From Arthrobacter agilis (GTDB lineage Bacteria > Actinomycetota > Actinomycetes > Actinomycetales > Micrococcaceae), in the NCBI RefSeq assembly GCF_006494655.1, contig NZ_VHIM01000002.1, positions 186,001-250,000 on the forward strand: a stretch of 64,000 bases of DNA, in the 5' to 3' direction. How positions within the stretch are numbered: the first letter of the stretch is position 1; each line of letters begins with the position of its first letter. The translations under genes were made by a program, and so were the position numbers. Shown here one piece after another: positions 1-64,000 of this stretch. Under the pieces are notes generated by a model, which did no database searches, had not been told where the DNA came from, and was given only the letters and a program-made list of their open reading frames with translations.

Positions 1-233
1 TGCCGCGGCCGGAGCAGCCAGGCCTTGACGGGTTGCCCGTCGAAGCCTGCGAAGGTCACATCCTCGGTGACGAGCTGCGAGTAGCCGGCGTCGATCTCCT
101 CGAACACGGGAGCGAGCGCGTGGGCGCGCTGCTCGGCGAGCGTGCGGTCCCAGAAGGCGTCGTAGTCCGCAGGCTCGTCGCGTTCCGGCCGATAGCCCTG
201 CAGTTTCGGAAGAGGAAGGTCGAAGTGAGGCAT
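1..233 (-). CDS. Acetyl-xylan esterase / cephalosporin-C deacetylase (AXE1 family), 3' truncated
   Basis: The first 77 residues are visible and the gene runs off the left edge. The N-terminus (MPHFDLPLPKLQGYRP, then EPADYDAFWDRTLAE) is typical of AXE1-family alpha/beta-hydrolases, which remove acetyl groups from xylo-oligosaccharides or cephalosporin C. The catalytic Ser/Asp/His lie beyond the window. I chose the ATG at 233 because AAAGGA ends 8 nt before it; the in-frame ATG at 242 is too close to that ribosome site. The gene is divergent from the sugar-uptake operon at 397 and may share its regulation, so a role in deacetylating plant oligosaccharides is a reasonable inference. Confidence 0.75.
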   Translation of the reverse strand, partial: MPHFDLPLPKLQGYRPERDEPADYDAFWDRTLAEQRAHALAPVFEEIDAGYSQLVTEDVTFAGFDGQPVKAWLLRPR

Positions 234-301
234 GGGATGCATCCTTTCATGCTGATCATGCGCGAAGATAGGTGGCGGCTGCGCAGGATCCGGGCGTGCT
301 G

Positions 302-330
302 TTGACCATTGATACGATTCAACTTACTCT
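302..330 (+). promoter_or_regulatory. Sigma-70-type promoter of sugar operon 1
   Basis: TTGACC (302-307), a 17-nt spacer and TACTCT (325-330). The -10 directly abuts the operator at 331. The same -35/-10 layout is found at the second galactosidase operon (16286-16314). Confidence 0.65.
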
Positions 331-350
331 GTGGGATAACGCTTTCCCAC
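331..350. promoter_or_regulatory. LacI-family operator
   Basis: GTGGGATAACGCTTTCCCAC has inverted arms GTGGGA/TCCCAC around a central CG, with 8 of 10 half-site positions symmetric. This is the usual form of LacI/GalR operators. It starts directly after the -10, so a bound repressor would block initiation. Confidence 0.65.
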
Positions 351-396
351 GGGCGTTCCACGATGGCTGACAATGAAGTTTCCCAGGAGGACAAAG

Positions 397-1689
397 ATGT
401 TCCGCACACTCTCACGGCGCACCCTGACGGGGGTCGCGGCCCTGGCCGCCACCGGATTGGTCCTGACCGGTTGCGGTGGCGGCGGGAATGAGCCGGCCGC
501 CCTCGACACCGAAGAGCAGATCACCCTCAACTACACGTTCTGGGGCAACGACGATCGTGCATCCCGCTATGACGAGGCGATCGCCGCGTTCGAGGAGCAG
601 TACCCCAACATCACGATCAACGACACCTTCACCGACTACCCCTCCTACTGGGAGAAGCGGCAGACCGAGGCTGCAGGCGGGGGACTGCCGGATGTCATGC
701 AGTTCGACTACACCTACCTCCGCCAGTACGGGGACAACGGACTGCTCCTGAACCTCGAGGACTACTTCGGCGGCGCCATCACCACGGAGGCGATCGACGA
801 GAACCTCCTGGCCACCGGCAAGCTGGAGGACGGCACCTTCGCCATTCCCACCGGCTACAGCGCCTGGTCGGTGTTCCAGAACCCGGGTCTGCTCGCGGAG
901 GTCGGAGTGGAACCCTACGAGGGTGGCACGAGCTGGGAGGACTACAACTCCTACATGGCCTCCGTCACGGAGGCCGGCGACGGCACGGTCTACGGCGGCT
1001 CGGACACCACCCAGCGGATCCAGGATCTCGAGCTGAAGCTGCGCCAGGAGGGCCGCGAGCTCTTCACGGACGAGGGCGAGCTCAACTTCACGCAGGAAGA
1101 ACTGGCGGAGCACTGGAAGTCCGGCCAGGAGAACCGCGAGGACGTGACCGTACCCCAGAGCAAGCTCGAGGAGATCAACCCGGTATCCGGCTTCGGCGGA
1201 AACCTGACCACCAGCGAGATGAGCTGGAGCAACTTCCTCGGCGGGTACCTCGGTGATTCGGGTGCCGAGGAGCTGACCATCGTCGCTCCTCCGACCAGCA
1301 ACCCGGACGAGAAGGATCTGTACCGCAAGGTCGGCCTCATGCAGGCCGCGTCGGCGTCCACGGAGCACCCGGAAGCCGCTGCGACCTTCATCGACTTCCT
1401 CATCAACAGCCCGGAGGTCGGCGAGATCTTCGGCGCCACGCTCGGCATCCCCGCCTCCGAGACACAGCTCGAGGGCGCGAATCTCGAAGGACCCGACAAG
1501 GCCGTCAAGGACTACCTCGACTCCATCGAGGATCGTATCGGTGAATCCCCGGCAGCACCGGTGAACGGCTTCGGGGCCATCGAGCAGACCTTCTGGGACC
1601 TGGGCAAGTCGATCGGCCTGGGCGCCGTCACGCCGGAGGACGCCGCCAAGCAGTTCTTCGACGAAGCAGCCGTCACGCTCGGAAACTAG
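397..1689 (+). CDS. ABC transporter sugar-binding lipoprotein (family 1 solute-binding protein)
   Basis: A 430-residue exported lipoprotein that captures a sugar outside the membrane and delivers it to the two permeases encoded next. The N-terminus has arginines, a hydrophobic stretch and the lipobox L-T-G-C with the lipidated Cys at residue 26. The mature region has the family-1 pattern of MalE-like proteins (ITLNYTFWGNDDRASRYDEA near the start). The ATG at 397 is preceded by AGGAGG with a 6-nt gap; an upstream in-frame ATG at 373 has no such site. It is the first gene of the operon reaching the beta-galactosidase at 4339, so a galactoside is the likely ligand, but specificity cannot be read from sequence. 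Confidence 0.9.
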   Translation: MFRTLSRRTLTGVAALAATGLVLTGCGGGGNEPAALDTEEQITLNYTFWGNDDRASRYDEAIAAFEEQYPNITINDTFTDYPSYWEKRQTEAAGGGLPDVMQFDYTYLRQYGDNGLLLNLEDYFGGAITTEAIDENLLATGKLEDGTFAIPTGYSAWSVFQNPGLLAEVGVEPYEGGTSWEDYNSYMASVTEAGDGTVYGGSDTTQRIQDLELKLRQEGRELFTDEGELNFTQEELAEHWKSGQENREDVTVPQSKLEEINPVSGFGGNLTTSEMSWSNFLGGYLGDSGAEELTIVAPPTSNPDEKDLYRKVGLMQAASASTEHPEAAATFIDFLINSPEVGEIFGATLGIPASETQLEGANLEGPDKAVKDYLDSIEDRIGESPAAPVNGFGAIEQTFWDLGKSIGLGAVTPEDAAKQFFDEAAVTLGN

Positions 1690-1709
1690 CAGTTCAAGGG
1701 AGTCAGCCC

Positions 1710-2693
1710 GTGACCACGGATTCGGCGCACGCGCCAACAACACATCGCACCGCCGCTTCCGGTACCCGTCCGGCGGACCTCCGCCGGACGGGCACGCCCC
1801 GGCGGCGCCGTCCGCGCCGGGACTCGGTCGCGGGCTACGTCTTCCTCTCGCCCTGGCTGCTCGGCTTCGTCGGGCTCACCCTCGGTCCCATGCTGGCCTC
1901 CCTGTATCTGGCCTTCACGGACTACAACCTCTTCACCGCCCCGGAGTGGACGGGCCTGGACAACCTCACCCGGATGGCCAATGACGACCGCTTCTGGGGC
2001 TCGGTGAAGATCACCCTGATCTATGTGCTCGTGGGCACGCCGATCAAGCTCGCAGCCGCGCTCGCGGTGGCCATGCTGCTGAACTACAAGGCCCGCGGGA
2101 CGGCGTTCTTCCGGTCCGCCTTCTACGCACCGAGCCTCATCGGGGCCAGCGTCAGCATCGCGATCGTGTGGCGCGCCATGTTCTCCACCGACGGACCCGT
2201 GGACGGAACGCTGAGCCTCTTCGGCATCACCATGGGTGGCTGGATCGGGAATCCGTCCCTGATCATGCCGATGATGATCCTCCTTGCCGTCTGGCAGTTC
2301 GGGGCCCCCATGGTCATCTTCCTCGCAGGCCTCAAGGGCGTCCCCGCCGAACTCTACGAGGCGGCTTCCGTGGACGGCGCCAAGGCCTGGCGCAAGTTCA
2401 TCAGTGTCACCATCCCGATGCTCTCCCCGGTCATCTTCTTCAACCTGTTGCTCGAGATGATCAACGCCTTCCAGATCTTCGCGTCGGCCTACATCATCGG
2501 GTCGGGGACGGGCGGGCCCGGCGGTGCCACCAACTTCTACACGGTGTACCTCTACACCCGGGCGTTCACCAACAACCAGATGGGCTACGCCTCGGCCATG
2601 GCCTGGGTCCTGCTGCTCGCCGTCGGAGTCCTGGCCTTCATCCTCTTCCGCACCTCCAAGAACTGGGTCCACTACGCAGGAGACTCCAAGTGA
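1710..2693 (+). CDS. Sugar ABC transporter permease (MalF type)
   Basis: A 327-residue inner-membrane permease with about six transmembrane segments, after a basic, proline/arginine-rich N-terminal tail of about 35 residues. The cytoplasmic EAA loop that contacts the ATPase is visible as EAASVDGAKAWRKF with the downstream IPMLSP. The start is GTG at 1710 with AAGGGAG 7 nt upstream. It follows the binding protein by 20 nt and overlaps the next permease by 4 nt, so the pair is translated together. No ATPase gene is in the operon; a shared multitask ATPase encoded elsewhere is expected for this family. Confidence 0.9.
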   Translation: MTTDSAHAPTTHRTAASGTRPADLRRTGTPRRRRPRRDSVAGYVFLSPWLLGFVGLTLGPMLASLYLAFTDYNLFTAPEWTGLDNLTRMANDDRFWGSVKITLIYVLVGTPIKLAAALAVAMLLNYKARGTAFFRSAFYAPSLIGASVSIAIVWRAMFSTDGPVDGTLSLFGITMGGWIGNPSLIMPMMILLAVWQFGAPMVIFLAGLKGVPAELYEAASVDGAKAWRKFISVTIPMLSPVIFFNLLLEMINAFQIFASAYIIGSGTGGPGGATNFYTVYLYTRAFTNNQMGYASAMAWVLLLAVGVLAFILFRTSKNWVHYAGDSK

Positions 2694-3610
2694 CCACTAT
2701 CGAATCGAACCCTGCCGTACCGGTGCCGGTGGACCCGGAGAACCGCAGGCAGTCCGGCCCGCGCCGGCGGCCCATGCGCCGCCACATCCCGACTGCCCTC
2801 TGGATCGTGGGGATCCTCGCCCTGACGGCGGTCGTGCTCTATCCGCTCCTGTGGATGGTCTCGGCGTCGCTCAAGCCGAACTCGGAGTTCGGCAGCAACC
2901 AGGGGTTCTTCCCGGAGAATCCCACCTTCGACAACTTCGTGAAGGTCATGCAGGGCATCGCAGGCATTCCCACGTGGAAATTCTTCCTCAACTCGCTCAT
3001 CCTCGGCGTCGGGGCCGTGATCGGCACCGTCATCTCCTCGTCGATGGCCGCCTACGCCTTCTCGCGGATCAACTTCCGGGGCAGCAAGATCCTGTTCGCG
3101 GCGATGATCGGGACACTGCTCCTCCCGTTCCACGTGCTGATCATCCCGCAGTACATCATCTTCCGGAACCTGGGCCTGATCGACACCTTCTGGCCGCTGC
3201 TCGCCGGGAAGTTCCTGGCCACCGAGGCGTTCTTCGTCTTCCTGATGGTGCAGTTCATCCGCAACCTGCCCCGTGAACTCGATGAGGCCGCGCGCATCGA
3301 CGGCTGCGGCCACGGGCGGATCTTCCTGTCCATCACGCTGCCGCTGATCAAGCCCGCCCTCATCACCTCGTCGATCTTCGCGTTCATCTGGAGCTGGAAC
3401 GACTTCCTCGGACCGCTCCTCTACCTGAACTCGCCGGACAAGTACCCGTTGCCCCTGGCCCTGCGCATCTTCAACGACCAGACGAGCACCTCGGACTACG
3501 GCGCCACGATCGCCATCTCCGTGCTGGCCCTGCTGCCCGTGATGCTGTTCTTCATCATCTTCCAGCGGTTCCTCGTCGACGGAGTCGCCACGCAGGGCCT
3601 CAAGGGATGA
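2690..3610 (+). CDS. Sugar ABC transporter permease (MalG type)
   Basis: A 306-residue permease that pairs with the preceding one in the membrane. It has about six hydrophobic segments and the EAA loop DEAARIDGCGHGRIF followed by LPLIKP. The GTG at 2690 overlaps the upstream stop (GTGA) and AGGAGA lies 6 nt before it. The N-terminus is a proline/arginine-rich cytoplasmic tail. It is coupled in turn to the YesL-like gene by an ATGA overlap. Confidence 0.9.
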   Translation: MTTIESNPAVPVPVDPENRRQSGPRRRPMRRHIPTALWIVGILALTAVVLYPLLWMVSASLKPNSEFGSNQGFFPENPTFDNFVKVMQGIAGIPTWKFFLNSLILGVGAVIGTVISSSMAAYAFSRINFRGSKILFAAMIGTLLLPFHVLIIPQYIIFRNLGLIDTFWPLLAGKFLATEAFFVFLMVQFIRNLPRELDEAARIDGCGHGRIFLSITLPLIKPALITSSIFAFIWSWNDFLGPLLYLNSPDKYPLPLALRIFNDQTSTSDYGATIAISVLALLPVMLFFIIFQRFLVDGVATQGLKG

Positions 3611-4251
3611 CACCGAGCCGGCGCGACGCAGCGGCCGAGCGTGGACGCCTTGCGGCCGTCCGTGACGGCAGCGCCGTGCGCTGGCCGGGGGCGACGGCGA
3701 AGTTCGCCCTGTTCGGCGAGGTGCTCTGGGTAGGCGTCCTGTGCTGCGTCGCGGCCCTCGGGGTCATCACCATCCCGGCATCCCTCGCCGCCGGGTCGGC
3801 GCACCTGCACCGCTTCCTCCGCGCCGAGGACTCCACGGTGAGACAGTTCGTGAGCGACTTCGGCGCGGCGCTGAGGCGTGGCTGGCCCGCCGGGATCGGC
3901 GTCGTCGTCGCGGCGTCCCTCCTGCTCCTCGACATCGTCGTCGCCACCTCGGGGCTCCTGCCCGGCGGGCAGCTCGTCCTCGGGGCCGGGGTCCTCCTGC
4001 TGGTCGGACTGCTGTGCGGGCTCGCCGGCACCACCGCCCGCTGGCACACGACGCGGTCGTGGCAGGCCGCGGCGCTCCTCTGGGTCAGGGACGCACGCGA
4101 CGACCCGGCCGGCATTCTCTGGCTCGCCGCCGCCGTCGTCCTCACCGCGGTGGTCGCATGGCAACTGCCGCCCCTGATCATCCCGGGTGTGGGCTGCCTG
4201 GTCTTCGCCGCCCTTGCGACGTCGGTGCGCGAGCGTCGGCGCCGTACCTGA
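3607..4251 (+). CDS. YesL-like membrane protein (DUF624)
   Basis: A 214-residue protein with about five hydrophobic segments. The N-terminal half (FALFGEVLWVGVLCCVAALG, then the TIPAS region) resembles the YesL/DUF624 family, small membrane proteins that often accompany family-1 sugar ABC transporters. Their biochemical role is not established. The ATG overlaps the preceding stop, so it is translated with the permeases. Placement between transporter and galactosidase suggests an accessory role in uptake; this is inference. Confidence 0.75.
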   Translation: MTPSRRDAAAERGRLAAVRDGSAVRWPGATAKFALFGEVLWVGVLCCVAALGVITIPASLAAGSAHLHRFLRAEDSTVRQFVSDFGAALRRGWPAGIGVVVAASLLLLDIVVATSGLLPGGQLVLGAGVLLLVGLLCGLAGTTARWHTTRSWQAAALLWVRDARDDPAGILWLAAAVVLTAVVAWQLPPLIIPGVGCLVFAALATSVRERRRRT

Positions 4252-4338
4252 CGGCGCCGACCCGCACCCCGACCGCGCACAGGTCGCGGACCGTCACCAG
4301 CCCCAACCCCGCATCCCCGCCCGATCCCAGGAGACCAC

Positions 4339-6315
4339 GTGCACTACGGCGCCGACTACAACCCCGAACAGTGGCCCGAGGAGGTGTGGCCGGAGGACGT
4401 CGCCCGTATGCAGGAAGCCGGTGTCACGATGGTGAGCCTGGGCATCTTCTCCTGGGCACGCATCCAGCCCTCCGAGCACGAGTTCGACTTCGCATGGCTA
4501 GACCGCATCATCGGGATGCTGCACGAGGGCGGTATCGCCGTCGACCTTGCGACAGCCACCGCCTCACCACCGCCCTGGGCCACCGTCGCCTACCCGGAGA
4601 TGCTCGCGGCCGACGAGAACGGCACGCCCTACTGGCACGGGAGCCGGCAGCACTACGCTCCGTCCTCGCCCGCCTACCGCGGACTCGCGGCTGCGCTCGT
4701 CACGAAGATCGCCGAACGCTACGCCGCGCACCCCGCCGTCGTCCTCTGGCACGTGAACAACGAGTACGGCTGCCACCTGAACATCGACTATTCGGACGCT
4801 GCGCGCGATGCGTTCCGCCGATGGCTCCAGCGACGGTATGACACGATCGATGCCGTGAACGAAGCCTGGGGCACCATGTTCTGGTCCCAGCGCTACAGCT
4901 CCTTCGCCGAAGTCTTCCCGCCGCGCCGCGCGCCCTACAGCCACAATCCAGGCCAGTTGCTCGACTACCGCCGATTCACCTCGGACATGCTGCTCGAGTG
5001 CTACCGCATGGAACGGGACATCATCCGGGCCGCGGGAGCAGGGCAACCCATCACCACCAACTTCATGGGAGCCTTCAAACCCGTGAACTACGCACAGTGG
5101 GCCGGCGAGCTCGATGTGATCAGCGATGACCTCTATCCGGACCCCAATGATCCCGAGAGCTTCCGTGAGGGTGCCTTCCACGGCGACCTCATGCGGTCAC
5201 TGAAGCCCGGTACGCCCTGGCTCCTCATGGAGCAGGCCTCCAACGCGGTCAACTGGCGGCCCACGAACGCCCCGAAGGCGCCGGGCCAGCTCGCCGCGCA
5301 GAGCGTGCAGGCGGTGGCCCGCGGAGCGGACGGCATCCTCTTCTTCCAGTGGCGGCAGTCCCGGGCAGGTTCGGAGAAGTTCCACTCGGGCATGCTTCCG
5401 CACGCCGGAACCGCGACGCGCACCTGGCAGGAGGTCGTGGCGCTGGGTCGCGAGCTCGATGCCCTCCCCGACCTCCCCGCGGACAACGGTTCGGCGCGCG
5501 TGGCCATCCTCCTCGACTGGGAGAACTGGTGGGCGATCGAGAACCCCGACCACCCCGTGCCGCTGGACTACCTCTCACTCGTGAGGGGCTGGTACGACGC
5601 CGCCCACCGCCTCCACGTGCAGGTCGACCTCCTGCCACCGACGGCGGACCTGGCGCCGTACGACGTCGTCCTCGCGCCCCACCTCTACCTCCTGACGGCG
5701 CAGGCCGCCGCCACCCTGCGGAGCTTCGTCGAGGCAGGCGGGCATCTGCTGGTGACAGCCTTCACCGATGTGGTCGACGAGCACGACAGGTTCCGCCCCG
5801 GTGGCTTCGGGACGCAGCTGCGCGATCTGCTGGGAGTGGTGATCGAGGATTTCGGCGCGCTGGTCCCGACGGAGTCGACGGCTCCGGGCCAGCAGTACGC
5901 GCAGGTGGCGGGGGAGGGGATCGCCTTCGCCGGGTCCCTCCTGGCGGAGGAGGTCCATGCCGTGGACGCGCAGGTCCTCGCCCGGTTCGAGGGCGGTCGC
6001 GGGGACGGGCGGCCCGCCTTCACGACCGCAGCCCGTGGAGCCGGTCGTGCCTACTACCTCGCCACCGTGCCCGACCAGGACGGCGCGGAGCAGCTGCTGC
6101 GGCAGGTGCTCGCCGGAGCCGGGGTGGATCCCGTGCTGTCAGGCCTGCCACCCATGGTGGAGGCGATCCGCCGGGGCCGGCTGCTGACCGTCATCAACCA
6201 CGGCGCGGACGAGGCCGGTGTCGTCGTGCGCGGCAGGGACGCGCTCGGCGGTGGTGAGGTGGACGGCGTGACGCTGCAGCCCTTCGGCTACGCGCTCGTG
6301 CTGACGGACCATTGA
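4339..6315 (+). CDS. Beta-galactosidase, glycoside hydrolase family 42
   Basis: A 658-residue cytoplasmic GH42 enzyme that hydrolyses terminal beta-galactosides. The N-terminal barrel starts with HYGADYNPEQW. The acid/base Glu is about residue 142 in WHVNNEYG and the nucleophile Glu about 298 in LLMEQASNAVNW. A trimerisation-like middle region and a small beta C-terminal domain follow, at normal length for GH42. The start is GTG at 4339 with CAGGAGA upstream. There is no signal peptide, so it acts on imported oligosaccharides. It closes operon 1 after an 87-nt gap. Its paralogue at 14098-16161 ends the mirror-image operon. Confidence 0.93.
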   Translation: MHYGADYNPEQWPEEVWPEDVARMQEAGVTMVSLGIFSWARIQPSEHEFDFAWLDRIIGMLHEGGIAVDLATATASPPPWATVAYPEMLAADENGTPYWHGSRQHYAPSSPAYRGLAAALVTKIAERYAAHPAVVLWHVNNEYGCHLNIDYSDAARDAFRRWLQRRYDTIDAVNEAWGTMFWSQRYSSFAEVFPPRRAPYSHNPGQLLDYRRFTSDMLLECYRMERDIIRAAGAGQPITTNFMGAFKPVNYAQWAGELDVISDDLYPDPNDPESFREGAFHGDLMRSLKPGTPWLLMEQASNAVNWRPTNAPKAPGQLAAQSVQAVARGADGILFFQWRQSRAGSEKFHSGMLPHAGTATRTWQEVVALGRELDALPDLPADNGSARVAILLDWENWWAIENPDHPVPLDYLSLVRGWYDAAHRLHVQVDLLPPTADLAPYDVVLAPHLYLLTAQAAATLRSFVEAGGHLLVTAFTDVVDEHDRFRPGGFGTQLRDLLGVVIEDFGALVPTESTAPGQQYAQVAGEGIAFAGSLLAEEVHAVDAQVLARFEGGRGDGRPAFTTAARGAGRAYYLATVPDQDGAEQLLRQVLAGAGVDPVLSGLPPMVEAIRRGRLLTVINHGADEAGVVVRGRDALGGGEVDGVTLQPFGYALVLTDH

Positions 6316-6321
6316 GAGCCC

Positions 6322-6351
6322 GCGTCCGGACCACAGGTCGACGGCGGACGC
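6322..6351 (+). terminator. Weak hairpin after sugar operon 1
   Basis: Arms GCGTCCG (6322-6328) and CGGACGC (6345-6351) with a 16-nt loop directly follow the galactosidase stop. There is no T-run, so termination is only possible. Confidence 0.3.
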
Positions 6352-6401
6352 AACGCCTGCCGGGCTACTCTCCTGAACAGCGGAAGAGGCGTCCTCCGAC
6401 C

Positions 6402-6407
6402 TACGCT
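6402..6407 (+). promoter_or_regulatory. -10 hexamer TACGCT, leaderless start of the 6414 gene
   Basis: TACGCT ends 6 nt before the ATG at 6414. The only purine-rich stretch (GAGG) is 1 nt from the ATG, too close for a ribosome site. Confidence 0.4.
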
Positions 6408-6413
6408 CGAGGT

Positions 6414-6659
6414 ATGGACAAGCCGAGCCAAGACCACCACCTGACGGACCTGGGCAGTACCGACGGGATCGATCCGACGGATGTCGGGCAGATCCAGGAC
6501 GGTCCGCTGACGGCGGCCGACGAGGTCGATCTCATCGCCAACCAGGCCGTGCCCGACGCCGACCCCTCGCCGACGACGCTGGCGGGCAATCTCGGCCTCG
6601 AGGACGCTCCCGCGGACAATCCGACGACCGACGACCGCTTCGGCGGCGCGGCGGGCTGA
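6414..6659 (+). CDS. Small acidic protein of unknown function
   Basis: An 81-residue, strongly acidic protein without membrane segments or cysteines. I do not recognise a family. It is rich in Asp, Thr, Pro and Ala and probably largely disordered. The ATG at 6414 fits a leaderless start. It is followed by two hairpins and by the convergent ligase gene. Codon usage resembles its neighbours, which supports a real gene. Confidence 0.6.
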   Translation: MDKPSQDHHLTDLGSTDGIDPTDVGQIQDGPLTAADEVDLIANQAVPDADPSPTTLAGNLGLEDAPADNPTTDDRFGGAAG

Positions 6660-6683
6660 CCCGGACGGAATGCCCTCGATCGT

Positions 6684-6723
6684 CCCGCTTTGCGGGGGCC
6701 GGCCTTCGTCGTCCCGCTGCGGG
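6684..6723. terminator. Two tandem GC hairpins between convergent genes
   Basis: CCCGC-TTT-GCGGG (6684-6696) and CCCGC-T-GCGGG (6713-6723) sit in an imperfect direct repeat of about 25 bp in the gap between the convergent genes ending at 6659 and 6731. There is no T-run; a role in transcript ends is inferred from position. Confidence 0.4.
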
Positions 6724-6730
6724 CCCGGCC

Positions 6731-7870
6731 TCAGGCGCGCAACTGCTCCACCATGTCGAGCACCACGGCGCGCAGATCGCCGTCGTTCTCCTGGGCTATG
6801 CGTCGCTGCCGCTGGTATCCCGCTCCGCGCTGCAGGATGCCCTCGACGTCCGCGAGCTCGGCGGAGCACCCCAGGGTCGCCGCGACGGGTTCGAGCCGGT
6901 TCAGGACCTCGACGAGGTGATCGGTGACCAGCTGCTCGTTGCCGGCCGCATCGAGGATGATGATGGCGTCCAGGCCGTACCGTGCAGCCCGCCACTTGTT
7001 CTCCTGGATGTGCCACGGCTGCATGGTGGGAATGGCTCCGCCGGCATCCAGCGTCGTCGAGAACTCGTGCACCAGGCACTGGGTCAGGGCCGCAACCGCT
7101 CCGACGTCCCGCAGCGTGGACAGGCCGTCGCACACGCGCATCTCCACGGTGCCGAGGTTCCCGACGGGGCGGATGTCCCAGCGGATCTCGCTGACGGAAT
7201 CGATGACTCCCGTGGTCGACATGTCCTGGACGTAGGACTCGTAAGCGGCCCAGTCGTCGAAGTGGAACGGAAGGCCGGCGGTGGGCAGCTGCTGGAACAT
7301 CAGTGCCCGCTGCGATGCATACCCCGTGTCCTCGCCGCCCCAGTAGGGCGATGATGCCGACAGTGCCTGGAAATGCGGGAAGTAGTTCACGAGGCCGTCC
7401 ACCACCGGGAGGGCTTTGTCCCTCGAATCGAGGCCCACGTGCACGTGGACGCCGTAGATGACCATCTGCTGGCCCCACCACTGGGTGCGGTCGATCAGCT
7501 TGGCGTAGCGCTCGCGGTCGGTGACCTGCTGGGAGCGCGGAGCGCTGAAGGGGTGGGAGCCGGCGCAGAAGAGCTCGACGCCCATGGGATCGGTCACCTC
7601 GCGGACTGCGGCGAGCGAGCGCGCGAGGTCCTCCTTGGCTTCGGCGACCGTGGTGCAGACACCCGTCACGAGTTCGACGGTGTTCAGCAGGAGCTCCTGC
7701 TTGATGTGCGGGTGCTCGTCGTCCTCCTGGAGCTCGGGATGGTTCGCGCTGACCCCCCGCAGCACCTGGTTGGCCACCGAGACGAGCTCGCCGTTGTAAC
7801 GGTCGACAAGCGCCAGTTCCCACTCGACACCGAGGGTGGACTGTGCGGACTGCGCGAAATCGATTGTCAA
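6731..7870 (-). CDS. Carboxylate-amine ligase, YbdK type (glutamate-cysteine ligase family 2)
   Basis: A 379-residue cytoplasmic protein of the GCS2 family. It begins STLGVEWELALVD, carrying the N-terminal metal/ATP-binding Glu motif, and has the family patterns HPHIKQELL and CAGSHPFS. Members ligate glutamate to cysteine or another amine with ATP; YbdK has weak ligase activity and its true substrate is unclear. The start is TTG at 7870 with GGAG seven nt upstream. Actinobacteria normally make mycothiol rather than glutathione, so a substrate other than cysteine is likely. It is divergent from the shikimate-dehydrogenase-like gene. Confidence 0.8.
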   Translation of the reverse strand: MTIDFAQSAQSTLGVEWELALVDRYNGELVSVANQVLRGVSANHPELQEDDEHPHIKQELLLNTVELVTGVCTTVAEAKEDLARSLAAVREVTDPMGVELFCAGSHPFSAPRSQQVTDRERYAKLIDRTQWWGQQMVIYGVHVHVGLDSRDKALPVVDGLVNYFPHFQALSASSPYWGGEDTGYASQRALMFQQLPTAGLPFHFDDWAAYESYVQDMSTTGVIDSVSEIRWDIRPVGNLGTVEMRVCDGLSTLRDVGAVAALTQCLVHEFSTTLDAGGAIPTMQPWHIQENKWRAARYGLDAIIILDAAGNEQLVTDHLVEVLNRLEPVAATLGCSAELADVEGILQRGAGYQRQRRIAQENDGDLRAVVLDMVEQLRA

Positions 7871-8020
7871 GGAGACGCTCCTGGAACGGGACGGGACGGG
7901 GGGTGCTGATGCCTCGGCAATGCGCCGTCGTAGAGAGGACCGTGCTCAAGTGTAGTGAGGATGGCGGCCTGTGGAGGTCCGCGCAGCACACAGATGGCAT
8001 CGGTGCGGGAGAATGGCCGG

Positions 8021-8839
8021 GTGCCCATCCTGAACAAAGACATGACCCTCTGCATCTCCCTGGCTGCCCGCCCGAGCAACATCGGCACGCGCTTCCACAA
8101 CTACCTCTACGAGGAGCTGGGGCTGAACTACATCTACAAGGCCTTCACCACCAGCGATCTGCCCTCGGCGATCGCCGGACTGCGCGGACTGGGGATCCGG
8201 GGCTGCGCCGTGTCGATGCCTTTCAAGGAGGACGTCATCGCCCTCGTGGACCACCTCGACCCGTCGGCGCGGGCGATCGACTCGGTGAACACCATCGTGA
8301 ACGACGACGGCGTCCTCACCGCCTACAACACGGACTATCTCGCGATCGAGCGGCTGATCCGCGACCACTCCGTCCCCGCGACCCATTCGGTGCTGGTGCG
8401 GGGTTCGGGCGGGATGGCGAAGGCGGTCGTCGCGGCGCTCCGGGACTCGGGGTTCACCCGGGTGACCGTCGTCGCGCGCAACGAGCGGACCGGTCGAGCG
8501 CTCGCCGACCTGTACGGGTTCGCGTGGCAGCCCGAGGTGGGGGAGGCGACGGCGGATCTCCTGCTCAATGTGACGCCGTTGGGGATGACGGGTGCCGACG
8601 CGGACGCGGTCGCGTTCCCGCAGCACGCCGTCGACGCCGCGCGCGTGGTGTTCGACGTCGTCGCCTCGCCGTCGGAGACGCCGCTGATCCGGGCGGCACG
8701 CGCTGCAGGGACGCCGGTCATCACGGGCGCCGAGGTGGTGGCTCTGCAGGCGGAGGAGCAGTTCGTGCTCTACACGGGCATCAGGCCCACGCCGGAGCAG
8801 GTCCGGGCGGCCGGGGAGTTCTCGCGGCGGGAAGGCTGA
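8021..8839 (+). CDS. Shikimate 5-dehydrogenase-like protein
   Basis: A 272-residue AroE-family oxidoreductase. The substrate domain has SLAARPSNIG, then MPFKED (the catalytic Lys of the family) and NTDYLA (the catalytic Asp). The NAD(P)-binding half starts at VLVRGSGGMAKAV. Members reduce 3-dehydroshikimate or related quinate/shikimate-like substrates. It belongs to the divergent subgroup with MTLCISLAARPSN, not the canonical AroE, so it may have a side role. I chose GTG at 8021 (GGGAG 9 nt upstream) because family members start at the PILNKDMTL segment; an ATG at 7997 is possible. Confidence 0.8.
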   Translation: MPILNKDMTLCISLAARPSNIGTRFHNYLYEELGLNYIYKAFTTSDLPSAIAGLRGLGIRGCAVSMPFKEDVIALVDHLDPSARAIDSVNTIVNDDGVLTAYNTDYLAIERLIRDHSVPATHSVLVRGSGGMAKAVVAALRDSGFTRVTVVARNERTGRALADLYGFAWQPEVGEATADLLLNVTPLGMTGADADAVAFPQHAVDAARVVFDVVASPSETPLIRAARAAGTPVITGAEVVALQAEEQFVLYTGIRPTPEQVRAAGEFSRREG

Positions 8840-8853
8840 CGGGAACGGAGCGG

Positions 8854-10749
8854 TCAGATGCGGATCCAGAGCACGTCGTGGGCGGCCAGGGTCAGCGCGG
8901 TGTCGAGGCGAAGACGTCGCCCGGAGATGAGCTCGGCCCCCGTCCTGGGTAGGCCGGACAGCGTGGTGGCGCCGACCGTCTGCGGGGTGTCCGCGACGTT
9001 CGCGAGCACCACGACCGTGGAGGCCTCCCCGTCGAGCAGCCCCGGCCGCTGGTATCCGAGGACGTGCGGATTGTGGGTGTGGAACGGCAGCAGCCGGCTG
9101 CCGGCGAACTCGGGGGTGGATTGCCGGACGTCGATGAGGTGCACGAGATCGGTGAAGACGGCACCGGCGTCCGCCGTCCTATCGGTCCTCGCAGCGTAGC
9201 GCTCGGTTGGGTAGGCGGGACGGCCCACCCAGCGGCTGTCGTCCGCCTTCGCCGGGTCCTCCGTATAGGCGTAGTCGTTGAGCTGGCCCACTTCGTCGCC
9301 GAGATAGAGCAGCGGTATGCCGCCCGTGCTGAGGATGATCGAGTGTGCCAGAAGGATCCGGGCCACCGCGGCGGAGTCTCCCGCCTCCAGCCCGGCGAGC
9401 GACGCCGTGGTCCCGGAGATGCGGCAGTCGCCCGTCCGGGGATTGTCCTGGAACGGGACACCGCGCGCGAAGCTGTCGGGGAACCGGTTCACGTAGAAGG
9501 CGTTGAGGAAACGGCGGTGGTCGTGCCCGTCGATGCCGAGTTCCGCGGCGTCCTCGTCCGAGAAGGTCCAGCCGATGTCGTCATGGCTGCGGACATAGTT
9601 GACCCAGGCGGTGCCGTCGGGGATGCCGTGCCGTCGTTCGAGCGCCTGCGACAGGAGCGAGACCTCGCGCGTGGCCAGGGAGTTCCAGATCAGGGCCATC
9701 TGCAGCGGGTTGTAGCTGAGCTGGCACTCGCCGGGATCGATGTACTGCGCCACCTCGTCAGGGTGGACGATCGCTTCGGACTTGAACAGGAGCGACGGCG
9801 CTGCGAGCCGGCAGACGGCGTTGAACGCCTGCAGGAGCAGGTGCGCCTCGGGCAGGCTCTCGCAGGCGGTGCCGAGCTGCTTCCAGATGAAGGCGACGGC
9901 GTCCATCCTGATGATGTCCACGCCCTGGTTCGCGAGGAAGAGCATCTCTCCCGCCATCGCGCGGAAGACCCTCGGACTGGTGTAGTTCAGATCCCACTGG
10001 AAGGAGTGGAACGAGGCCCAGATCCAGCGTCCGTCCTCGAGCTGCACGAACGAGCCCGGGTGGTCGTCGGGAAAGATCTCGCGGACGGTCTGCTCGAACG
10101 CGTCGGGCATCCGACGGTCCGGAAAGATCCAGTAGAAATCTGCGAAGTCGGGATCGCCGGCGATGGCCTTCCGGGCCCAAGCGTGCTCGTTCGAAGTGTG
10201 GTTGAAGATGAAGTCCACCACCAGCGCTATCCCGTTCTCACGGAGCTCCCGTACGAGCCCGGCGAGTTCCGACATGGTGCCGAGGCGGGGATCCACGTCC
10301 CGGTAGCTGGAGACCGCGTAACCGCCGTCGGAGTTCTCCTCCGGCGCCAGGAAGAGCGGCATCAGGTGCAGGTAGGTGAGACCGAGCGTCCGGAAGTACG
10401 GGATACGTTCCCGCACGCCCGCGAGACTTCCTGCGTACAGATCCACATAGCAGACCCCTCCGAGCGTCCTGTTGGACTGGAACCAGTCCGGAGCCATGGC
10501 CCGGGACGCATCGATGGCCTTCAGATCGGCGGGACGCTCCTGCCACGAGACCGCGGCATCGAGGACCACCTGCAGGAGCTCCGCGTCCGCGTCGTGCCCG
10601 TAGAGGCGATGGAACAGCGACTGCAGGCGTGGGAACTCCGTATCGAACCGGGCCTCGAAGGACGTCCAGTCGGCCTCCGACGTGGAGTCGAGCCGCGCGG
10701 CCTGCAGCCCCGCTCGGATCTGGTCTGCGGCCGGCGTGGTGGACGTCAT
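8854..10749 (-). CDS. Alpha-amylase family GH13 enzyme, amylosucrase-like
   Basis: A 631-residue cytoplasmic GH13 protein. A helical N-terminal domain (about 1-90) precedes the barrel, as in amylosucrases and sucrose hydrolases. Barrel motifs are [23 protein letters not shown] (nucleophile Asp), LFKSEAIV (acid/base Glu) and VRSHDDIGW (transition-state Asp). The family makes glucan from sucrose or hydrolyses sucrose or malto-oligosaccharides; sequence alone does not decide. It lies 86 nt after the binding protein of operon 2, past a strong hairpin, and has a hexamer TATGGT 6 nt before its ATG, so it may be transcribed separately. Confidence 0.85.
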
Positions 10750-10755
10750 CCGTCA

Positions 10756-10761
10756 ACCATA
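10756..10761 (-). promoter_or_regulatory. -10 hexamer TATGGT, leaderless start of the GH13 gene
   Basis: On the minus strand TATGGT ends 6 nt before the ATG at 10749. No Shine-Dalgarno is visible between them. Confidence 0.4.
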
Positions 10762-10779
10762 GGGCAGCCGATGCACGAA

Positions 10780-10807
10780 GCGCCGCGCCCCTTCCGGGAC
10801 GCGGCGC
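10780..10807 (-). terminator. Hairpin after the operon 2 binding protein
   Basis: A 12-bp stem with one mismatch (10780-10791 with 10796-10807) and a TTCC loop lies just past the binding-protein stop at 10836. It has no T-run. It would separate the transporter operon from the GH13 gene. Confidence 0.5.
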
Positions 10808-10835
10808 AACAGGAGCGGAGCAGGAGGTGCGGCTG

Positions 10836-12167
10836 CTATTCGGCGACCGGGATCGACTGCGACTTCAGCGAGTCGATGGTTTTCTGCTGCCCCGTCTCGA
10901 GGGCGTCCATCAGCGTGCCGGAACCGCCGATGGCAGCACCGAAGCCGTCGGAGACGTCGGTGTAGGTCTGCGTCATGGTGGGGCCCCAGGTGAAGTCGGG
11001 GTCCACGTTGGAGGATGCCTCCGCGAAGACGTCGTAGATCTTCTGTCCGCCGTAGAACTCGACGCCGCCGGCGAAGGCCTCCAGTTCGGTGGCCGACTTG
11101 GCCGCCGGGTACAGGCCGCCCAGCTCGTTGGCGAGCGCGAGGGCTTCCGGATCGGTGTTCAGCCAGAGCGCGAACTTCGCGGCTTCGGCCGGGTGGTCGG
11201 AGCCCTTCAGCACTGCCGTCGAGGAGCCGCCCCAGTTGCCGGCACTCTGGGTGTCCGCTTCCCACTGCGGCATGGGTGCTACGGCCCACTTGCCGGCGGT
11301 GTCCGGTGCGCCGTCCGAGAGGGTGGTGGCTCCCCAGACCGCGGAGACCCAGGTCCACTGCTGGCCCGTGTTGAAGGATGCGTTCCATTCGTCTGAGAAG
11401 GACGGCAGGGTCGAGACGAGGTCCTCGGACAGGAGGTCCTGCCAGTAGGTGGCCACTTCCTCGGATTCCTCACCGGTCAGGTTCACGTCCCAGTTCTCGC
11501 CGTCGTTCGAGAACCACTGGCCGCCGTTCTGCCACACCATCCCGGCGAACCAGTTGACGTCGGTCTTCGGGAAGTTGGTGATGTAGGCGCCCTCCGCCTT
11601 GATCTGCTCGGCCGCCGCGGCGTACTCCTCCCACGTGGTCGGAACCTCGATGCCCGCCTCCTCGAAGAGGTCGGCGCGGTAGTACATGGCCATGGGGCCG
11701 CTGTCCTGGGGAACTGCATAGACGGAACCGTCTTCTCCGAAGGTCACCTGCCCCCACGTCCAGTCGACGAACTGGTCCTGGGCCTCTTCGATGCCCTCGC
11801 ATTCGGCGATGTTCTCGAGGCCGTCCTGCACGCGGAAGTTCGGCAGGGCGTCGTACTCGATCTGGCCGAGGTCCGGGGCGTTGCCGGCCTGGATCTGGTT
11901 GAAGAAGTTCTGGTACGTGCCCGAGTTGCCGTTGGGGCCGGTCTGGACGGTGACCTGGATGTCGGGGTTGTCCTCGTTCCACAGTTCGACGACCTGGTCC
12001 ATCCCCGGGACCCAGGTGGTGAAGGTGAGCTCGACGGGCCCGTCGGATGCTTCGCAGGGGACTGCCTCGGCAGCTGGCGCCGAGCTGTCTCCGCCGGCTG
12101 AACAGCCGGAGAGAGCCAGCGCAGAGAGGGCAAAGGCCGCGGTGACTTTTCCGTAATGCGCGCGCAT
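10836..12167 (-). CDS. ABC transporter sugar-binding lipoprotein (family 1)
   Basis: A 443-residue exported lipoprotein; the lipobox L-S-G-C places the lipidated Cys at residue 22. The mature protein has family-1 features (VELTFTTWVPGMDQVVELWN, later DVNWFAGMVWQNGGQW). The ATG at 12167 is preceded by AGGAAAGACA. It is the last transporter gene of operon 2, about 85 nt after the second permease. It differs clearly from the binding protein of operon 1, so the two systems probably take different oligosaccharides. Confidence 0.9.
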   Translation of the reverse strand: MRAHYGKVTAAFALSALALSGCSAGGDSSAPAAEAVPCEASDGPVELTFTTWVPGMDQVVELWNEDNPDIQVTVQTGPNGNSGTYQNFFNQIQAGNAPDLGQIEYDALPNFRVQDGLENIAECEGIEEAQDQFVDWTWGQVTFGEDGSVYAVPQDSGPMAMYYRADLFEEAGIEVPTTWEEYAAAAEQIKAEGAYITNFPKTDVNWFAGMVWQNGGQWFSNDGENWDVNLTGEESEEVATYWQDLLSEDLVSTLPSFSDEWNASFNTGQQWTWVSAVWGATTLSDGAPDTAGKWAVAPMPQWEADTQSAGNWGGSSTAVLKGSDHPAEAAKFALWLNTDPEALALANELGGLYPAAKSATELEAFAGGVEFYGGQKIYDVFAEASSNVDPDFTWGPTMTQTYTDVSDGFGAAIGGSGTLMDALETGQQKTIDSLKSQSIPVAE

Positions 12168-12252
12168 TGTCTTTCCTATCGGTTGATTGAACAGTGCGGT
12201 GCGGGGGCGGACGCCCTGGCACCCGGAGTGCTGGTCATGAGGATCAGGGGTG

Positions 12253-13185
12253 TTACTTGACGCCGCCGGCGCCGAGCCCGCTGCTCCAGAAGCGCTGGAG
12301 GGCGAGGAAGGCGATGATCAGCGGGACGATGGAGACGAGCGCCCCGACGATCACGAGCGACCGCAGTTCGGGGATCTGGCTGATCTGGCTGTTCCAGGCG
12401 TAGAGGCCGAGCGTGACCGGGAAGAGCGACTGGTCGCGGAGCATGATCAGCGGGAGGAAGAAGTTGTTCCAGATGGCGACGAACTGGAAGAGGAAGATCG
12501 TCACGAGGGCCGGTGCCATGAGGCGCGTGGACACCGTGAAGAACGTCCGGATCTCACCCGAACCGTCGAGGCGGGCGGCCTCGAGCAGTTCCCCGGGGAC
12601 GCTCGCCGCCGCGTAGATGCGGGCCAGGTAGACGCCGAACGGACTGACGAGGCTCGGCAGGAACACGGCCCACATGGTGTTGGTCAAATTCACCTGGCTG
12701 AAGATGAGGAACAACGGGAGGGCCAGCGCCGTCGCGGGGACCAGGACGCCGCTCAGCACGATGTTGAACACGGCCTCGCGGCCCCGGAACTCGTACTTGG
12801 CCAGGGCGTATCCGCACATCGCGGCGATGACGGTGCCGATGAGCGCTCCCACGCCGGCGTAGAGGGCCGAGTTCAGCAGCCACCGCCCGAAGAGCCCGTC
12901 GCCGTAGGAGAACAGGCGTCCGAGGTTCTCGAAGAAGGTCCCGAGCGAGTTCGCGGTGAACCACAGGGGAGCCGTGGAGGTGATCTCCCCGCCGGTCTTC
13001 GTGGACGTGGTGAGGAGCCACCAGATCGGGGTGAGGAAGTAGAGGGTGAAGACACCCATGATGAGCATCGCGGCACTGCGTGACATGACGCTCTGCCGGG
13101 GCCCGCGGGCGTTGGTGTCGGCGCTGTTCGATGTCGTGCTCCCGCCGCGCGGGCTCTTCGGGGTGGTGGCTGGGGCTGCCGTCAC
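12253..13185 (-). CDS. Sugar ABC transporter permease (MalG type)
   Basis: A 310-residue permease with about six hydrophobic segments and the EAA loop LEAARLDGSGEIRTF. The first 35 residues are a Thr/Ser/Pro-rich cytoplasmic tail. The start is GTG at 13185, overlapping the upstream stop by 4 nt (GTGA). It forms the membrane channel with the next protein; the ATPase must be supplied from elsewhere. Confidence 0.9.
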   Translation of the reverse strand: MTAAPATTPKSPRGGSTTSNSADTNARGPRQSVMSRSAAMLIMGVFTLYFLTPIWWLLTTSTKTGGEITSTAPLWFTANSLGTFFENLGRLFSYGDGLFGRWLLNSALYAGVGALIGTVIAAMCGYALAKYEFRGREAVFNIVLSGVLVPATALALPLFLIFSQVNLTNTMWAVFLPSLVSPFGVYLARIYAAASVPGELLEAARLDGSGEIRTFFTVSTRLMAPALVTIFLFQFVAIWNNFFLPLIMLRDQSLFPVTLGLYAWNSQISQIPELRSLVIVGALVSIVPLIIAFLALQRFWSSGLGAGGVK

Positions 13186-14111
13186 TGGGTGACCTTCCGC
13201 TGGGTCGACTTTAGGAAGATGAAGGACAGGATGAACGTGGCGAGGGCGAGAACCACCGAGAAGGCCGCGGCGAGGTTGTAGTTCGGCACCGATGCCGTCG
13301 TGTAGACCGCGAGGTTGGGGGTGAACGTGCTGTTGATCGCCGAGCTGAAGCTACGGAGCGTCTGCGGCTCGGCCAGGAGCTGCAGCGTTCCGATGATGGA
13401 GAACACCGCAGTGAGGATGATGGCCGGGATCACCAGGGGGATCTTGATGCGCCACGCGATCTGGATGTTGCTGGCGCCGTCGAGCCGCGCCGCCTCGTAG
13501 ATCTCCGTGGGGATGGCGAGCAGCGAGGAGTAGATGATGAGCATGTTGTAGCCGACGTAGACCCAGGTCACGATGTTCGCGATCGCCCAGAGGACGAGGT
13601 TCGCGGAGAGGAAGTCGACGTTCGAGGTCACGGCTCCGAAGGGGGAGAGCGACGGCGAGTACAGGAACCCCCACATGATGGCGGCGATGACGCCGGGAAC
13701 GGCGTACGGGGCGAAGAACGCGAGCCGGAAGAACTTCTTGCCCTTCAGCAGCGGCGAATCGAGGAGCAGGGCGAACAGCAGGGCCAGGCCGAGCATGATC
13801 GGCACCTGCACCACGCCGAAGAGGAGCACGCGGCCCACGGACTCCCAGAACGCCGTGTTCTGGAAGACCTGCTCGTACTGCACGAAGCCGCCGAAGACCT
13901 GCCGGGGCCTGCCGAAGGTTCCCTCGCGCTCGACGGTGAGCAGGGACTGCACGATCGCGTAGATGATCGGGATCGCGTAGAAGGCGAGGAAGAGAACCGC
14001 GAACGGAGCGATGAACAGGGCCACGGCGCGGCGCTGCGCTCCCGACGAGCGGTTCTTCCTCCTGGCGGGAGGCGCGCTGCCTGTCCCGGCCGGAGTACTA
14101 GTGACGGTCAT
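13182..14111 (-). CDS. Sugar ABC transporter permease (MalF type)
   Basis: A 309-residue permease with an arginine-rich N-terminus (PPARRKNRSSGAQRRAV), about six membrane segments and the EAA loop YEAARLDGASNIQIAW with IPLVIP. I chose the ATG at 14111, with GAAAGGA 8 nt before it; the open frame extends to 14177 inside the galactosidase gene but without a ribosome site. It overlaps the end of that gene by 14 nt, which indicates translational coupling. Confidence 0.88.
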   Translation of the reverse strand: MTVTSTPAGTGSAPPARRKNRSSGAQRRAVALFIAPFAVLFLAFYAIPIIYAIVQSLLTVEREGTFGRPRQVFGGFVQYEQVFQNTAFWESVGRVLLFGVVQVPIMLGLALLFALLLDSPLLKGKKFFRLAFFAPYAVPGVIAAIMWGFLYSPSLSPFGAVTSNVDFLSANLVLWAIANIVTWVYVGYNMLIIYSSLLAIPTEIYEAARLDGASNIQIAWRIKIPLVIPAIILTAVFSIIGTLQLLAEPQTLRSFSSAINSTFTPNLAVYTTASVPNYNLAAAFSVVLALATFILSFIFLKSTQRKVTQ

Positions 14112-16161
14112 TGCCTGCGTCCTTTCGGCCCTGCGAGGAGCCGTCGGTATCGGGGTGTGCTGGGGTGCGGACGACACGCACGGCGCCGCCGGGAATCACG
14201 ACGACGTCGGCCACGGCCTCGGCGGTCAGCAGTTCCATACCGCTGACCCGGTGCTTGCGGTCCTCGGTCGAGTGGTTGATCAGGAAGATGTAGTCGTGGC
14301 CGTCGCCGCATCGCGTCACGCACTCGAGGCCGGACTGGGCTTCGGGGAGCCGGACTCCTGCAGCCGCTGCGGCCCGCAGGAGCAGGTCCTTCAGGACCCC
14401 GCCGTCGAGCACGGTCCCCGTGTACCAGGCCTCACCCGAGCCGACGCGGTTGCGCGTCACCGCTGGAGCGCCGCTGTGCGGCCCGGTCGCGAAGCGGAGC
14501 ACGGCCTCGGCCGTGGTGAGCCGGAGCGTCTCGGACCAGAGCGACGCCGGGGAACCGTTGTCCAGGGTCAACGGGTGCGCCGGATGGAGCGGGAAGAACT
14601 CCTCGGACCGGATGCCGAGCAGGTCGAGGAACGCCCCGGGATAGCCGCCGGGCCGTACGCGCTCGTTCTCGTCGACGATCCCGCTGAAGAAGGTGACGAA
14701 GGCCGAGCCGCCGTTGCGGACGAAGTCGGTGATCACGGCGGCGTGCTCGTCACGGATCAGGTACAGAGTGGGGACCACCACGAGCCGGTAGGCCGAGAGA
14801 TCGGCGCCCGGCGCCACGACGTCGACCGTCAGGCCCGCCTCCCAGAGCGCCGTGTAGGCGGCATGGACCTGTTCGATGTACCGGACATCGCCCGAGGGGT
14901 GGGACTCCTGGTCGTGCGCCCACCATGCCTCCCAGCTGAAGACGAGTGCGACGTCGGCGTGCACGGTGGTGCCGGCGAGTTCGCCCAGCCTGCCGAGCGC
15001 GGCCCCCAGCCCGACGACGTCGCGCCAGGTCTGCGAGTCGGTCCCGGCATGGGGGAGCATGGCCGAGTGGAACTTCTCGCTGCCCTGCAGCGAGGCTCGC
15101 CACTGGAAGAAGCAGAGGCCGTCCGCGCCGCGTGCGAGGTGCGTCAGCGACGTGCGGAGCATCTCGCCCGGTCCCTTGGCGATGTTGCGGGGCTGCCAGT
15201 TGACCGCTCCGGTGGAGTGCTCCATGAGCAGCCACGGCTGGCCCTGCGCGAGCCCGCGGGTCGTATCCGCGGCGAAGGCCAGTTCCGCCAGGGGGGTCTC
15301 GAGGCGGTGGTCCACGTAGTGGTCGTTGGCGATGACGTCCATCTCAGGCGCCCACGTCCAGTAGTCCTGGTTGCGGATGTGTGCCGCGACCATGAAGTTG
15401 GTGGTGACGGGCACGTCGCTGTTCCGCCGGAGCACGGCTTCCTCCGCGCTGTAGTGCGCCAGCAGTTCGTCGGAGCTGAAGCGGTTGAAGTCGAGGGTCT
15501 GCGTGGGATTGGTCGCGGAGAGCGTGAGCCGCGGCGGAAGGATCTGCTCCCAGGCGGAGTAGCGCTGGCTCCAGAACGCAGTGCCCCAGGCAGCGTTCAG
15601 GGCGTCGAGGGTTCCGTAGCGCGACCGGAGCCAGCGCCGGAACGAGGCGGCGGAGACCTCGCAGTAGCACAGGGAGTTGTGGCAGCCGAGTTCGTTGGAG
15701 ACGTGCCAGAGGCGCAGCGCGGGGTGCGTGCCGTAGCGGGCGGAGACCTGTTCGACCAGTGCGAGTGCGCGTTCGCGGTAGATGGGGGAGCTCGGGCAGA
15801 CGGCCTGGCGGCCACCGGGCCAGCGGGTGGTGCCATCGGCGGCTTGCGGGAGGACCTCGGGATGCGCGGTGGTCAGCCAGGCCGGCGGCGACGACGTCCC
15901 GGTGCCCAGGTTGACCCCGATGCCGTTCGCCGAGAGCAGGTCCATGACGGCGTCGAGATCGTCGAAGCGGAAAGCGCCCTGGTGGGGCTCGATCTCCGCC
16001 CAGCCGAAGATGTTGACGGCGACGAGATTGACGCCGGCTTCCTTCATGAGCCGCACGTCCTCGTCCCAGACGGACCTGTCCCACTGCTCGGGGTTGTAGT
16101 CGCATCCGTACACGAGCTGTTCGGTGCCGGACAGCCCTGCGACGGTGGTTGTGCGTGCCAA
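14098..16161 (-). CDS. Beta-galactosidase, glycoside hydrolase family 42 (second copy)
   Basis: A 687-residue GH42 enzyme, a diverged paralogue of the one at 4339-6315. The barrel begins VYGCDYNPEQW. The acid/base Glu is about residue 157 in LWHVSNELG and the nucleophile lies in WLLMEHSTGAVNW. No signal peptide is present. I chose the TTG at 16161, with GAGGAG five nt upstream; an open frame continues to 16482 but crosses the promoter and operators. It is the first gene of operon 2, so the hydrolase is made before its transporter, the reverse order of operon 1. Confidence 0.9.
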   Translation of the reverse strand: MARTTTVAGLSGTEQLVYGCDYNPEQWDRSVWDEDVRLMKEAGVNLVAVNIFGWAEIEPHQGAFRFDDLDAVMDLLSANGIGVNLGTGTSSPPAWLTTAHPEVLPQAADGTTRWPGGRQAVCPSSPIYRERALALVEQVSARYGTHPALRLWHVSNELGCHNSLCYCEVSAASFRRWLRSRYGTLDALNAAWGTAFWSQRYSAWEQILPPRLTLSATNPTQTLDFNRFSSDELLAHYSAEEAVLRRNSDVPVTTNFMVAAHIRNQDYWTWAPEMDVIANDHYVDHRLETPLAELAFAADTTRGLAQGQPWLLMEHSTGAVNWQPRNIAKGPGEMLRTSLTHLARGADGLCFFQWRASLQGSEKFHSAMLPHAGTDSQTWRDVVGLGAALGRLGELAGTTVHADVALVFSWEAWWAHDQESHPSGDVRYIEQVHAAYTALWEAGLTVDVVAPGADLSAYRLVVVPTLYLIRDEHAAVITDFVRNGGSAFVTFFSGIVDENERVRPGGYPGAFLDLLGIRSEEFFPLHPAHPLTLDNGSPASLWSETLRLTTAEAVLRFATGPHSGAPAVTRNRVGSGEAWYTGTVLDGGVLKDLLLRAAAAAGVRLPEAQSGLECVTRCGDGHDYIFLINHSTEDRKHRVSGMELLTAEAVADVVVIPGGAVRVVRTPAHPDTDGSSQGRKDAGNDRH

Positions 16162-16224
16162 AACTGCTCCTCGATCCTGCGGTGCCGATCCCCGTGCGTG
16201 TGCGTGGGGAGCGGACCGGTGCGT

Positions 16225-16242
16225 TCTGTGAACGCTCCCAGA
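16225..16242. promoter_or_regulatory. LacI-family operator, downstream copy
   Basis: TCTGTGAACGCTCCCAGA, identical to the copy at 16271-16288. It has a central CG and partly symmetric arms (TGTGAACG/CGCTCCCA), the LacI/GalR operator form. It lies in the untranslated leader of operon 2. Confidence 0.65.
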
Positions 16243-16270
16243 ATTGGGTAGCCGTACTCTCCGTCGAGAA

Positions 16271-16288
16271 TCTGTGAACGCTCCCAGA
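16271..16288. promoter_or_regulatory. LacI-family operator overlapping the -10
   Basis: Second identical copy of TCTGTGAACGCTCCCAGA. Its edge overlaps the -10 hexamer of operon 2, so binding should exclude RNA polymerase. The two copies are 46 bp apart centre to centre. Confidence 0.7.
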
Positions 16289-16314
16289 GTAACGACGGTC
16301 ACAGTCACTGTCAA
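16286..16314 (-). promoter_or_regulatory. Sigma-70-type promoter of sugar operon 2
   Basis: On the minus strand: TTGACA (16314-16309), a 17-nt spacer and TACTCT (16291-16286). The same -10 hexamer and spacing occur at operon 1 (302-330). Confidence 0.7.
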
Positions 16315-16454
16315 CAAGAGCCACGGCTCCCGGCAGACTCTCCTCCGGACTCCGCCTGCTTCCCGCGACAGGGAGGAAGCAGTACCGGTGGCGACGGGGT
16401 GTCGGCGGCTGTACTGTCGTGCCACCACATACCCCTCCGGGAAAGGTCGCAACG

Positions 16455-17309
16455 ATGGGACATCTTCTCCGCAAGACCGCACTTCTGGCAGCGACGGCGA
16501 TCGGCATCTCCACGCTGGTAGCTCCTCCGGCCTCCGCCATCACGGGCGGCCAGCCCGATGGCGAAGCGCACCCGAGTGTGGCGCTGATCCTCGCCTACAG
16601 CGAGGAGGACAACCAGCGCTACCGCTGCTCCGCGACACTGATCGAGCCGACCGTCCTCCTGACCGCGGCGCACTGCACCGAGGGGACCGCGGGTAGCACG
16701 CTGGTCACCTTCGACTCCGTCGTGGCTGAAGCCCCGCCGGCCCCCTTCCCGGCGGCAGCCGACCCCTCCGCCGGGTACACCGGGGCGGAGCTCGCTGCCG
16801 CGGGGTACCGTTCCGGCACGGCGGTCACGCACCCGGACTACTCGGACTTCACGGACCCGGCGAACTGGAACGACGTCGGCGTCGTCATCCTGGACGCTCC
16901 GGTCACGGGGATCGAACCAGCCGAGGTAGCGCCTCTCGGGTACCTGGACGGTTTCCGCTCACCCGCCCTGAACCGCACCATCTTCGAGGTCGTCGGGTAC
17001 GGCACTGAAGTGCGCAAGCCGGAAGCCGGACCACAGAAGCCCCAGCCCATGTCCTACCCCCTGATCAGGCGGACCACCACGTCGCCCGGCCAGAAGCTGA
17101 CGCCGCAGATCCTGCAGTTGCAGGGCAACCCGAATGACAACCGGGGCGGCGGAGGAACGTGCTTCGGGGATTCCGGCGGTCCGGTCTTCCTCAACGGCTA
17201 CCTCGTCGCCGTGACCAGCTACGGGTACACCTCGAACTGCCGCTACCTCGGCGGCTACCAGAGGGTGGAGATCCCGGTGGTCCAGGACTGGTTGGCCGAG
17301 ATCCTCTGA
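16455..17309 (+). CDS. Secreted trypsin-like serine protease (S1 family)
   Basis: A 284-residue exported protease. A signal peptide of about 27 residues ends at PPASA, followed by ITGG, the mature N-terminus typical of S1 proteases. The triad is visible: His in LTAAHC, Asp in NDVGVVILD and Ser in FGDSGGPV. Two late cysteines (near CFGD and NCRY) can form the usual disulfide. The ATG at 16455 has GAAAGG 8 nt upstream. It stands alone between the divergent operon 2 and a strong terminator, and likely degrades extracellular protein. Confidence 0.88.
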   Translation: MGHLLRKTALLAATAIGISTLVAPPASAITGGQPDGEAHPSVALILAYSEEDNQRYRCSATLIEPTVLLTAAHCTEGTAGSTLVTFDSVVAEAPPAPFPAAADPSAGYTGAELAAAGYRSGTAVTHPDYSDFTDPANWNDVGVVILDAPVTGIEPAEVAPLGYLDGFRSPALNRTIFEVVGYGTEVRKPEAGPQKPQPMSYPLIRRTTTSPGQKLTPQILQLQGNPNDNRGGGGTCFGDSGGPVFLNGYLVAVTSYGYTSNCRYLGGYQRVEIPVVQDWLAEIL

Positions 17310-17326
17310 CCTACCTCCCGCGACGG

Positions 17327-17357
17327 AAGGAGCAGGCCTGCCGCGGGCCTGCTCCTT
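17327..17357 (+). terminator. Intrinsic terminator after the serine protease
   Basis: A perfect 12-bp stem, AAGGAGCAGGCC (17327-17338) with its complement (17346-17357), and a 7-nt loop, followed by TCTCT. It starts 17 nt after the protease stop. Confidence 0.7.
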
Positions 17358-17463
17358 TCTCTGGTGCACCACATCATCGGCAATCCGGGGCGGCTGGAGC
17401 CGGCCTCTTGCCAGCCACACCGAACAGGGCCACAGTGAGGTGGAAAACCAAGGGGAGGCCGCG

Positions 17464-18918
17464 ATGAGCACATCAGCCGAGCACGTGTCCGACACGACCG
17501 CCTCGACGGGGGGGCCGGAGCTGAAGCGGGTCCTGGGGCCGAAGCTGCTCCTCCTGTTCATCGTCGGCGACATCCTCGGTGCCGGTGTTTACGCCGTCAC
17601 AGGCACCATGGCGGGCACGGTCGGCGGGATCGTCTGGCTCCCGTTCCTGCTGGCGTTCCTCGTGGCGACCATGACGGCCTTCTCCTATCTCGAACTGGTG
17701 ACGCAGTACCCGCAGGCTGCCGGCGCCGCCCTGTACACCCACAAGGCTTTCGGCATCCACTTCGTCACGTTCCTGGTGGCTTTCGCCGTCGTCTGCTCGG
17801 GCATCACCAGTGCCGCGACGTCGGCGAACGTGCTCGCACAGAACTTCTTCGGCGGGCTGGAGGTCAACGGCTGGCTCGAGATGCCGGGTCAGGGGGTCAT
17901 CACGATCGTGGCTCTGGCCTTCATGCTGCTGCTCGCCGCCATCAACCTGCGCGGGGTCGGCGAAAGCGTGAAGTTCAACGTGGTACTCACCCTCATCGAG
18001 ATGGCCGCGCTCTGCATCGTGATCGGCGTCGGTTTCTTCGCCATGGCGCAGGGCAACGGCAACATCGGTCAGATCTTCGTCTTCGCGGACGCACAGGACA
18101 AAGGCCTGTTCCTGGCCGTGACGGCTGCAACGTCCATCGCCTTCTTCGCGATGGTCGGTTTCGAGGACTCGGTGAACATGGTGGAGGAGACGCAGGAACC
18201 GGAACGCATCTTCCCGCGGACCATGCTCACGGGCCTGGGGATAGCCGTCATCTTCTACGTGCTCGTGGCCATCTCCGTGGTCACGGTCCTCAGCCCCACC
18301 GAGCTCGCGGGCATCCGCGAGGCCGAGGGGGCGGCGCTGCTGGAGGTGGTCCGTGCGGGCTCACCCGGGTTCCCCATCGACAGGATCTTCCCGTTCCTCG
18401 CCGTGTTCGCCGTCGCAAACACGGCCCTCATCAACATGCTCATGGCCAGCCGGCTCATCTACGGGATGGCCCGCCAGGGAGTCCTTCCCCGGCCGCTCGG
18501 CAAGGTGCTCCCCGTCCGCTGCACACCCTGGGCCGGCATCGCGTTCTCGACCGTCCTCGCCCTCGGCCTGATCGTGTACGTGACCAGCGACCCGGACAGC
18601 AATATCGTCGCCAACCTCTCCGGGACCACCGCCTTCCTGCTGCTGTGCGTGTTCACCGTCGTGAACGTCGCGTGTGTGGTGCTGCGCCGCAAGCGGGACG
18701 TGAACCAGAAAGTCTTCTTCACCTCGCCCGGCCCGCTGCCGATCGTCGCGGCGCTCCTGTGCGCATTCCTGGCCGGCCCGTGGGTGGGGCGCGACGCCGT
18801 CCAGTATCAGATCGCGGGCAGCCTCATGGCGATCGGCGTGGTGCTGTGGCTCATCACGTGGCTGATCAACCGTCGGACCAACACGCAGGCGGGGGATCTG
18901 AGCTCGCTCGACGGCTGA
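17464..18918 (+). CDS. APC superfamily amino acid permease
   Basis: A 484-residue membrane protein with about 12 transmembrane segments. The first segment contains IVGDILGAGVYAVTG, the helix-breaking Gly motif of APC carriers that binds the substrate's amino and carboxyl groups. FVGFEDSVNMVEETQEPER-like residues follow the sixth segment, as in cationic/neutral amino acid transporters. The ATG at 17464 has AGGGGAGG upstream. The substrate cannot be assigned. It is followed after 31 nt by a PhzF-like gene with its own probable promoter. Confidence 0.85.
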   Translation: MSTSAEHVSDTTASTGGPELKRVLGPKLLLLFIVGDILGAGVYAVTGTMAGTVGGIVWLPFLLAFLVATMTAFSYLELVTQYPQAAGAALYTHKAFGIHFVTFLVAFAVVCSGITSAATSANVLAQNFFGGLEVNGWLEMPGQGVITIVALAFMLLLAAINLRGVGESVKFNVVLTLIEMAALCIVIGVGFFAMAQGNGNIGQIFVFADAQDKGLFLAVTAATSIAFFAMVGFEDSVNMVEETQEPERIFPRTMLTGLGIAVIFYVLVAISVVTVLSPTELAGIREAEGAALLEVVRAGSPGFPIDRIFPFLAVFAVANTALINMLMASRLIYGMARQGVLPRPLGKVLPVRCTPWAGIAFSTVLALGLIVYVTSDPDSNIVANLSGTTAFLLLCVFTVVNVACVVLRRKRDVNQKVFFTSPGPLPIVAALLCAFLAGPWVGRDAVQYQIAGSLMAIGVVLWLITWLINRRTNTQAGDLSSLDG

Positions 18919-18943
18919 CCCTCCGCAGGCCGCCCGATACCAT
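18915..18943 (+). promoter_or_regulatory. Promoter of the PhzF-like gene, leaderless
   Basis: CTGACC (18915-18920), a 17-nt spacer and TACCAT (18938-18943), which ends 6 nt before the ATG at 18950. The -35 overlaps the stop codon of the upstream permease gene. Confidence 0.45.
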
Positions 18944-18949
18944 CGCCGC

Positions 18950-19816
18950 ATGGAGATCCTTCGCTACGCGGCCTTCACCGACACCCCCGCCGGCGGCAAC
19001 CCGGCCGGAATAGTGCTCGATGCCGACCATCTCGACGCGGCGAAGATGCAGGCCATCGCCGCGGAGATCGGGTATGCGGAGAGCGCCTTCGTCATGGACC
19101 GCGCTCCCGGAGCGGCACGCGTCCGTTTCTTCGCCCCGGAAGCGGAGATCCCGTTCTGTGGTCACGCGACGATCGCCACCGGCGTCGCGCTGGCCGAGCG
19201 GGAGGGCCCCGGCCGCCTGCTGCTGTCGACGCCCGTGGGCGAGATCGACGTCGTCACCCACGTGACGGAGGGCCACCTGCGGGCGTCCCTCGTGACCGTG
19301 GAGCCATACGTGACGGGGCTCGACGGCGCGGTCCGCGCAGAGCTGCTGCGCCGACTGCGACTGACGGAGGACGACCTCTCCGTGGACCTGCCCGTCCGGC
19401 TGTCTTTCGCCGGAAACCTGCATCCCATCGTGCCCGTACGCACTGTCACCGTTCTGCGCGGGCTCGACCACGATGCCGACGGACTCAGGACGCTGATGGC
19501 GGATCAGGGCTGGGGTGCCACCGTCGCCGTCGTCCACCGGAGGGAGCCGCTCGTGTTCGACGCCCGGAATCCGTTCCCTCCGGGCGGGGTACGGGAGGAT
19601 GCAGCGACGGGATCCGCCGCGGCCGCCCTCGGCGCCTACCTGAGGGACCTCGGCGAGATCGCGCCGCCCGTGGGCTTCACCGTGCACCAGGGATCCGACG
19701 TCGGCCGGCCGTCCGTCATCTCGGTGCACGTCCCGGTCTCGGGTGGGGTGACCGTCACGGGAAGCGCGGTACAGATCAGCGCGAACAGCGGGATCAGCGC
19801 CAAGGGTGGGCGGTAG
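18950..19816 (+). CDS. PhzF family isomerase
   Basis: A 288-residue protein of the PhzF/YddE fold (two diaminopimelate-epimerase-like halves). Visible family motifs are PAGGNPAGIVLD, YAESAFV, FFAPEAEIPFCGHAT and the C-terminal DAATGSAAAALGAYL. PhzF itself isomerises a phenazine precursor, but most homologues outside phenazine clusters have no known substrate, and no phenazine genes are nearby. The catalytic Glu is plausibly in YAESAF. It has no Shine-Dalgarno and a likely leaderless start. Confidence 0.82.
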   Translation: MEILRYAAFTDTPAGGNPAGIVLDADHLDAAKMQAIAAEIGYAESAFVMDRAPGAARVRFFAPEAEIPFCGHATIATGVALAEREGPGRLLLSTPVGEIDVVTHVTEGHLRASLVTVEPYVTGLDGAVRAELLRRLRLTEDDLSVDLPVRLSFAGNLHPIVPVRTVTVLRGLDHDADGLRTLMADQGWGATVAVVHRREPLVFDARNPFPPGGVREDAATGSAAAALGAYLRDLGEIAPPVGFTVHQGSDVGRPSVISVHVPVSGGVTVTGSAVQISANSGISAKGGR

Positions 19817-19951
19817 GTCGAGTCCTACCTACCCACCGGACTCCACTACGAAGCGTGCATCACAGTGTCGGCACCGTTGCTGAGCCGGGCGGACCAGCCG
19901 GTGATCGCAAAGCGCCACCACCGTGACCGGTGCGCTCGAGGACGAGGAAAG

Positions 19952-20009
19952 GAAGGCCCCGGGGAGGCTACGCGGATGGGGGATACACGCGCAGACGACC
20001 GGGGCCTTC
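19952..20009. repeat. 11-bp perfect inverted repeat with 36-nt loop
   Basis: GAAGGCCCCGG (19952-19962) pairs with CCGGGGCCTTC (19999-20009). Read on the minus strand, the second arm is followed by CTTTCCTC, so it could terminate or structure a minus-strand transcript; function unknown. Confidence 0.5.
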
Positions 20010-20026
20010 ACCGCCAGTTATACGTT

Positions 20027-20042
20027 GTGGGAGCGCTTCCGT
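20027..20042. promoter_or_regulatory. LacI-operator-like site without an adjacent gene
   Basis: GTGGGAGCGCTTCCGT has the GGGAGCGCTTCC core, symmetric at 5 of 6 inner half-site positions. No start codon of a convincing gene lies within 150 bases. Confidence 0.35.
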
Positions 20043-20188
20043 CCTAGGGGGACGTGCTGACGTTTCCATTCAGGGCGCAGCCGCGAACGTCCCCCGGCGT
20101 GACTGAACATCACCGGCCGAACACGCCCGAATTCCTCGTCCTGTCTCGTCAGGGCCACGGGGCGTAGTGCTGGTGGACTTCGGGCTGC

Positions 20189-20869
20189 CTAGAGGCCCAC
20201 GAGGAGCTCTCTCATCGCCTCGATCTCGGCGTTCTGCGTCTCGACGATCATACCGGCCAGCTCGACCGCTTCAGGGTTCTCGCCGTCATCGATCTCGGTT
20301 CGTGCCATGTCGACCGCGCCCTCGTGGTGGGCTGTCATGGATTCCAGGAACATGCGGGACGCCTCGGTACCTTCGGCTGATTCGAGGTCGGCCATCTGGT
20401 CCTCGCTCATCATGCCCTCCATCGAGTCCGCCTCGGACCCCATGTCACCCATGTCGTGGCCGTCCATGCCGCCTTCCGGCTCCAACGGTTCCCCCCAGGC
20501 GTCCAGCCAGCCGGTCATGGTTTCGATCTCGGGACCTTGGGCATCCTTGATCTTCGTTGCGAGATCGGTGATCCCGGGGCTGATGCCGTCCTTGGCCAGC
20601 ATCATCTCGCTCATCCGAACCGCTTGCTGGTGGTGCGGAATCATCAGCTGCGCGAACATCACGTCCGCGTGGTTGTGCTCCTCCGACACAGCGTCACCGC
20701 TGGTGCTGGCTTCAGCGTCCGCGCCGGAGGCAGATGCCGCTGCCTCGGTGCTGGTGGTGCCACTGCTGCTCGTGCCACCGCTGCTCGTGTCACCGGAGTC
20801 GGTTCCGCACGCGGGGAGCGCGAGGACTGCTGCGAGGGTCAGTGCGGCAAGGGAAAGGGAACGCTTCAT
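20189..20869 (-). CDS. DUF305 family lipoprotein
   Basis: A 226-residue exported lipoprotein with the lipidated Cys at residue 21 (ALPAC). A Ser/Thr/Gly-rich linker (about 22-60) precedes two helical DUF305 halves: the first around FAQLMIPHHQQAVRMSEMML, the second around MTAHHEGAVDMARTEI. The paired HH motifs and a Met/His-rich stretch (DGHDMGDMG and following) suggest metal binding; DUF305 proteins are often found with copper genes, but none is adjacent here. The ATG at 20869 has GAAGGA about 10 nt upstream; the longer frame to 20914 lacks a better site. Confidence 0.85.
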   Translation of the reverse strand: MKRSLSLAALTLAAVLALPACGTDSGDTSSGGTSSSGTTSTEAAASASGADAEASTSGDAVSEEHNHADVMFAQLMIPHHQQAVRMSEMMLAKDGISPGITDLATKIKDAQGPEIETMTGWLDAWGEPLEPEGGMDGHDMGDMGSEADSMEGMMSEDQMADLESAEGTEASRMFLESMTAHHEGAVDMARTEIDDGENPEAVELAGMIVETQNAEIEAMRELLVGL

Positions 20870-21004
20870 GGTGGTCAAATCCTTCAAGGCTCGAATGGGC
20901 GTGCGGACTCGCAAAGATCCTGGCCGTACCGCTCCGGACGAGCAGGCGGTGGGCCGCGAATTCTATCTGCGGCTGATACAGAGGTGAGTCAGCGAACCGC
21001 GGTG

Positions 21005-21499
21005 TCAGGTGCCCGCGATGGGCGCGACGAGCGCGTTCGTGACGTTGACGAGATCGGCGGGTGCGAGTTCGACGTCGAGTCCGCGTTGCCCTCCCGAGAC
21101 GAAGACAGTCCGGTGGGAGAGCGCCGACACGTCGATGACCACGGGGGACGGCTGCCGCTGACCGATGGGCGAGATCCCCCCGAGGACGTAGCCGCTCCGC
21201 CGCTGCGCCGCAGCAGGATCCGCCATCACCGCCCGGTGCCGGCCGAGCGCGGCGGCCAGCGCCTTCAGGTCGAGGGAGCCACTGACCGGGACGACCGCGA
21301 CAGTGAGTGTGCCGTCGACGCTGGCCATGAGCGTCTTGAACACCCGCTCCGGCTCGACGCCCAGCGCTGCAGCGGCTTCGAGCCCGTAGGAGGGGGCGCC
21401 GTCGTCATGCTGATAGGGGCGGGCGGTGAAGTCGATGCCCGCGGCCGACAGCGCGGAGAGCGCGGGAGTGCTGCGGGCACCGGGTGTTCGTCGGCCCAC
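21005..21499 (-). CDS. ybaK: YbaK/EbsC family Cys-tRNA(Pro) deacylase
   Basis: A 164-residue free-standing editing domain of the YbaK family, which hydrolyses Cys mischarged on tRNA-Pro. Family features are YGLEAAAALGVEPERVFKTLM (the conserved FKTL Lys segment), the Gly-rich YVLGGISPIGQ loop and the HRTVFVSGGQRGLDVELAP end. I chose GTG at 21499 with AGGAG five nt upstream. It starts 20 nt after the small gene at 21520, suggesting co-transcription. Confidence 0.85.
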   Translation of the reverse strand: MGRRTPGARSTPALSALSAAGIDFTARPYQHDDGAPSYGLEAAAALGVEPERVFKTLMASVDGTLTVAVVPVSGSLDLKALAAALGRHRAVMADPAAAQRRSGYVLGGISPIGQRQPSPVVIDVSALSHRTVFVSGGQRGLDVELAPADLVNVTNALVAPIAGT

Positions 21500-21519
21500 A
21501 GCTGCTCCTTCGGGTGGTT

Positions 21520-21849
21520 CTACGAGGCGGTCGCGACATCCTGCGCGGGAGCGAGGTCCCAAGGGTCGGGCTGTCCCCAGACACCGCTGAAGTCACAGGT
21601 AAGAATGAACTCTGCCATCACGCTACCCGTGAGCACGAGTCCCTCGGCGTACTCGACGCCGTGCCGGAGCGTCCGGTCCACGCCGCGGGACGCGAGCGCC
21701 TCGGCAAGCACCTCGACGTCGAGCGGCGCCTCCGAGCGGGTGGAGCACCAGTACAGGTACAGGCCCTCCAGTTCGTCGAAGGAGACGAGGGAGCCGTCGG
21801 CGGTGACGGTGGTGCAATCCTGCAGGAACGTGGGGATGTGCTGCGTCAT
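21520..21849 (-). CDS. Hypothetical protein upstream of ybaK
   Basis: A 109-residue soluble protein that I do not recognise. It is acidic, has three Cys (DC, WC and TC) and no membrane segment or signal peptide. The ATG at 21849 has AAAGGA 9 nt upstream. It is followed after 20 nt by the YbaK-type deacylase in the same direction. Composition and codon use are like its neighbours. Confidence 0.65.
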   Translation of the reverse strand: MTQHIPTFLQDCTTVTADGSLVSFDELEGLYLYWCSTRSEAPLDVEVLAEALASRGVDRTLRHGVEYAEGLVLTGSVMAEFILTCDFSGVWGQPDPWDLAPAQDVATAS

Positions 21850-22298
21850 GGGGATGATTCCTTTGCAGTAGTCCGGGGGGCCGACGAAAAGTGGGTCGGC
21901 GGGAGAAGCGCTCGGGGCGGAAGACTGTGCCCGCAAGCAGTCGGGGCGGGAGGAGCGCGGCGGCGACCCGATCGGATTCTGGAACTTCAGCGGCCGGCCG
22001 CGGACGGATCAGGAGGCGCGCGCGGACATCAGGACAGCGCGGGAGGAAACGGGACCGGCGTCGGTGGCCGGCGCAGAACGGCCGGTAGGGCCACCTGCGG
22101 GCGGTGGTGGAAGAAGGCTTCGCGATGGTGCAAGGTGCACGCCCCGATCGGGGATGGTGCTCTGCCGATGGGTACCCGATGCGAGGATCGCGGACCGACA
22201 AGAAGAACTGAAGGCAGTCGCCTTCTTCTAGACAACTGCTTCCACCCTACGCTTCTTTTCGCACGGATGGCCTGTGGATGCTCCGCTAAAGTACACAT
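21850..22298. other. Intergenic region of 449 bases
   Basis: Lies between the divergent gene starting at 21849 and the LacI gene at 22299. I see no credible gene here; the open frames have shadow-like Arg/Pro/Gly-rich translations. A 7-bp inverted repeat, AGAAGAA (22201-22207) with TTCTTCT (22223-22229), and the lacI promoter are the only recognisable items. Confidence 0.5.
22287..22292 (+). promoter_or_regulatory. -10 hexamer TAAAGT, leaderless start of the LacI gene
   Basis: TAAAGT ends 6 nt before the ATG at 22299. There is no purine-rich ribosome site in the 20 nt before the start. Confidence 0.45.
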
Positions 22299-23315
22299 AT
22301 GCCCTCGCCCCGCACCCGGAACCGCCGGGCGACCATCAACGACGTCGCGACGGCGGCGGGGCTCTCGCGGGGGACGGTCTCGCGGGTCGTCAACGGTGAG
22401 CGGTACGTCTCCGACGAGGCGCGCGTGGCCGTCGAGGAGGCGATCGCGCGGGTCGGGTATGTGCGCAACTCGGCCGCCCGTAATCTCGTCACGCAGGAAT
22501 CGCGCGCCATCGCGCTCATCATCCACGAACCGCACTCGCTCCTGTTCGAGGATCCCAACATCGGCTCCATCCTGCTCGGCGCCAACGAGGTGCTGTCCAA
22601 GGCGGACTACCAGCTCGTCTCGCTGATCATCGACTCGGACCGCGACAGCCGCAGGGTCGCCGACTACCTGCGCGGCGGGCTCGTCGACGGCGCCGTGATT
22701 GTCTCCGCCCGGGCGTCCGATCCGATCGCCTCCGCGGTCCGCGACATCGGCGTACCGGCCGCCTTCGTGGGACACCCGCCGGGAACACCGGACCTGCCGT
22801 ACGTCGCGATCGACAATGCCGCCGCCGCACGCTCCATCACGGAACGCCTCGTTGCGACCGGACGTCGTCGGATCGGCATGATCGCGAGCGCCATGGATCG
22901 CGATTCGGGGTATGACCGTTTCACGGGGTTCCGCGCTGCGCTCGGCGATCGTTTCGACCTGGGGCTCGTGGTCGAGTATCCGCTGTACACCTACGCGGCA
23001 GGATTGGAGGGGATGCAGGAGCTCCTGCAGCGCTGCCCCGACATCGACGGCGTGTTCGCGGCCTCGGACGCGGTCGCCGCAGGCGCCATGACCGCGCTGC
23101 AGGAGTCCGGGCGGAAGGTGCCCGACGACGTCGGGATCGTCGGATTCGACGACAGCAGCTGGGCCCTGCGGACACGACCCCAGCTGTCCACCGTCAAGCA
23201 GCCCGCCGATCTGCTCGGCAGCACGGCCGCCGAGCTGGTCCTTGCGCAGATCCGGGGTTTGCCGAGCCCGGTGCAGGTGCTGGACACGGTGGTGGTCTGG
23301 CGGGATTCCGCATAG
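22299..23315 (+). CDS. LacI/GalR family transcriptional regulator
   Basis: A 338-residue repressor. The N-terminal helix-turn-helix has TINDVATAAGLSRGTVSRVV with the recognition helix LSRGTVSRVVNG and the hinge region near NSAARNLVTQ. The rest is a periplasmic-binding-protein-like ligand domain ending with FDDSSWALRTRPQLSTVKQP. It binds a sugar effector and represses catabolic operons. It is the only LacI protein in the window and so a candidate, not proven, regulator of the operators at 331, 16225 and 16271. It is monocistronic with a leaderless-type start. Confidence 0.92.
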   Translation: MPSPRTRNRRATINDVATAAGLSRGTVSRVVNGERYVSDEARVAVEEAIARVGYVRNSAARNLVTQESRAIALIIHEPHSLLFEDPNIGSILLGANEVLSKADYQLVSLIIDSDRDSRRVADYLRGGLVDGAVIVSARASDPIASAVRDIGVPAAFVGHPPGTPDLPYVAIDNAAAARSITERLVATGRRRIGMIASAMDRDSGYDRFTGFRAALGDRFDLGLVVEYPLYTYAAGLEGMQELLQRCPDIDGVFAASDAVAAGAMTALQESGRKVPDDVGIVGFDDSSWALRTRPQLSTVKQPADLLGSTAAELVLAQIRGLPSPVQVLDTVVVWRDSA

Positions 23316-23407
23316 GCGCCGAGGAGAGGAGCGCCCGTCATGTGGATCGGATGTCTCGGGATCGAGCTCCTCAGCGCACGGCGGCGGCTCCTCAGCAGCG
23401 ACGACTC

Positions 23408-24130
23408 CTAGGCGCCGGTGTCCGCCGTCGTGAGCCGGTGGAGCGCGCCGTCGTCGAAGGCCTCCAAGAGTACGCGGATGTCCTTGTACACCTCGACGGC
23501 ACCGGCATCCCGCAGTTCCGCCTCGCTCGTTCCGCCGGACGCGAGGCCGATGGTTGGGATGTCCAGCTCCGACGCCGCGTGGACGTCCCAGACCGAATCC
23601 CCGACGAACACTGTGTTCGCCGCTTCCAGCCCGCCGGCCTCCAGGGCTGCCACGAGGATGTCGGGGGAGGGCTTGCTGTTCTCGGCGTCGCGCGAACTCG
23701 TGGCCGCGCTGATGGCGTCATCGGCGTCGATGATGCCCCGCAGCACGCCGAGTTCCTGCTGCGAGGCGGAGGATGCGAGGACCACCGTGAGGCCGTCGGC
23801 CGCGCAGCGGCGGACAAGATCGCCCGCGCCCTCGAACGGCCGGAGGCCGGGCCAGTAGCTCGAGAAGATGGCGCCGTGCGTCGAATCGAGGTCGGTATCC
23901 TGTTCCGGATCGCGATCATCTCCCAACAGGTGCGCCACGAGCTTGTCACCGCCCATGCCGATGGCGCGGTGGATTTCGGCCAGCGGGACGTCGTACCCGA
24001 AGCGCCGGAAGGCCTGCCACCACGCGATGGTGTGCTGGTAGTTCGAATCCACGAGCGTCCCGTCCACGTCGAAGAGGACTCCGTGCCGTACGCCTGCCGT
24101 TGTCCTGTCCTGATCCTGTCCGTCCGCCAT
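23408..24130 (-). CDS. HAD superfamily hydrolase (phosphatase, PGMB/Gph-like)
   Basis: A 240-residue HAD subfamily IA hydrolase. Motif I is FDVDGTLVDS (nucleophile and acid/base Asp), motif II VVLASSAS, motif III the Lys in SKPSPDIL and motif IV VFVGDSVWDV. A four-helix cap lies between motifs I and II (TIAWWQAFRRFGY onward). Members dephosphorylate small sugar phosphates or phosphoglycolate; the substrate is not evident. I chose the ATG at 24130, with AAGGA six nt before it. It converges with the LacI gene. Confidence 0.85.
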   Translation of the reverse strand: MADGQDQDRTTAGVRHGVLFDVDGTLVDSNYQHTIAWWQAFRRFGYDVPLAEIHRAIGMGGDKLVAHLLGDDRDPEQDTDLDSTHGAIFSSYWPGLRPFEGAGDLVRRCAADGLTVVLASSASQQELGVLRGIIDADDAISAATSSRDAENSKPSPDILVAALEAGGLEAANTVFVGDSVWDVHAASELDIPTIGLASGGTSEAELRDAGAVEVYKDIRVLLEAFDDGALHRLTTADTGA

Positions 24131-24188
24131 GCGCCGTCCTTCCGTTCGTCGAGTCGTCCCTGATCCACCAGTGTAGGAATCCCGGCCT

Positions 24189-24231
24189 GTCCTGTCCCTG
24201 CGCACCCGTGCTTGCAGCGCAGGGACAGGAC
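24189..24231 (-). terminator. Long GC-rich hairpin after the methyltransferase
   Basis: A perfect 15-bp stem (24189-24203 with 24217-24231) and 13-nt loop, 17 nt past the methyltransferase stop on the minus strand. It has no T-run. Confidence 0.6.
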
Positions 24232-24248
24232 GGCGCAGGGTGGCGGGG

Positions 24249-25463
24249 TCACACCGCCGGCACGGGCTCGACGACGATCGCCACGCGGTCCTCACCGATA
24301 CGCGTCAGCACGAGGGTGGCCTTCCGGCGGCCCTTGCCGGAGCCGGTCAGCACCTGCTTCCGGACCTCCTCGGGCGTGACGGAGAGGCCGCGTTTCTTGA
24401 TGTCCAGGACGCCGATCCCCTCGGAGCGCACCCAGGCCTTGAGCGCCCTGACGTTGTAGGGGCGCACGTCGAGGACCCGGTATGCGCGGGCGAAGGGCGT
24501 GTCGACGTAGGTGGGTGCGCAGATGTAGGCGATCATCGGGTCCAGCAGGTGCCCACCCACCTCGGCAGCCAGGTCCGCCACGAGTTCGGCGCGGATGACG
24601 GCGCCGTCGGGCTCGTAGAGGTAGCCTCCGGGCTCTCCGATCGCCGCGGTGGGACCCTCGCCGAACTCCGCCGCGGACACCATCTCCGCAGCGCCGCTCG
24701 CGCCGATCACCAGCGCGGCCCGGCGGACGTCCGCCCGCCGGAGGGCGTTGAACCACAGAGCCACCTCGGTGACATCGCCGTCCACCGAGACCCACTGGGC
24801 CTCGCACGTTTCCGGGATGGACGCGTGCGGCATGCCGGGTCCCATCTTCACGCCGACCGGCTTCCCACCGTTGGCGAGTTCCTGCACGAAGGAGAGCGGA
24901 GGGGAAAAGGCCTCCGGGTCGAAGATCCGTGCCGTACCCGACGTCGACGTCGTCCTGCGGGCAGGGTCGAGCCACACGCCGTCGTATCCGGCAATGTCCA
25001 CATCGGAGGCATCCGCGTTCACCACTCGCGCGTTGGGGAAGGGCATGAGATTCATGGTCGCGGCCGCGGCGGTGGTCTCGTCGAGCTCGACGGCAGTGAC
25101 CTCGCGGTCGAGCGTTGCGAGGGCCATGCTGTCGGCGCCGAGTCCACAGCCGAGATCGGCGACCCGCAGGAGGCCGGCGTCGACGAAGCGCTTCGCGTGG
25201 CGGGCCGCGACCGTGAGCCGGGTGGCCTGCTCCAGCCCCGCTGCGGTGAACACCATGTGCTCGGCGAAGGGCCCGAACTTGGCGGAGGCCTTCGCCCGGA
25301 GTCGCGATTGTGTGAGGGCTGCGGCGACCATCCCGGGCGCATACCCCGATTTCCGCAACTGCTCCGTAAGGCGGAGGCTGTCCGCCTCCGTGTAGGGACC
25401 GAGCGAGTTCAGCAGGTCCCAGCCCTCGGGGGTGAGGATGTCCGCGATATTGTCCGAAGCCAT
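24249..25463 (-). CDS. Class I SAM-dependent methyltransferase with THUMP-like domain
   Basis: A 404-residue protein. A helical N-terminal region (about 1-90) is followed by a Rossmann methyltransferase core: VADLGCGLGADSMAL (SAM-binding Gly loop), VTAVELDE (acidic residue for the ribose), WLDPARR after strand 4. The C-terminal part (RALKAWVRSEGIGVLDIKKRG) matches the THUMP-like domain found with such enzymes. The target is unknown, probably RNA. It starts 9 nt after the siderophore ATPase gene, so it may share that transcript, but it has its own possible -10 (TAGTCT) and no Shine-Dalgarno. Confidence 0.8.
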   Translation of the reverse strand: MASDNIADILTPEGWDLLNSLGPYTEADSLRLTEQLRKSGYAPGMVAAALTQSRLRAKASAKFGPFAEHMVFTAAGLEQATRLTVAARHAKRFVDAGLLRVADLGCGLGADSMALATLDREVTAVELDETTAAAATMNLMPFPNARVVNADASDVDIAGYDGVWLDPARRTTSTSGTARIFDPEAFSPPLSFVQELANGGKPVGVKMGPGMPHASIPETCEAQWVSVDGDVTEVALWFNALRRADVRRAALVIGASGAAEMVSAAEFGEGPTAAIGEPGGYLYEPDGAVIRAELVADLAAEVGGHLLDPMIAYICAPTYVDTPFARAYRVLDVRPYNVRALKAWVRSEGIGVLDIKKRGLSVTPEEVRKQVLTGSGKGRRKATLVLTRIGEDRVAIVVEPVPAV

Positions 25464-25469
25464 ACGGCC

Positions 25470-25475
25470 AGACTA
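25470..25475 (-). promoter_or_regulatory. -10 hexamer TAGTCT before the methyltransferase
   Basis: Ends 6 nt before the ATG at 25463. Its TAG is also the stop codon of the upstream ATPase gene, so part of the match is forced by that codon. Confidence 0.3.
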
Positions 25476-26231
25476 GGCGAAGTAGACACCGATCCGATGG
25501 CCCCGGATGAGCTCCACCTGGATGTCCACGTCGTACACGTCGCGCAGGACCGCGGGTGTCATGATCTCCTCGGGCGGTCCCTGGTGGATGACCGCGCCGT
25601 CCCTCATGGCCATGAGGGTGTCCGAGTAGCAGGACGCGAAATTGATGTCGTGGATGACCAGCACCACGGTCTTGCCGAGCTCGTCGACGAGCCGGCGAAG
25701 CAGCTGCATCATCTCCACGGAGTGCTTCATGTCCAGGTTGTTCAGGGGCTCGTCCAGCAGGATCACGTCGGTGTCCTGCGCCAGCACCATGGCGATGAAG
25801 GCACGTTGGCGCTGGCCCCCGGAGAGCTCGTCGACGAAGCGGTCCGCCAGTCCGCTGAGGTCGAGATAGTCCAGCGCACGCTCGATGTGTTCGCGGTCCA
25901 GGACGGTGGGCCGGCCGCCGTTGTGCGGGAACCGGCCGAAGCCGACGAGGTCGCGCACCGTCAGGCGGACGGTCAGCTGGTTCTCCTGCCGGAGGATCCC
26001 GAGTGTCCGCGCGAGCACCCGTCCCGGCGTGGTGCTGACATCGAGACCGTCCACGTGGACCGTCCCGGCGTCGAGCGGCAGGAGCCTGCTCATCATGGAC
26101 AGCAGGGTCGACTTGCCGGCGCCGTTCGGTCCGATGATGGACGTGACGCCGCCGCCCGGGATGGTGGCGCTGACGCCGTCCACCACGGTCGTCGTCCCGT
26201 AGCGTTTGGTGGCGTTCTCGAGGGTGATCAC
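25473..26231 (-). CDS. Siderophore ABC transporter ATP-binding protein
   Basis: A 252-residue ATPase of the FecE/FepC/YclP type that powers ferric-siderophore import. Walker A is GPNGAGKST, the Q-loop lies in LRQENQL, the signature is LSGGQRQRA, Walker B is VILLDEPLNNLD and the H-loop VIHDINFA. The GTG at 26231 overlaps the stop of the permease gene (GTGA). It is the fourth gene of an operon under an IdeR-like box at 29266. Confidence 0.92.
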   Translation of the reverse strand: MITLENATKRYGTTTVVDGVSATIPGGGVTSIIGPNGAGKSTLLSMMSRLLPLDAGTVHVDGLDVSTTPGRVLARTLGILRQENQLTVRLTVRDLVGFGRFPHNGGRPTVLDREHIERALDYLDLSGLADRFVDELSGGQRQRAFIAMVLAQDTDVILLDEPLNNLDMKHSVEMMQLLRRLVDELGKTVVLVIHDINFASCYSDTLMAMRDGAVIHQGPPEEIMTPAVLRDVYDVDIQVELIRGHRIGVYFA

Positions 26232-27241
26232 CGGACACGGCCTTTCAGGAGGAGGACGAGGAACACGATGCCACCGGTGAATTCGATGACGATGCTGAGG
26301 GCCGTGTCGAAGGCGAAGACCTGCTCGAGGACCAGCTGGCCCCCCACGAGGGCGATCACACCGAGGAGGACGGCGATCGGGAGGACCACGGCGTGGCGGA
26401 ACCGACTGCACAGCTGGTAGGCGAGGGCGGAGACCAGGAGCCCGAAGAAGGTGGCGGGTCCCACCAGTGCGGTGGACACGGCGACGAGCACGGAACAGAT
26501 CACCAGGACCAGCGTCACGGTCCGGCGGTGGTCGACGCCGAGGCCCACCGCGGTGTCACGGCCCAGGGCGAGGACGTCGAGCCGGTGGCGAAGCCGCCAC
26601 GCCGGGACGCACAGCCCGGCGACGACGAGCGCCGACACGTACAGGAGCGTGGGATCGACGCGGTTGAAGCTCGCGAAGAACAGATCCTGCAGGATGATGT
26701 ACTCGCTCGGGTCCATGAGGCGTTGCAGCAGCGACGAGGCGCCCCGGAAGAACACTCCGAAGACGATTCCCGCGAGCAGCAGGAGATGGAGGCTACGACC
26801 GCCGCCCGCGAAGAGCCACCGGTAGAGCAGCCAGGAGAAGGCGACCATCAGCACCACCTCGATGGAGAAGCGGGCCGTGGTCGGCATGGTCAGGACCGTC
26901 CGGGCACCCAACGCGAACACCAGCACCGTCTGAATGAGGACGTAGAGGGCATCCAGCCCCATGATGGACGGCGTCAGGATCCTGTTGCCGGTGACCGTCT
27001 GGAACAGGACCGTGGACACGGCCACCGCCACGGCGACCAGGATCATCGCACCGACCCGGTTGAGCCTGCGCGGCAGGACGTAGGCGAGGTTCCCCTCGAG
27101 TCCCACCAGCAGGAAGGCTGCGACCAGCGCCGCGGCCGCGGTGCCGAGGACGACGATCCAGGCGCGCGGCGGCACGGTGCGGACAGGCTTTCGCGTGCTC
27201 TGCAGGACGGCGGTGGGCAGCGGATCGGTCTTAGCGCGCAC
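26228..27241 (-). CDS. Siderophore ABC transporter permease (FecCD family, second)
   Basis: A 337-residue permease with about nine hydrophobic segments, starting AWIVVLGTAAAALVA. Family features are TGNRILTPSIMGLDAL and the Gly-rich loop near LALGRDTAVGLGVDHRR that contacts the ATPase. The GTG at 27241 lies inside the end of the preceding permease gene, an 11-nt overlap, with an AGGAGGGG site. It pairs with the 27231-28244 product, resembling the YclO/FatC type. Confidence 0.9.
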   Translation of the reverse strand: MRAKTDPLPTAVLQSTRKPVRTVPPRAWIVVLGTAAAALVAAFLLVGLEGNLAYVLPRRLNRVGAMILVAVAVAVSTVLFQTVTGNRILTPSIMGLDALYVLIQTVLVFALGARTVLTMPTTARFSIEVVLMVAFSWLLYRWLFAGGGRSLHLLLLAGIVFGVFFRGASSLLQRLMDPSEYIILQDLFFASFNRVDPTLLYVSALVVAGLCVPAWRLRHRLDVLALGRDTAVGLGVDHRRTVTLVLVICSVLVAVSTALVGPATFFGLLVSALAYQLCSRFRHAVVLPIAVLLGVIALVGGQLVLEQVFAFDTALSIVIEFTGGIVFLVLLLKGRVR

Positions 27242-28244
27242 CTGTACCCCTCCTGACGAGCAGGGCGATGAACAGTGCGCTGCCCACCACCGAGACGATC
27301 ACGCCCACCGGGACCTCGTAGGGGAAACGGATGCTCCGGCCGATGATGTCGCAGGTGAGGACGAAGCCCGCCCCGAACACCGCTATCCAGGGGACCGCGC
27401 GGCGCACGTTGTCACCGATCAGCAGCGACACCAGATTCGGCACGATCAACCCGAGGAAGGGGATGGATCCGACCACCACGACGACGACGGCGCTGATGAG
27501 GCTCACCAGGATCAGGCCCAGGTTCATCGTGCGGCGGTAGTCCAGCCCGAGGTTGGTGGTGAATTCCTCGCCCATGCCGGCCACCGTGAACCGGTCCGCG
27601 CAGATGTAGCCGACGGCGGCCAGCACGGCGACCAGCCAGAGGAGCTCGTAGCGCCCGCGGATCAGTCCGGAGAAGTCGCCGATCATCCACGTGTTCAGGG
27701 TCTGCAGCAGGTCGAAGCGGTAGGCGGAGAAGGTGGTGACCGCAGCGATGACACCACCGAGCATGATGCCGACCAGCGGCACCACCAGTGTGTTGCGGAG
27801 GGGGATGCGGCGCAGCACCGAGAGGAAGAGTGCTGTGCCGGCCATGGCGAAGAGTGCGGCGACGACCATCTTTCCCACGACGGGAGCCCCGGGGAGGAGC
27901 AGTGTCGCGACGAGGATCCCCGCCGTCGCGGACTCGACCGTGCCGACGGTCGAGGGCTCCACGAACCGATTGCGTGCCATGAGCTGCAGGATGAAGCCGG
28001 CGATGCTCAGGGCGACACCGGCCAGGACGACCGCCAGGGTACGCGGCACCCGGCTGACGAGGAAGGTCTGCCACACGAGCGGGTCGCCGGACATCAGCTG
28101 GGCGGGGGAGACGTTGGAGACGCCGACGAACAGGCTGATCACGGCAAGCAGGAGCACGGCCCCACCGGCAACCCACAGGGCGTGCGGACGGTGAGGGCCG
28201 TGCTGCCGGGGAGACCGTGCCGGCCTGAGGGAGACTGATGCCAT
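27231..28244 (-). CDS. Siderophore ABC transporter permease (FecCD family, first)
   Basis: A 337-residue permease with about nine membrane segments. The FecCD pattern LAVVLAGVALSIAGFILQLMARN with the following PSTVGT is clear, as is the cytoplasmic MGEEFTTNLGLDYRR. It begins 33 nt after the binding-protein gene. It resembles the YclN/FatD type used for petrobactin-like or other catecholate ligands, though the ligand is not shown by sequence. Confidence 0.9.
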   Translation of the reverse strand: MASVSLRPARSPRQHGPHRPHALWVAGGAVLLLAVISLFVGVSNVSPAQLMSGDPLVWQTFLVSRVPRTLAVVLAGVALSIAGFILQLMARNRFVEPSTVGTVESATAGILVATLLLPGAPVVGKMVVAALFAMAGTALFLSVLRRIPLRNTLVVPLVGIMLGGVIAAVTTFSAYRFDLLQTLNTWMIGDFSGLIRGRYELLWLVAVLAAVGYICADRFTVAGMGEEFTTNLGLDYRRTMNLGLILVSLISAVVVVVVGSIPFLGLIVPNLVSLLIGDNVRRAVPWIAVFGAGFVLTCDIIGRSIRFPYEVPVGVIVSVVGSALFIALLVRRGTGAR

Positions 28245-28277
28245 GGGGACGCCGGCCGCGGGAGGCGGCGGACCGGG

Positions 28278-29222
28278 CTAGGCCGAGACGGCCTCGTTGA
28301 TCGCCGAGATCATGGCGTCGAGGTTGTTCAGCCCGTATCCGATGAGGTACCAGCCGGCGGAATCGAGGTAGGTGACGGCATCGTTCTTCGCGGCGTCCGT
28401 CCGGTCGACCAGCTCGTTGTCGAGCACCGCGGCACCGGCTGCGCCCGCCTCGCCGACTGCTGCGTCCCGGTCGATGACGAACAGGTGGGCGGGATTGACG
28501 TCCGCGATGTATTCGAAGGAGACGGCCTCGCCGTGCGTGCCCTCGGACGTGACGGTCGCGGCGGGTTCCACGCCCAGTACGTCGTGGATGAGGCCGAAGC
28601 GGGAGCCCGCGCCGTAGGCAGTGACCTCACCGGCGCTGGTCATCAGGATCAGCCCGTTGCCGGCGGTCGCCGCGGCCTCTCGGGTCTCGGAGATGGTTGC
28701 ATCGAGTGCCTCGAGGCGCTCGGCCACCTCGTCCTCCAGCCCGAAGATCCGCCCGAGCGACGCGGTGTGCTCCTTGAAGCTGGGAATCGGATCGGCTGCG
28801 TCCACGCTGAGGTCGATCGTGGGAGCGATCTCCGTCAGTTCGTCGTAGGAGTCCGCCACCCGCCCGGAGATGATGATGAGATCGGGGGCCGCGGCGGCGA
28901 TCGCCTCGAAGTCGGGCTCCTTCATCGAGCCGATGGACGTGGTCCCGCCGCCGGCGTAAGCCGAGAGCTGAGCCGGGAGTGTCCCCTGCGGCACGCCGTC
29001 GACGTCGACGCCGAGGGCATCGAGGGTGTCCAGTGCGCCGAGGTCGAAGGTGAACACGGTCTCCGGGTCGACGGGGACCTCGGTGGTTCCCTGGGCATGG
29101 TCGATGGTGACGGTCGATGCGGTGGCCGGTTCGTCGGCCGCCTCGGAGGAGCCGCCGCAGGCGGTGAGGGCCAGGGTGACCGCAGCTGCGGCGGACAGGA
29201 CGGCGAGGCGCACGTGTGCCAT
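28278..29222 (-). CDS. Siderophore-binding lipoprotein (FatB/YclQ type)
   Basis: A 314-residue extracellular lipoprotein with the lipidated Cys at residue 22 (LTACGG). The mature part has the two-lobed helical-backbone fold of class III binding proteins: DPETVFTFDLGALDTLDALG, a PDLIIISGR strand and the closing AVTYLDSAGWYLIGYG. This pattern is close to FatB/YclQ. It captures ferric siderophore for the two permeases. It heads the operon behind an IdeR/DtxR-like box, so iron repression is expected. The ATG at 29222 has GGAG six nt upstream. Confidence 0.9.
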   Translation of the reverse strand: MAHVRLAVLSAAAAVTLALTACGGSSEAADEPATASTVTIDHAQGTTEVPVDPETVFTFDLGALDTLDALGVDVDGVPQGTLPAQLSAYAGGGTTSIGSMKEPDFEAIAAAAPDLIIISGRVADSYDELTEIAPTIDLSVDAADPIPSFKEHTASLGRIFGLEDEVAERLEALDATISETREAAATAGNGLILMTSAGEVTAYGAGSRFGLIHDVLGVEPAATVTSEGTHGEAVSFEYIADVNPAHLFVIDRDAAVGEAGAAGAAVLDNELVDRTDAAKNDAVTYLDSAGWYLIGYGLNNLDAMISAINEAVSA

Positions 29223-29265
29223 GGGAGACTCCAGGGGTTGGGCCGGCCGATGCCGGGCGAAGAAG

Positions 29266-29284
29266 TAAGGAGAGCCTTACCTCA
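29266..29284 (-). promoter_or_regulatory. IdeR/DtxR iron box of the siderophore operon
   Basis: Read on the minus strand, TGAGGTAAGGCTCTCCTTA agrees with the DtxR/IdeR consensus TTAGGTTAGGCTAACCTAA at 14 of 19 positions. It directly follows a -10-like TACATT (29293-29288), so iron-loaded IdeR would block the promoter. Confidence 0.7.
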
Positions 29285-29287
29285 TCG

Positions 29288-29293
29288 AATGTA
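29288..29293 (-). promoter_or_regulatory. -10 hexamer TACATT of the siderophore operon
   Basis: TACATT on the minus strand is 3 nt upstream of the iron box. I see no good -35 at 17-18 nt. Confidence 0.4.
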
Positions 29294-29375
29294 GGGGGAT
29301 ACCCGTCCATTACGCAAACAAACTGTGCCCTAATCCGACATGACGTACGTCACAGCACGCGCCGGGAGAGATGAA

Positions 29376-29402
29376 CTGGCACTCGCCTTGACCGAGTGCC
29401 AG
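29376..29402. promoter_or_regulatory. CIRCE element 1 upstream of groES
   Basis: CTGGCACTC-N9-GAGTGCCAG is a perfect 9-bp inverted repeat with the 9-nt spacer of the HrcA-binding CIRCE. It overlaps the -35 of the groES promoter. Confidence 0.88.
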
Positions 29403-29416
29403 CCCTTGCATACAGT
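29388..29416 (+). promoter_or_regulatory. groES promoter
   Basis: TTGACC (29388-29393), a 17-nt spacer and TACAGT (29411-29416), placed between and overlapping the CIRCE elements. HrcA binding at either CIRCE should repress it. Confidence 0.7.
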
Positions 29417-29421
29417 CGGAG

Positions 29422-29448
29422 TTGGCACTCACTCGTTGTGGGTGCTAA
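29422..29448. promoter_or_regulatory. CIRCE element 2 upstream of groES
   Basis: TTGGCACTC-N9-GGGTGCTAA, an 8-of-9 inverted repeat matching the CIRCE consensus TTAGCACTC-N9-GAGTGCTAA closely. It lies just downstream of the -10. Confidence 0.85.
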
Positions 29449-29542
29449 TCCCGAGGGAAGCGTTCACCGGCACCGCGACGACGGTTCACGCCCAGCCCGA
29501 CGGCCTTCAATCCATTGGTAACCAACGCAAAGGAGAGCCCGA

Positions 29543-29839
29543 GTGTCGGTCTCTATTAAGCCCCTTGAGGATCGCATTGTCGTCCGCCCCCTCGAAGCCG
29601 AGCAGACCACTGCTTCCGGCCTCGTCATCCCGGACACGGCCAAGGAAAAGCCCCAGGAGGGCGAGGTCGTAGCAGTTGGACCGGGTCGCGTCGACGACAA
29701 CGGCAACCGCGTCCCCGTCGACGTCGCCGAGGGCGACATCGTCATCTACTCGAAGTACGGCGGAACCGAGGTCAAGCACGGAGGCCAGGAGTACCTGGTG
29801 CTCTCGGCTCGCGACGTCCTCGCCATCGTCGTCAAGTAG
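29543..29839 (+). CDS. groES: Co-chaperonin GroES
   Basis: A 98-residue co-chaperonin forming the heptameric lid of GroEL. It starts [20 protein letters not shown], followed by the mobile loop [19 protein letters not shown] that docks on GroEL, and ends [15 protein letters not shown]. The start is GTG at 29543 with AAAGGAG upstream. Two CIRCE elements and a clear promoter indicate HrcA-controlled heat-shock expression. It is separated from groEL by a strong intrinsic terminator, which is unusual for this pair. Confidence 0.97.
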
Positions 29840-29851
29840 CACCCACAGGAG

Positions 29852-29881
29852 AAACCCCGGCCCGTCGTGGCCGGGGTTTTT
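29852..29881 (+). terminator. Intrinsic terminator between groES and groEL
   Basis: An 11-bp perfect stem AAACCCCGGCC (29852-29862) / GGCCGGGGTTT (29869-29879), a 6-nt loop and a T5 run ending at 29881. Only 30 nt remain before the groEL ATG. Confidence 0.8.
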
Positions 29882-29899
29882 CTCGCTGCACCAGCCTGA

Positions 29900-31525
<1,626 letters not shown>

Positions 31526-31566
31526 GACCTCATCGGCGGCTCGACCTTTCGAGCAGCGGTCTGGAT

Positions 31567-31604
31567 CAGAAGCACCCCGGCTCCTCGGAGCCGGGGTGCT
31601 TCTG
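31567..31604 (+). terminator. Intrinsic terminator after groEL
   Basis: Perfect 18-bp arms (31567-31584 and 31587-31604) rich in CACCCCGG, starting 41 nt after the groEL stop. The descending arm ends in TGCTTCTG, a partial T-rich tail. Confidence 0.75.
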
Positions 31605-31677
31605 TGTTCCGCCTCTTTCGAGCGGGCACCCTCGGTCGCCCTGTTCGACGCATCGAGCCCACATGGGACGCCGAGCC

Positions 31678-31701
31678 GTGGGAATGTTCGAACACTCCCA
31701 C
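31678..31701. promoter_or_regulatory. 24-bp near-perfect palindrome between groEL and rnj
   Basis: Outer arms GTGGGA and TCCCAC surround an inner TGTTCGAACA; only one pair (A/C) is mismatched. With no loop it looks like a protein-binding site rather than a hairpin. The protein is unknown. Confidence 0.4.
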
Positions 31702-31745
31702 TCCGGGAAGGCCGGGGTGGGATCGGAAGGTCTTCGGGGCCGACG

Positions 31746-31784
31746 ACGAAGCCCCGGCCACTCCTTCGAGTGCCGGGGCTTCGT
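31746..31784. terminator. Bidirectional hairpin between groEL and rnj
   Basis: A 13-bp perfect stem, ACGAAGCCCCGGC (31746-31758) with 31772-31784. It lies 34 nt beyond the rnj stop and could end that minus-strand transcript. There is no T-run. Confidence 0.6.
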
Positions 31785-31818
31785 GGTGCTGCGGGGTACT
31801 CGGACCCCGGAGCGGGGA

Positions 31819-33540
31819 TCAGGCGTCGACGACGATGGCGGTGACGACCGGCTGCCGGTTGTAGAACCGGCGCATCCAGTTCGCCGTGGCCCGTTCAATG
31901 ATGTCCTCGGGGTCCTGGCGGCGGCCGCCCTGCCGGTTCGAAGCGGCGTCGCGCAGAGCCTTCTCGACTGCTGCGCCGGCCTTGTCGAGGTCCTCGTTGG
32001 AGCACGAGAAGCCCTTGGTGAAGAACTCGGGCGCCTCGACGATCTCGCCGTTGTCGGGGTCGATGATCGCGAGGACCGTGACCACGCCCTCCTCGGCCAG
32101 GCGCCGGCGCTCCACGAGGTCCTCCTCGGCCAGGCGCCGGCGCTCCACGAGGTCCTCCTCGGTGATGCCGCCGACGCTGTCGCCGTCGACGAACACGAGG
32201 CCGGCGTCGACCTTGCCCGAGATGGTGGCGCGGCCGCGGGCGAGGTCGACGGTCACGCCGTCCTGGGCGATGACGACGTTGCGCGGGTCGACGCCGGTCG
32301 CGACGGCGATCTCCGAATTCGCGCGGAGGTGGCGCCACTCGCCGTGCACGGGCATGACGTTGCGCGGCTTGACGATGTTGTAGCAGTAGGCGAGCTCACC
32401 GGCGCTCGCGTGGCCGGAGACGTGGACCTTGGCGTTGCCCTTGTGGACCACGTTGGCACCGATCTCGGTGAGTGCATTGATGATGCCGTAGATCGCGTTC
32501 TCGTTGCCCGGGATGAGCGAGCTCGCGAGCAGGACCGTGTCACCCTCGCTGATGCGGATCGCGTGGTCCTTGTTGGCCATGCGGGACAGGGCGGCCATGG
32601 GCTCGCCCTGCGATCCGGTACAGATCAGGACCACCTTGTGGTCGTCGCTGCGCTCGAGCTTCTTGAAGTCCACGAGCAGGCCCTGCGGGATGTTGAGGTA
32701 GCCCAGGTCCGCCGCGATGGTCATGTTGCGGACCATCGAGCGTCCCACGAACGCCACCTTGCGGCGGTGGCGGTGCGCGGTGTCGATGATCTGCTGGATG
32801 CGGTGGATGTGGCTCGCGAAGCTCGAGACGATGATGCGGCGCGGGGCGGTGCGGAACACGGCGTCGATAGCCGGGCCGAGGTCCTTCTCCGACGTCGTGA
32901 AGCCCGGGACGTCCGCATTGGTGGAGTCGGTCAGGAACAGGTCCACACCCTCGGCGCCGAGGCGCGCGAACGAGCCGAGGTCCGTGATGCGGCGGTCCAG
33001 CGGGAACTGGTCCATCTTGAAGTCACCCGTGTGCAGCACCATCCCGGCCGCGGTGCGGATGGCGACGGCGAGGCTGTCGGGGATGGAGTGGTTGACGGCG
33101 ACGAACTCGAGATCGAAGCCGCCCATGGTCCTGCGGTCGCCCTCCTTGACCTGGACGGTCTTCGGGGTGATGCGGTGCTCCTTGAGCTTCGCCTCGATGA
33201 AGGCCAGTGTCAGGCGCGAACCGACCAGGGGGATGTCCGCCCGCTCCTTCAGGAGGTACGGGACACCTCCGATGTGGTCCTCGTGGCCGTGCGTGAGGAC
33301 GACGGCGACGACGTCGTCGAGCCGGTCCCGGATGGAGGAGAAATCGGGGAGGATGACGTTGATGCCCGGCTGGTGCTCCTCCGGGAAGAGGACGCCGCAG
33401 TCGACGATCAGCAGCTTGCCGTCGAACTCGAACACGGTCATGTTTCTGCCGATCTCACCGATCCCGCCGAGGGCGACGATGCGCATGGCTCCCTTGGCCA
33501 GTTCCCGTGGTGCTGTCAGTGCGGCAGGTCTTTTATTCAC
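31819..33540 (-). CDS. rnj: Ribonuclease J
   Basis: A 573-residue metallo-beta-lactamase/beta-CASP ribonuclease acting in mRNA decay and 5'-end processing. The zinc site is THGHEDHIGG with later HTGDFKMDQ; beta-CASP motifs include DSTNADVPG, SFASHIHR and SGHAS with the PVHGEWRH region. The C-terminal domain (about 460-573) follows a linker in which EEDLVERRRLA occurs twice in tandem (33-bp duplication at 32089-32154). The GTG at 33540 gives the family's expected N-terminus but has only a weak ribosome site (GAAAG, 12 nt away); ATG at 33486 would truncate the first strand. Confidence 0.93.
   Translation of the reverse strand: MNKRPAALTAPRELAKGAMRIVALGGIGEIGRNMTVFEFDGKLLIVDCGVLFPEEHQPGINVILPDFSSIRDRLDDVVAVVLTHGHEDHIGGVPYLLKERADIPLVGSRLTLAFIEAKLKEHRITPKTVQVKEGDRRTMGGFDLEFVAVNHSIPDSLAVAIRTAAGMVLHTGDFKMDQFPLDRRITDLGSFARLGAEGVDLFLTDSTNADVPGFTTSEKDLGPAIDAVFRTAPRRIIVSSFASHIHRIQQIIDTAHRHRRKVAFVGRSMVRNMTIAADLGYLNIPQGLLVDFKKLERSDDHKVVLICTGSQGEPMAALSRMANKDHAIRISEGDTVLLASSLIPGNENAIYGIINALTEIGANVVHKGNAKVHVSGHASAGELAYCYNIVKPRNVMPVHGEWRHLRANSEIAVATGVDPRNVVIAQDGVTVDLARGRATISGKVDAGLVFVDGDSVGGITEEDLVERRRLAEEDLVERRRLAEEGVVTVLAIIDPDNGEIVEAPEFFTKGFSCSNEDLDKAGAAVEKALRDAASNRQGGRRQDPEDIIERATANWMRRFYNRQPVVTAIVVDA
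32089..32162. repeat. 33-bp in-frame tandem duplication inside rnj
   Basis: Two identical 33-bp copies (32089-32121, 32122-32154) followed by 8 bases of a third. The unit encodes 11 residues, so the reading frame is kept. Confidence 0.9.
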
Positions 33541-33802
33541 AGATTTAGGTTTCTTTCAGTGGTGGCGGGGGCAGGGCAGTGGCCGCTGGACGAGTGTCGT
33601 CGAGGCCGGTCATCCCGGCGAATCCCTGAAGTGGTCCCGGTCGGGCCGGGCGGATACTCCCTCTAGGGTACGACGTCCGGTGCCTCAACGGCGGATCGGC
33701 CGGCCGGTGCACGAGGGCGCCGGGTCCGGGGCGGAGGTCACGAAACGATAAACTAGAACCCCGTGTCCAGTTCTTGCCGTCCGTGCCTCGAGGAGGAACA
33801 GC

Positions 33803-35857
33803 GTGTTGTCCGTCCTGCAGAGTACTCCTCCCGCCGGTGGGACACCGGTCCGTGATCAGGCGGGTGAGCGGCGCTTCCGTCCGGAGGTGCAGGGTCTGAG
33901 GGCGGTGGCCGTCGCCATGGTCGTGGTCTACCACGTCTGGCTCGGTCGCGTCTCGGGCGGGGTCGACGTGTTCCTCCTGGTGTCGGCGTTCCTTCTCACC
34001 CTGACCTTCACGCAGCGGCTCGAGTCCGGGAAGCCGGCGGCCCTCGTGGGGTACTGGCTCGGCCTGCTCAGGCGACTGCTGCCGGCCGCCGTCGTCGTCC
34101 TCCTCGCTGTGCTCGCAGCGACGGCAGCCTACCTGCCGAGCTCGCGGTGGCGGTCCGTCTTCGACCAGACATGGGCGTCCCTGACCTACCGGCAGAACTG
34201 GGAGCTCGCGGGAAACGCCGTCGACTACTACGCGCTCGACGACAGCGCGGCGAGTCCCCTGCAGCATTTCTGGTCGCTCTCCGTGCAGGGCCAGGTCTTC
34301 CTGCTCTGGCCCCTCCTGTTCGCGGCGTGCGCCGTGCTGGTCCGGAGGTCCTCGCTCCGTCCGAGGCCCGTCCTCCTGGCGGTGTTCGGCACGATCTTCG
34401 TCCTGTCCCTCGCGTTCTCGATCTGGCAGACGGGAACGGACCAGGCCGCCGCGTACTTCGACACGCGAGCGCGGCTCTGGGAGTTCGCCCTCGGCTCCCT
34501 CGTGGCGCTCGTCCTGCCCTACCTCCGACTTCCGATGCGCGCGCGGATCCTGCTGGGGTGGACAGGGGTGGCCATGATGCTGGCCTGCGGGCTGCTCCTG
34601 CAGGTACAGCAGCAGTTCCCGGGGTACATCGCCCTCTGGCCCACGCTCGCCGCGGCCGCCGTCATCGTGGCGGGCCGGACGGGCAGTCGCGCCGGCGTGG
34701 ACCGCTGGTTGTCCTCGGCACCCTGCCTGCAGCTCGGCGGGGCCTCCTACGCGCTGTACCTGTGGCACTGGCCCGTCCTGGTCATCTGGTTGATCGTCGC
34801 GGAGAAGCCGACCGCGGGCCTGCTGGACGGGGCTGTGGTCATCGCCGCATCCCTCGTGCTCGCCGTGCTCACGACGCGCCTCATCGAGGCCCCCGTGGCG
34901 TCGTGGTCCTGGCTGTCCGGACGACGACGGCGCACGGGCCTCGTCCTGGCGGTCGTGCTCGCACTGGTGGCCGTGCCGCTCTCGGGCTGGGAGTACAGGG
35001 TGCAGGCGCAGGAGACGGCGGCGGAACAGCAGACATCCGCCGACAACCCCGGCGCCGCCGCACTCTCACCCGGGTTCCGCTTCAGCGGCTCCGACGATGC
35101 CCTGGTGATGCCGCTCGCCAGCAGCCTCGGCGGCGAGTGGCCCGCCGCGGACGGCCCCTGCGCCGAGGGCCTCATGCCGGCGGACCCACTCCTCGCGTCC
35201 TGCGTGCAGACCGGGGACCCGGCCGCGGCGGAGCGCACCGTGCTGCTGCTCGGCGACTCCCACTCCAAGATGTGGATGACCGCTGTCGGTGCCATGGCCA
35301 CCGGGAACAACTGGCTGGCCGTCTCGGTGCACCGGCCGAGCTGCCGTCTCGTCGATGCGCCCGGAACCGTCGACGCCGCGTGTTCGGCCTTCAACCGGGC
35401 AGCCGTCGCCTACGCCCTCGAACTGGCGCCCGATGCCGTCCTCACGGTCGGCACGCGCACGGACTGGAGTTCGCCGGCCGAAGAGGTTCCCGAGGGGTTC
35501 GAGGAGGGGATCGCACCCCTTCTCGAGGCGGGCATACCCGTGGTGGGGCTACGGGACACGCCGCGCTTCGAGGAGGACATGGCCGAGTGCACGGCGCTGC
35601 ATTCCGGCGATGTCGAGGCGTGCGACGTGCCGGCCGGCGAGCTCCTGGCGCCGTCCTCGCCGCTCGCCGCCGTCGCGGCCCGCGTGGAGGGCCTCGAGCA
35701 CATGGAGCTGACCGATCTCATCTGCCCGGGGGAGATGTGCCACGGGGTGATCGGGAACGTACGCACCTACATGGACCGGGACCACCTCTCCCGGACCTAC
35801 GTGGCGACGACCACGCCGGTCTTCGAGAAACGCTTCCGGGCCGCGTTGGGCTGGTGA
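33803..35857 (+). CDS. Acyltransferase 3 family protein with SGNH domain (OafA-like)
   Basis: A 684-residue membrane protein. The N-terminal acyltransferase-3 domain (about 20-400) has roughly ten membrane segments, the catalytic-type His in VVYHVWLGRVSGGVDVF and LWHWPVL in a later helix. The extracytoplasmic C-terminal half is an SGNH hydrolase-like domain with LLGDSHSKMW. Such fusions O-acetylate cell-surface glycans or peptidoglycan. The acceptor here is unknown. The GTG at 33803 has AGGAGGA upstream. It stands alone, with a TAAACT -10-like sequence near 33750. Confidence 0.88.
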   Translation: MLSVLQSTPPAGGTPVRDQAGERRFRPEVQGLRAVAVAMVVVYHVWLGRVSGGVDVFLLVSAFLLTLTFTQRLESGKPAALVGYWLGLLRRLLPAAVVVLLAVLAATAAYLPSSRWRSVFDQTWASLTYRQNWELAGNAVDYYALDDSAASPLQHFWSLSVQGQVFLLWPLLFAACAVLVRRSSLRPRPVLLAVFGTIFVLSLAFSIWQTGTDQAAAYFDTRARLWEFALGSLVALVLPYLRLPMRARILLGWTGVAMMLACGLLLQVQQQFPGYIALWPTLAAAAVIVAGRTGSRAGVDRWLSSAPCLQLGGASYALYLWHWPVLVIWLIVAEKPTAGLLDGAVVIAASLVLAVLTTRLIEAPVASWSWLSGRRRRTGLVLAVVLALVAVPLSGWEYRVQAQETAAEQQTSADNPGAAALSPGFRFSGSDDALVMPLASSLGGEWPAADGPCAEGLMPADPLLASCVQTGDPAAAERTVLLLGDSHSKMWMTAVGAMATGNNWLAVSVHRPSCRLVDAPGTVDAACSAFNRAAVAYALELAPDAVLTVGTRTDWSSPAEEVPEGFEEGIAPLLEAGIPVVGLRDTPRFEEDMAECTALHSGDVEACDVPAGELLAPSSPLAAVAARVEGLEHMELTDLICPGEMCHGVIGNVRTYMDRDHLSRTYVATTTPVFEKRFRAALGW

Positions 35858-35933
35858 CGTGAGCGCTGTCACCGGAATAGGGGGGTCACCCGATCCGTTC
35901 TAGACTGAAACAGCCCGCGGGCCCACCCGCTGA

Positions 35934-37505
<1,572 letters not shown>

Positions 37506-37550
37506 CGCGGCCGCCGGCATCAGCCTTCTCGCCGAGGGGGCTGCTGCCGT

Positions 37551-39380
37551 ATGAGCGGACTGCCGCAGCCCGAAGCCACGGCCCGTCGGAAGCTCCGCCT
37601 CGGACCCTACGCCCGCGCCGTCGGACAGGTCCTCGTCGTCAGCGCGAAGGCCTCGCCCGGCGCGGTCGCCATGAAGATCGCGGGTTCCCTGATCTCGGCG
37701 GTCCTGCCGCTCGTCACCACCTACTTCGCGTCCCTGACGACGACGGCGCTCGCCGCGGCCTATGCCGGTGACCCCGACGCGGGCCGGTCCGCCGTCGTCT
37801 ACGTGATCGTGACGGCCGTACTCGGGCTCCTGTGGGGGGCGTTCACCAGCGTGGACCGCTACATCCAGCAGGTCCTCAGCTTCCGCGTCGGCGCGATCGT
37901 GGGCGACCGCATGTACGAGCGGTTCCTCGCGCTCGAGTTCTGGCGGTACGACGACAAGGACACCGTGGACCTCTACGACAGGGCCCGCCGTTTCTCCGAC
38001 TCCTACGCCCGGGTGCTGGACCGCATCGCCGCGATCTTCACGCAGCTCGCCTCGGTGGTGCTCGCGATCGGCGCGCTGCTGCTGGTGAGCTGGTGGGTCG
38101 CGCTGATCGTCCTCGTGGCGATTATCCCCAGCGTCTACCTCCAGTTCCGGCTCTCACGCGAGCAGATGGCGCACTGGAACACGCAGGTGGACTCACGCCG
38201 GCAGCGGCGCATGATCGAGAACAACCTGATGAAGCCGCAGCACATCGCGGAGATGCGCCTGTACGGGATCGTCCGCCATCTCATGGACCTGCGGTCCACC
38301 CTGCGCGACGCCGACGAGAAGCGGCGGCTGGATTTCCAGAAGAAGTACATCCCCAAGCAACTCCTCGCGGACGCCCTGCAGTACGGGGCCGAACTGCTGG
38401 CGCTCGTCTGGATCGTGGGCCAGATCATCGTACGTGCGCAGCCCGTGGGCCAGTTCCTGTACGTGCAGCAGATCGTGAGCCGGGCGCTGAGCACGGCGAA
38501 CAATCTCGTGTCCTCGCTCAGTTCCATCGACGAGGACCTCGCGAACCTGAAGGACTACGAGCAGTTCATGGACTTCCCGCTGTCCACCGCTGCCCGCGGC
38601 CGGCTGGCGGAGGCGCCGTCCGCCGTCGAGCTCCGCGACATCCACTTCACCTACGCAGGCGGGGAGACCGAGGTGCTCAGGGGTATCTCGATGTTCTTCG
38701 AGCGGGGCACGCACATCGCGATCGTGGGGGAGAACGGCGCCGGCAAGTCGACGCTGATCAGGGTCCTCGCCGGCCTGTACCGGCCGAGCGAGGGGCAGGT
38801 GCTGCTCGACGGCCGGGACCTCCGGGAGATCGCCATCGACGACTGGCACCAGCACCTGGCCGTCATGTCCCAGGACTTCCTGCGCTACGAGTTCGCGACG
38901 GCGGAGAACAACATCTACTTCGGTGACGTCCACCGTCTGCGCGACGACGAGCGGGTGCGCGAGGCGGCACGGGATGCCGAGGCCGCCGAATTCATCGAGA
39001 AGATGCCGAACGGTTTCGAGAACTACGTCAGCAACTGGATGGAGGACCCCCGCGGGCGGAAGGGCAGCGGCCTGTCGGGCGGCCAGTGGCAGCGCCTCGC
39101 GATGGCCAGGAACTTCTACCGGGACGCGCCCTTCATCGTGATGGACGAGCCGACGTCGGCCATCGACGCCCTCGCCGAGCACCGGATCTTCACGCGGCTG
39201 TTCGCCGACCGCTCCCGGACCATCGTCGCGATCAGCCACCGCCTCGCCACGATCGAGAAGGCGGACGTGGTGTACATGCTCGAGGACGGGCGTGTGGTCG
39301 AGTCCGGTACACACCGCGAACTCGTCGCGCTCCGCGGGCGGTACTACCGCATGTTCGAGAGTCAGCTGCCGGAGGCCTGA
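37551..39380 (+). CDS. ABC exporter, fused permease and ATPase
   Basis: A 609-residue half-transporter with about six membrane helices (1-340) and one nucleotide-binding domain: Walker A GENGAGKST, Q-loop MSQDF, signature LSGGQWQRL, Walker B FIVMDEPTSAID and H-loop AISHRLA. All catalytic residues are intact, so it can work as a homodimer, unlike the pair at 44698-48157. It resembles peptide/bacteriocin-type exporters, but no peptide gene is adjacent and the substrate is unknown. It starts 45 nt after guaB with a GAGGGGG ribosome site. Confidence 0.88.
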   Translation: MSGLPQPEATARRKLRLGPYARAVGQVLVVSAKASPGAVAMKIAGSLISAVLPLVTTYFASLTTTALAAAYAGDPDAGRSAVVYVIVTAVLGLLWGAFTSVDRYIQQVLSFRVGAIVGDRMYERFLALEFWRYDDKDTVDLYDRARRFSDSYARVLDRIAAIFTQLASVVLAIGALLLVSWWVALIVLVAIIPSVYLQFRLSREQMAHWNTQVDSRRQRRMIENNLMKPQHIAEMRLYGIVRHLMDLRSTLRDADEKRRLDFQKKYIPKQLLADALQYGAELLALVWIVGQIIVRAQPVGQFLYVQQIVSRALSTANNLVSSLSSIDEDLANLKDYEQFMDFPLSTAARGRLAEAPSAVELRDIHFTYAGGETEVLRGISMFFERGTHIAIVGENGAGKSTLIRVLAGLYRPSEGQVLLDGRDLREIAIDDWHQHLAVMSQDFLRYEFATAENNIYFGDVHRLRDDERVREAARDAEAAEFIEKMPNGFENYVSNWMEDPRGRKGSGLSGGQWQRLAMARNFYRDAPFIVMDEPTSAIDALAEHRIFTRLFADRSRTIVAISHRLATIEKADVVYMLEDGRVVESGTHRELVALRGRYYRMFESQLPEA

Positions 39381-39449
39381 GGGGCTGACGCCGGCACCCG
39401 GCCCGCCGGCACCCGGGCACGCGGTGCCGTCCGTGGCGCGGGCACCGGC

Positions 39450-40139
39450 TCAGGGCTGCAGGGCGACGTCGGTGCCCTCGAGGGTCGCGCGGAGGCCGTC
39501 CTCCCGGACCACGACGTCCTGCAGCACGAGTCCCTCCGGCAGTCCCTCGATCTCGTGCTCGAAGGTCACCGAGCCGCGGACCACGGCGGCGAGGGCGCTG
39601 GAGAGGACGTCGGGCCCTCCGACGTCGATCGAGCGCGGTTCGAGGACCAGGCGGCCGTTCTCGACGTCGACCGTACCGGTCGCGACGACCCGGATCTCAC
39701 GGCCGAAGGCCTCGACCGTCCGCACCACGGCCGCCTGTCCGTCCTGCGCGGCCCGCACCTCCGAACCGTCACCCACCTCTTCAGCGACCACGTCGAAGGG
39801 CACGGTCGCGTCGACGGTCAGCCGTGCGGCCACCACGTCGTCCGGACCTGTCACCACGCCGTCGCCGACGGCCCGAACGTCCCGCAGCGTCGATCCCGAG
39901 GCGACAACCGTCTCCGCGTCGAGCCGCAGACTCGCGAACCACACCCCGTCGTCCCCCAGGCCGGCAGGAGGTGCAGCCGCGGGGACGTCCGCACCCTGCG
40001 ACGCGGGCGGAACGCCGTCGTCCGCAGCGCTGCCGGCGGGCTCGCTCACCGCCCACCAGAGGATGGCCACCGCCGCCAGCAGGAGCAGGATCATCCCGAC
40101 GGCCCCGATCAGCCAGTCCTTCGCACGTGTCGTCGTCAT
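39450..40139 (-). CDS. DUF2993 (LmeA-like) membrane-anchored protein
   Basis: A 229-residue protein with one N-terminal transmembrane helix (about 10-30: IGAVGMILLLLAAVAILWW) and an extracytoplasmic beta-rich DUF2993 domain. Mycobacterial LmeA of this family binds phospholipid and affects lipomannan elongation; whether this one does is unknown. A Pro/Ala/Gly linker follows the helix. I chose the ATG at 40139 because it gives a normal signal-anchor; there is no clear ribosome site. The open frame continues to 40280 with an unlikely composition. Confidence 0.72.
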   Translation of the reverse strand: MTTTRAKDWLIGAVGMILLLLAAVAILWWAVSEPAGSAADDGVPPASQGADVPAAAPPAGLGDDGVWFASLRLDAETVVASGSTLRDVRAVGDGVVTGPDDVVAARLTVDATVPFDVVAEEVGDGSEVRAAQDGQAAVVRTVEAFGREIRVVATGTVDVENGRLVLEPRSIDVGGPDVLSSALAAVVRGSVTFEHEIEGLPEGLVLQDVVVREDGLRATLEGTDVALQP

Positions 40140-40344
40140 GGGGACAGTCTGGTCGGTCGCGTCGCCGGAGGACACTCCATCCGGTCCCTGCCAGGCGACG
40201 ATGCCGCTTCCGTGGCAGCGACCGAGGCCGTGACCGGGGGACGCGCGCCGCGGGCCGACGGCGTGAGGGACCGGGATCACCGCCGGGCGGACTGCCGCTT
40301 TGCGCTGCCTCCGCTGCTCCTGCGAGGATGTCCGGGCACGATAG

Positions 40345-40554
40345 TCAGGAGACAGGGACGGTGAGCATGCTGGGGACCTCGAAGGCCCGGAGCGCCGCGG
40401 TGAGCGGGGTGGCCCACGGGGCCTGCTGTGCCCCGGTGCCGTCGCCGGCCCTCCAGCACGCAGCGCCCAGCCTCCACGGCTGACAGAGCCGACCGCACGC
40501 CTCGGTGTGCGTCTCCCACCCGATCCGGGTCGTCGATGTACCCTCGACGTCCAT
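40345..40554 (-). CDS. Possible small protein of unknown function
   Basis: A 69-residue frame with ATG at 40554 and AAGGGA seven nt upstream. It encodes a Trp/Cys-containing protein (TEACGRLCQPW) ending AFEVPSMLTVPVS. It has no recognised family. It is divergent from the FBP gene and fills part of an otherwise empty 500-bp gap. The good ribosome site and protein-like C-terminus support it, but it could be spurious. Confidence 0.4.
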   Translation of the reverse strand: MDVEGTSTTRIGWETHTEACGRLCQPWRLGAACWRAGDGTGAQQAPWATPLTAALRAFEVPSMLTVPVS

Positions 40555-40642
40555 TCGGGCGTCCCTTCGGCGATTTCCCCTGCGTGCTCGACCCGGCAGA
40601 GACCGATACCCCTCGATTCCTCCTCTGCAAAGGTGCTCCTCC

Positions 40643-41164
40643 ATGCTCCCCCTCTCCATTTCCGACATCCGCTCCTCCTTCATCAACGCCACGCGCTCCG
40701 AGGCCGCGAAGCTCACCCCGCCGAAGAATCTCGAGGACCTCGACTGGGAGAACCTCGACGTCCTCGGCTGGCGGGACCCGAAGATGCCCCTGCGCGGGTA
40801 CCTCGTCCTGCCCACGGACCGGGGCCCCACGGGAATCCTCCTGCGGGCTCCCGAGAGCGGCGCGCGGAAGAACCGCTCCGTGCTCTGCGAACTCTGCCGG
40901 GATGTCTACTCGAAGGAGGACGTCCTCCTCTGGGTCGCCCGCCGGGCCGGGCAGTCCGGGCGTGACGGCAACAGCGTCGGAACGCTCATCTGCGCCGATT
41001 TCGTCTGTTCCTCGAACGTCCGCAGGCAGCCGCCCGCCAGCGAGATCCATCCGGACCCGGCCGTCGTCGTGCTCCGGCAGGTGTCCGGTCTGCAGGAGCG
41101 TTCGGCGATGTTCCTCGATCGCGTGCGGCAGCAGGAGGCCGTCCGCGCCCCTGGGCTAACCTAG
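40643..41164 (+). CDS. FBP domain protein (FusB-type treble-clef zinc finger)
   Basis: A 173-residue protein. The N-terminal part (ISDIRSSFINATRSEAAKL, then WENLDVLGWRDPK) and the zinc-finger half with CELCRD and ICADFVCS match the FBP/FusB-like family, whose zinc finger binds elongation factor G and can rescue it from fusidic acid. Four Cys are available for zinc. In actinobacteria its natural role is not established. The ATG at 40643 has AAAGG 9 nt upstream. It ends 4 nt before guaB3. Confidence 0.82.
   Translation: MLPLSISDIRSSFINATRSEAAKLTPPKNLEDLDWENLDVLGWRDPKMPLRGYLVLPTDRGPTGILLRAPESGARKNRSVLCELCRDVYSKEDVLLWVARRAGQSGRDGNSVGTLICADFVCSSNVRRQPPASEIHPDPAVVVLRQVSGLQERSAMFLDRVRQQEAVRAPGLT
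41157..41162 (+). promoter_or_regulatory. -10 hexamer TAACCT, leaderless start of guaB3
   Basis: TAACCT, at the end of the FBP gene, is exactly 6 nt before the GTG at 41169. No ribosome site precedes that start. Confidence 0.45.
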
Positions 41165-41168
41165 AGCA

Positions 41169-42308
41169 GTGACTTATGAGATCGAGATCGGCCGAGGCAA
41201 GCGCGGACGCAGGGCATATTCGCTGGACGACGTGGCGGTGGTGCCCTCCCGACGGACGAGGGACCCGCTGGACGTCTCGGTGAACTGGCAGATCGACGCG
41301 TACGGATTCGAGATGCCGGTGGTCGCCGCACCCATGGACTCGGCGATGTCCCCGGCCACGGCGATCGCCATGGGGCGCCTCGGCGGCCTGGGGGTCCTCA
41401 ACCTCGAAGGGCTCTGGACCCGGTACGAGGATCCCCAGCCGGTCCTCGACGAGATCGCAGGACTGAGCAGCGAGAACTTCAGTCCCGCTGCCACGCGCCG
41501 CATGCAGGAGCTCTACGACGCGCCCATCCGGGCCGAGCTCATCACCAGCCGCCTCGCCGAGATCCGGGAGGCCGGGGTGACGGTCGCGGGCTCCCTCACC
41601 CCGCAGCGCACGCAGCAGTTCTACAAGACCGTCCTGGCGGCGGGCGTGGACATCTTCGTCATCCGCGGCACCACCGTCTCCGCCGAGCACGTGTCGAAGA
41701 ACGAGCAGCCGCTCGACCTGAAGACCTTCATCTACGAACTCGACGTCCCCGTGATCGTCGGCGGGGCGGCCGGGTACACCCCGGCGCTGCACCTCATGCG
41801 TACGGGTGCCGCCGGGGTCCTGGTCGGCTTCGGGGGAGGGGCGACGACGACGACGCGCCGCGCGCTCGGCATCCACTCGCCGCTCGCCTCGGCCATCGCC
41901 GACGTCGCGGGAGCGCGTCGCGACTACATGGACGAGTCCGGCGGCCGGTACGTGCACGTGATCGCGGACGGCGGGATGGGCGCCAGCGGCGACATCGTCA
42001 AGGCCATCGCGATGGGCGCCGACGCCGTCATGCTCGGTTCCGCCCTGGCCCGCGCCGAGGAAGCCCCCGGCCAGGGGTGGCACTGGGGGCAGGAGGCCCA
42101 CCACCACGAACTGCCCCGTGGCGACAGGGTGAGGATCGGCACCGTTGGGCCGCTGAAGGAAGTGCTGTGGGGGCCCTCGCACCACACGGACGGCACCTCG
42201 AACCTGATCGGTGCGCTGCGCCGGGCGATGGCCACCACCGGTTACTCCGATCTGAAGGAGTTCCAGCGGGTGGAAGTGGTCCTCTCACCCTATGTGTCGG
42301 TCGATTGA
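41169..42308 (+). CDS. guaB3: GuaB3 family IMP dehydrogenase-related protein
   Basis: A 379-residue TIM-barrel protein of the IMPDH/GMPR family without CBS domains. The phosphate-binding and catalytic region reads VGFGGGATTTTRRALG, where IMP dehydrogenase has [12 protein letters not shown]; the catalytic Cys is replaced by Thr. HVIADGGMGASGDIVKA and the C-terminal SNLIGALRRAM are conserved in the GuaB3 subgroup. Its actinobacterial function is unresolved, so it should not be called a second IMPDH. GTG start with a probable leaderless transcript, 4 nt after the FBP gene. Confidence 0.9.
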   Translation: MTYEIEIGRGKRGRRAYSLDDVAVVPSRRTRDPLDVSVNWQIDAYGFEMPVVAAPMDSAMSPATAIAMGRLGGLGVLNLEGLWTRYEDPQPVLDEIAGLSSENFSPAATRRMQELYDAPIRAELITSRLAEIREAGVTVAGSLTPQRTQQFYKTVLAAGVDIFVIRGTTVSAEHVSKNEQPLDLKTFIYELDVPVIVGGAAGYTPALHLMRTGAAGVLVGFGGGATTTTRRALGIHSPLASAIADVAGARRDYMDESGGRYVHVIADGGMGASGDIVKAIAMGADAVMLGSALARAEEAPGQGWHWGQEAHHHELPRGDRVRIGTVGPLKEVLWGPSHHTDGTSNLIGALRRAMATTGYSDLKEFQRVEVVLSPYVSVD

Positions 42309-42319
42309 TGGGATTAGAG

Positions 42320-42351
42320 TTGCGGTAGCTCCCTCGGGAGCTACCGCAACC
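42320..42351 (+). terminator. Perfect hairpin between guaB3 and glpD
   Basis: 15-bp arms starting GTTGCGGTAGCTCCC (42320-42334) with 42337-42351 begin 11 nt after the guaB3 stop. No T-run follows, so it may end the transcript or stabilise the glpD leader. Confidence 0.6.
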
Positions 42352-42371
42352 TCCCAACGAAGGGTACGGCC

Positions 42372-44096
42372 ATGGCATCCGGTGCACTCAGTCCGCAGAA
42401 CCGCGACGACGCGCTGGGAGCGCTGAGGGCCACCTCGCAGCCCGGCCGCGAACTCGACATCCTGATCGTCGGTGGAGGCGTGGTGGGCGTGGGAGCTGCC
42501 CTAGATGCCGTGACCCGCGGTCTCACCACGGGGATCGTCGAGGCGCGTGACTGGGCCTCCGGTACCTCGTCGCGCTCCTCCAAGCTGATCCACGGCGGGC
42601 TGCGCTACCTCGAGATGCTGGACTTCGCGCTGGTCAAGGAGGCGCTCAAGGAGCGTGGCCTGCTCATCCAGCGGATCGCCCCGCACCTCGTGAAGCCGGT
42701 CCCGTTCCTGTATCCGCTGACGAAGCGGTTCGTCGAGCGACCCTATGTGGGTGCGGGCATAGCCCTCTACGACGCCATGAGCATGACGGGTGGCAACTCG
42801 CGCGGCGTCCCACTGCACAAGCACCTGAGCCGGAAAGGCACCCTGCGTGCCGCCCCGAGCCTCAAGGACGATGCCATGGTCGGCTCCATCCGCTATTACG
42901 ACGCCCAGGTCGACGACGCGCGGTACGTGGTGAACATGGTCCGGACGGCCCAGCACTACGGCGCCCAGGCAGCCAACCGCGTCAGCGTGGTGGACTTCCT
43001 GCGGGAGGGCGAGCGCGTTGTGGGCGCGCGGGTCAAGGACCAGGAGACCGGCGACGAGTTCGACATCCGGGCCAAGCAGGTGGTCAACGCCACCGGGGTC
43101 TGGACCGACGAGACACAGGCCATGGTCACCGACCGCGGGCAGATGAAGGTCCGGGCGTCCAAGGGCATCCACCTCGTGGTGCCCAAGGACCGCTTCCAGT
43201 CCACCGTGGGCCTGATCCTCCGCACCGAGAAGTCCGTGCTCTTCGTCATCCCCTGGGGCCGCCACTGGATCATCGGCACCACGGACACGGACTGGGACCT
43301 CGACAAGGCACACCCCGCCGCCACCTCCAAGGACATCGACTACGTCCTGGACCACGTCAACCGCGTGCTCAAGCGGCCCCTCACGCGTGAGGACGTGGAG
43401 GGCGTCTACGCAGGGCTCCGGCCGCTCCTGGCAGGGGAGAACGACTCCACTGCCAAGCTCTCCCGCGAGCACGTCGTGGCTCACCCCGTGCCCGGTCTCG
43501 TCGTCGTCGCCGGCGGCAAGTGGACCACCTACCGTGTGATGGCGAAGGACGCCGTGGACGAGGCCACGCGCACGCTGGACGAGAAGATCCCGGCGAGCTG
43601 CACCGAGACCGTCCCGCTGCTGGGCGCCGAGGGTTACCAGGCGGCCTGGAACATGCGCGGCAAGCTGGCCGACGACTCCGGCGTGCACGTGGCACGCGTG
43701 GAGCACCTGCTCCAGCGGTTCGGGACCCAGGCGGGTGCCGTGCTGGAGCTCATCACCGAGGATCCCGCGCTGGGTGAGCCGCTCCCGGGCGCGGACGACT
43801 ACCTGAGGGCGGAGGTGGTCTTCGCCGTCACGCACGAGGGCGCCCGGCACGTGGACGACGTCCTCACGCGCCGCACGCGCATCTCCATCGAATCGTGGGA
43901 CCGGGGCGTCTCTGCCGCCCCCGTGGTCGCCGACCTCATGGCCCCGCTGCTGGGCTGGAGCGAACAGCAGGTGGATCGCGAGGTGACGCACTACCGCGCA
44001 CGCGTGGAGGCGGAGCGGTTGAGCCAGGAACAGCCCGACGACGTGTCCGCGGACAGTGCGAGGACGAATGTCCACGACATCGTCCCGCTAAGCTAG
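42372..44096 (+). CDS. glpD: Glycerol-3-phosphate dehydrogenase (FAD)
   Basis: A 574-residue aerobic GlpD oxidising glycerol 3-phosphate to dihydroxyacetone phosphate at the membrane. The FAD site is DILIVGGGVVGVGAALDAVTRG, with SSRSSKLIHGGLRYLEM, IIGTTDTDWD and GVYAGLRPLL typical of the family; a C-terminal helical DAO_C domain follows (about 420-560). The ATG at 42372 has AAGGG upstream. An EIIA-type PTS gene follows 88 nt later in the same direction, with no glycerol kinase or facilitator in view. Confidence 0.94.
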   Translation: MASGALSPQNRDDALGALRATSQPGRELDILIVGGGVVGVGAALDAVTRGLTTGIVEARDWASGTSSRSSKLIHGGLRYLEMLDFALVKEALKERGLLIQRIAPHLVKPVPFLYPLTKRFVERPYVGAGIALYDAMSMTGGNSRGVPLHKHLSRKGTLRAAPSLKDDAMVGSIRYYDAQVDDARYVVNMVRTAQHYGAQAANRVSVVDFLREGERVVGARVKDQETGDEFDIRAKQVVNATGVWTDETQAMVTDRGQMKVRASKGIHLVVPKDRFQSTVGLILRTEKSVLFVIPWGRHWIIGTTDTDWDLDKAHPAATSKDIDYVLDHVNRVLKRPLTREDVEGVYAGLRPLLAGENDSTAKLSREHVVAHPVPGLVVVAGGKWTTYRVMAKDAVDEATRTLDEKIPASCTETVPLLGAEGYQAAWNMRGKLADDSGVHVARVEHLLQRFGTQAGAVLELITEDPALGEPLPGADDYLRAEVVFAVTHEGARHVDDVLTRRTRISIESWDRGVSAAPVVADLMAPLLGWSEQQVDREVTHYRARVEAERLSQEQPDDVSADSARTNVHDIVPLS

Positions 44097-44184
44097 AGGG
44101 GCCGGGGAGGCCGCGACGAGCGGCCCATCCCGGTGCGCGGCGGCCGGCAACGCGGCGGCCGCTGGGATCTTCGAAAGGCATCCA

Positions 44185-44676
44185 GTGAGCGACCTCTCCC
44201 TCGAGCTGCACGACGCCTTGCTCACCACCCCGGATCTCGTGATCCTCGAGATGGAGGCCGGCTCCAGGGAAGAAGCCTCGGCGCAACTCGCGGGCCGCCT
44301 GTTCGAGGCCGGACGCATCTCCGATCTCCAGGCGTTCCTGGACCAGGTGAACTCCCGCGAGCACCAGATGGCCACCGGGCTCCCCGGTGGCGTCGGCCTG
44401 CCGCACGCCCGCAGCGAGTACGTGAACCAGACATCGATCGCCGTCGGTGTCACCCGCTTCGGCTACAGCCTCGACTTCGGGGCCGTGGACGGACCGGCCA
44501 CGCTCGTGCTGCTGATGGCCACGCCCGCGCAGTCCTTCTCGGAGCACCTCGAGGTCCTCGCGACGATCGCCCGCAGCCTCTTCAAGGAGAACTTCCGCGA
44601 GTCGCTGCGCCGCGCGCACGACGCCGAGGTGATCGCCGAGCTGATCAACTCGTCGCTGGTCTTCTTCGACCACTAG
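44185..44676 (+). CDS. PTS fructose-type EIIA domain protein
   Basis: A 163-residue stand-alone EIIA of the fructose/mannitol family. The phosphorylated His is about residue 74 in GGVGLPHARSEYV, and the C-terminal half has LLMATPAQSFSEHLEVLATIAR. EIIA accepts phosphate from HPr and passes it to an EIIB. No EIIB, EIIC, HPr or EI gene is in the window, so it serves a distant permease or a regulatory function. The GTG at 44185 has AAAGG six nt upstream. Confidence 0.85.
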   Translation: MSDLSLELHDALLTTPDLVILEMEAGSREEASAQLAGRLFEAGRISDLQAFLDQVNSREHQMATGLPGGVGLPHARSEYVNQTSIAVGVTRFGYSLDFGAVDGPATLVLLMATPAQSFSEHLEVLATIARSLFKENFRESLRRAHDAEVIAELINSSLVFFDH

Positions 44677-44697
44677 GGCCCCTGCGACGGAGGTCCG

Positions 44698-46443
44698 CTA
44701 CTCGCTCCGCCAGGAATGCCAGAGCGAGGCATAGGCTCCGTCGAGCGCCAGCAACTCCTCGTGCGAGCCGAGTTCGGTGATGCGCCCGGCGTCGACGACG
44801 GCCACGCGGTCGGCGTCGTGCGCGGTATGCAGCCGGTGCGCGATCGCGATGACCGTGCGCCCCTCGAGCACTGCGTTGAGCGAGCGCTCGAGATCGCGGG
44901 CCGCCTGCGGATCGATCAGCGATGTCGCCTCGTCCAGGACGAGGGTGTGCGGGTCCGCGAGGATCAGCCGGGCCAGTGCGAGTTCCTGTGCTCGCGCGGG
45001 CGTGAGTTCGTGGGCACCCGAGCCCACCTCGGTCGCCAGACCCTCGGGAAGCTGCTTGACCCAGTCGAGAGCGCCCACGGCGCGCAGGGCGTCCTCGATC
45101 TCGCCGTCGCGCGCATCGGCCCGGCCGAGTCGCACGTTGTCGGAGACCGACCCCACGAACACATGGTGCTCCTGCGTCACGAGCGCCACCTCGCGCCGCA
45201 GGTCGTCGAGCGGACGGTCGACCAGCGGCACGCCGCCCACCGTCACGGACCCGGACGTCGGGGGGTGGATGCCGGCGATCAGGCGACCGAGCGTGGACTT
45301 CCCGGCGCCCGAGGGGCCGACGACGGCGAGGCGTTCGCCCCGTACCAGCGTCAGATCCACGCCGTGCAGCACGTTGTGCCCCGGCCGGTAGGCGTACGTG
45401 GCGCCCGACACGACGATGTCCTCGTTCGTGGGCTCCGCCGTCGTCGCCTCGCGGTCGGGTTCCACATCCTTGATGCCCACGATCCGAGCCAGCGAGGCCG
45501 CGCCCACCTGGATCTCGTCGGTCCACATGATGAGCAGGTCCACCGGGTCGATCAGGCGCACGGCGAACAGGGCGACGGCGGCGACGGCGCCCGCGGTGAC
45601 GAGACCCTGCCCCGCGAGCCATCCGCCCCACAGCAGCACGGCGGCAGCAGGCAGCCAGAAGGCGACGTCCGCAGCCGGGAAGAGGACAGACCTCAGCCAC
45701 AGGGTGTAGCGCTCGGCGCGGTAGCTGCTGCCCAGGGCCTCGTCGAGGTCCGTCCGGCGCAGCCCCCCGAGGTCCAGTGCGTCCACCGTGCGGGCGCCCT
45801 CGATCGTCTCGGTGATGGTCCCGTTCACCACGGCGTAGGTCTCGCGTTCGCGCATGTAGCCCGCGGCGCTGCGCCTGAGGTACCAGCGCGTCACGGGCCA
45901 CAGCAGGGGGAGGCCCACGAGGAGCGCCAGGGACAGGACGGGCGAGGTGACGACGGCGGCGCCGAGCGTCAGGACGATCGTCACGACCGACACGACCACC
46001 TGCGGCACGCCGAAGCGGACGGTGTGGGACACCGCGTCGATGTCGTTGGTGGTGCGGGCCACCAGGTCCCCGGTGCCCGCCTTCTCGACCGTGGACAGGG
46101 GAAGCGCCGTGACGTCCCGCATGAAGTCCTCGCGCAGTTCGGCGAAGACACGCTCCCCGAACACCATGCCGGATCGCACGGCGTAGCGGCGGAGGACCGC
46201 CTGCACCGCGAGGAACCCGAGCATCGCGAGCGACAGGGCGGCGACGAAACCGGACGTGGCACCTGCGGACAGCGCATCGATCAGGATGCCGAGGAGGAGG
46301 GGGCCGGCCAGCCCCGCGACGGCGGAGCCCACGTACAGCGTGATCACCGCGCCGAGCCCCCTCCGGTGGTGCCGGATCAGCCGTGCGGCTTCGTCCCGTA
46401 CGCTCTTCGGTCCGGCGACGGGAAGCCTGGCCGTACTACTCAC
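44698..46443 (-). CDS. Heterodimeric ABC exporter subunit with intact Walker motifs
   Basis: A 581-residue permease-ATPase half-transporter with six helices (about 25-310) and one nucleotide-binding domain. Walker A GPSGAGKST, Q-loop TQEHHVF, Walker B TLVLDEATSLID and H-loop AIAHRLH are intact. The signature is degenerate: ELTPARAQELALA instead of LSGGQ. It overlaps the end of the partner gene at 46436 by 8 nt, so the two are coupled and very likely form one transporter. The partner's intact signature complements this Walker A. The substrate is unknown. Confidence 0.88.
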   Translation of the reverse strand: MSSTARLPVAGPKSVRDEAARLIRHHRRGLGAVITLYVGSAVAGLAGPLLLGILIDALSAGATSGFVAALSLAMLGFLAVQAVLRRYAVRSGMVFGERVFAELREDFMRDVTALPLSTVEKAGTGDLVARTTNDIDAVSHTVRFGVPQVVVSVVTIVLTLGAAVVTSPVLSLALLVGLPLLWPVTRWYLRRSAAGYMRERETYAVVNGTITETIEGARTVDALDLGGLRRTDLDEALGSSYRAERYTLWLRSVLFPAADVAFWLPAAAVLLWGGWLAGQGLVTAGAVAAVALFAVRLIDPVDLLIMWTDEIQVGAASLARIVGIKDVEPDREATTAEPTNEDIVVSGATYAYRPGHNVLHGVDLTLVRGERLAVVGPSGAGKSTLGRLIAGIHPPTSGSVTVGGVPLVDRPLDDLRREVALVTQEHHVFVGSVSDNVRLGRADARDGEIEDALRAVGALDWVKQLPEGLATEVGSGAHELTPARAQELALARLILADPHTLVLDEATSLIDPQAARDLERSLNAVLEGRTVIAIAHRLHTAHDADRVAVVDAGRITELGSHEELLALDGAYASLWHSWRSE

Positions 46444-48157
46444 TGCGGATCACCACGTTCCGGTAGGCGGGATTGCTTCTCATGAGGTCCTGGTGGCTGC
46501 CCTGTGCTGTGACGCGGCCGTCCTCGAGGAACAGCACGCGATCCGCCGTCCGCAGCATGAGCGGGCTGGCGGTGACGAGGACCGTGGCCCTGTCCTCCCG
46601 GCGACGTGCTCCCGCCAGGCGGGCGGAGATGCGCTGCTCCGTATGGGCGTCGACGGCGCTCGTCGGCTCCACGAGGACCAGGGTCTCGGCGTCGGTCAGG
46701 TAGGCCCTCGCGAGAACAAGGCGCTGGCGCTGGCCGCCCGAGAAACCCCGGCCGCGCTCGGTGACCTCGTGGTCGAGCCCGCCGTCGAGGCCCTCCAGGA
46801 TGTCCAGCGCGCTCGCCGCCTCCAACGCCGCGAGCACGGCGTCGTCGTCGTGCCGTCCGTGGGGGTCGAGCTGACGGCGCAGCGGTCCGCTGAAGAGCTG
46901 GGGGGCTGCTTCGCTGACCACGATGCGGGAGCGGATGTCCTCCAGCCGCACATGACGGAGGTCCGCCCCGCCCCACCGGACGGTCGCTTCGGCGAGGACG
47001 GCGTCCTCGAAGCGACCGAGGCGCGTGACGGCCTCGGTGGACTCGGCGGGTTCGCGGGAGACGACGGCGGTCACGAGGCCGGGAGCGACGACGACGCCGG
47101 AACGCTCGTCGACGAGGACCGAGCCCGCAGGCGGAGCGGCGACGGGCGCTGTGCTCGCGGACACATTCGCATCGACGGACAGCACGGCGATGATCTTCCT
47201 CGCGCCGACGTGCGCGCGGATAGAACGGGCCACGGAGTCGGCGGCCGCGCGGATGGGCGTCATGAGGAAGATGGAGAAGCCGTAGAGTGCCACGAGTTCA
47301 CCAGGAGTGATGTCTCCGGCGAGGACCAGCGACGCACCCACCCAGGTGAACACCACGCTGAAGGTGCCGGCGATGAACACCTGCGAGGCCTCGAGATCCG
47401 CCAGCGAATGAGCCACCCGGATACCCGAATCACGGGTCGCCGCCGATTTCGCCCGGTAGCGGTCCACGAAGATGTGCTCGCCGCCGATGCCGCGCAGCAC
47501 GCGCAGACCGGCCACCGTGTCCGCGCCCACCGCGGTCATGGCCCCCGATGCCTCACGCTGCTCCCGCTGCCGTGCCTGCATCGGACGCACCACGAAGAGC
47601 AGGAGCCCGCAGCACACCGGGACGCCGGCGAGTACCACGACGCCGAGCACGGGGGAGGTCTGCCAGATCAGGACCGTCACGACGAGCCACGCGGCCGCTG
47701 CGCCGACCAGCCGCGTGAGCACCTCGTACACCTCGCCGAGCCGGAACGCATCCGACGCCGCCGTCGAGACGACCTCGCCCGTCGAGAGCGCGGCGGGCAG
47801 GGCGTCGCCGGTACGGCTGATCTTGTGGCCCACGAGCCGCACGGAACGGAAGGCCGCCTGCATCCAGTTGCTGACGCCCGCGCGGTGCGTCGCCGTGTCG
47901 GAGGCCGCCTGCACCACCATGAGTGCCAGGAGGACCGCTGCCCAGCCGACGAGCGAGCCGGTATCGCCCGCGATCACGCCGTCGTCGATCGCCCGGCCGA
48001 GCACGAAGGGCATCACGGCCTGCGATGCCATCCACACGGTCCCGAGGAGTATCCCGACGGCGAGCGTGGCCTTCTGGAACCCGCCCAGCCAGAGCAGGTA
48101 CCGCGTGGGCGAGCGCAGGTCCGGCGCATCGGTCAGGGAGTAGGGGAAGGAGCGCAC
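46436..48157 (-). CDS. Heterodimeric ABC exporter subunit lacking Walker A
   Basis: A 573-residue half-transporter with six membrane helices (about 20-300). Its ATPase domain lacks a Walker A: the position reads TAVVSREPAESTEAV. Walker B has lost its Asp (TLVLVEPTSAVD) and the H-loop His is absent (LVTASPLML), but the signature FSGGQRQRLVLARA is perfect. It therefore cannot bind ATP canonically and should supply only the signature to its partner's site. The start is GTG at 48157 with a weak ribosome site. Confidence 0.86.
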   Translation of the reverse strand: MRSFPYSLTDAPDLRSPTRYLLWLGGFQKATLAVGILLGTVWMASQAVMPFVLGRAIDDGVIAGDTGSLVGWAAVLLALMVVQAASDTATHRAGVSNWMQAAFRSVRLVGHKISRTGDALPAALSTGEVVSTAASDAFRLGEVYEVLTRLVGAAAAWLVVTVLIWQTSPVLGVVVLAGVPVCCGLLLFVVRPMQARQREQREASGAMTAVGADTVAGLRVLRGIGGEHIFVDRYRAKSAATRDSGIRVAHSLADLEASQVFIAGTFSVVFTWVGASLVLAGDITPGELVALYGFSIFLMTPIRAAADSVARSIRAHVGARKIIAVLSVDANVSASTAPVAAPPAGSVLVDERSGVVVAPGLVTAVVSREPAESTEAVTRLGRFEDAVLAEATVRWGGADLRHVRLEDIRSRIVVSEAAPQLFSGPLRRQLDPHGRHDDDAVLAALEAASALDILEGLDGGLDHEVTERGRGFSGGQRQRLVLARAYLTDAETLVLVEPTSAVDAHTEQRISARLAGARRREDRATVLVTASPLMLRTADRVLFLEDGRVTAQGSHQDLMRSNPAYRNVVIRSE

Positions 48158-48301
48158 GAGGATCCACTGTAGACGGCCCCGGGCAGAAGCGATAGAGATG
48201 TGCCAATCACTTCATGGGAGCGGTCACGACAGGGCACGGGGGTGCCCGTCCGGCCGGCGCGGGACCCACCCGCGCATTCGTTGTTCTACAGAGGTACGAA
48301 G

Positions 48302-48307
48302 TACCGT
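48302..48307 (+). promoter_or_regulatory. -10 hexamer TACCGT, leaderless start of the SURF1 gene
   Basis: TACCGT ends 6 nt before the GTG at 48314. It overlaps a small inverted repeat GGTAC-GAA-GTACC (48293-48305). Confidence 0.4.
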
Positions 48308-48313
48308 TGAAGG

Positions 48314-49315
48314 GTGTTGAAGACCGCGCTCAAGCCACGATGGATCCTCATGCTGATCCTCGCGATGGTGATCGCCGCGGTCTTCGTGCTCCTCAGCCAG
48401 TGGCAGTTCAGCTCCTCGCGGGACGAGCCGCCGCCCTCACCCACCACCACGGAGACCGTCCGCCCCCTCACGGAGGTCCTCGACCCACTGGCGCCGCTCT
48501 ACGCCACGAACGCGGACCAGATGGTCTCGCTCGACGGCGTATTCGTTCCGGGGACCCGCGTCCTGGTGCAGGACCGCCTGCTCGGAGGTGACGACGGGCT
48601 GTGGGTGGTGCAGGGCTTCGCCGTCGACGCATCGTCGAACTCCTCAGCTCGAACGGCACCGTCAGGTACTCCTGGCTCTCCTGGTTCCTCCGGTCCTCCC
48701 GGTGCTCCCGGTGACGAGGCCGTCATCCCCGTGGTCCTGGGTTGGGTGCAGCATCCGGAGGATGTGGTCCCGGTCCCCGAGCAGGAAGGTGCGGCGTCGA
48801 TCGTGGGACGCCTGCTTCCCCCCGAAGCGCCGGCCGTGCAGCGCCCCGTCGAGGGCGAGGTGCCCACGCTCTCCACCGCCGAGCTCTCGAACCTGTGGGA
48901 CGCCCCGATCTACTCCGCCTTCGTCGTGGCCTCCGAGGTGGACGCCAGCGGGGCAGCAGTACCGTTCGACCGCGACATGACGCGCGTGGTGGTCGGCCCG
49001 CAACCGCAGGAGACCCCCGTCAACTGGCTCAACATCTTCTACGCCATCGAGTGGGTGGTCTTCGCGGGCTTCGCCTTCTTCCTCTGGTGGCGGCTCGTCG
49101 CCGACGATCACCGGCGCTCGCTCGAGGACGCCGCAGACGCCGCCGAGGCATCGCACAGCCGGGAGGGGTCGCAGGTGGGGGAGACCGGGGGGAGGCGCGA
49201 AGCCTCCGGTCTCGACCGAGCCACTGCCGGCCGTGCCGTCGACCGTCCCGTCGCCCTCCCCGGCGACCCGTCGTCCCCCAGTACTCCTAGTGAAAGCGGC
49301 ATGCATCGTGACTGA
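48314..49315 (+). CDS. SURF1 family protein (cytochrome oxidase assembly)
   Basis: A 333-residue membrane protein with an N-terminal helix (KPRWILMLILAMVIAAVFVL) and a C-terminal helix (NIFYAIEWVVFAGFAFFLWW) flanking an extracytoplasmic domain, the usual SURF1 topology. It starts with W-Q-F after the first helix, as in the family, whose members assist haem A insertion in aa3 oxidase. Odd features are a Gly/Pro-rich collagen-like insertion (about residues 115-135) and a long acidic, Ser-rich C-terminal tail. It overlaps the next gene by 8 nt. Confidence 0.85.
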   Translation: MLKTALKPRWILMLILAMVIAAVFVLLSQWQFSSSRDEPPPSPTTTETVRPLTEVLDPLAPLYATNADQMVSLDGVFVPGTRVLVQDRLLGGDDGLWVVQGFAVDASSNSSARTAPSGTPGSPGSSGPPGAPGDEAVIPVVLGWVQHPEDVVPVPEQEGAASIVGRLLPPEAPAVQRPVEGEVPTLSTAELSNLWDAPIYSAFVVASEVDASGAAVPFDRDMTRVVVGPQPQETPVNWLNIFYAIEWVVFAGFAFFLWWRLVADDHRRSLEDAADAAEASHSREGSQVGETGGRREASGLDRATAGRAVDRPVALPGDPSSPSTPSESGMHRD

Positions 49316-49796
49316 ACCCTCCCGCACCTCCCCGGCAGGACACTCCGGCACGCCGGCGCCCGGTGCGCCGAAGCGGCGCTTCGGGGGTACGCACGCGCAG
49401 ATCCGTTCCGCCCTCGCGTTCTACAAGGTGCTGGCGTATGCGACCGGTGTGATGCTGCTGCTGGTGGTCGTCGAGATGATCGCCAAGTACGGCTACGGAA
49501 CGGAGATCGTCGCCGGGGGTGGTGCGCCCCTCCAGTTCCTGCCGGAGGTGGTGGCCGAGACGGCCGGCGGATTCAACCTGTCCACCGCCGTGCTGATCGT
49601 GCACGGGTGGCTCTACGTGGTCTACCTGATCGCTGATTTCCGGCTGTGGCAGTTCATGCGCTGGCCCTTCGGCCGATTCATCCTCATCGCCCTGGGGGGC
49701 GTGGTACCACTGCTGTCCTTCGTGGTCGAGAAGCGTATCCACCGTCAGGCGGAGACGGACCTGGCGGCCCACCCGGAGGCTGCACCGCGCTACTGA
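49308..49796 (+). CDS. DUF3817 family integral membrane protein
   Basis: A 162-residue membrane protein with three hydrophobic segments (VLAYATGVMLLLVVVEM, the HGWLYVVYLIADF region and FILIALGGVVPLLSF), characteristic of DUF3817. A Pro/Gly/Arg-rich cytoplasmic N-terminus of about 30 residues comes first. Function unknown. The GTG at 49308 overlaps the SURF1 stop, and guaA follows 54 nt later. The same trio order is frequent in related actinobacteria, as far as I recall. Confidence 0.8.
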   Translation: MTEPSRTSPAGHSGTPAPGAPKRRFGGTHAQIRSALAFYKVLAYATGVMLLLVVVEMIAKYGYGTEIVAGGGAPLQFLPEVVAETAGGFNLSTAVLIVHGWLYVVYLIADFRLWQFMRWPFGRFILIALGGVVPLLSFVVEKRIHRQAETDLAAHPEAAPRY

Positions 49797-49838
49797 CCCC
49801 GGACGTCCGCCGAGGTGCGACCGCAAGGGTCCGCCGAC

Positions 49839-49844
49839 TATTGT
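49839..49844 (+). promoter_or_regulatory. -10 hexamer TATTGT, leaderless start of guaA
   Basis: TATTGT ends 6 nt before the GTG at 49851. The intervening TGTCGG is not a ribosome site. Confidence 0.5.
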
Positions 49845-49850
49845 TGTCGG

Positions 49851-51437
49851 GTGACTACCCCCGAGAACGGCTCCGAACACCGCCCTGTCCTCGTCGTGGA
49901 CTACGGTGCCCAGTACGCCCAGCTCATCGCGCGGCGTGTCCGCGAAGCCGACGTCTACTCCGAGATCGTGCCGCACACGCTGAGCACGCAGGAGATCCTC
50001 GCGAAGAACCCCTCGGCGATCATCCTCTCCGGCGGACCGTCCAGTGTCTACGCGGACGGGGCGCCGGTGGTCGAGCCGGCCCTGTTCGACGCCGGGGTGC
50101 CCGTGCTCGGCATCTGCTACGGCTTCCAGGCCATGGCGAACGCCCTCGGCGGCACCGTCGCGAAGACGGGGCTGCGGGAATACGGCTCCACCGACATCAC
50201 CGCCGACGGCGAATCCCGCTCCATCCTCGCCGGGACACCTGAGCACCAGAATGCGTGGATGAGCCATGGCGACAGCGTCCAGGCTGCTCCCGAGGGCTTC
50301 GAGGTCCTCGCCAGCACGGCGGGTGCGCCGGTCGCGGCCTTCGCCCACGAGGAGCGCGGCCTCTACGGTGTGCAGTGGCACCCCGAGGTCAAGCACTCGC
50401 AGTACGGGCAGGCCGTCATCGAGAATTTCCTCTTCCGCGGTGCGCGCCTCGACCCGAACTGGACCACGCGCAGCATCCTCGAGGAGCAGGTGGAGCGCAT
50501 CCGCGAGCAGATCGGGGACGCCCGCGTGATCTGCGGTCTGTCCGGCGGCGTCGACTCCGCAGTGGCGGCCGCGTTGGTCCAGCGGGCCGTCGGCGAGCAG
50601 TTGACCTGCGTCTTCGTGGATCACGGACTGCTGCGCGAGGGCGAGGCCGAGCAGGTGGAGCGCGACTTCGTCGCCGCGACGGGCGTGAAGCTCTATGTGG
50701 CCAACGAGCAGAAGCGCTTCCTCGACGCTCTCGCAGGTGTCTCCGACCCCGAGACCAAGCGCAAGATCATCGGCCGCGAGTTCATCCGGGCGTTCGAGGA
50801 GGCAGAACGCGCGATCATGCGCGAGGCGGCCGCCGAGGGCGAGCCGATCCGATTCCTCGTCCAGGGCACGCTGTACCCCGACGTCGTGGAATCCGGTGGT
50901 GGCGAAGGCGCGGCGAACATCAAGAGCCATCACAACGTGGGCGGGCTCCCCGAGGATCTCCAGTTCGAGCTCGTGGAGCCACTGCGCACGCTGTTCAAGG
51001 ACGAGGTGCGGGCCGTCGGTGCTCAGCTCGGCCTGCCCGCCGAGATCGTGGGGCGGCAGCCGTTCCCCGGACCGGGTCTGGGCATCCGGATCGTCGGCGA
51101 CATCACCCAGGAGCGCCTGGACCTGTTGCGGAAGGCCGATGCGATCGCCCGGGCCGAACTGACCGCTGCCGGGCTCGACAACGACGTCTGGCAGATGCCC
51201 GTGGTTCTCCTGGCGGACGTCCGGAGTGTCGGTGTGCAGGGCGACGGCAGGACCTACGGGCACCCGATCGTGCTGCGTCCCGTGTCGAGCGAGGACGCGA
51301 TGACAGCGGACTGGTCGCGCCTGCCGTACGATCTGCTAGCGCGCATCTCGAACCGGATCACCAACGAGGTGGACGGCGTCAACCGTGTGGTGCTCGACGT
51401 GACGAGCAAGCCGCCGGGAACCATCGAATGGGAATAG
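49851..51437 (+). CDS. guaA: GMP synthase (glutamine-hydrolysing)
   Basis: A 528-residue cytoplasmic enzyme converting XMP to GMP with ATP and glutamine. The N-terminal glutamine amidotransferase has [10 protein letters not shown] (nucleophile Cys) and the His-Glu pair in [10 protein letters not shown]. The ATP-pyrophosphatase domain has the P-loop [12 protein letters not shown], then the dimerisation domain ending PPGTIEWE. Length and all active-site motifs are normal. GTG start with a probable leaderless transcript; it completes the guanine nucleotide set with guaB. Confidence 0.97.
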
Positions 51438-51477
51438 GCGGACACCGGAGGCGGGGATGACCCCCACTCCCGTCCGC
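51438..51477 (+). terminator. Stem-loop after guaA
   Basis: Nested arms GCGGAC/GTCCGC, GGAG/CTCC and GGGG/CCCC form an imperfect stem starting right at the guaA stop. It has no T-run. Confidence 0.5.
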
Positions 51478-51519
51478 TCGGGCCGCGTTGCTATCCGCGG
51501 GGTCCGGACGCTTTTCGGA

Positions 51520-51525
51520 TAGCTT
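51520..51525 (+). promoter_or_regulatory. -10-like TAGCTT before the helicase-like gene
   Basis: TAGCTT is 7 nt before the ATG at 51533. GGAG lies only 3 nt from the ATG, too close for a normal ribosome site. Confidence 0.3.
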
Positions 51526-51532
51526 GGAGAAC

Positions 51533-54500
51533 ATGCCCATCTGGTCGAGATCACCTCGTGACAATGCAGGGAAGAAGGCCGTCGTGCCGGAGCAGGACCA
51601 GCGGGACGTCGAAGGGACACCGCCCGACACCGCTCAGGACGGTCCGCACGGTGCGCAGCACGACGATCGTCAGGGCGCCGAATCCAGGCAGCCGGCCGAG
51701 GACGACGGCGGTGCTACGGGTGAGGGAAGCGGCCACGGCTCGAAGGATGATTCCGCTGCACGCCCGGCTCCCGCACGCCCTGCTCAGGATGCCGGGGCAG
51801 AACGCCCGGACGCACCCTCCACCGCGCAGGACTTCCTGGTGCCGTGGCTCGAGGGGCTCGGACCGCAGGCGACCGGGGACACGCTGCTCCACTTCCGGCC
51901 GTCAGCCGGGACGAGCATCGATCTGACGCATGCCCATCCCTCCGGGCTCGCCCAACTCCTGGCGGGCCGGCGCACGCGCCTGTCCACGCTCCTGCGCGAT
52001 CCGGTCCAGTACAGTGCCGCGAAAGCGGCCGCCCGGGCGCTGCGCGCCAAGATCTTCGAACTCGGGACGGAACGCGGCATCGATGTCGGCTTCCTCGCCG
52101 CAGGCACCGCCTCCTGGCGGGCCGTGGACGCCTCAGGACGCTCGGAAACCCTGAATGCCCCGGTTCTCCTGACCGCGATCTCTCTCTCCGTCCACGCCTC
52201 GCAGGACGACTACGAGCTGCAGATCACCGAGCAGGCGAGGATGAACCCGGCGCTCGTCCGGCACCTGCGCAACCACCAGGGACTCCAGGTCGACCCGGTC
52301 GCCATCGCCCGGCTCGCCTACGGGACGGCACGGTTCGATCCCCACCCGGTGCTCGAGCGGATGCGGAGTCTGGCCGAAGGTGTCCGGGGGATGTCGGTGG
52401 AACACCGTGTCCTCGTGTCGACCTTCGCCGATCTCGCAGGAGTCAAGGGTGATCCCGCCCTGAGCCCCGAGCATCCCGTCCTCGCCGCCCTCATGGCGGC
52501 GGCTCGCGGAGACGGGGAAGGGACGTCGGCACTCGAGGGCGCCGCGGACCACCTGGACTTCCCGACCGCGGATGACCGGGACCCGGCGGGCGAAGTGCTG
52601 GTCCTCGACGCCGACCGGGCCCAGCAGGAGGTCCTCGATCTCGCGGCAGCCGGCGTCAGCCTCGCCGTGGCCACACCACCCGGAACGGGCCAGACGCAGA
52701 CCGCCCTGAACGTGGCTGCCCGGGCGGCGGCGACGGGATCGCTCGTGGCGATCGCAGCCGAGCGCCGCGGCACCCTGAACGAATTCGTGCAGGACCTCGA
52801 CGGCCTCGACCTCGGCTCGCTCGTGTTGCAGGCGGGCAGCCAGACCGGCTCCGCCCAGCTCCGCGAGGCCGTCATCCGCGCGCTCGTGCGTAACGAGAAG
52901 GCCGTGGAACCGCAGCTCGACACCCTGCACTCCACCCTGCGCGCTCATCGTCACCACCTGACGGAGCACGTACGGAGTCTTCACAACGTGCGCAGCCGGT
53001 GGGGGTGTTCGCCTTACCAGGCGATGCAGTCCCTGGCAGGACTCACCGCGCTCGATCCAGCCCCTTCCACGACGGTCAGACTGAAGCGCAGCGTGCTGGA
53101 CTCCATCGCCGACCGCGCGGAACTCACCGGACGTCTGCAGCGCGCCGCCGAACTCGGCAGCTTCAGCAGAGCGGCGACGCAGAGTCCCTGGTACGGCGCG
53201 CAGCTGCTCAACCGCAAGGAGACCGAGCACGCCCACGGTCTCGCCGAGGCCCTCGCGACGGAGATCCCGGATCTCCGCCTGCGGGTCCAGCGCGTGGCCG
53301 AGCACTCGCACATCACCGTCGGTGCCACATTCTCGGAGTGGGGTGACCAGCTGGAGTTGCTGGTCGCCGTGCGGGAGAGCCTCGACAAGTTCACGCCGGA
53401 CATCTTCGACCGGCCCGTCACGGATCTCATCTCCGCCACGGCGCCGACGTCCTGGCGCAAGGAGCGAGAGATCGAGATGAGCACGATGACGCGTTCGCGT
53501 CTGCGACGGGTCGCGAAGGAGTACATCCGGCCCGGGGTGCACATCTCTGACCTCCACTCCTCACTCCTCGAGGTGCAGCAGCAGCGCACCCTGTGGACGA
53601 GATACGCCCTCACGGAACGGCACCCGTCGGTGCCGACCGGGCTGGCGGAGATCCATGCGGCCTACCACGCGGTGGGAACCCGTCTCATGGAGCTGACGGG
53701 AATCCTGCATTCCACCCCCGGACGCCCCGATCTCGCCGGCGTCGGACTGGACGATCTCGAGTCCGTCCTCACCGGTCTCGCCGCAGACCGCGAGACCCTG
53801 GAAACCCTGCCAGAGCGCACACTCCTCCTCGACGAGATGCGGGAGCAGGGGCTGGCGGAGCTGCTGGACGACCTCGCCGCCCGCGAGGTTCCCGCTGACC
53901 GCGTCGGCTCGGAACTGGAGCTCGCCTGGTGGCAGTCCGCCCTCGAGGCCATGATCAGCGGCGACGACTACCTGGCCATGTCCGACGGCACGAGTCTGCG
54001 CACGCTCGAAGCCGAGTTCCGGCTGGCCGACAACGCGCACATCGCCTCCGGACCCGCCCGCATCCGGTGGGCGCTGGCCGAGCGCTGGCGCGCCGCTGTC
54101 ACAGCGCACGCGGAGGATGCGGCGCGCCTGCGCCAGGAGCTGAAGGACGGGACCCTCACCCTGGAGGTCTTCTCCGGCCTGCACCGCGATCTCGTCGCGG
54201 CGCTCGTGCCCGTCTGGGCGGTCAGCCCGCTGACCATCAGGGGATCGGTACCCGAGCGCTTCCGATTCGACACCGCGGTGATCCTCGATGGCGAATCGAT
54301 GTCCCTGCAGAGTGCGGTGCCGTGTATCGCGCGGGCCCGGCAGGTCGTCGTCTTCGGTGACGACCGGCTCGCGGGACCCACGCGCTTCAGCATCGAGGTG
54401 CAGTCCGCGGATCGCGCGTCCACCCTCGAGCCCCTGCCGAGTGCCTTCGACGCACTGCGGGAGGTCCTGCCGGTCCGCGGCCTGACGGAGATCTACCGCG

Positions 54501-55738
54501 GAGTGGACAGGAGTCTCGACACCTATCTGAGCGAGGCGTTCTACGACGGAAAGCTCTCGCGGCTCCCGTTGGCCTCGGAGGTCACCGGAGAAGGTCGCGG
54601 ACTCGTCGTCGAGTACCTTCCGAACGGCACGGGGATGCCGAGCTCCGAGCACGAGGGCGTCGAAAGCGTCGCCGTGGAGGTGAATCGCGTCGTCGAACTC
54701 GTCTTCGAGCACATCCGCCGTCGTCCGAGCTCCTCCCTCGCCGTCGTCACGGTCAGCGCCCGGCATGCAGCCCGTGTGGGTGAGGCGATCCGTCTCCAGA
54801 TGGCAGAGTTCCCGTGGGCCGCCGGATTCTTCACACCCGGACGCGAGGCTTTCCGTGTGGTTCCGGTGGAGCGCGCGGGCGGACTCGTCCGGGACGACAT
54901 CATCTTCTCGCTGGGATTCGGGCGGACGCCCCACGGGCGGGCGCTGCATTCCTTCGGGCCGCTCTCCGGTCCGGACGGTCGCCGGAACTTCGTCATGGCC
55001 ATGACCAGGGCGCGGCGCCTCCAGCACGTGCTCACGTGCTTCGAGCCGTCCGATCTCGATCGGGACAGGCTCACCGCGGGCGCCGTGGACTTCTTCGAAC
55101 TCCTGCAGCGCGAACTCGGGAACGGTGCGGCGCGTCCCGACACCTTGTCCGGAGGCACCTCCGCCAACGAGGACCCGCTGGTTGCGGACCTCGTCGACAG
55201 GCTGCGGTACCGGGGAGCTGAAGTGTGGGACCACTACGCCGGCGTCCTCGACATCGTGGCCGTACGACCCGCCGACCGGGGCCCCGACGGAGCCCCCGCG
55301 GCAGCCGGGGATGCGCGGCCCGCCCCGCTCGCCATCGAGTCGGACGGCACCGGCCGCTACGGCTCGATGTCCGTCCGTGAGCGCAGCCGGCTGCGCCCCC
55401 AGATCCTCGAGCGGATGGGCTGGCGGTACATGCCGCTGTGGACGATCGAGGTGTTCACCGATCCCGACGGTTGCGCGGAGCGCGCCTCTGCGGTGGTCGG
55501 ACTGCCGACGCGGGACGTCGCCGATCAACCCAGGACACGGAAGGACGCCGCCAGGATGCGCAAGGACGAGCAACACCCGGGCCGTGGAACGAACGTCGGA
55601 CGCGGGCCCGAGGAGCTTGCCGACGCATCGGAGTCCGTCCCGAGGACCGCGGCTGAGGACAATCCCCGCTCGTGGGGCGAGACAGAGGAGAACCACGACG
55701 ACTGGCTCAGGGAGCAGCGCCCTCCGCACTGGGGCTGA
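51533..55738 (+). CDS. SF1 helicase-like protein with C-terminal restriction-endonuclease-type domain
   Basis: A 1401-residue protein. A disordered, acidic N-terminus (1-95) precedes a large domain, then a UPF1/DNA2-like motor: motif I PPGTGQTQTALN, where Gln387 replaces the Walker A Lys; motif II VILDGES (about 917-923, Glu preceded by Gly rather than DE); motif III VVVFGDDRLAGPTRF; motif VI-like MAMTRARRL. The C-terminus (about 1218-1310) resembles the REase_MTES_1575 nuclease-type domain: VLDIVAV, AIESDG, then ERSRLRPQILERMGW. Such architectures act on nucleic acids, but the motor changes suggest weak or absent ATPase. No partner defence genes adjoin. Confidence 0.75.
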   Translation: MPIWSRSPRDNAGKKAVVPEQDQRDVEGTPPDTAQDGPHGAQHDDRQGAESRQPAEDDGGATGEGSGHGSKDDSAARPAPARPAQDAGAERPDAPSTAQDFLVPWLEGLGPQATGDTLLHFRPSAGTSIDLTHAHPSGLAQLLAGRRTRLSTLLRDPVQYSAAKAAARALRAKIFELGTERGIDVGFLAAGTASWRAVDASGRSETLNAPVLLTAISLSVHASQDDYELQITEQARMNPALVRHLRNHQGLQVDPVAIARLAYGTARFDPHPVLERMRSLAEGVRGMSVEHRVLVSTFADLAGVKGDPALSPEHPVLAALMAAARGDGEGTSALEGAADHLDFPTADDRDPAGEVLVLDADRAQQEVLDLAAAGVSLAVATPPGTGQTQTALNVAARAAATGSLVAIAAERRGTLNEFVQDLDGLDLGSLVLQAGSQTGSAQLREAVIRALVRNEKAVEPQLDTLHSTLRAHRHHLTEHVRSLHNVRSRWGCSPYQAMQSLAGLTALDPAPSTTVRLKRSVLDSIADRAELTGRLQRAAELGSFSRAATQSPWYGAQLLNRKETEHAHGLAEALATEIPDLRLRVQRVAEHSHITVGATFSEWGDQLELLVAVRESLDKFTPDIFDRPVTDLISATAPTSWRKEREIEMSTMTRSRLRRVAKEYIRPGVHISDLHSSLLEVQQQRTLWTRYALTERHPSVPTGLAEIHAAYHAVGTRLMELTGILHSTPGRPDLAGVGLDDLESVLTGLAADRETLETLPERTLLLDEMREQGLAELLDDLAAREVPADRVGSELELAWWQSALEAMISGDDYLAMSDGTSLRTLEAEFRLADNAHIASGPARIRWALAERWRAAVTAHAEDAARLRQELKDGTLTLEVFSGLHRDLVAALVPVWAVSPLTIRGSVPERFRFDTAVILDGESMSLQSAVPCIARARQVVVFGDDRLAGPTRFSIEVQSADRASTLEPLPSAFDALREVLPVRGLTEIYRGVDRSLDTYLSEAFYDGKLSRLPLASEVTGEGRGLVVEYLPNGTGMPSSEHEGVESVAVEVNRVVELVFEHIRRRPSSSLAVVTVSARHAARVGEAIRLQMAEFPWAAGFFTPGREAFRVVPVERAGGLVRDDIIFSLGFGRTPHGRALHSFGPLSGPDGRRNFVMAMTRARRLQHVLTCFEPSDLDRDRLTAGAVDFFELLQRELGNGAARPDTLSGGTSANEDPLVADLVDRLRYRGAEVWDHYAGVLDIVAVRPADRGPDGAPAAAGDARPAPLAIESDGTGRYGSMSVRERSRLRPQILERMGWRYMPLWTIEVFTDPDGCAERASAVVGLPTRDVADQPRTRKDAARMRKDEQHPGRGTNVGRGPEELADASESVPRTAAEDNPRSWGETEENHDDWLREQRPPHWG

Positions 55739-55749
55739 TCGGGTGAGAC

Positions 55750-56415
55750 TCACGGCCCGGTGAGGATCAGGTGGACATCGCCGGAGCTCGAGGAGCCGGC
55801 GAGCGCGGCGGCCTCCCCGGGCGCGGCGGCCACGACGACGAGGCCGCCCTCGGCGTCCGCTCCCGGCCAGGAGGGGGCCTCCGCGCCGGAATCGGTCCAG
55901 AGGACGGCGGCCGATCGGGCGAGCACGGTGGAATCCGCGGCGACGTCGTAGCCGTTGCCGGTGCGCAGGATGACGTCGACCCGTTGCCCGGGTGTCAGCA
56001 GCCGGACGGTGGCGGGGTCCGCCGGGCGAAGCGGGACCGCTACGGTCCCCGGTGGCGTGCCGGCGAGGAGCCCGTCCCCCACGAGATTCGTGGATGGGAT
56101 CGGGGAGCCCCGCAACAGGGGAGTGGCCACCTGCCGGCCCACGACGTCGGTTGCCTGCCGGAGGGCGCCGGGAGGCACGGCCGCGTCGGGCATTTCCCAC
56201 GGAACGAGATCGCCGTCGGTGAGCACGGTGCCCGTGGGAAGGTCACGAGCCGCGGTGATGATGGTCGTCGTCGCGACGTCGTCCCCCACGGCCGCTTCGA
56301 CGGCCACGCCCGCCGCAGCGCTGAAGAGCAGGCACGCGATGAGCCGCCGGTGGCGGTGCACCAGCCTCCGGAGGCGGCGCCGCAGCGGAGGTACACCCTG
56401 ATCGAGGATCGTCAT
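55750..56415 (-). CDS. SAF domain protein (CpaB/RcpC-like)
   Basis: A 221-residue protein with an arginine-rich N-terminus, one membrane helix (about 22-42: LIACLLFSAAAGVAVEAAV) and an extracytoplasmic SAF domain (ITAARDLPTGTVLTDGDLVPWEMP, about 50-115). CpaB/RcpC proteins of this form take part in Flp pilus assembly, but no pilus genes are nearby and the sequence fits only the SAF part. I chose the ATG at 56415; TACCGT 6 nt upstream suggests a leaderless message. It converges with the helicase-like gene 11 nt away. Confidence 0.72.
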   Translation of the reverse strand: MTILDQGVPPLRRRLRRLVHRHRRLIACLLFSAAAGVAVEAAVGDDVATTTIITAARDLPTGTVLTDGDLVPWEMPDAAVPPGALRQATDVVGRQVATPLLRGSPIPSTNLVGDGLLAGTPPGTVAVPLRPADPATVRLLTPGQRVDVILRTGNGYDVAADSTVLARSAAVLWTDSGAEAPSWPGADAEGGLVVVAAAPGEAAALAGSSSSGDVHLILTGP

Positions 56416-56421
56416 GCATCG

Positions 56422-56427
56422 ACGGTA
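56422..56427 (-). promoter_or_regulatory. -10 hexamer TACCGT, leaderless start of the SAF gene
   Basis: On the minus strand TACCGT ends 6 nt before the ATG at 56415. No ribosome site is seen. Confidence 0.4.
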
Positions 56428-56591
56428 GGGGAAGGGTTCCTCCGGATGTGCGGTACCGCTGCTATGTGGACAGTGATCCGGTTCGGCCCAGTGGCCGGAA
56501 CCGGCCACCGTGGAGACTCGCGGGCCTACTCACTCGCTGCCCCGGAGCAGCCCTGATCATCGTCCTCGGGTGCGTCCGGGGTTGAGCGGGA

Positions 56592-56939
56592 CTACGAGCC
56601 CGTCGCGGCGGATGATCCGGCGGAGGTGGACGACGCGCCGGAGGTCGGCGAACCGGGCGTGCTGGTGGGGTTCGCAGAGCCGGTCGAGGCTGCCGCGGTG
56701 GAGGCGGATGCAGCCGCGGGCGCCGTGCCGGAGGACGCGCCCGCATCGGTGCTGGTCTTGGTGTCCCTGGAGTCGTTGCGGTAGAAGCCCGAGCCCTTGA
56801 ACACCACCCCTACGCTGTTGAACTTCTTGCGGAGGGTGCCGCTGCACCGGGGACACGTGGTGAGGGAGTCATCGGAGAAGGACTGCTGGATGTCGAAGGC
56901 GTGGCCGCAGTCCTTGCAGGCATAGGCGTACGTGGGCAT
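56592..56939 (-). CDS. FmdB-type zinc-ribbon protein, probable Ruc-like chaperone
   Basis: A 115-residue protein. The N-terminal zinc ribbon (MPTYAYACKDCGHAFD and CPRCSG, about 1-45) is of the FmdB/CxxC_CxxC family, and the rest is a disordered tail of Ser, Ala, Thr, Gly and Pro. This layout, the CIRCE just upstream and the neighbours (5-formyl-THF cyclo-ligase, galU, rimJ) match Mycobacterium tuberculosis Rv0991c (Ruc), reported as a redox-regulated chaperone with an unstructured C-terminus. The four Cys would bind zinc and sense oxidation. The ATG at 56939 has AGGAGG upstream. Confidence 0.82.
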   Translation of the reverse strand: MPTYAYACKDCGHAFDIQQSFSDDSLTTCPRCSGTLRKKFNSVGVVFKGSGFYRNDSRDTKTSTDAGASSGTAPAAASASTAAASTGSANPTSTPGSPTSGASSTSAGSSAATGS

Positions 56940-56995
56940 GGAGTTCCTCCTGGACGGGCGTCGTGATCCCCCGGATGGCTCTCCTGCGACTGCTG

Positions 56996-57022
56996 CTGGC
57001 ACTCTCCTGGGGCGAGTGCCAG
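56996..57022. promoter_or_regulatory. CIRCE element upstream of the zinc-ribbon gene
   Basis: CTGGCACTC-N9-GAGTGCCAG, a perfect 9-bp inverted repeat with arms identical to CIRCE 1 of groES. It indicates HrcA control of the FmdB-type gene starting at 56939. Confidence 0.85.
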
Positions 57023-57026
57023 TCTA
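57021..57026 (-). promoter_or_regulatory. -10 hexamer TAGACT abutting CIRCE
   Basis: TAGACT on the minus strand runs into the CIRCE and also contains the stop codon of the cyclo-ligase gene. A weak -35 (TTCGAG, 57050-57045) lies 18 nt upstream. Confidence 0.45.
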
Positions 57027-57701
57027 CACCGGCTCTGTGCCACCCTCGAAGCGATGGAGGCCGTCCGCGGTGAGGACACCGGTGAGCGGCTGATCGTGGG
57101 GCTCGGCCGGGACGGCGCCCGCAGGCAGCACCTCCGACCTGTACACCACGCCCAGGCGGGGGACGGCGTTCGAGGCGGCCAGGGGATGGTGGGCGAGGAA
57201 GCGGTCGTAGTACCCGCCGCCCTGGCCCACACGCTGGCCCGAGAGGTCCACGCCGAGCGCCGGGACGAGGATGAGGCGGACGTCGGCCAGCTGGTCGAAG
57301 GCGCGTCGGGGGCCCACGGGCTCTGCCACCGGTGCGCGGACGGACCGTTGCAGCGCCACGCCCGGAGACCAGGAGGTCCAGGACATCCGGTAGGCCGGTT
57401 CGCAGATGGGGAGGACGACGTCGAAGCCGCGTCGGTACAGCGCCTCGAGGATGAGAGTGGTGTCCGGCTCCGGATCGATGCCGAGGTACGCCGTGACGAC
57501 CGGGCGGGCGCCGCCGGGCATCCTGCCCGGCGCCGCCCCGCCACCGAGGTGTTCCGTCACCGCGTGCGCCAGTGCCTCGGACTGCTTCCTGCGGTCGCCG
57601 GGGACCATCGCTGCTCGCGCAGCGCGCAGTTCCGCGCGGAGCGCCGCCTTGTCGGCACTCGCGCTGCCGTGCCGGTCGGTATCACGTAGTGCTGGACTCA
57701 T
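57024..57701 (-). CDS. 5-formyltetrahydrofolate cyclo-ligase
   Basis: A 225-residue enzyme converting 5-formyl-THF to 5,10-methenyl-THF with ATP. The N-terminal KAALRAELRAARAAM segment, the VVTAYLGIDPEPDT strand, LILVPALGVDLSGQRVGQGGGYYDRFL (phosphate and folate binding) and the closing GVLTADG are all family features. It is divergent from galU. Its ATG at 57701 lacks a ribosome site; CACAAT is 6 nt upstream, so a leaderless start is possible. Confidence 0.88.
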   Translation of the reverse strand: MSPALRDTDRHGSASADKAALRAELRAARAAMVPGDRRKQSEALAHAVTEHLGGGAAPGRMPGGARPVVTAYLGIDPEPDTTLILEALYRRGFDVVLPICEPAYRMSWTSWSPGVALQRSVRAPVAEPVGPRRAFDQLADVRLILVPALGVDLSGQRVGQGGGYYDRFLAHHPLAASNAVPRLGVVYRSEVLPAGAVPAEPHDQPLTGVLTADGLHRFEGGTEPV

Positions 57702-57745
57702 TCCACCATTGTGCGCATCACCCCGGCGATCAGGGCCCCGTTATG

Positions 57746-57751
57746 TAGTGT
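57746..57751 (+). promoter_or_regulatory. -10 hexamer TAGTGT, leaderless start of galU
   Basis: TAGTGT ends 6 nt before the ATG at 57758. GGTGCC between them is not a usable ribosome site. Confidence 0.45.
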
Positions 57752-57757
57752 GGTGCC

Positions 57758-58660
<903 letters not shown>

Positions 58661-58666
58661 TCCGTC

Positions 58667-59296
58667 ATGTGGTCGGCCCCCAGCTGGCCGGTGACCCTGA
58701 GCACGGGTTCACTGGTCCTGAGGCCCATCCGGCACAGGGACCGGGCGGCGTGGACCGCGCTGCGGCACCGCAACGCCCGGTGGCTGGCGCCATGGGAAGC
58801 GTCCAACCCGGACCCCGAGGGTTACCTGCCGACCTATCACCAGATGGTGCGATCGCTGACAGGACAGGCGCGGGCCGGTGCGGCCCTTCCGTTCCTGATC
58901 ACGGAGCAGCATCCCGGGTCTCGGGACGCGCGCCTCGTGGGGCAGCTGACGGTCTCGGGAATCACCTGGGGATCGGCGATGACGGCGACCCTGGGCTACT
59001 GGGTGGACGCCGAGCGGGCCGGGCGTGGGATCGCCCCGACGGCGGTCGCGCTCGTCACCGATTACTGTCTCGGTGAGCTGGGGCTGCATCGCATGGAGAT
59101 CAATATCCGGCCCGAGAACGTCGCCAGTCTTCGGGTGGTCGAGAAGCTCGGGTTCCGTGACGAGGGGCTCCGTCCGAGGTACCTGCACATCGCCGGCGAG
59201 TGGGCGGATCACCGCAGCTTCGCGCTGACCTCCGAGGACGTGCCCCGCGGCCTTCTGACCCCGTGGCTGGAAAGCCTCCACCAGCGGCACGACTGA
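58667..59296 (+). CDS. GNAT acetyltransferase, RimJ/RimL-like
   Basis: A 209-residue acetyltransferase. RPIRHRDRAAWTALR opens the fold, LGYWVDAERAGRGIAPTAVAL is the acetyl-CoA-binding segment and HRMEINIRPENVASLRVVEKLGF the family's C-terminal half. RimJ-type enzymes acetylate protein N-termini, including ribosomal proteins; the target is unproven. It starts 6 nt after galU and is translated with it. Confidence 0.87.
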   Translation: MWSAPSWPVTLSTGSLVLRPIRHRDRAAWTALRHRNARWLAPWEASNPDPEGYLPTYHQMVRSLTGQARAGAALPFLITEQHPGSRDARLVGQLTVSGITWGSAMTATLGYWVDAERAGRGIAPTAVALVTDYCLGELGLHRMEINIRPENVASLRVVEKLGFRDEGLRPRYLHIAGEWADHRSFALTSEDVPRGLLTPWLESLHQRHD

Positions 59297-59387
59297 GGTG
59301 GGTCGGCACGCAGCATCCAATGCCTCGTGCTGCATATCAAGGGCCGACACACCGGCCGCAATGCAGGGACGACGGGTACCTTGCTCC

Positions 59388-59393
59388 TACCGT
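59388..59393 (+). promoter_or_regulatory. -10-like TACCGT before the 59401 gene
   Basis: TACCGT is 7 nt before the GTG at 59401, one more than in the other leaderless candidates of this window. Confidence 0.3.
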
Positions 59394-59400
59394 TCTGAGT

Positions 59401-60465
59401 GTGGTCTTCTCCCTGGATAGTTCGTTGGTGCTCGTCGCGATCGTCGGTCTCTGGCTGGTGTGGGTGGCGCCCTTCCTCCTCCGAGGGACCATGCCGGATT
59501 TCGTCGGCATCACACGCCGGCCCAAGCGAGCCGGGACGCGACGTTCCGGGGGGAGCATGATGACCATGACCACGCAGCAGGACCAAGCCCCCACCGCGGG
59601 CACGACGTCGGGCGGAGCGCCTGCCGAGCGTCCCACGCCCGCCGCTGCCGAACGTCCCTCGCCCGCCTCGTCCGGTCGCACCGCTCCCGCCACGGACCGG
59701 TCTGAGCTGCCCGGCCGGCCGAGCCGCGTCCGGTCGACGCGATTCTCGCCGAGGTGGGGTCGTATCGGCGTGGCCCTGGTCGGCGCACTCGCTCTGATCG
59801 CCCTGCCGGTCACGCTCGTCCTCGCCGCGCTGGGGATCGTCCCGTTCCTCGTCCCCGCGGTCAGCGCCGTCGTCGCCGCGGCCTGCATCGCCGTCCTGAG
59901 GGCACTGGCCATCCGATCCCGCCGGGCACGAGTGGATCGCGCCTTCCTCGAGGCCATGGCTCCCGTGCAAGCGGCTACCACTCCCGAGCCCGTGGCTGCA
60001 CAGCCTGTGCTGCCGGCGGCGCCCCGACGCCCCACCGCCCTCTTCGACGCGGAGGAGACGCCCGAGCGCCCGCTCACCGCGATGGAACTGCGCACGGCTG
60101 CACTCGCCGTGGCGAACGGCGCTTCTGCCCTCGATGTGCGCGTGCCGCAGGCTGCGACCGTTCCCGGGTCCGGTACCGCAGGCTGGGAGCCCGTCGAGGT
60201 GCCTCGTCCCACCTACGTGGACGCCGCGAAGGCCGAGCGCCAGGCGCCTGCACCCCTCGACCTGCCCGTCGCGCCCAGGCCGGTTTCGAAGACACCCATC
60301 AAGGCCTCCGAAGCTGCTGCCCGTGCTGCCGTCGTCCCGGGTGACGGTTCGTCCCTGACCGGTGACGCGCTGACCGGAAGCGCCGTGAGCGGTGGTTCGA
60401 CGGGCGATGAGGCGTCGGCGAGGGCTATCAATCTGGACGACGTGTTGCAACGTCGTCGCGCGTGA
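59401..60465 (+). CDS. Membrane protein of unknown function
   Basis: A 354-residue protein with an N-terminal membrane segment (SSLVLVAIVGLWLVWVAPFLL), a Pro/Thr/Ala-rich disordered linker, a pair of close hydrophobic segments (about 120-165) and a long Ala/Pro-rich cytoplasmic tail ending INLDDVLQRRRA. I do not recognise the function. A membrane protein occupies the same position after rimJ in mycobacteria (Rv0996), so it may be the counterpart. The start GTG at 59401 removes an unlikely upstream extension of the open frame. Confidence 0.68.
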   Translation: MVFSLDSSLVLVAIVGLWLVWVAPFLLRGTMPDFVGITRRPKRAGTRRSGGSMMTMTTQQDQAPTAGTTSGGAPAERPTPAAAERPSPASSGRTAPATDRSELPGRPSRVRSTRFSPRWGRIGVALVGALALIALPVTLVLAALGIVPFLVPAVSAVVAAACIAVLRALAIRSRRARVDRAFLEAMAPVQAATTPEPVAAQPVLPAAPRRPTALFDAEETPERPLTAMELRTAALAVANGASALDVRVPQAATVPGSGTAGWEPVEVPRPTYVDAAKAERQAPAPLDLPVAPRPVSKTPIKASEAAARAAVVPGDGSSLTGDALTGSAVSGGSTGDEASARAINLDDVLQRRRA

Positions 60466-60550
60466 CCGGTCCGAGCACCCTGGGGACCTGACACCCCGAT
60501 GACCGGTCTGTGCTCCTCATGAGGACGATCGAGGACGGCGTGGAGACTCC

Positions 60551-61900
60551 GTGAAGGCCAGGGAGACGCGCAGCCGCGGTGAGCGGGCGGTCCTCGCCTT
60601 CCTCCGATACGGTGATCCCGCGCGGATTCTGCGACGGGCGCTCGACGCGGACGGGTGGACGCTCGTGGCATGGCGACCCGCAACGCTGCACCACCGTCCC
60701 GGAGCCGGAGTCACCGGTATCTTCCCGGTCGAGGTGAGCCGCACGGAGCCGGCTCCCGCAATGTCCCCGCCCTCCATGCCCACACACGTCTGCATCACGT
60801 CCTGCGCCGTCCCCGGAGCTGCGCGCCCTTCCGGCCCGGAGAGCCGCGTGGTGGACTCTGCCGGGGGCGGCGGCGAACTGACCGCCTGGGTGCATCCCCG
60901 GGACCCGCTCCTGCCGGGTCTTCCGGCGTCCCTCGATCCCGACCGCGCCGCCGGCATCGGTTTCGGCCCGGGTGGCACGCCCGGCGATGCCGTCGTCGAG
61001 ATCCGCAGCTATCGTCCGCTGCGGCGGGCCGTCGTCGTGGTCCGGGTCGGGAGTGAGCGACGCTACCTGAAGGTCCTGCGCCAGGGCGCGGCCGGACCGC
61101 TGGCCGCCCGGCACCGGCTCCTGCGGAACGCCGGCGTCCCGGTTCCCGAGCTCGTGGGAGCGCCGACGCTCGATGTGCTCGCCCTCCGCAGCGCGCCCGG
61201 TACACCGCTCGCCGAACTATTCATGGCCGACGGCGCCGCCGGTCTCGCACCCCACGAGCTGGTCCGCACGCTGCGCAGCCTGCCGGGCGATGTGCTCTCC
61301 CTCCCCGCCCGAGCGCCGTGGTCGGCGCGTATCCGGGACTACGGCGAAGGGGCGGCCGCAGCCCTGCCGGCACACGCGCGCCGCATCCGACGGCTTGCCG
61401 CCTCGATCGACGACGCGGTCCGGGCGAGCTCGGCCGGCCCCCTGGTGCCCTCCCACGGCGACTTCTACGAGGGCAACCTCCTGATCGACGACGGACGGGT
61501 CTCGGGCCTGCTCGATGTCGACGCCGTGGGGCCGGGGCACCTGGTCGACGACCTCGCGTGCTTCATCGGACATCTGGCGGTGCTGCCCGGGCTCCATGCC
61601 GGGTACTCCCACGTGCCCGAGGCGCTCACCCGCTTCCTCTCGGTTTTCGACACGTACGTGGACCTGCAGCTCTCCGCAGCAGGGCCGCCGCGGTCAGTCT
61701 CACCCTGGTTGCCGGGGCGGGGAACCGGGCGGGCAGCGACGGGTGCGAGCAGGAGGCGCTCTCCCGCCTCATGGTCGCGGAGCAATTCCTCGCGGAAGGC
61801 GGGCGGCCCGGCCCCTCACGCGGCGTGTGGCGGAGCCGGGACGTGTGAGCCTTCGGCGGATCTGCGGGGTCTGAGGGCGCGGCGGACTCGGGACACATGA
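60551..61900 (+). CDS. Aminoglycoside-phosphotransferase-fold protein, probable frameshift near the end
   Basis: The frame encodes a kinase-like protein: RRYLKVLRQGAAGPLAARHRLLR, the catalytic loop VPSHGDFYEGNLL and the metal Asp in LLDVDAVGPGHL. After DTYVD at about 61663 the translation turns into Arg/Ser/Pro-rich noise to the stop at 61898. In a second frame the expected helical C-terminus continues (AALRSRAAAVSLTLVAGAG, then LMVAEQFLAEGG) to a stop at 61846-61848. One missing C in GGACCTGC would explain this. It is either a sequencing error or a real frameshift. The substrate is unknown. GTG start with GGAG upstream. Confidence 0.7.
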   Translation: MKARETRSRGERAVLAFLRYGDPARILRRALDADGWTLVAWRPATLHHRPGAGVTGIFPVEVSRTEPAPAMSPPSMPTHVCITSCAVPGAARPSGPESRVVDSAGGGGELTAWVHPRDPLLPGLPASLDPDRAAGIGFGPGGTPGDAVVEIRSYRPLRRAVVVVRVGSERRYLKVLRQGAAGPLAARHRLLRNAGVPVPELVGAPTLDVLALRSAPGTPLAELFMADGAAGLAPHELVRTLRSLPGDVLSLPARAPWSARIRDYGEGAAAALPAHARRIRRLAASIDDAVRASSAGPLVPSHGDFYEGNLLIDDGRVSGLLDVDAVGPGHLVDDLACFIGHLAVLPGLHAGYSHVPEALTRFLSVFDTYVDLQLSAAGPPRSVSPWLPGRGTGRAATGASRRRSPASWSRSNSSRKAGGPAPHAACGGAGTCEPSADLRGLRARRTRDT

Positions 61901-61939
61901 GCGGGCGGCGAACCCGGGACACGCGAGCGCGGCGTGGGT
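61836..61939. repeat. Degenerate 26-bp tandem repeat, four units
   Basis: Units begin at 61836, 61862, 61888 and 61914. Units 1, 3 and 4 share CGGGAC-N4-YGAGC; TGAG (CGAG in unit 4) sits 10 nt into every unit, and GGCGRA recurs near the end of units 1-3. The array spans the 3' end of the phosphotransferase-fold gene and the gap to the convergent AlaX gene. Confidence 0.55.
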
Positions 61940-61961
61940 CCCGTCCTCGCCTCCTGGTCGG

Positions 61962-62918
61962 TCAGGCGGTTACGCCGTCGCCGCCGTGGTCGCCGTTGCC
62001 TGCAGTGGCGACACGCGTTCGCATGCGCAGCTGGGGCGTCCCGTCCGCGTCGCCCAGATCCAGCCGGACGACGACGGCGGTGCCTGCGAGCGAGGTGAGA
62101 TGGGTCCCGCCGCACGGGATCTCGGCGAGCTCTCCGGGCAGTGCGCATACCCACCTGCGCCGATCGGTCAGTCCCGGACCGTCCGTCCTGATCGAGATCG
62201 GCGCGCCGGTCGCCGTCCACGTCGCCAACGTCGTGTTCACCGTGGCCGCGAGGGCGTCCCGATCGAGCCCGTCGACCGTGAAACCCTTCCTGCGCAGGGA
62301 TTTGCCCAGCCGGTAGAGGTCGACGGAGCCGAACTCGCCGATGACCGTGGTGTCGATGGCGAGCGCGTCGAAGTTCGGGGCGCCCAGCGCGTCGGGCGCC
62401 ACCTCCTTCTTCCACCGATCCGCCAGCGCGCGGTTGAGGGCCAACGATGCAAGATGGCACCCCGTGTGCCCTGCGGACACCGCGGCGCGGTGGGCCGCAT
62501 CGACTTGCACGACGACGTCGTCCCCCTCAGCCGGTAGCGCGGTTGCGTCCAGGTCATCGGGACCACCGGTCGCGTCCGCATCCAGACCGGCGTATGCCTG
62601 CCCGATCAGATGCACGACGACGAAGGCCCAGCCTTCCGTGCCCTTCCGGACCGGCGATTCGTCACCCAGATGGAGTGCCGTACCGTCGGTTGCACCGACC
62701 ACGCAGTCGGAGACCGTCCACGAGCGGCCGCCGGCCCGGAGGGCTCCCCGATCCGCTCCCTGGTCCGGCCAGGCGGCATCCACGGGATGGAACGCGGTGG
62801 TGTCCAGCAGGACGGCGACCCGGCCGTCGTCGCGCCGCTCGACGTGGATCACCCGCGACGACGATTCCGTGTCGCCTGCGGGATAGGTGACGAGGGTGTC
62901 AGCGGTGGGAAGGGTCAT
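61962..62918 (-). CDS. Alanyl-tRNA editing protein (AlaX-like)
   Basis: A 318-residue protein with the second-domain fold of alanyl-tRNA synthetase editing proteins. The zinc/editing motifs are visible as HTGCHLASLALNRAL and CGGTHLTSLAGT. The N-terminal beta domain (FHPVDAAWPDQGADRG, then WTVSD) is the usual AlaX partner that begins with FHP..GGQ-like residues. It hydrolyses Ser- or Gly-charged tRNA-Ala. The ATG at 62918 has GAGGAGACCATC directly upstream. It lies 105 nt downstream of the AsnC gene, same strand. Confidence 0.82.
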   Translation of the reverse strand: MTLPTADTLVTYPAGDTESSSRVIHVERRDDGRVAVLLDTTAFHPVDAAWPDQGADRGALRAGGRSWTVSDCVVGATDGTALHLGDESPVRKGTEGWAFVVVHLIGQAYAGLDADATGGPDDLDATALPAEGDDVVVQVDAAHRAAVSAGHTGCHLASLALNRALADRWKKEVAPDALGAPNFDALAIDTTVIGEFGSVDLYRLGKSLRRKGFTVDGLDRDALAATVNTTLATWTATGAPISIRTDGPGLTDRRRWVCALPGELAEIPCGGTHLTSLAGTAVVVRLDLGDADGTPQLRMRTRVATAGNGDHGGDGVTA

Positions 62919-63023
62919 GATGGTCTCCTCGTGAGGTGGGGGGTCTCGGGGGTCTCGGAAATAGTGAGGGCCGGCGGGTGAGCCGGTCACGGTGGCACCC
63001 CGGTGGGTCAGGACTCGGGTGGG

Positions 63024-63506
63024 TCAGTTATCGGGTGGGCGCTGGGCGAGCCGCTCGAGCAGTGGCTCGGTGCGGTACGGGATGTGCTCGTGCAGCGCGA
63101 GGACGGTCTCCGTGCGGATGACGCCCTTGATGCGCAGCACCGAGCGCAGCGCCGCCTGGAGATTGTGCGTATCGGTGGCGGCGATCCGGCACCACACATC
63201 TCCCCGGCCGGAGATCTCGTGGACCTCGAGCACCTGGGTCAGCGTGCGCAGTCCGGCGATCACGCCGTCGAGTTCGCGGTGCGCCACCTCGATCGTGATG
63301 AAGGCGACGACGTCGTAGCCGAGCGCCTCGAGGTCCAGGTCCCGGCCGTTGTGCCGCAGCGTCCCGGCGCGCAGCATGCGCCGGATCCTCGTCTGCGCAG
63401 TGTTGCGCGCCACACCGAGGCGCTCACTGAGGTCGCTCACCTGCACGCGGGGGTCCCGCACGAGCTCCAGCAGCAGGCGCAGGTCCAGTTTGTCCAGATT
63501 GCTCAT
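63024..63506 (-). CDS. Lrp/AsnC family transcriptional regulator
   Basis: A 160-residue regulator. The N-terminal helix-turn-helix spans VQVSDLSERLGVARNTAQTRIRRM, and the C-terminal RAM ligand domain (VVAFITIEVAHRELDGV to the end) senses amino acids or related effectors. I chose the ATG at 63506 (GGAAAG, 8 nt upstream); a GTG three codons earlier is possible. It is divergent from an MFS transporter and upstream of the AlaX gene; AsnC-type regulators often control an adjacent transporter, so the MFS gene is a plausible target. Confidence 0.88.
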   Translation of the reverse strand: MSNLDKLDLRLLLELVRDPRVQVSDLSERLGVARNTAQTRIRRMLRAGTLRHNGRDLDLEALGYDVVAFITIEVAHRELDGVIAGLRTLTQVLEVHEISGRGDVWCRIAATDTHNLQAALRSVLRIKGVIRTETVLALHEHIPYRTEPLLERLAQRPPDN

Positions 63507-63599
63507 CACGATCACTTTCCGTCAGTCCGCACGACGTCTGTTGCGCACGCTGCTCAAAAGCGGCACAAGAAGCGCAGCAGTACGAGCAGTCGGCTCCAT

Positions 63600-63607
63600 T
63601 CTATAGA
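63600..63607. promoter_or_regulatory. TCTATAGA palindrome between AsnC and MFS genes
   Basis: An 8-bp A/T-centred palindrome in the 170-bp divergent gap. It supplies a TATAGA -10-like hexamer on either strand and could be an AsnC site or promoter. Confidence 0.3.
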
Positions 63608-63676
63608 GAAACGGGCCGAATGCTGCCCGGAGGGAGCGCCTACTCTGGGCGCGTGGGTGCGAGGAGAAGCGGCGGC

Positions 63677-64000
63677 ATGAGCGTCATCAACGAGCTGCGG
63701 ATGCGAGCTCCCCTGGCCGAGCGCCGCAGCTGGGATGCGTCCCTTGCCGTGCGGCTCGCGCTCGCGGTGACGGTCATCTCGACGCTGCTCATCGGCGCGA
63801 ACCTCGCCACGCCCATCTACCCGCTCATCCAGGCCGACCTGCACCTGAGCTCCTTCGCCGTCACGGTCGCCTTCGCCTCCTACGTGGTGGCGCTGATCGC
63901 GGGACTCGTGCTGGCCGGCCACTGGTCGGACCACATCGGTCGCCGCGCCGCGCTCGTCCTCGCTGTCGTCCTCGGCCTGCTCGGCGCTGCGCTGTTCGCG
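63677..64000 (+). CDS. MFS transporter, 5' part only
   Basis: The first 108 residues are visible, then the window ends. A cytoplasmic N-terminus of about 25 residues is followed by three hydrophobic segments. The first (LALAVTVISTLLIGANLATPIYPLI) and the loop motif A, GHWSDHIGRR, identify a major facilitator carrier of the drug/sugar-efflux type. The ATG at 63677 has GAGGAG upstream. It is divergent from the AsnC regulator. The substrate cannot be inferred. Confidence 0.8.
   Translation, partial: MSVINELRMRAPLAERRSWDASLAVRLALAVTVISTLLIGANLATPIYPLIQADLHLSSFAVTVAFASYVVALIAGLVLAGHWSDHIGRRAALVLAVVLGLLGAALFA

Follow-up and report, generated by a model that had tools for sequence, protein, structure and literature searches.

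The window, the whole 64,000-nucleotide stretch of the Arthrobacter agilis genome that was analysed, contains a gene coding for a small FmdB-family zinc ribbon protein, hereafter the ruc-like gene after its resemblance to Rv0991c (Ruc) of Mycobacterium tuberculosis (Table 1). Its product scores 58.2 bits against the PF09723 (Zn_ribbon_8) model, with a cut-off of 34.4, and 68.6 bits against TIGR02605, with a cut-off of 31.3, and is the sole PF09723 match in its own genome at an E-value of 0.001. The N-terminal zinc ribbon displays the cysteine pattern C8-x2-C11-x17-C29-x2-C32 that is characteristic of the Ruc family, and is followed by the FKGSGFYRNDSR motif and a C-terminal tail, which by composition is hydrophilic and of low complexity, as in that family: 54 of its 64 residues (52-115) are S, T, A, G or P, and 2 belong to the set I, L, V, M, F, W, Y and C. 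The original prediction of a 115-residue zinc ribbon holds, and the composition of the tail is of the disordered type predicted for it. The M. tuberculosis gene itself was found in 0 of the 396 genomes searched. An alignment with the primer-encoded parts of Rv0991c alone, in which mutated serine codons were taken as cysteine, gave 30 identical residues out of 44, inclusive of Cys8, 11, 29 and 32. Searches of PDB sequences with the ruc-like protein recovered two weak zinc-finger matches only. Across 31 aligned proteins from several phyla the invariant positions are M1, P2, Y4, C8, C11, C29, C32, F47, G49, G51, F52, Y53 and D56, and, cysteines apart, conservation is strongest in the FKGSGFYx(T/N)D motif at residues 47-56.

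Table 1. Features of the ruc-like locus and of the groESL locus in the window
Feature	Position	Strand	Basis
Perfect CIRCE (predicted HrcA operator), CTGGCACTC-N9-GAGTGCCAG	56996..57022	.	pattern scan, kept in genus
ruc-like gene, FmdB-family zinc ribbon, 115 aa, with FKGSGFYRNDSR motif, then Ser/Ala/Thr/Gly-rich tail	56592..56939	-	PF09723, TIGR02605
Shine-Dalgarno AGGAGG of ruc-like gene	56946..56951	-	read from sequence
-10-like hexamer TAGACT, over cyclo-ligase stop codon (TAG) and first two CIRCE bases	57021..57026	-	read from sequence
5-formyltetrahydrofolate cyclo-ligase, upstream neighbour, same strand as ruc-like gene	57024..57701	-	profile matches
SAF-domain/CpaB-like protein, downstream neighbour, 221 aa, 22.4 kDa from ATG 56415	55750..56415	-	profile matches
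galU	starts 57758	+	profile matches
Acetyltransferase, RimJ-like, under NCBIfam cut-off	starts 58667	+	profile matches
CIRCE 1 of groESL, arms identical to ruc CIRCE	29376..29402	.	pattern scan
CIRCE 2 of groESL, imperfect, 2 mismatches to TTAGCACTC-N9-GAGTGCTAA	29422..29448	.	pattern scan
groES (Cpn10)	29543..29839	+	profile match

The prediction of an Rv0991c-like layout with the cyclo-ligase and galU agrees with the locus of the Mycobacteroides chelonae homologue, which was picked up via its CIRCE and where both genes are also present. Across the class Actinomycetes a cyclo-ligase was detected within about 1.5 kb of ruc in 38 of 131 loci, a lower bound as the search started from a single sequence, and because of this count we rejected cyclo-ligase synteny as a definition of orthology. 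On the other side, the ruc-like gene is separated from the SAF/CpaB-like gene by 176 nt if the latter starts at 56415; its frame also permits a GTG start at 56508, giving 252 aa. In 48 of the 131 class loci ruc has a SAF-type gene 3' to it in the same orientation, again a lower bound from a single-sequence search of short downstream stretches. This conserved neighbour was observed in the window and, for example, at loci L160 (4577-5260), L181 (617-1330) and L076 (1888-2517), and in the Mycobacteroides locus L160 the ORF that follows it encodes what we take to be MscL. In M. tuberculosis the gene directly downstream of ruc is Rv0990c, encoding Hsp22.5 (PMC7448276). The SAF/CpaB-like gene seems to take the place of this mycobacterial gene, and as the window protein has a mass of 22.4 kDa and corresponds in position to Rv0990c, Hsp22.5 is probably a member of the same SAF family.

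The CIRCE before the ruc-like gene, 56 nt from its ATG at 56939, is real: it had been predicted to be perfect and to share its arms with CIRCE 1 of groESL, and both statements hold exactly. All 18 arm bases are matched at two places only in the genome (3.24 Mb in 48 contigs), namely before the ruc-like gene and before groES. A scan of the window for CIRCE with up to 3 mismatches gave 3 matches, as against a mean of 0.03 in shuffled sequence. The 12-base core occurs perfectly at 5 places in the genome and with at most one mismatch at 22, compared to 11 when the pattern is reversed, and therefore a core match alone is little proof. These 22 places include the two groESL sites, a tandem pair of CIRCE-like sites at a second groEL (one perfect and one with 1 mismatch; G000:C11:586888-586943, L188) and a site with 1 mismatch at hrcA (C1:25583), which is a single-copy gene. 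Thus, by sequence, the ruc-like gene, with its CIRCE of the form TTAGCACTC-N9-GAGTGCTAA or a close variant near its promoter, is a member of the HrcA regulon. The predicted regulon, comprising groESL, groEL, hrcA and the ruc-like gene, would have functions like those reported for M. tuberculosis HrcA (PMC7448276, PMC8557902). Two further core-perfect matches were observed with no recognised chaperone gene nearby, at G000:C32:136993-137013 (L191) and G000:C41:380531-380551 (L192), with a short-chain dehydrogenase about 650 nt from the former.

Each of the 24 genus members searched, A. agilis among them, has a ruc CIRCE whose core is perfect. In these 24 sequences the two arms carry 1.80 and 1.88 bits of information, the spacer 0.92 and the flanks 0.35 and 0.25, and the nine bases preceding the CIRCE, which make up the -10 region, carry 0.95 bits. 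Among near relatives, the ruc CIRCE was found in 32 of the 37 genomes with a ruc gene (two of them, G139 and G026, being counted as L015 and L056/L299), the loci devoid of it being L286, L300, L306, L310 and L319.

At the level of the class, a PF09723 gene was detected in 193 of 196 genomes. In 146 of these the best match was listed, the other 47 having weaker matches, and all 146 were scored by accepting a CIRCE core with at most 1 mismatch within 200 nt. By this definition 104 of the best 146 of 193 loci possess a ruc CIRCE, perfect in 37, while the reversed pattern was found in 0 of 146 and the CIRCE core in 4 of 2920 shuffled upstream regions. At least one positive locus occurs in 28 of the 33 families sampled. 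Counts of distance, cyclo-ligase, promoter, subfamily, SAF gene and start nucleotide are from an older set of 131 loci, 97 of them positive, which lacks 15 listed genomes (7 positive and 8 from family f25, where the site is absent); in this set the CIRCE lies 10-79 nt before the start codon in 96 loci. The 42 negative loci of the 146 are concentrated in a few families: f25 (17/17), f4 (9/9), f26 (5/15), f3 (3/4), f8 (2/2) and f31 (2/5), with one each in f29, f30, f34 and f35. In 30 genomes first scored as lacking the ruc CIRCE, one of which (G115) proved to carry it some 150 nt away, groES was found in 29, with a perfect CIRCE core in 24 and 1-2 mismatches in 5, all from f25. A check of 67 class genomes, 35 of them scored at that stage as ruc-CIRCE-negative, detected hrcA in all 67. 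As hrcA and a mostly intact groES CIRCE persist in the sampled negative lineages, ruc would appear to have dropped out of the regulon in most of them, with the regulon itself being kept. In four small genomes of f25 (genus g31; G053, G065, G118 and G154), all lacking a ruc CIRCE, the hrcA model matches in two pieces in a frame of 243-255 aa, and HrcA therefore looks shortened; the groES CIRCE is degenerate in G053 and G065. In f25, then, HrcA control may be decaying as a whole.

The association with CIRCE is restricted to one subfamily of PF09723 proteins, defined by the motif FKGxGF on the C-terminal side of its fourth cysteine. With identical sequences counted once, CIRCE was found in 130 of 181 FKGxGF proteins, compared to 0 of 67 other PF09723 proteins; as the sequences are related, the Fisher value for this contrast is uncorrected for descent. 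The former comprise 97/131 from the class, 29/34 from relatives, 1/1 from a further set and 3/15 from Dehalococcoidia, and the latter 9 from relatives, 2 others and 56 from Dehalococcoidia, the Dehalococcoidia figures representing part of the listed places only. This count excludes the 15 later-scored class loci and those with no parsable protein (L330-L333 from relatives, L343, L349 and L366). Likewise, 15 secondary PF09723 matches (of 21, in 15 multi-copy genomes), 5 of them below the family cut-off and most outside the regular expression used for the FKGxGF count, had at least 3 core mismatches in every case over 350 nt. When A-CIRCE-T preceding the start of an FmdB-type protein was scanned for as an exact pattern, 51 contigs were recovered, which carry CIRCE by construction and hence attest to breadth and not to frequency. 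Their labels include Dehalococcoidia, other Chloroflexi, Eremiobacterota, Riflebacteria, Ignavibacteriales, Acidimicrobiales, Nitriliruptoraceae, Nesterenkonia and Mycobacteroides; some bin labels look doubtful, as the proteins labelled 'Erysipelotrichia' (L169) and 'Methylomirabilis' (L178) resemble Riflebacteria ones. FKGxGF is present in the 49 parsable proteins from these contigs (L155 and L172 being left out), and hrcA in 44 of the 50 genomes with the exact pattern, 43 of them over the cut-off. The suggestion that the HrcA-ruc link extends well beyond mycobacteria therefore stands as far as the DNA site is concerned, in the genus (24/24), the class (104/146) and other phyla, but the link is not universal, being absent from 42 of 146 class loci. 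In Dehalococcoidia a minority of FKGxGF proteins, 3 of 15, have the ruc CIRCE, and from this and the 42 negative class loci it follows that co-regulation is not essential for the ruc protein.

The sequence GTGTAGA(A/C)T, which contains the -10-like hexamer, is found in 24 of 24 genus sequences. In a promoter set of 146 site-bearing loci, composed of 97 class and 49 pattern-found loci, a TANNNT begins exactly at -5 from the CIRCE in 71, compared to 5 with one shuffle of each, and in the window it begins at -4. This fixed position implies that the operator overlaps the likely transcription start. A scan for consensus sigma-70 promoters over 55600-57200 found none. The SigH/SigR-type pattern GGAAY-N16-20-GTT was not found over the operator at the window locus (L005), and occurs in 16 of the 146 site-bearing loci as against 1.5 in shuffled sequences; 13 of the 16 belong to f7, which we read as the mycobacterial family, f18, f19 and f20. 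All three f20 loci (L108, L117 and L125) have a SigR-like GGAAY-N-GTT at -24 from the CIRCE, which suggests that this family has a second, thiol-stress input.

A variant recurs in 65 of the 104 class ruc operators. These 104 have 67 core mismatches in total, of which 65 are at left-arm position 7 (C replaced by G in 61 and by A in 4), 2 at position 9 and 0 in the right arm. Operators with a purine at position 7 were observed, for example, at L016, L043, L075, L086 and L121, and in families f10, f14-f19, f21, f26, f32 and f37. The hrcA CIRCE of 11 genomes with the variant is without it (9 perfect, 2 with another mismatch), and the groES CIRCE is perfect in the one variant genome inspected, G115; in 9 other genomes the hrcA CIRCE was not seen in two, both f7. 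The mirrored change occurs at the second groEL site of the A. agilis genome and in some groES right arms. The purine may weaken HrcA binding or lie near the transcription start; for the idea that it provides the start nucleotide, the association with a -10 element at -6 to -4 is weak (37/58 versus 14/39, p=0.012, uncorrected for descent, 131-locus set).

Based on these observations we propose that the gene is very probably an Rv0991c-type ruc, a member of the HrcA regulon that is derepressed under stress together with groESL and encodes an oxidation-activated holdase, in an arrangement of long standing; HrcA binding, heat induction and redox activation are here extrapolated from M. tuberculosis. 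The interpretation originally put forward is supported by the sequence, the binding of HrcA, the response to heat and the chaperone role being assumed for A. agilis by analogy. In the absence of stress HrcA would sit on the CIRCE over the predicted transcription start and block it. Heat or protein-folding stress would inactivate HrcA, and ruc would then be expressed along with hrcA, groESL and the second copy of groEL. The Ruc-type protein would at first be zinc-bound and inactive, and if the cytosol became oxidising in addition, its four cysteines would be oxidised and the zinc released, resulting in a holdase that would hand its clients to DnaK. The placement of CIRCE before ruc is likely to be old in Actinomycetes and appears in several other phyla as well, with some lineages having apparently lost the ruc CIRCE and kept that of groES.

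It is unlikely, though deserving of consideration, that the site is a genuine HrcA operator and the protein some other zinc ribbon needed in heat stress, such as one that stores zinc or binds to DnaK or the ribosome. The chaperone activity on record was measured for Rv0991c (PMC7448276), and FKGSGFYx(T/N)D, to which the accessible text of that paper assigns no role, points by its invariance to a particular partner, while the tail of a holdase would be free to diverge. However, the cysteine spacing is the same as in Ruc, the protein is 76% identical to the M. chelonae homologue over the 58 residues of the ordered part, and it has the low-complexity hydrophilic tail of the Ruc description (PMC7448276). 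The motif also bears on what is known of the tail. The published inactive truncation of Ruc has residue 49 as its last (PMC7448276), and its primer encodes AVGVVFKG-stop, so that the end falls inside FKGSGFYx(T/N)D; the published need for the disordered tail would therefore be confounded with loss of the motif, the second half of which was seen in Mycobacteroides homologues, with Rv0991c being read up to its first half. The role of this motif and the operator variant are the two sharp tests that the survey offers.

There are two further ways to account for the repeat itself. That it works not through HrcA but in the RNA, as a hairpin or terminator behind the cyclo-ligase gene, one base past whose stop codon it starts, is very improbable and was rejected: a terminator scan found no terminator-like site, the arms are kept as sequence where a hairpin would need complementarity only, the spacer is constant at 9, and the CIRCE is retained at loci in which no adjoining cyclo-ligase was detected, this gene being found within about 1.5 kb in 24 of 96 CIRCE-positive loci. 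It is scarcely credible that the ruc CIRCE is a functionless chance or inherited copy, as could be argued from the 22 one-mismatch core places against 11 reversed, the core-perfect matches at C32:136993 and C41:380531 and the 4 of 2920 shuffled regions, since genome-wide counts, controls and conservation make chance unlikely, with arms kept and flanks diverging in 24 genomes, sites in 28 of 33 families at 10-79 nt in 96 loci, and none on scored paralogues.

We tentatively, and with some doubt, extend the proposal to the history of HrcA control of ruc: this control might be very old in the heat-shock response (Actinomycetes together with Chloroflexi, Eremiobacterota, Riflebacteria and Ignavibacteria), might have been lost several times from ruc alone, and might have been tuned in many actinobacterial families by the position-7 purine, which would probably weaken the operator or improve the start nucleotide. 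If this is true, the purine would let ruc respond at a level of stress that differs from that for the other regulon genes.

Direct repression of ruc by HrcA and chaperone activity of Ruc in its oxidised form are both published for M. tuberculosis (PMC7448276). The co-regulation of Rv0991c with chaperonins, which the original prediction had named, is thus a published result, and the basic HrcA-Ruc link was already known from that species. The same 2020 paper argued for a wider role of Ruc from gene neighbourhoods, and the word CIRCE is absent from its main text (PMC7448276). A literature search, to which subscription journals and primary HrcA papers were mostly external, recovered no paper joining FmdB and HrcA, none joining HrcA, zinc ribbon and CIRCE, and none joining HrcA, Streptomyces and zinc ribbon. 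The ruc-like gene is therefore a real member of the known HrcA-Ruc pair, whose wide cis-regulatory conservation was not found reported; what is new is the breadth of the CIRCE-ruc pairing, and the survey of cis-sites provides independent evidence for a role of this zinc-ribbon subfamily in the proteostasis of many bacteria.

The window locus resembles that of Rv0991c in the four cysteines at 8, 11, 29 and 32, the zinc ribbon with a disordered-type tail, the (here predicted) control by HrcA and the gene order cyclo-ligase-ruc-SAF gene, as in the Mycobacteroides loci. It differs in that a SigH-type promoter overlaps the M. tuberculosis site, a pattern not seen over the window operator, and in the tail sequence of its protein, the activity of which is putative. 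The operator is like those of the groESL/hrcA regulon in being promoter-proximal and in having the arms of groES CIRCE 1, but its target is a small zinc-ribbon gene; the HrcA regulon described in delta-proteobacteria comprises groESL, hrcA-grpE-dnaKJ and rpoH (PMC545781). Hsp33, as drawn in PMC7448276, is similarly a zinc-binding, redox-switched holdase, but is dissimilar in sequence according to that paper. Finally, other PF09723 'FmdB' paralogues share the zinc-ribbon N-terminus, and the 67 scored without FKGxGF are uniformly CIRCE-negative; the survey thereby separates the ruc subfamily from 'FmdB' proteins in which motif and site are both missing, and opens harmless organisms to testing.
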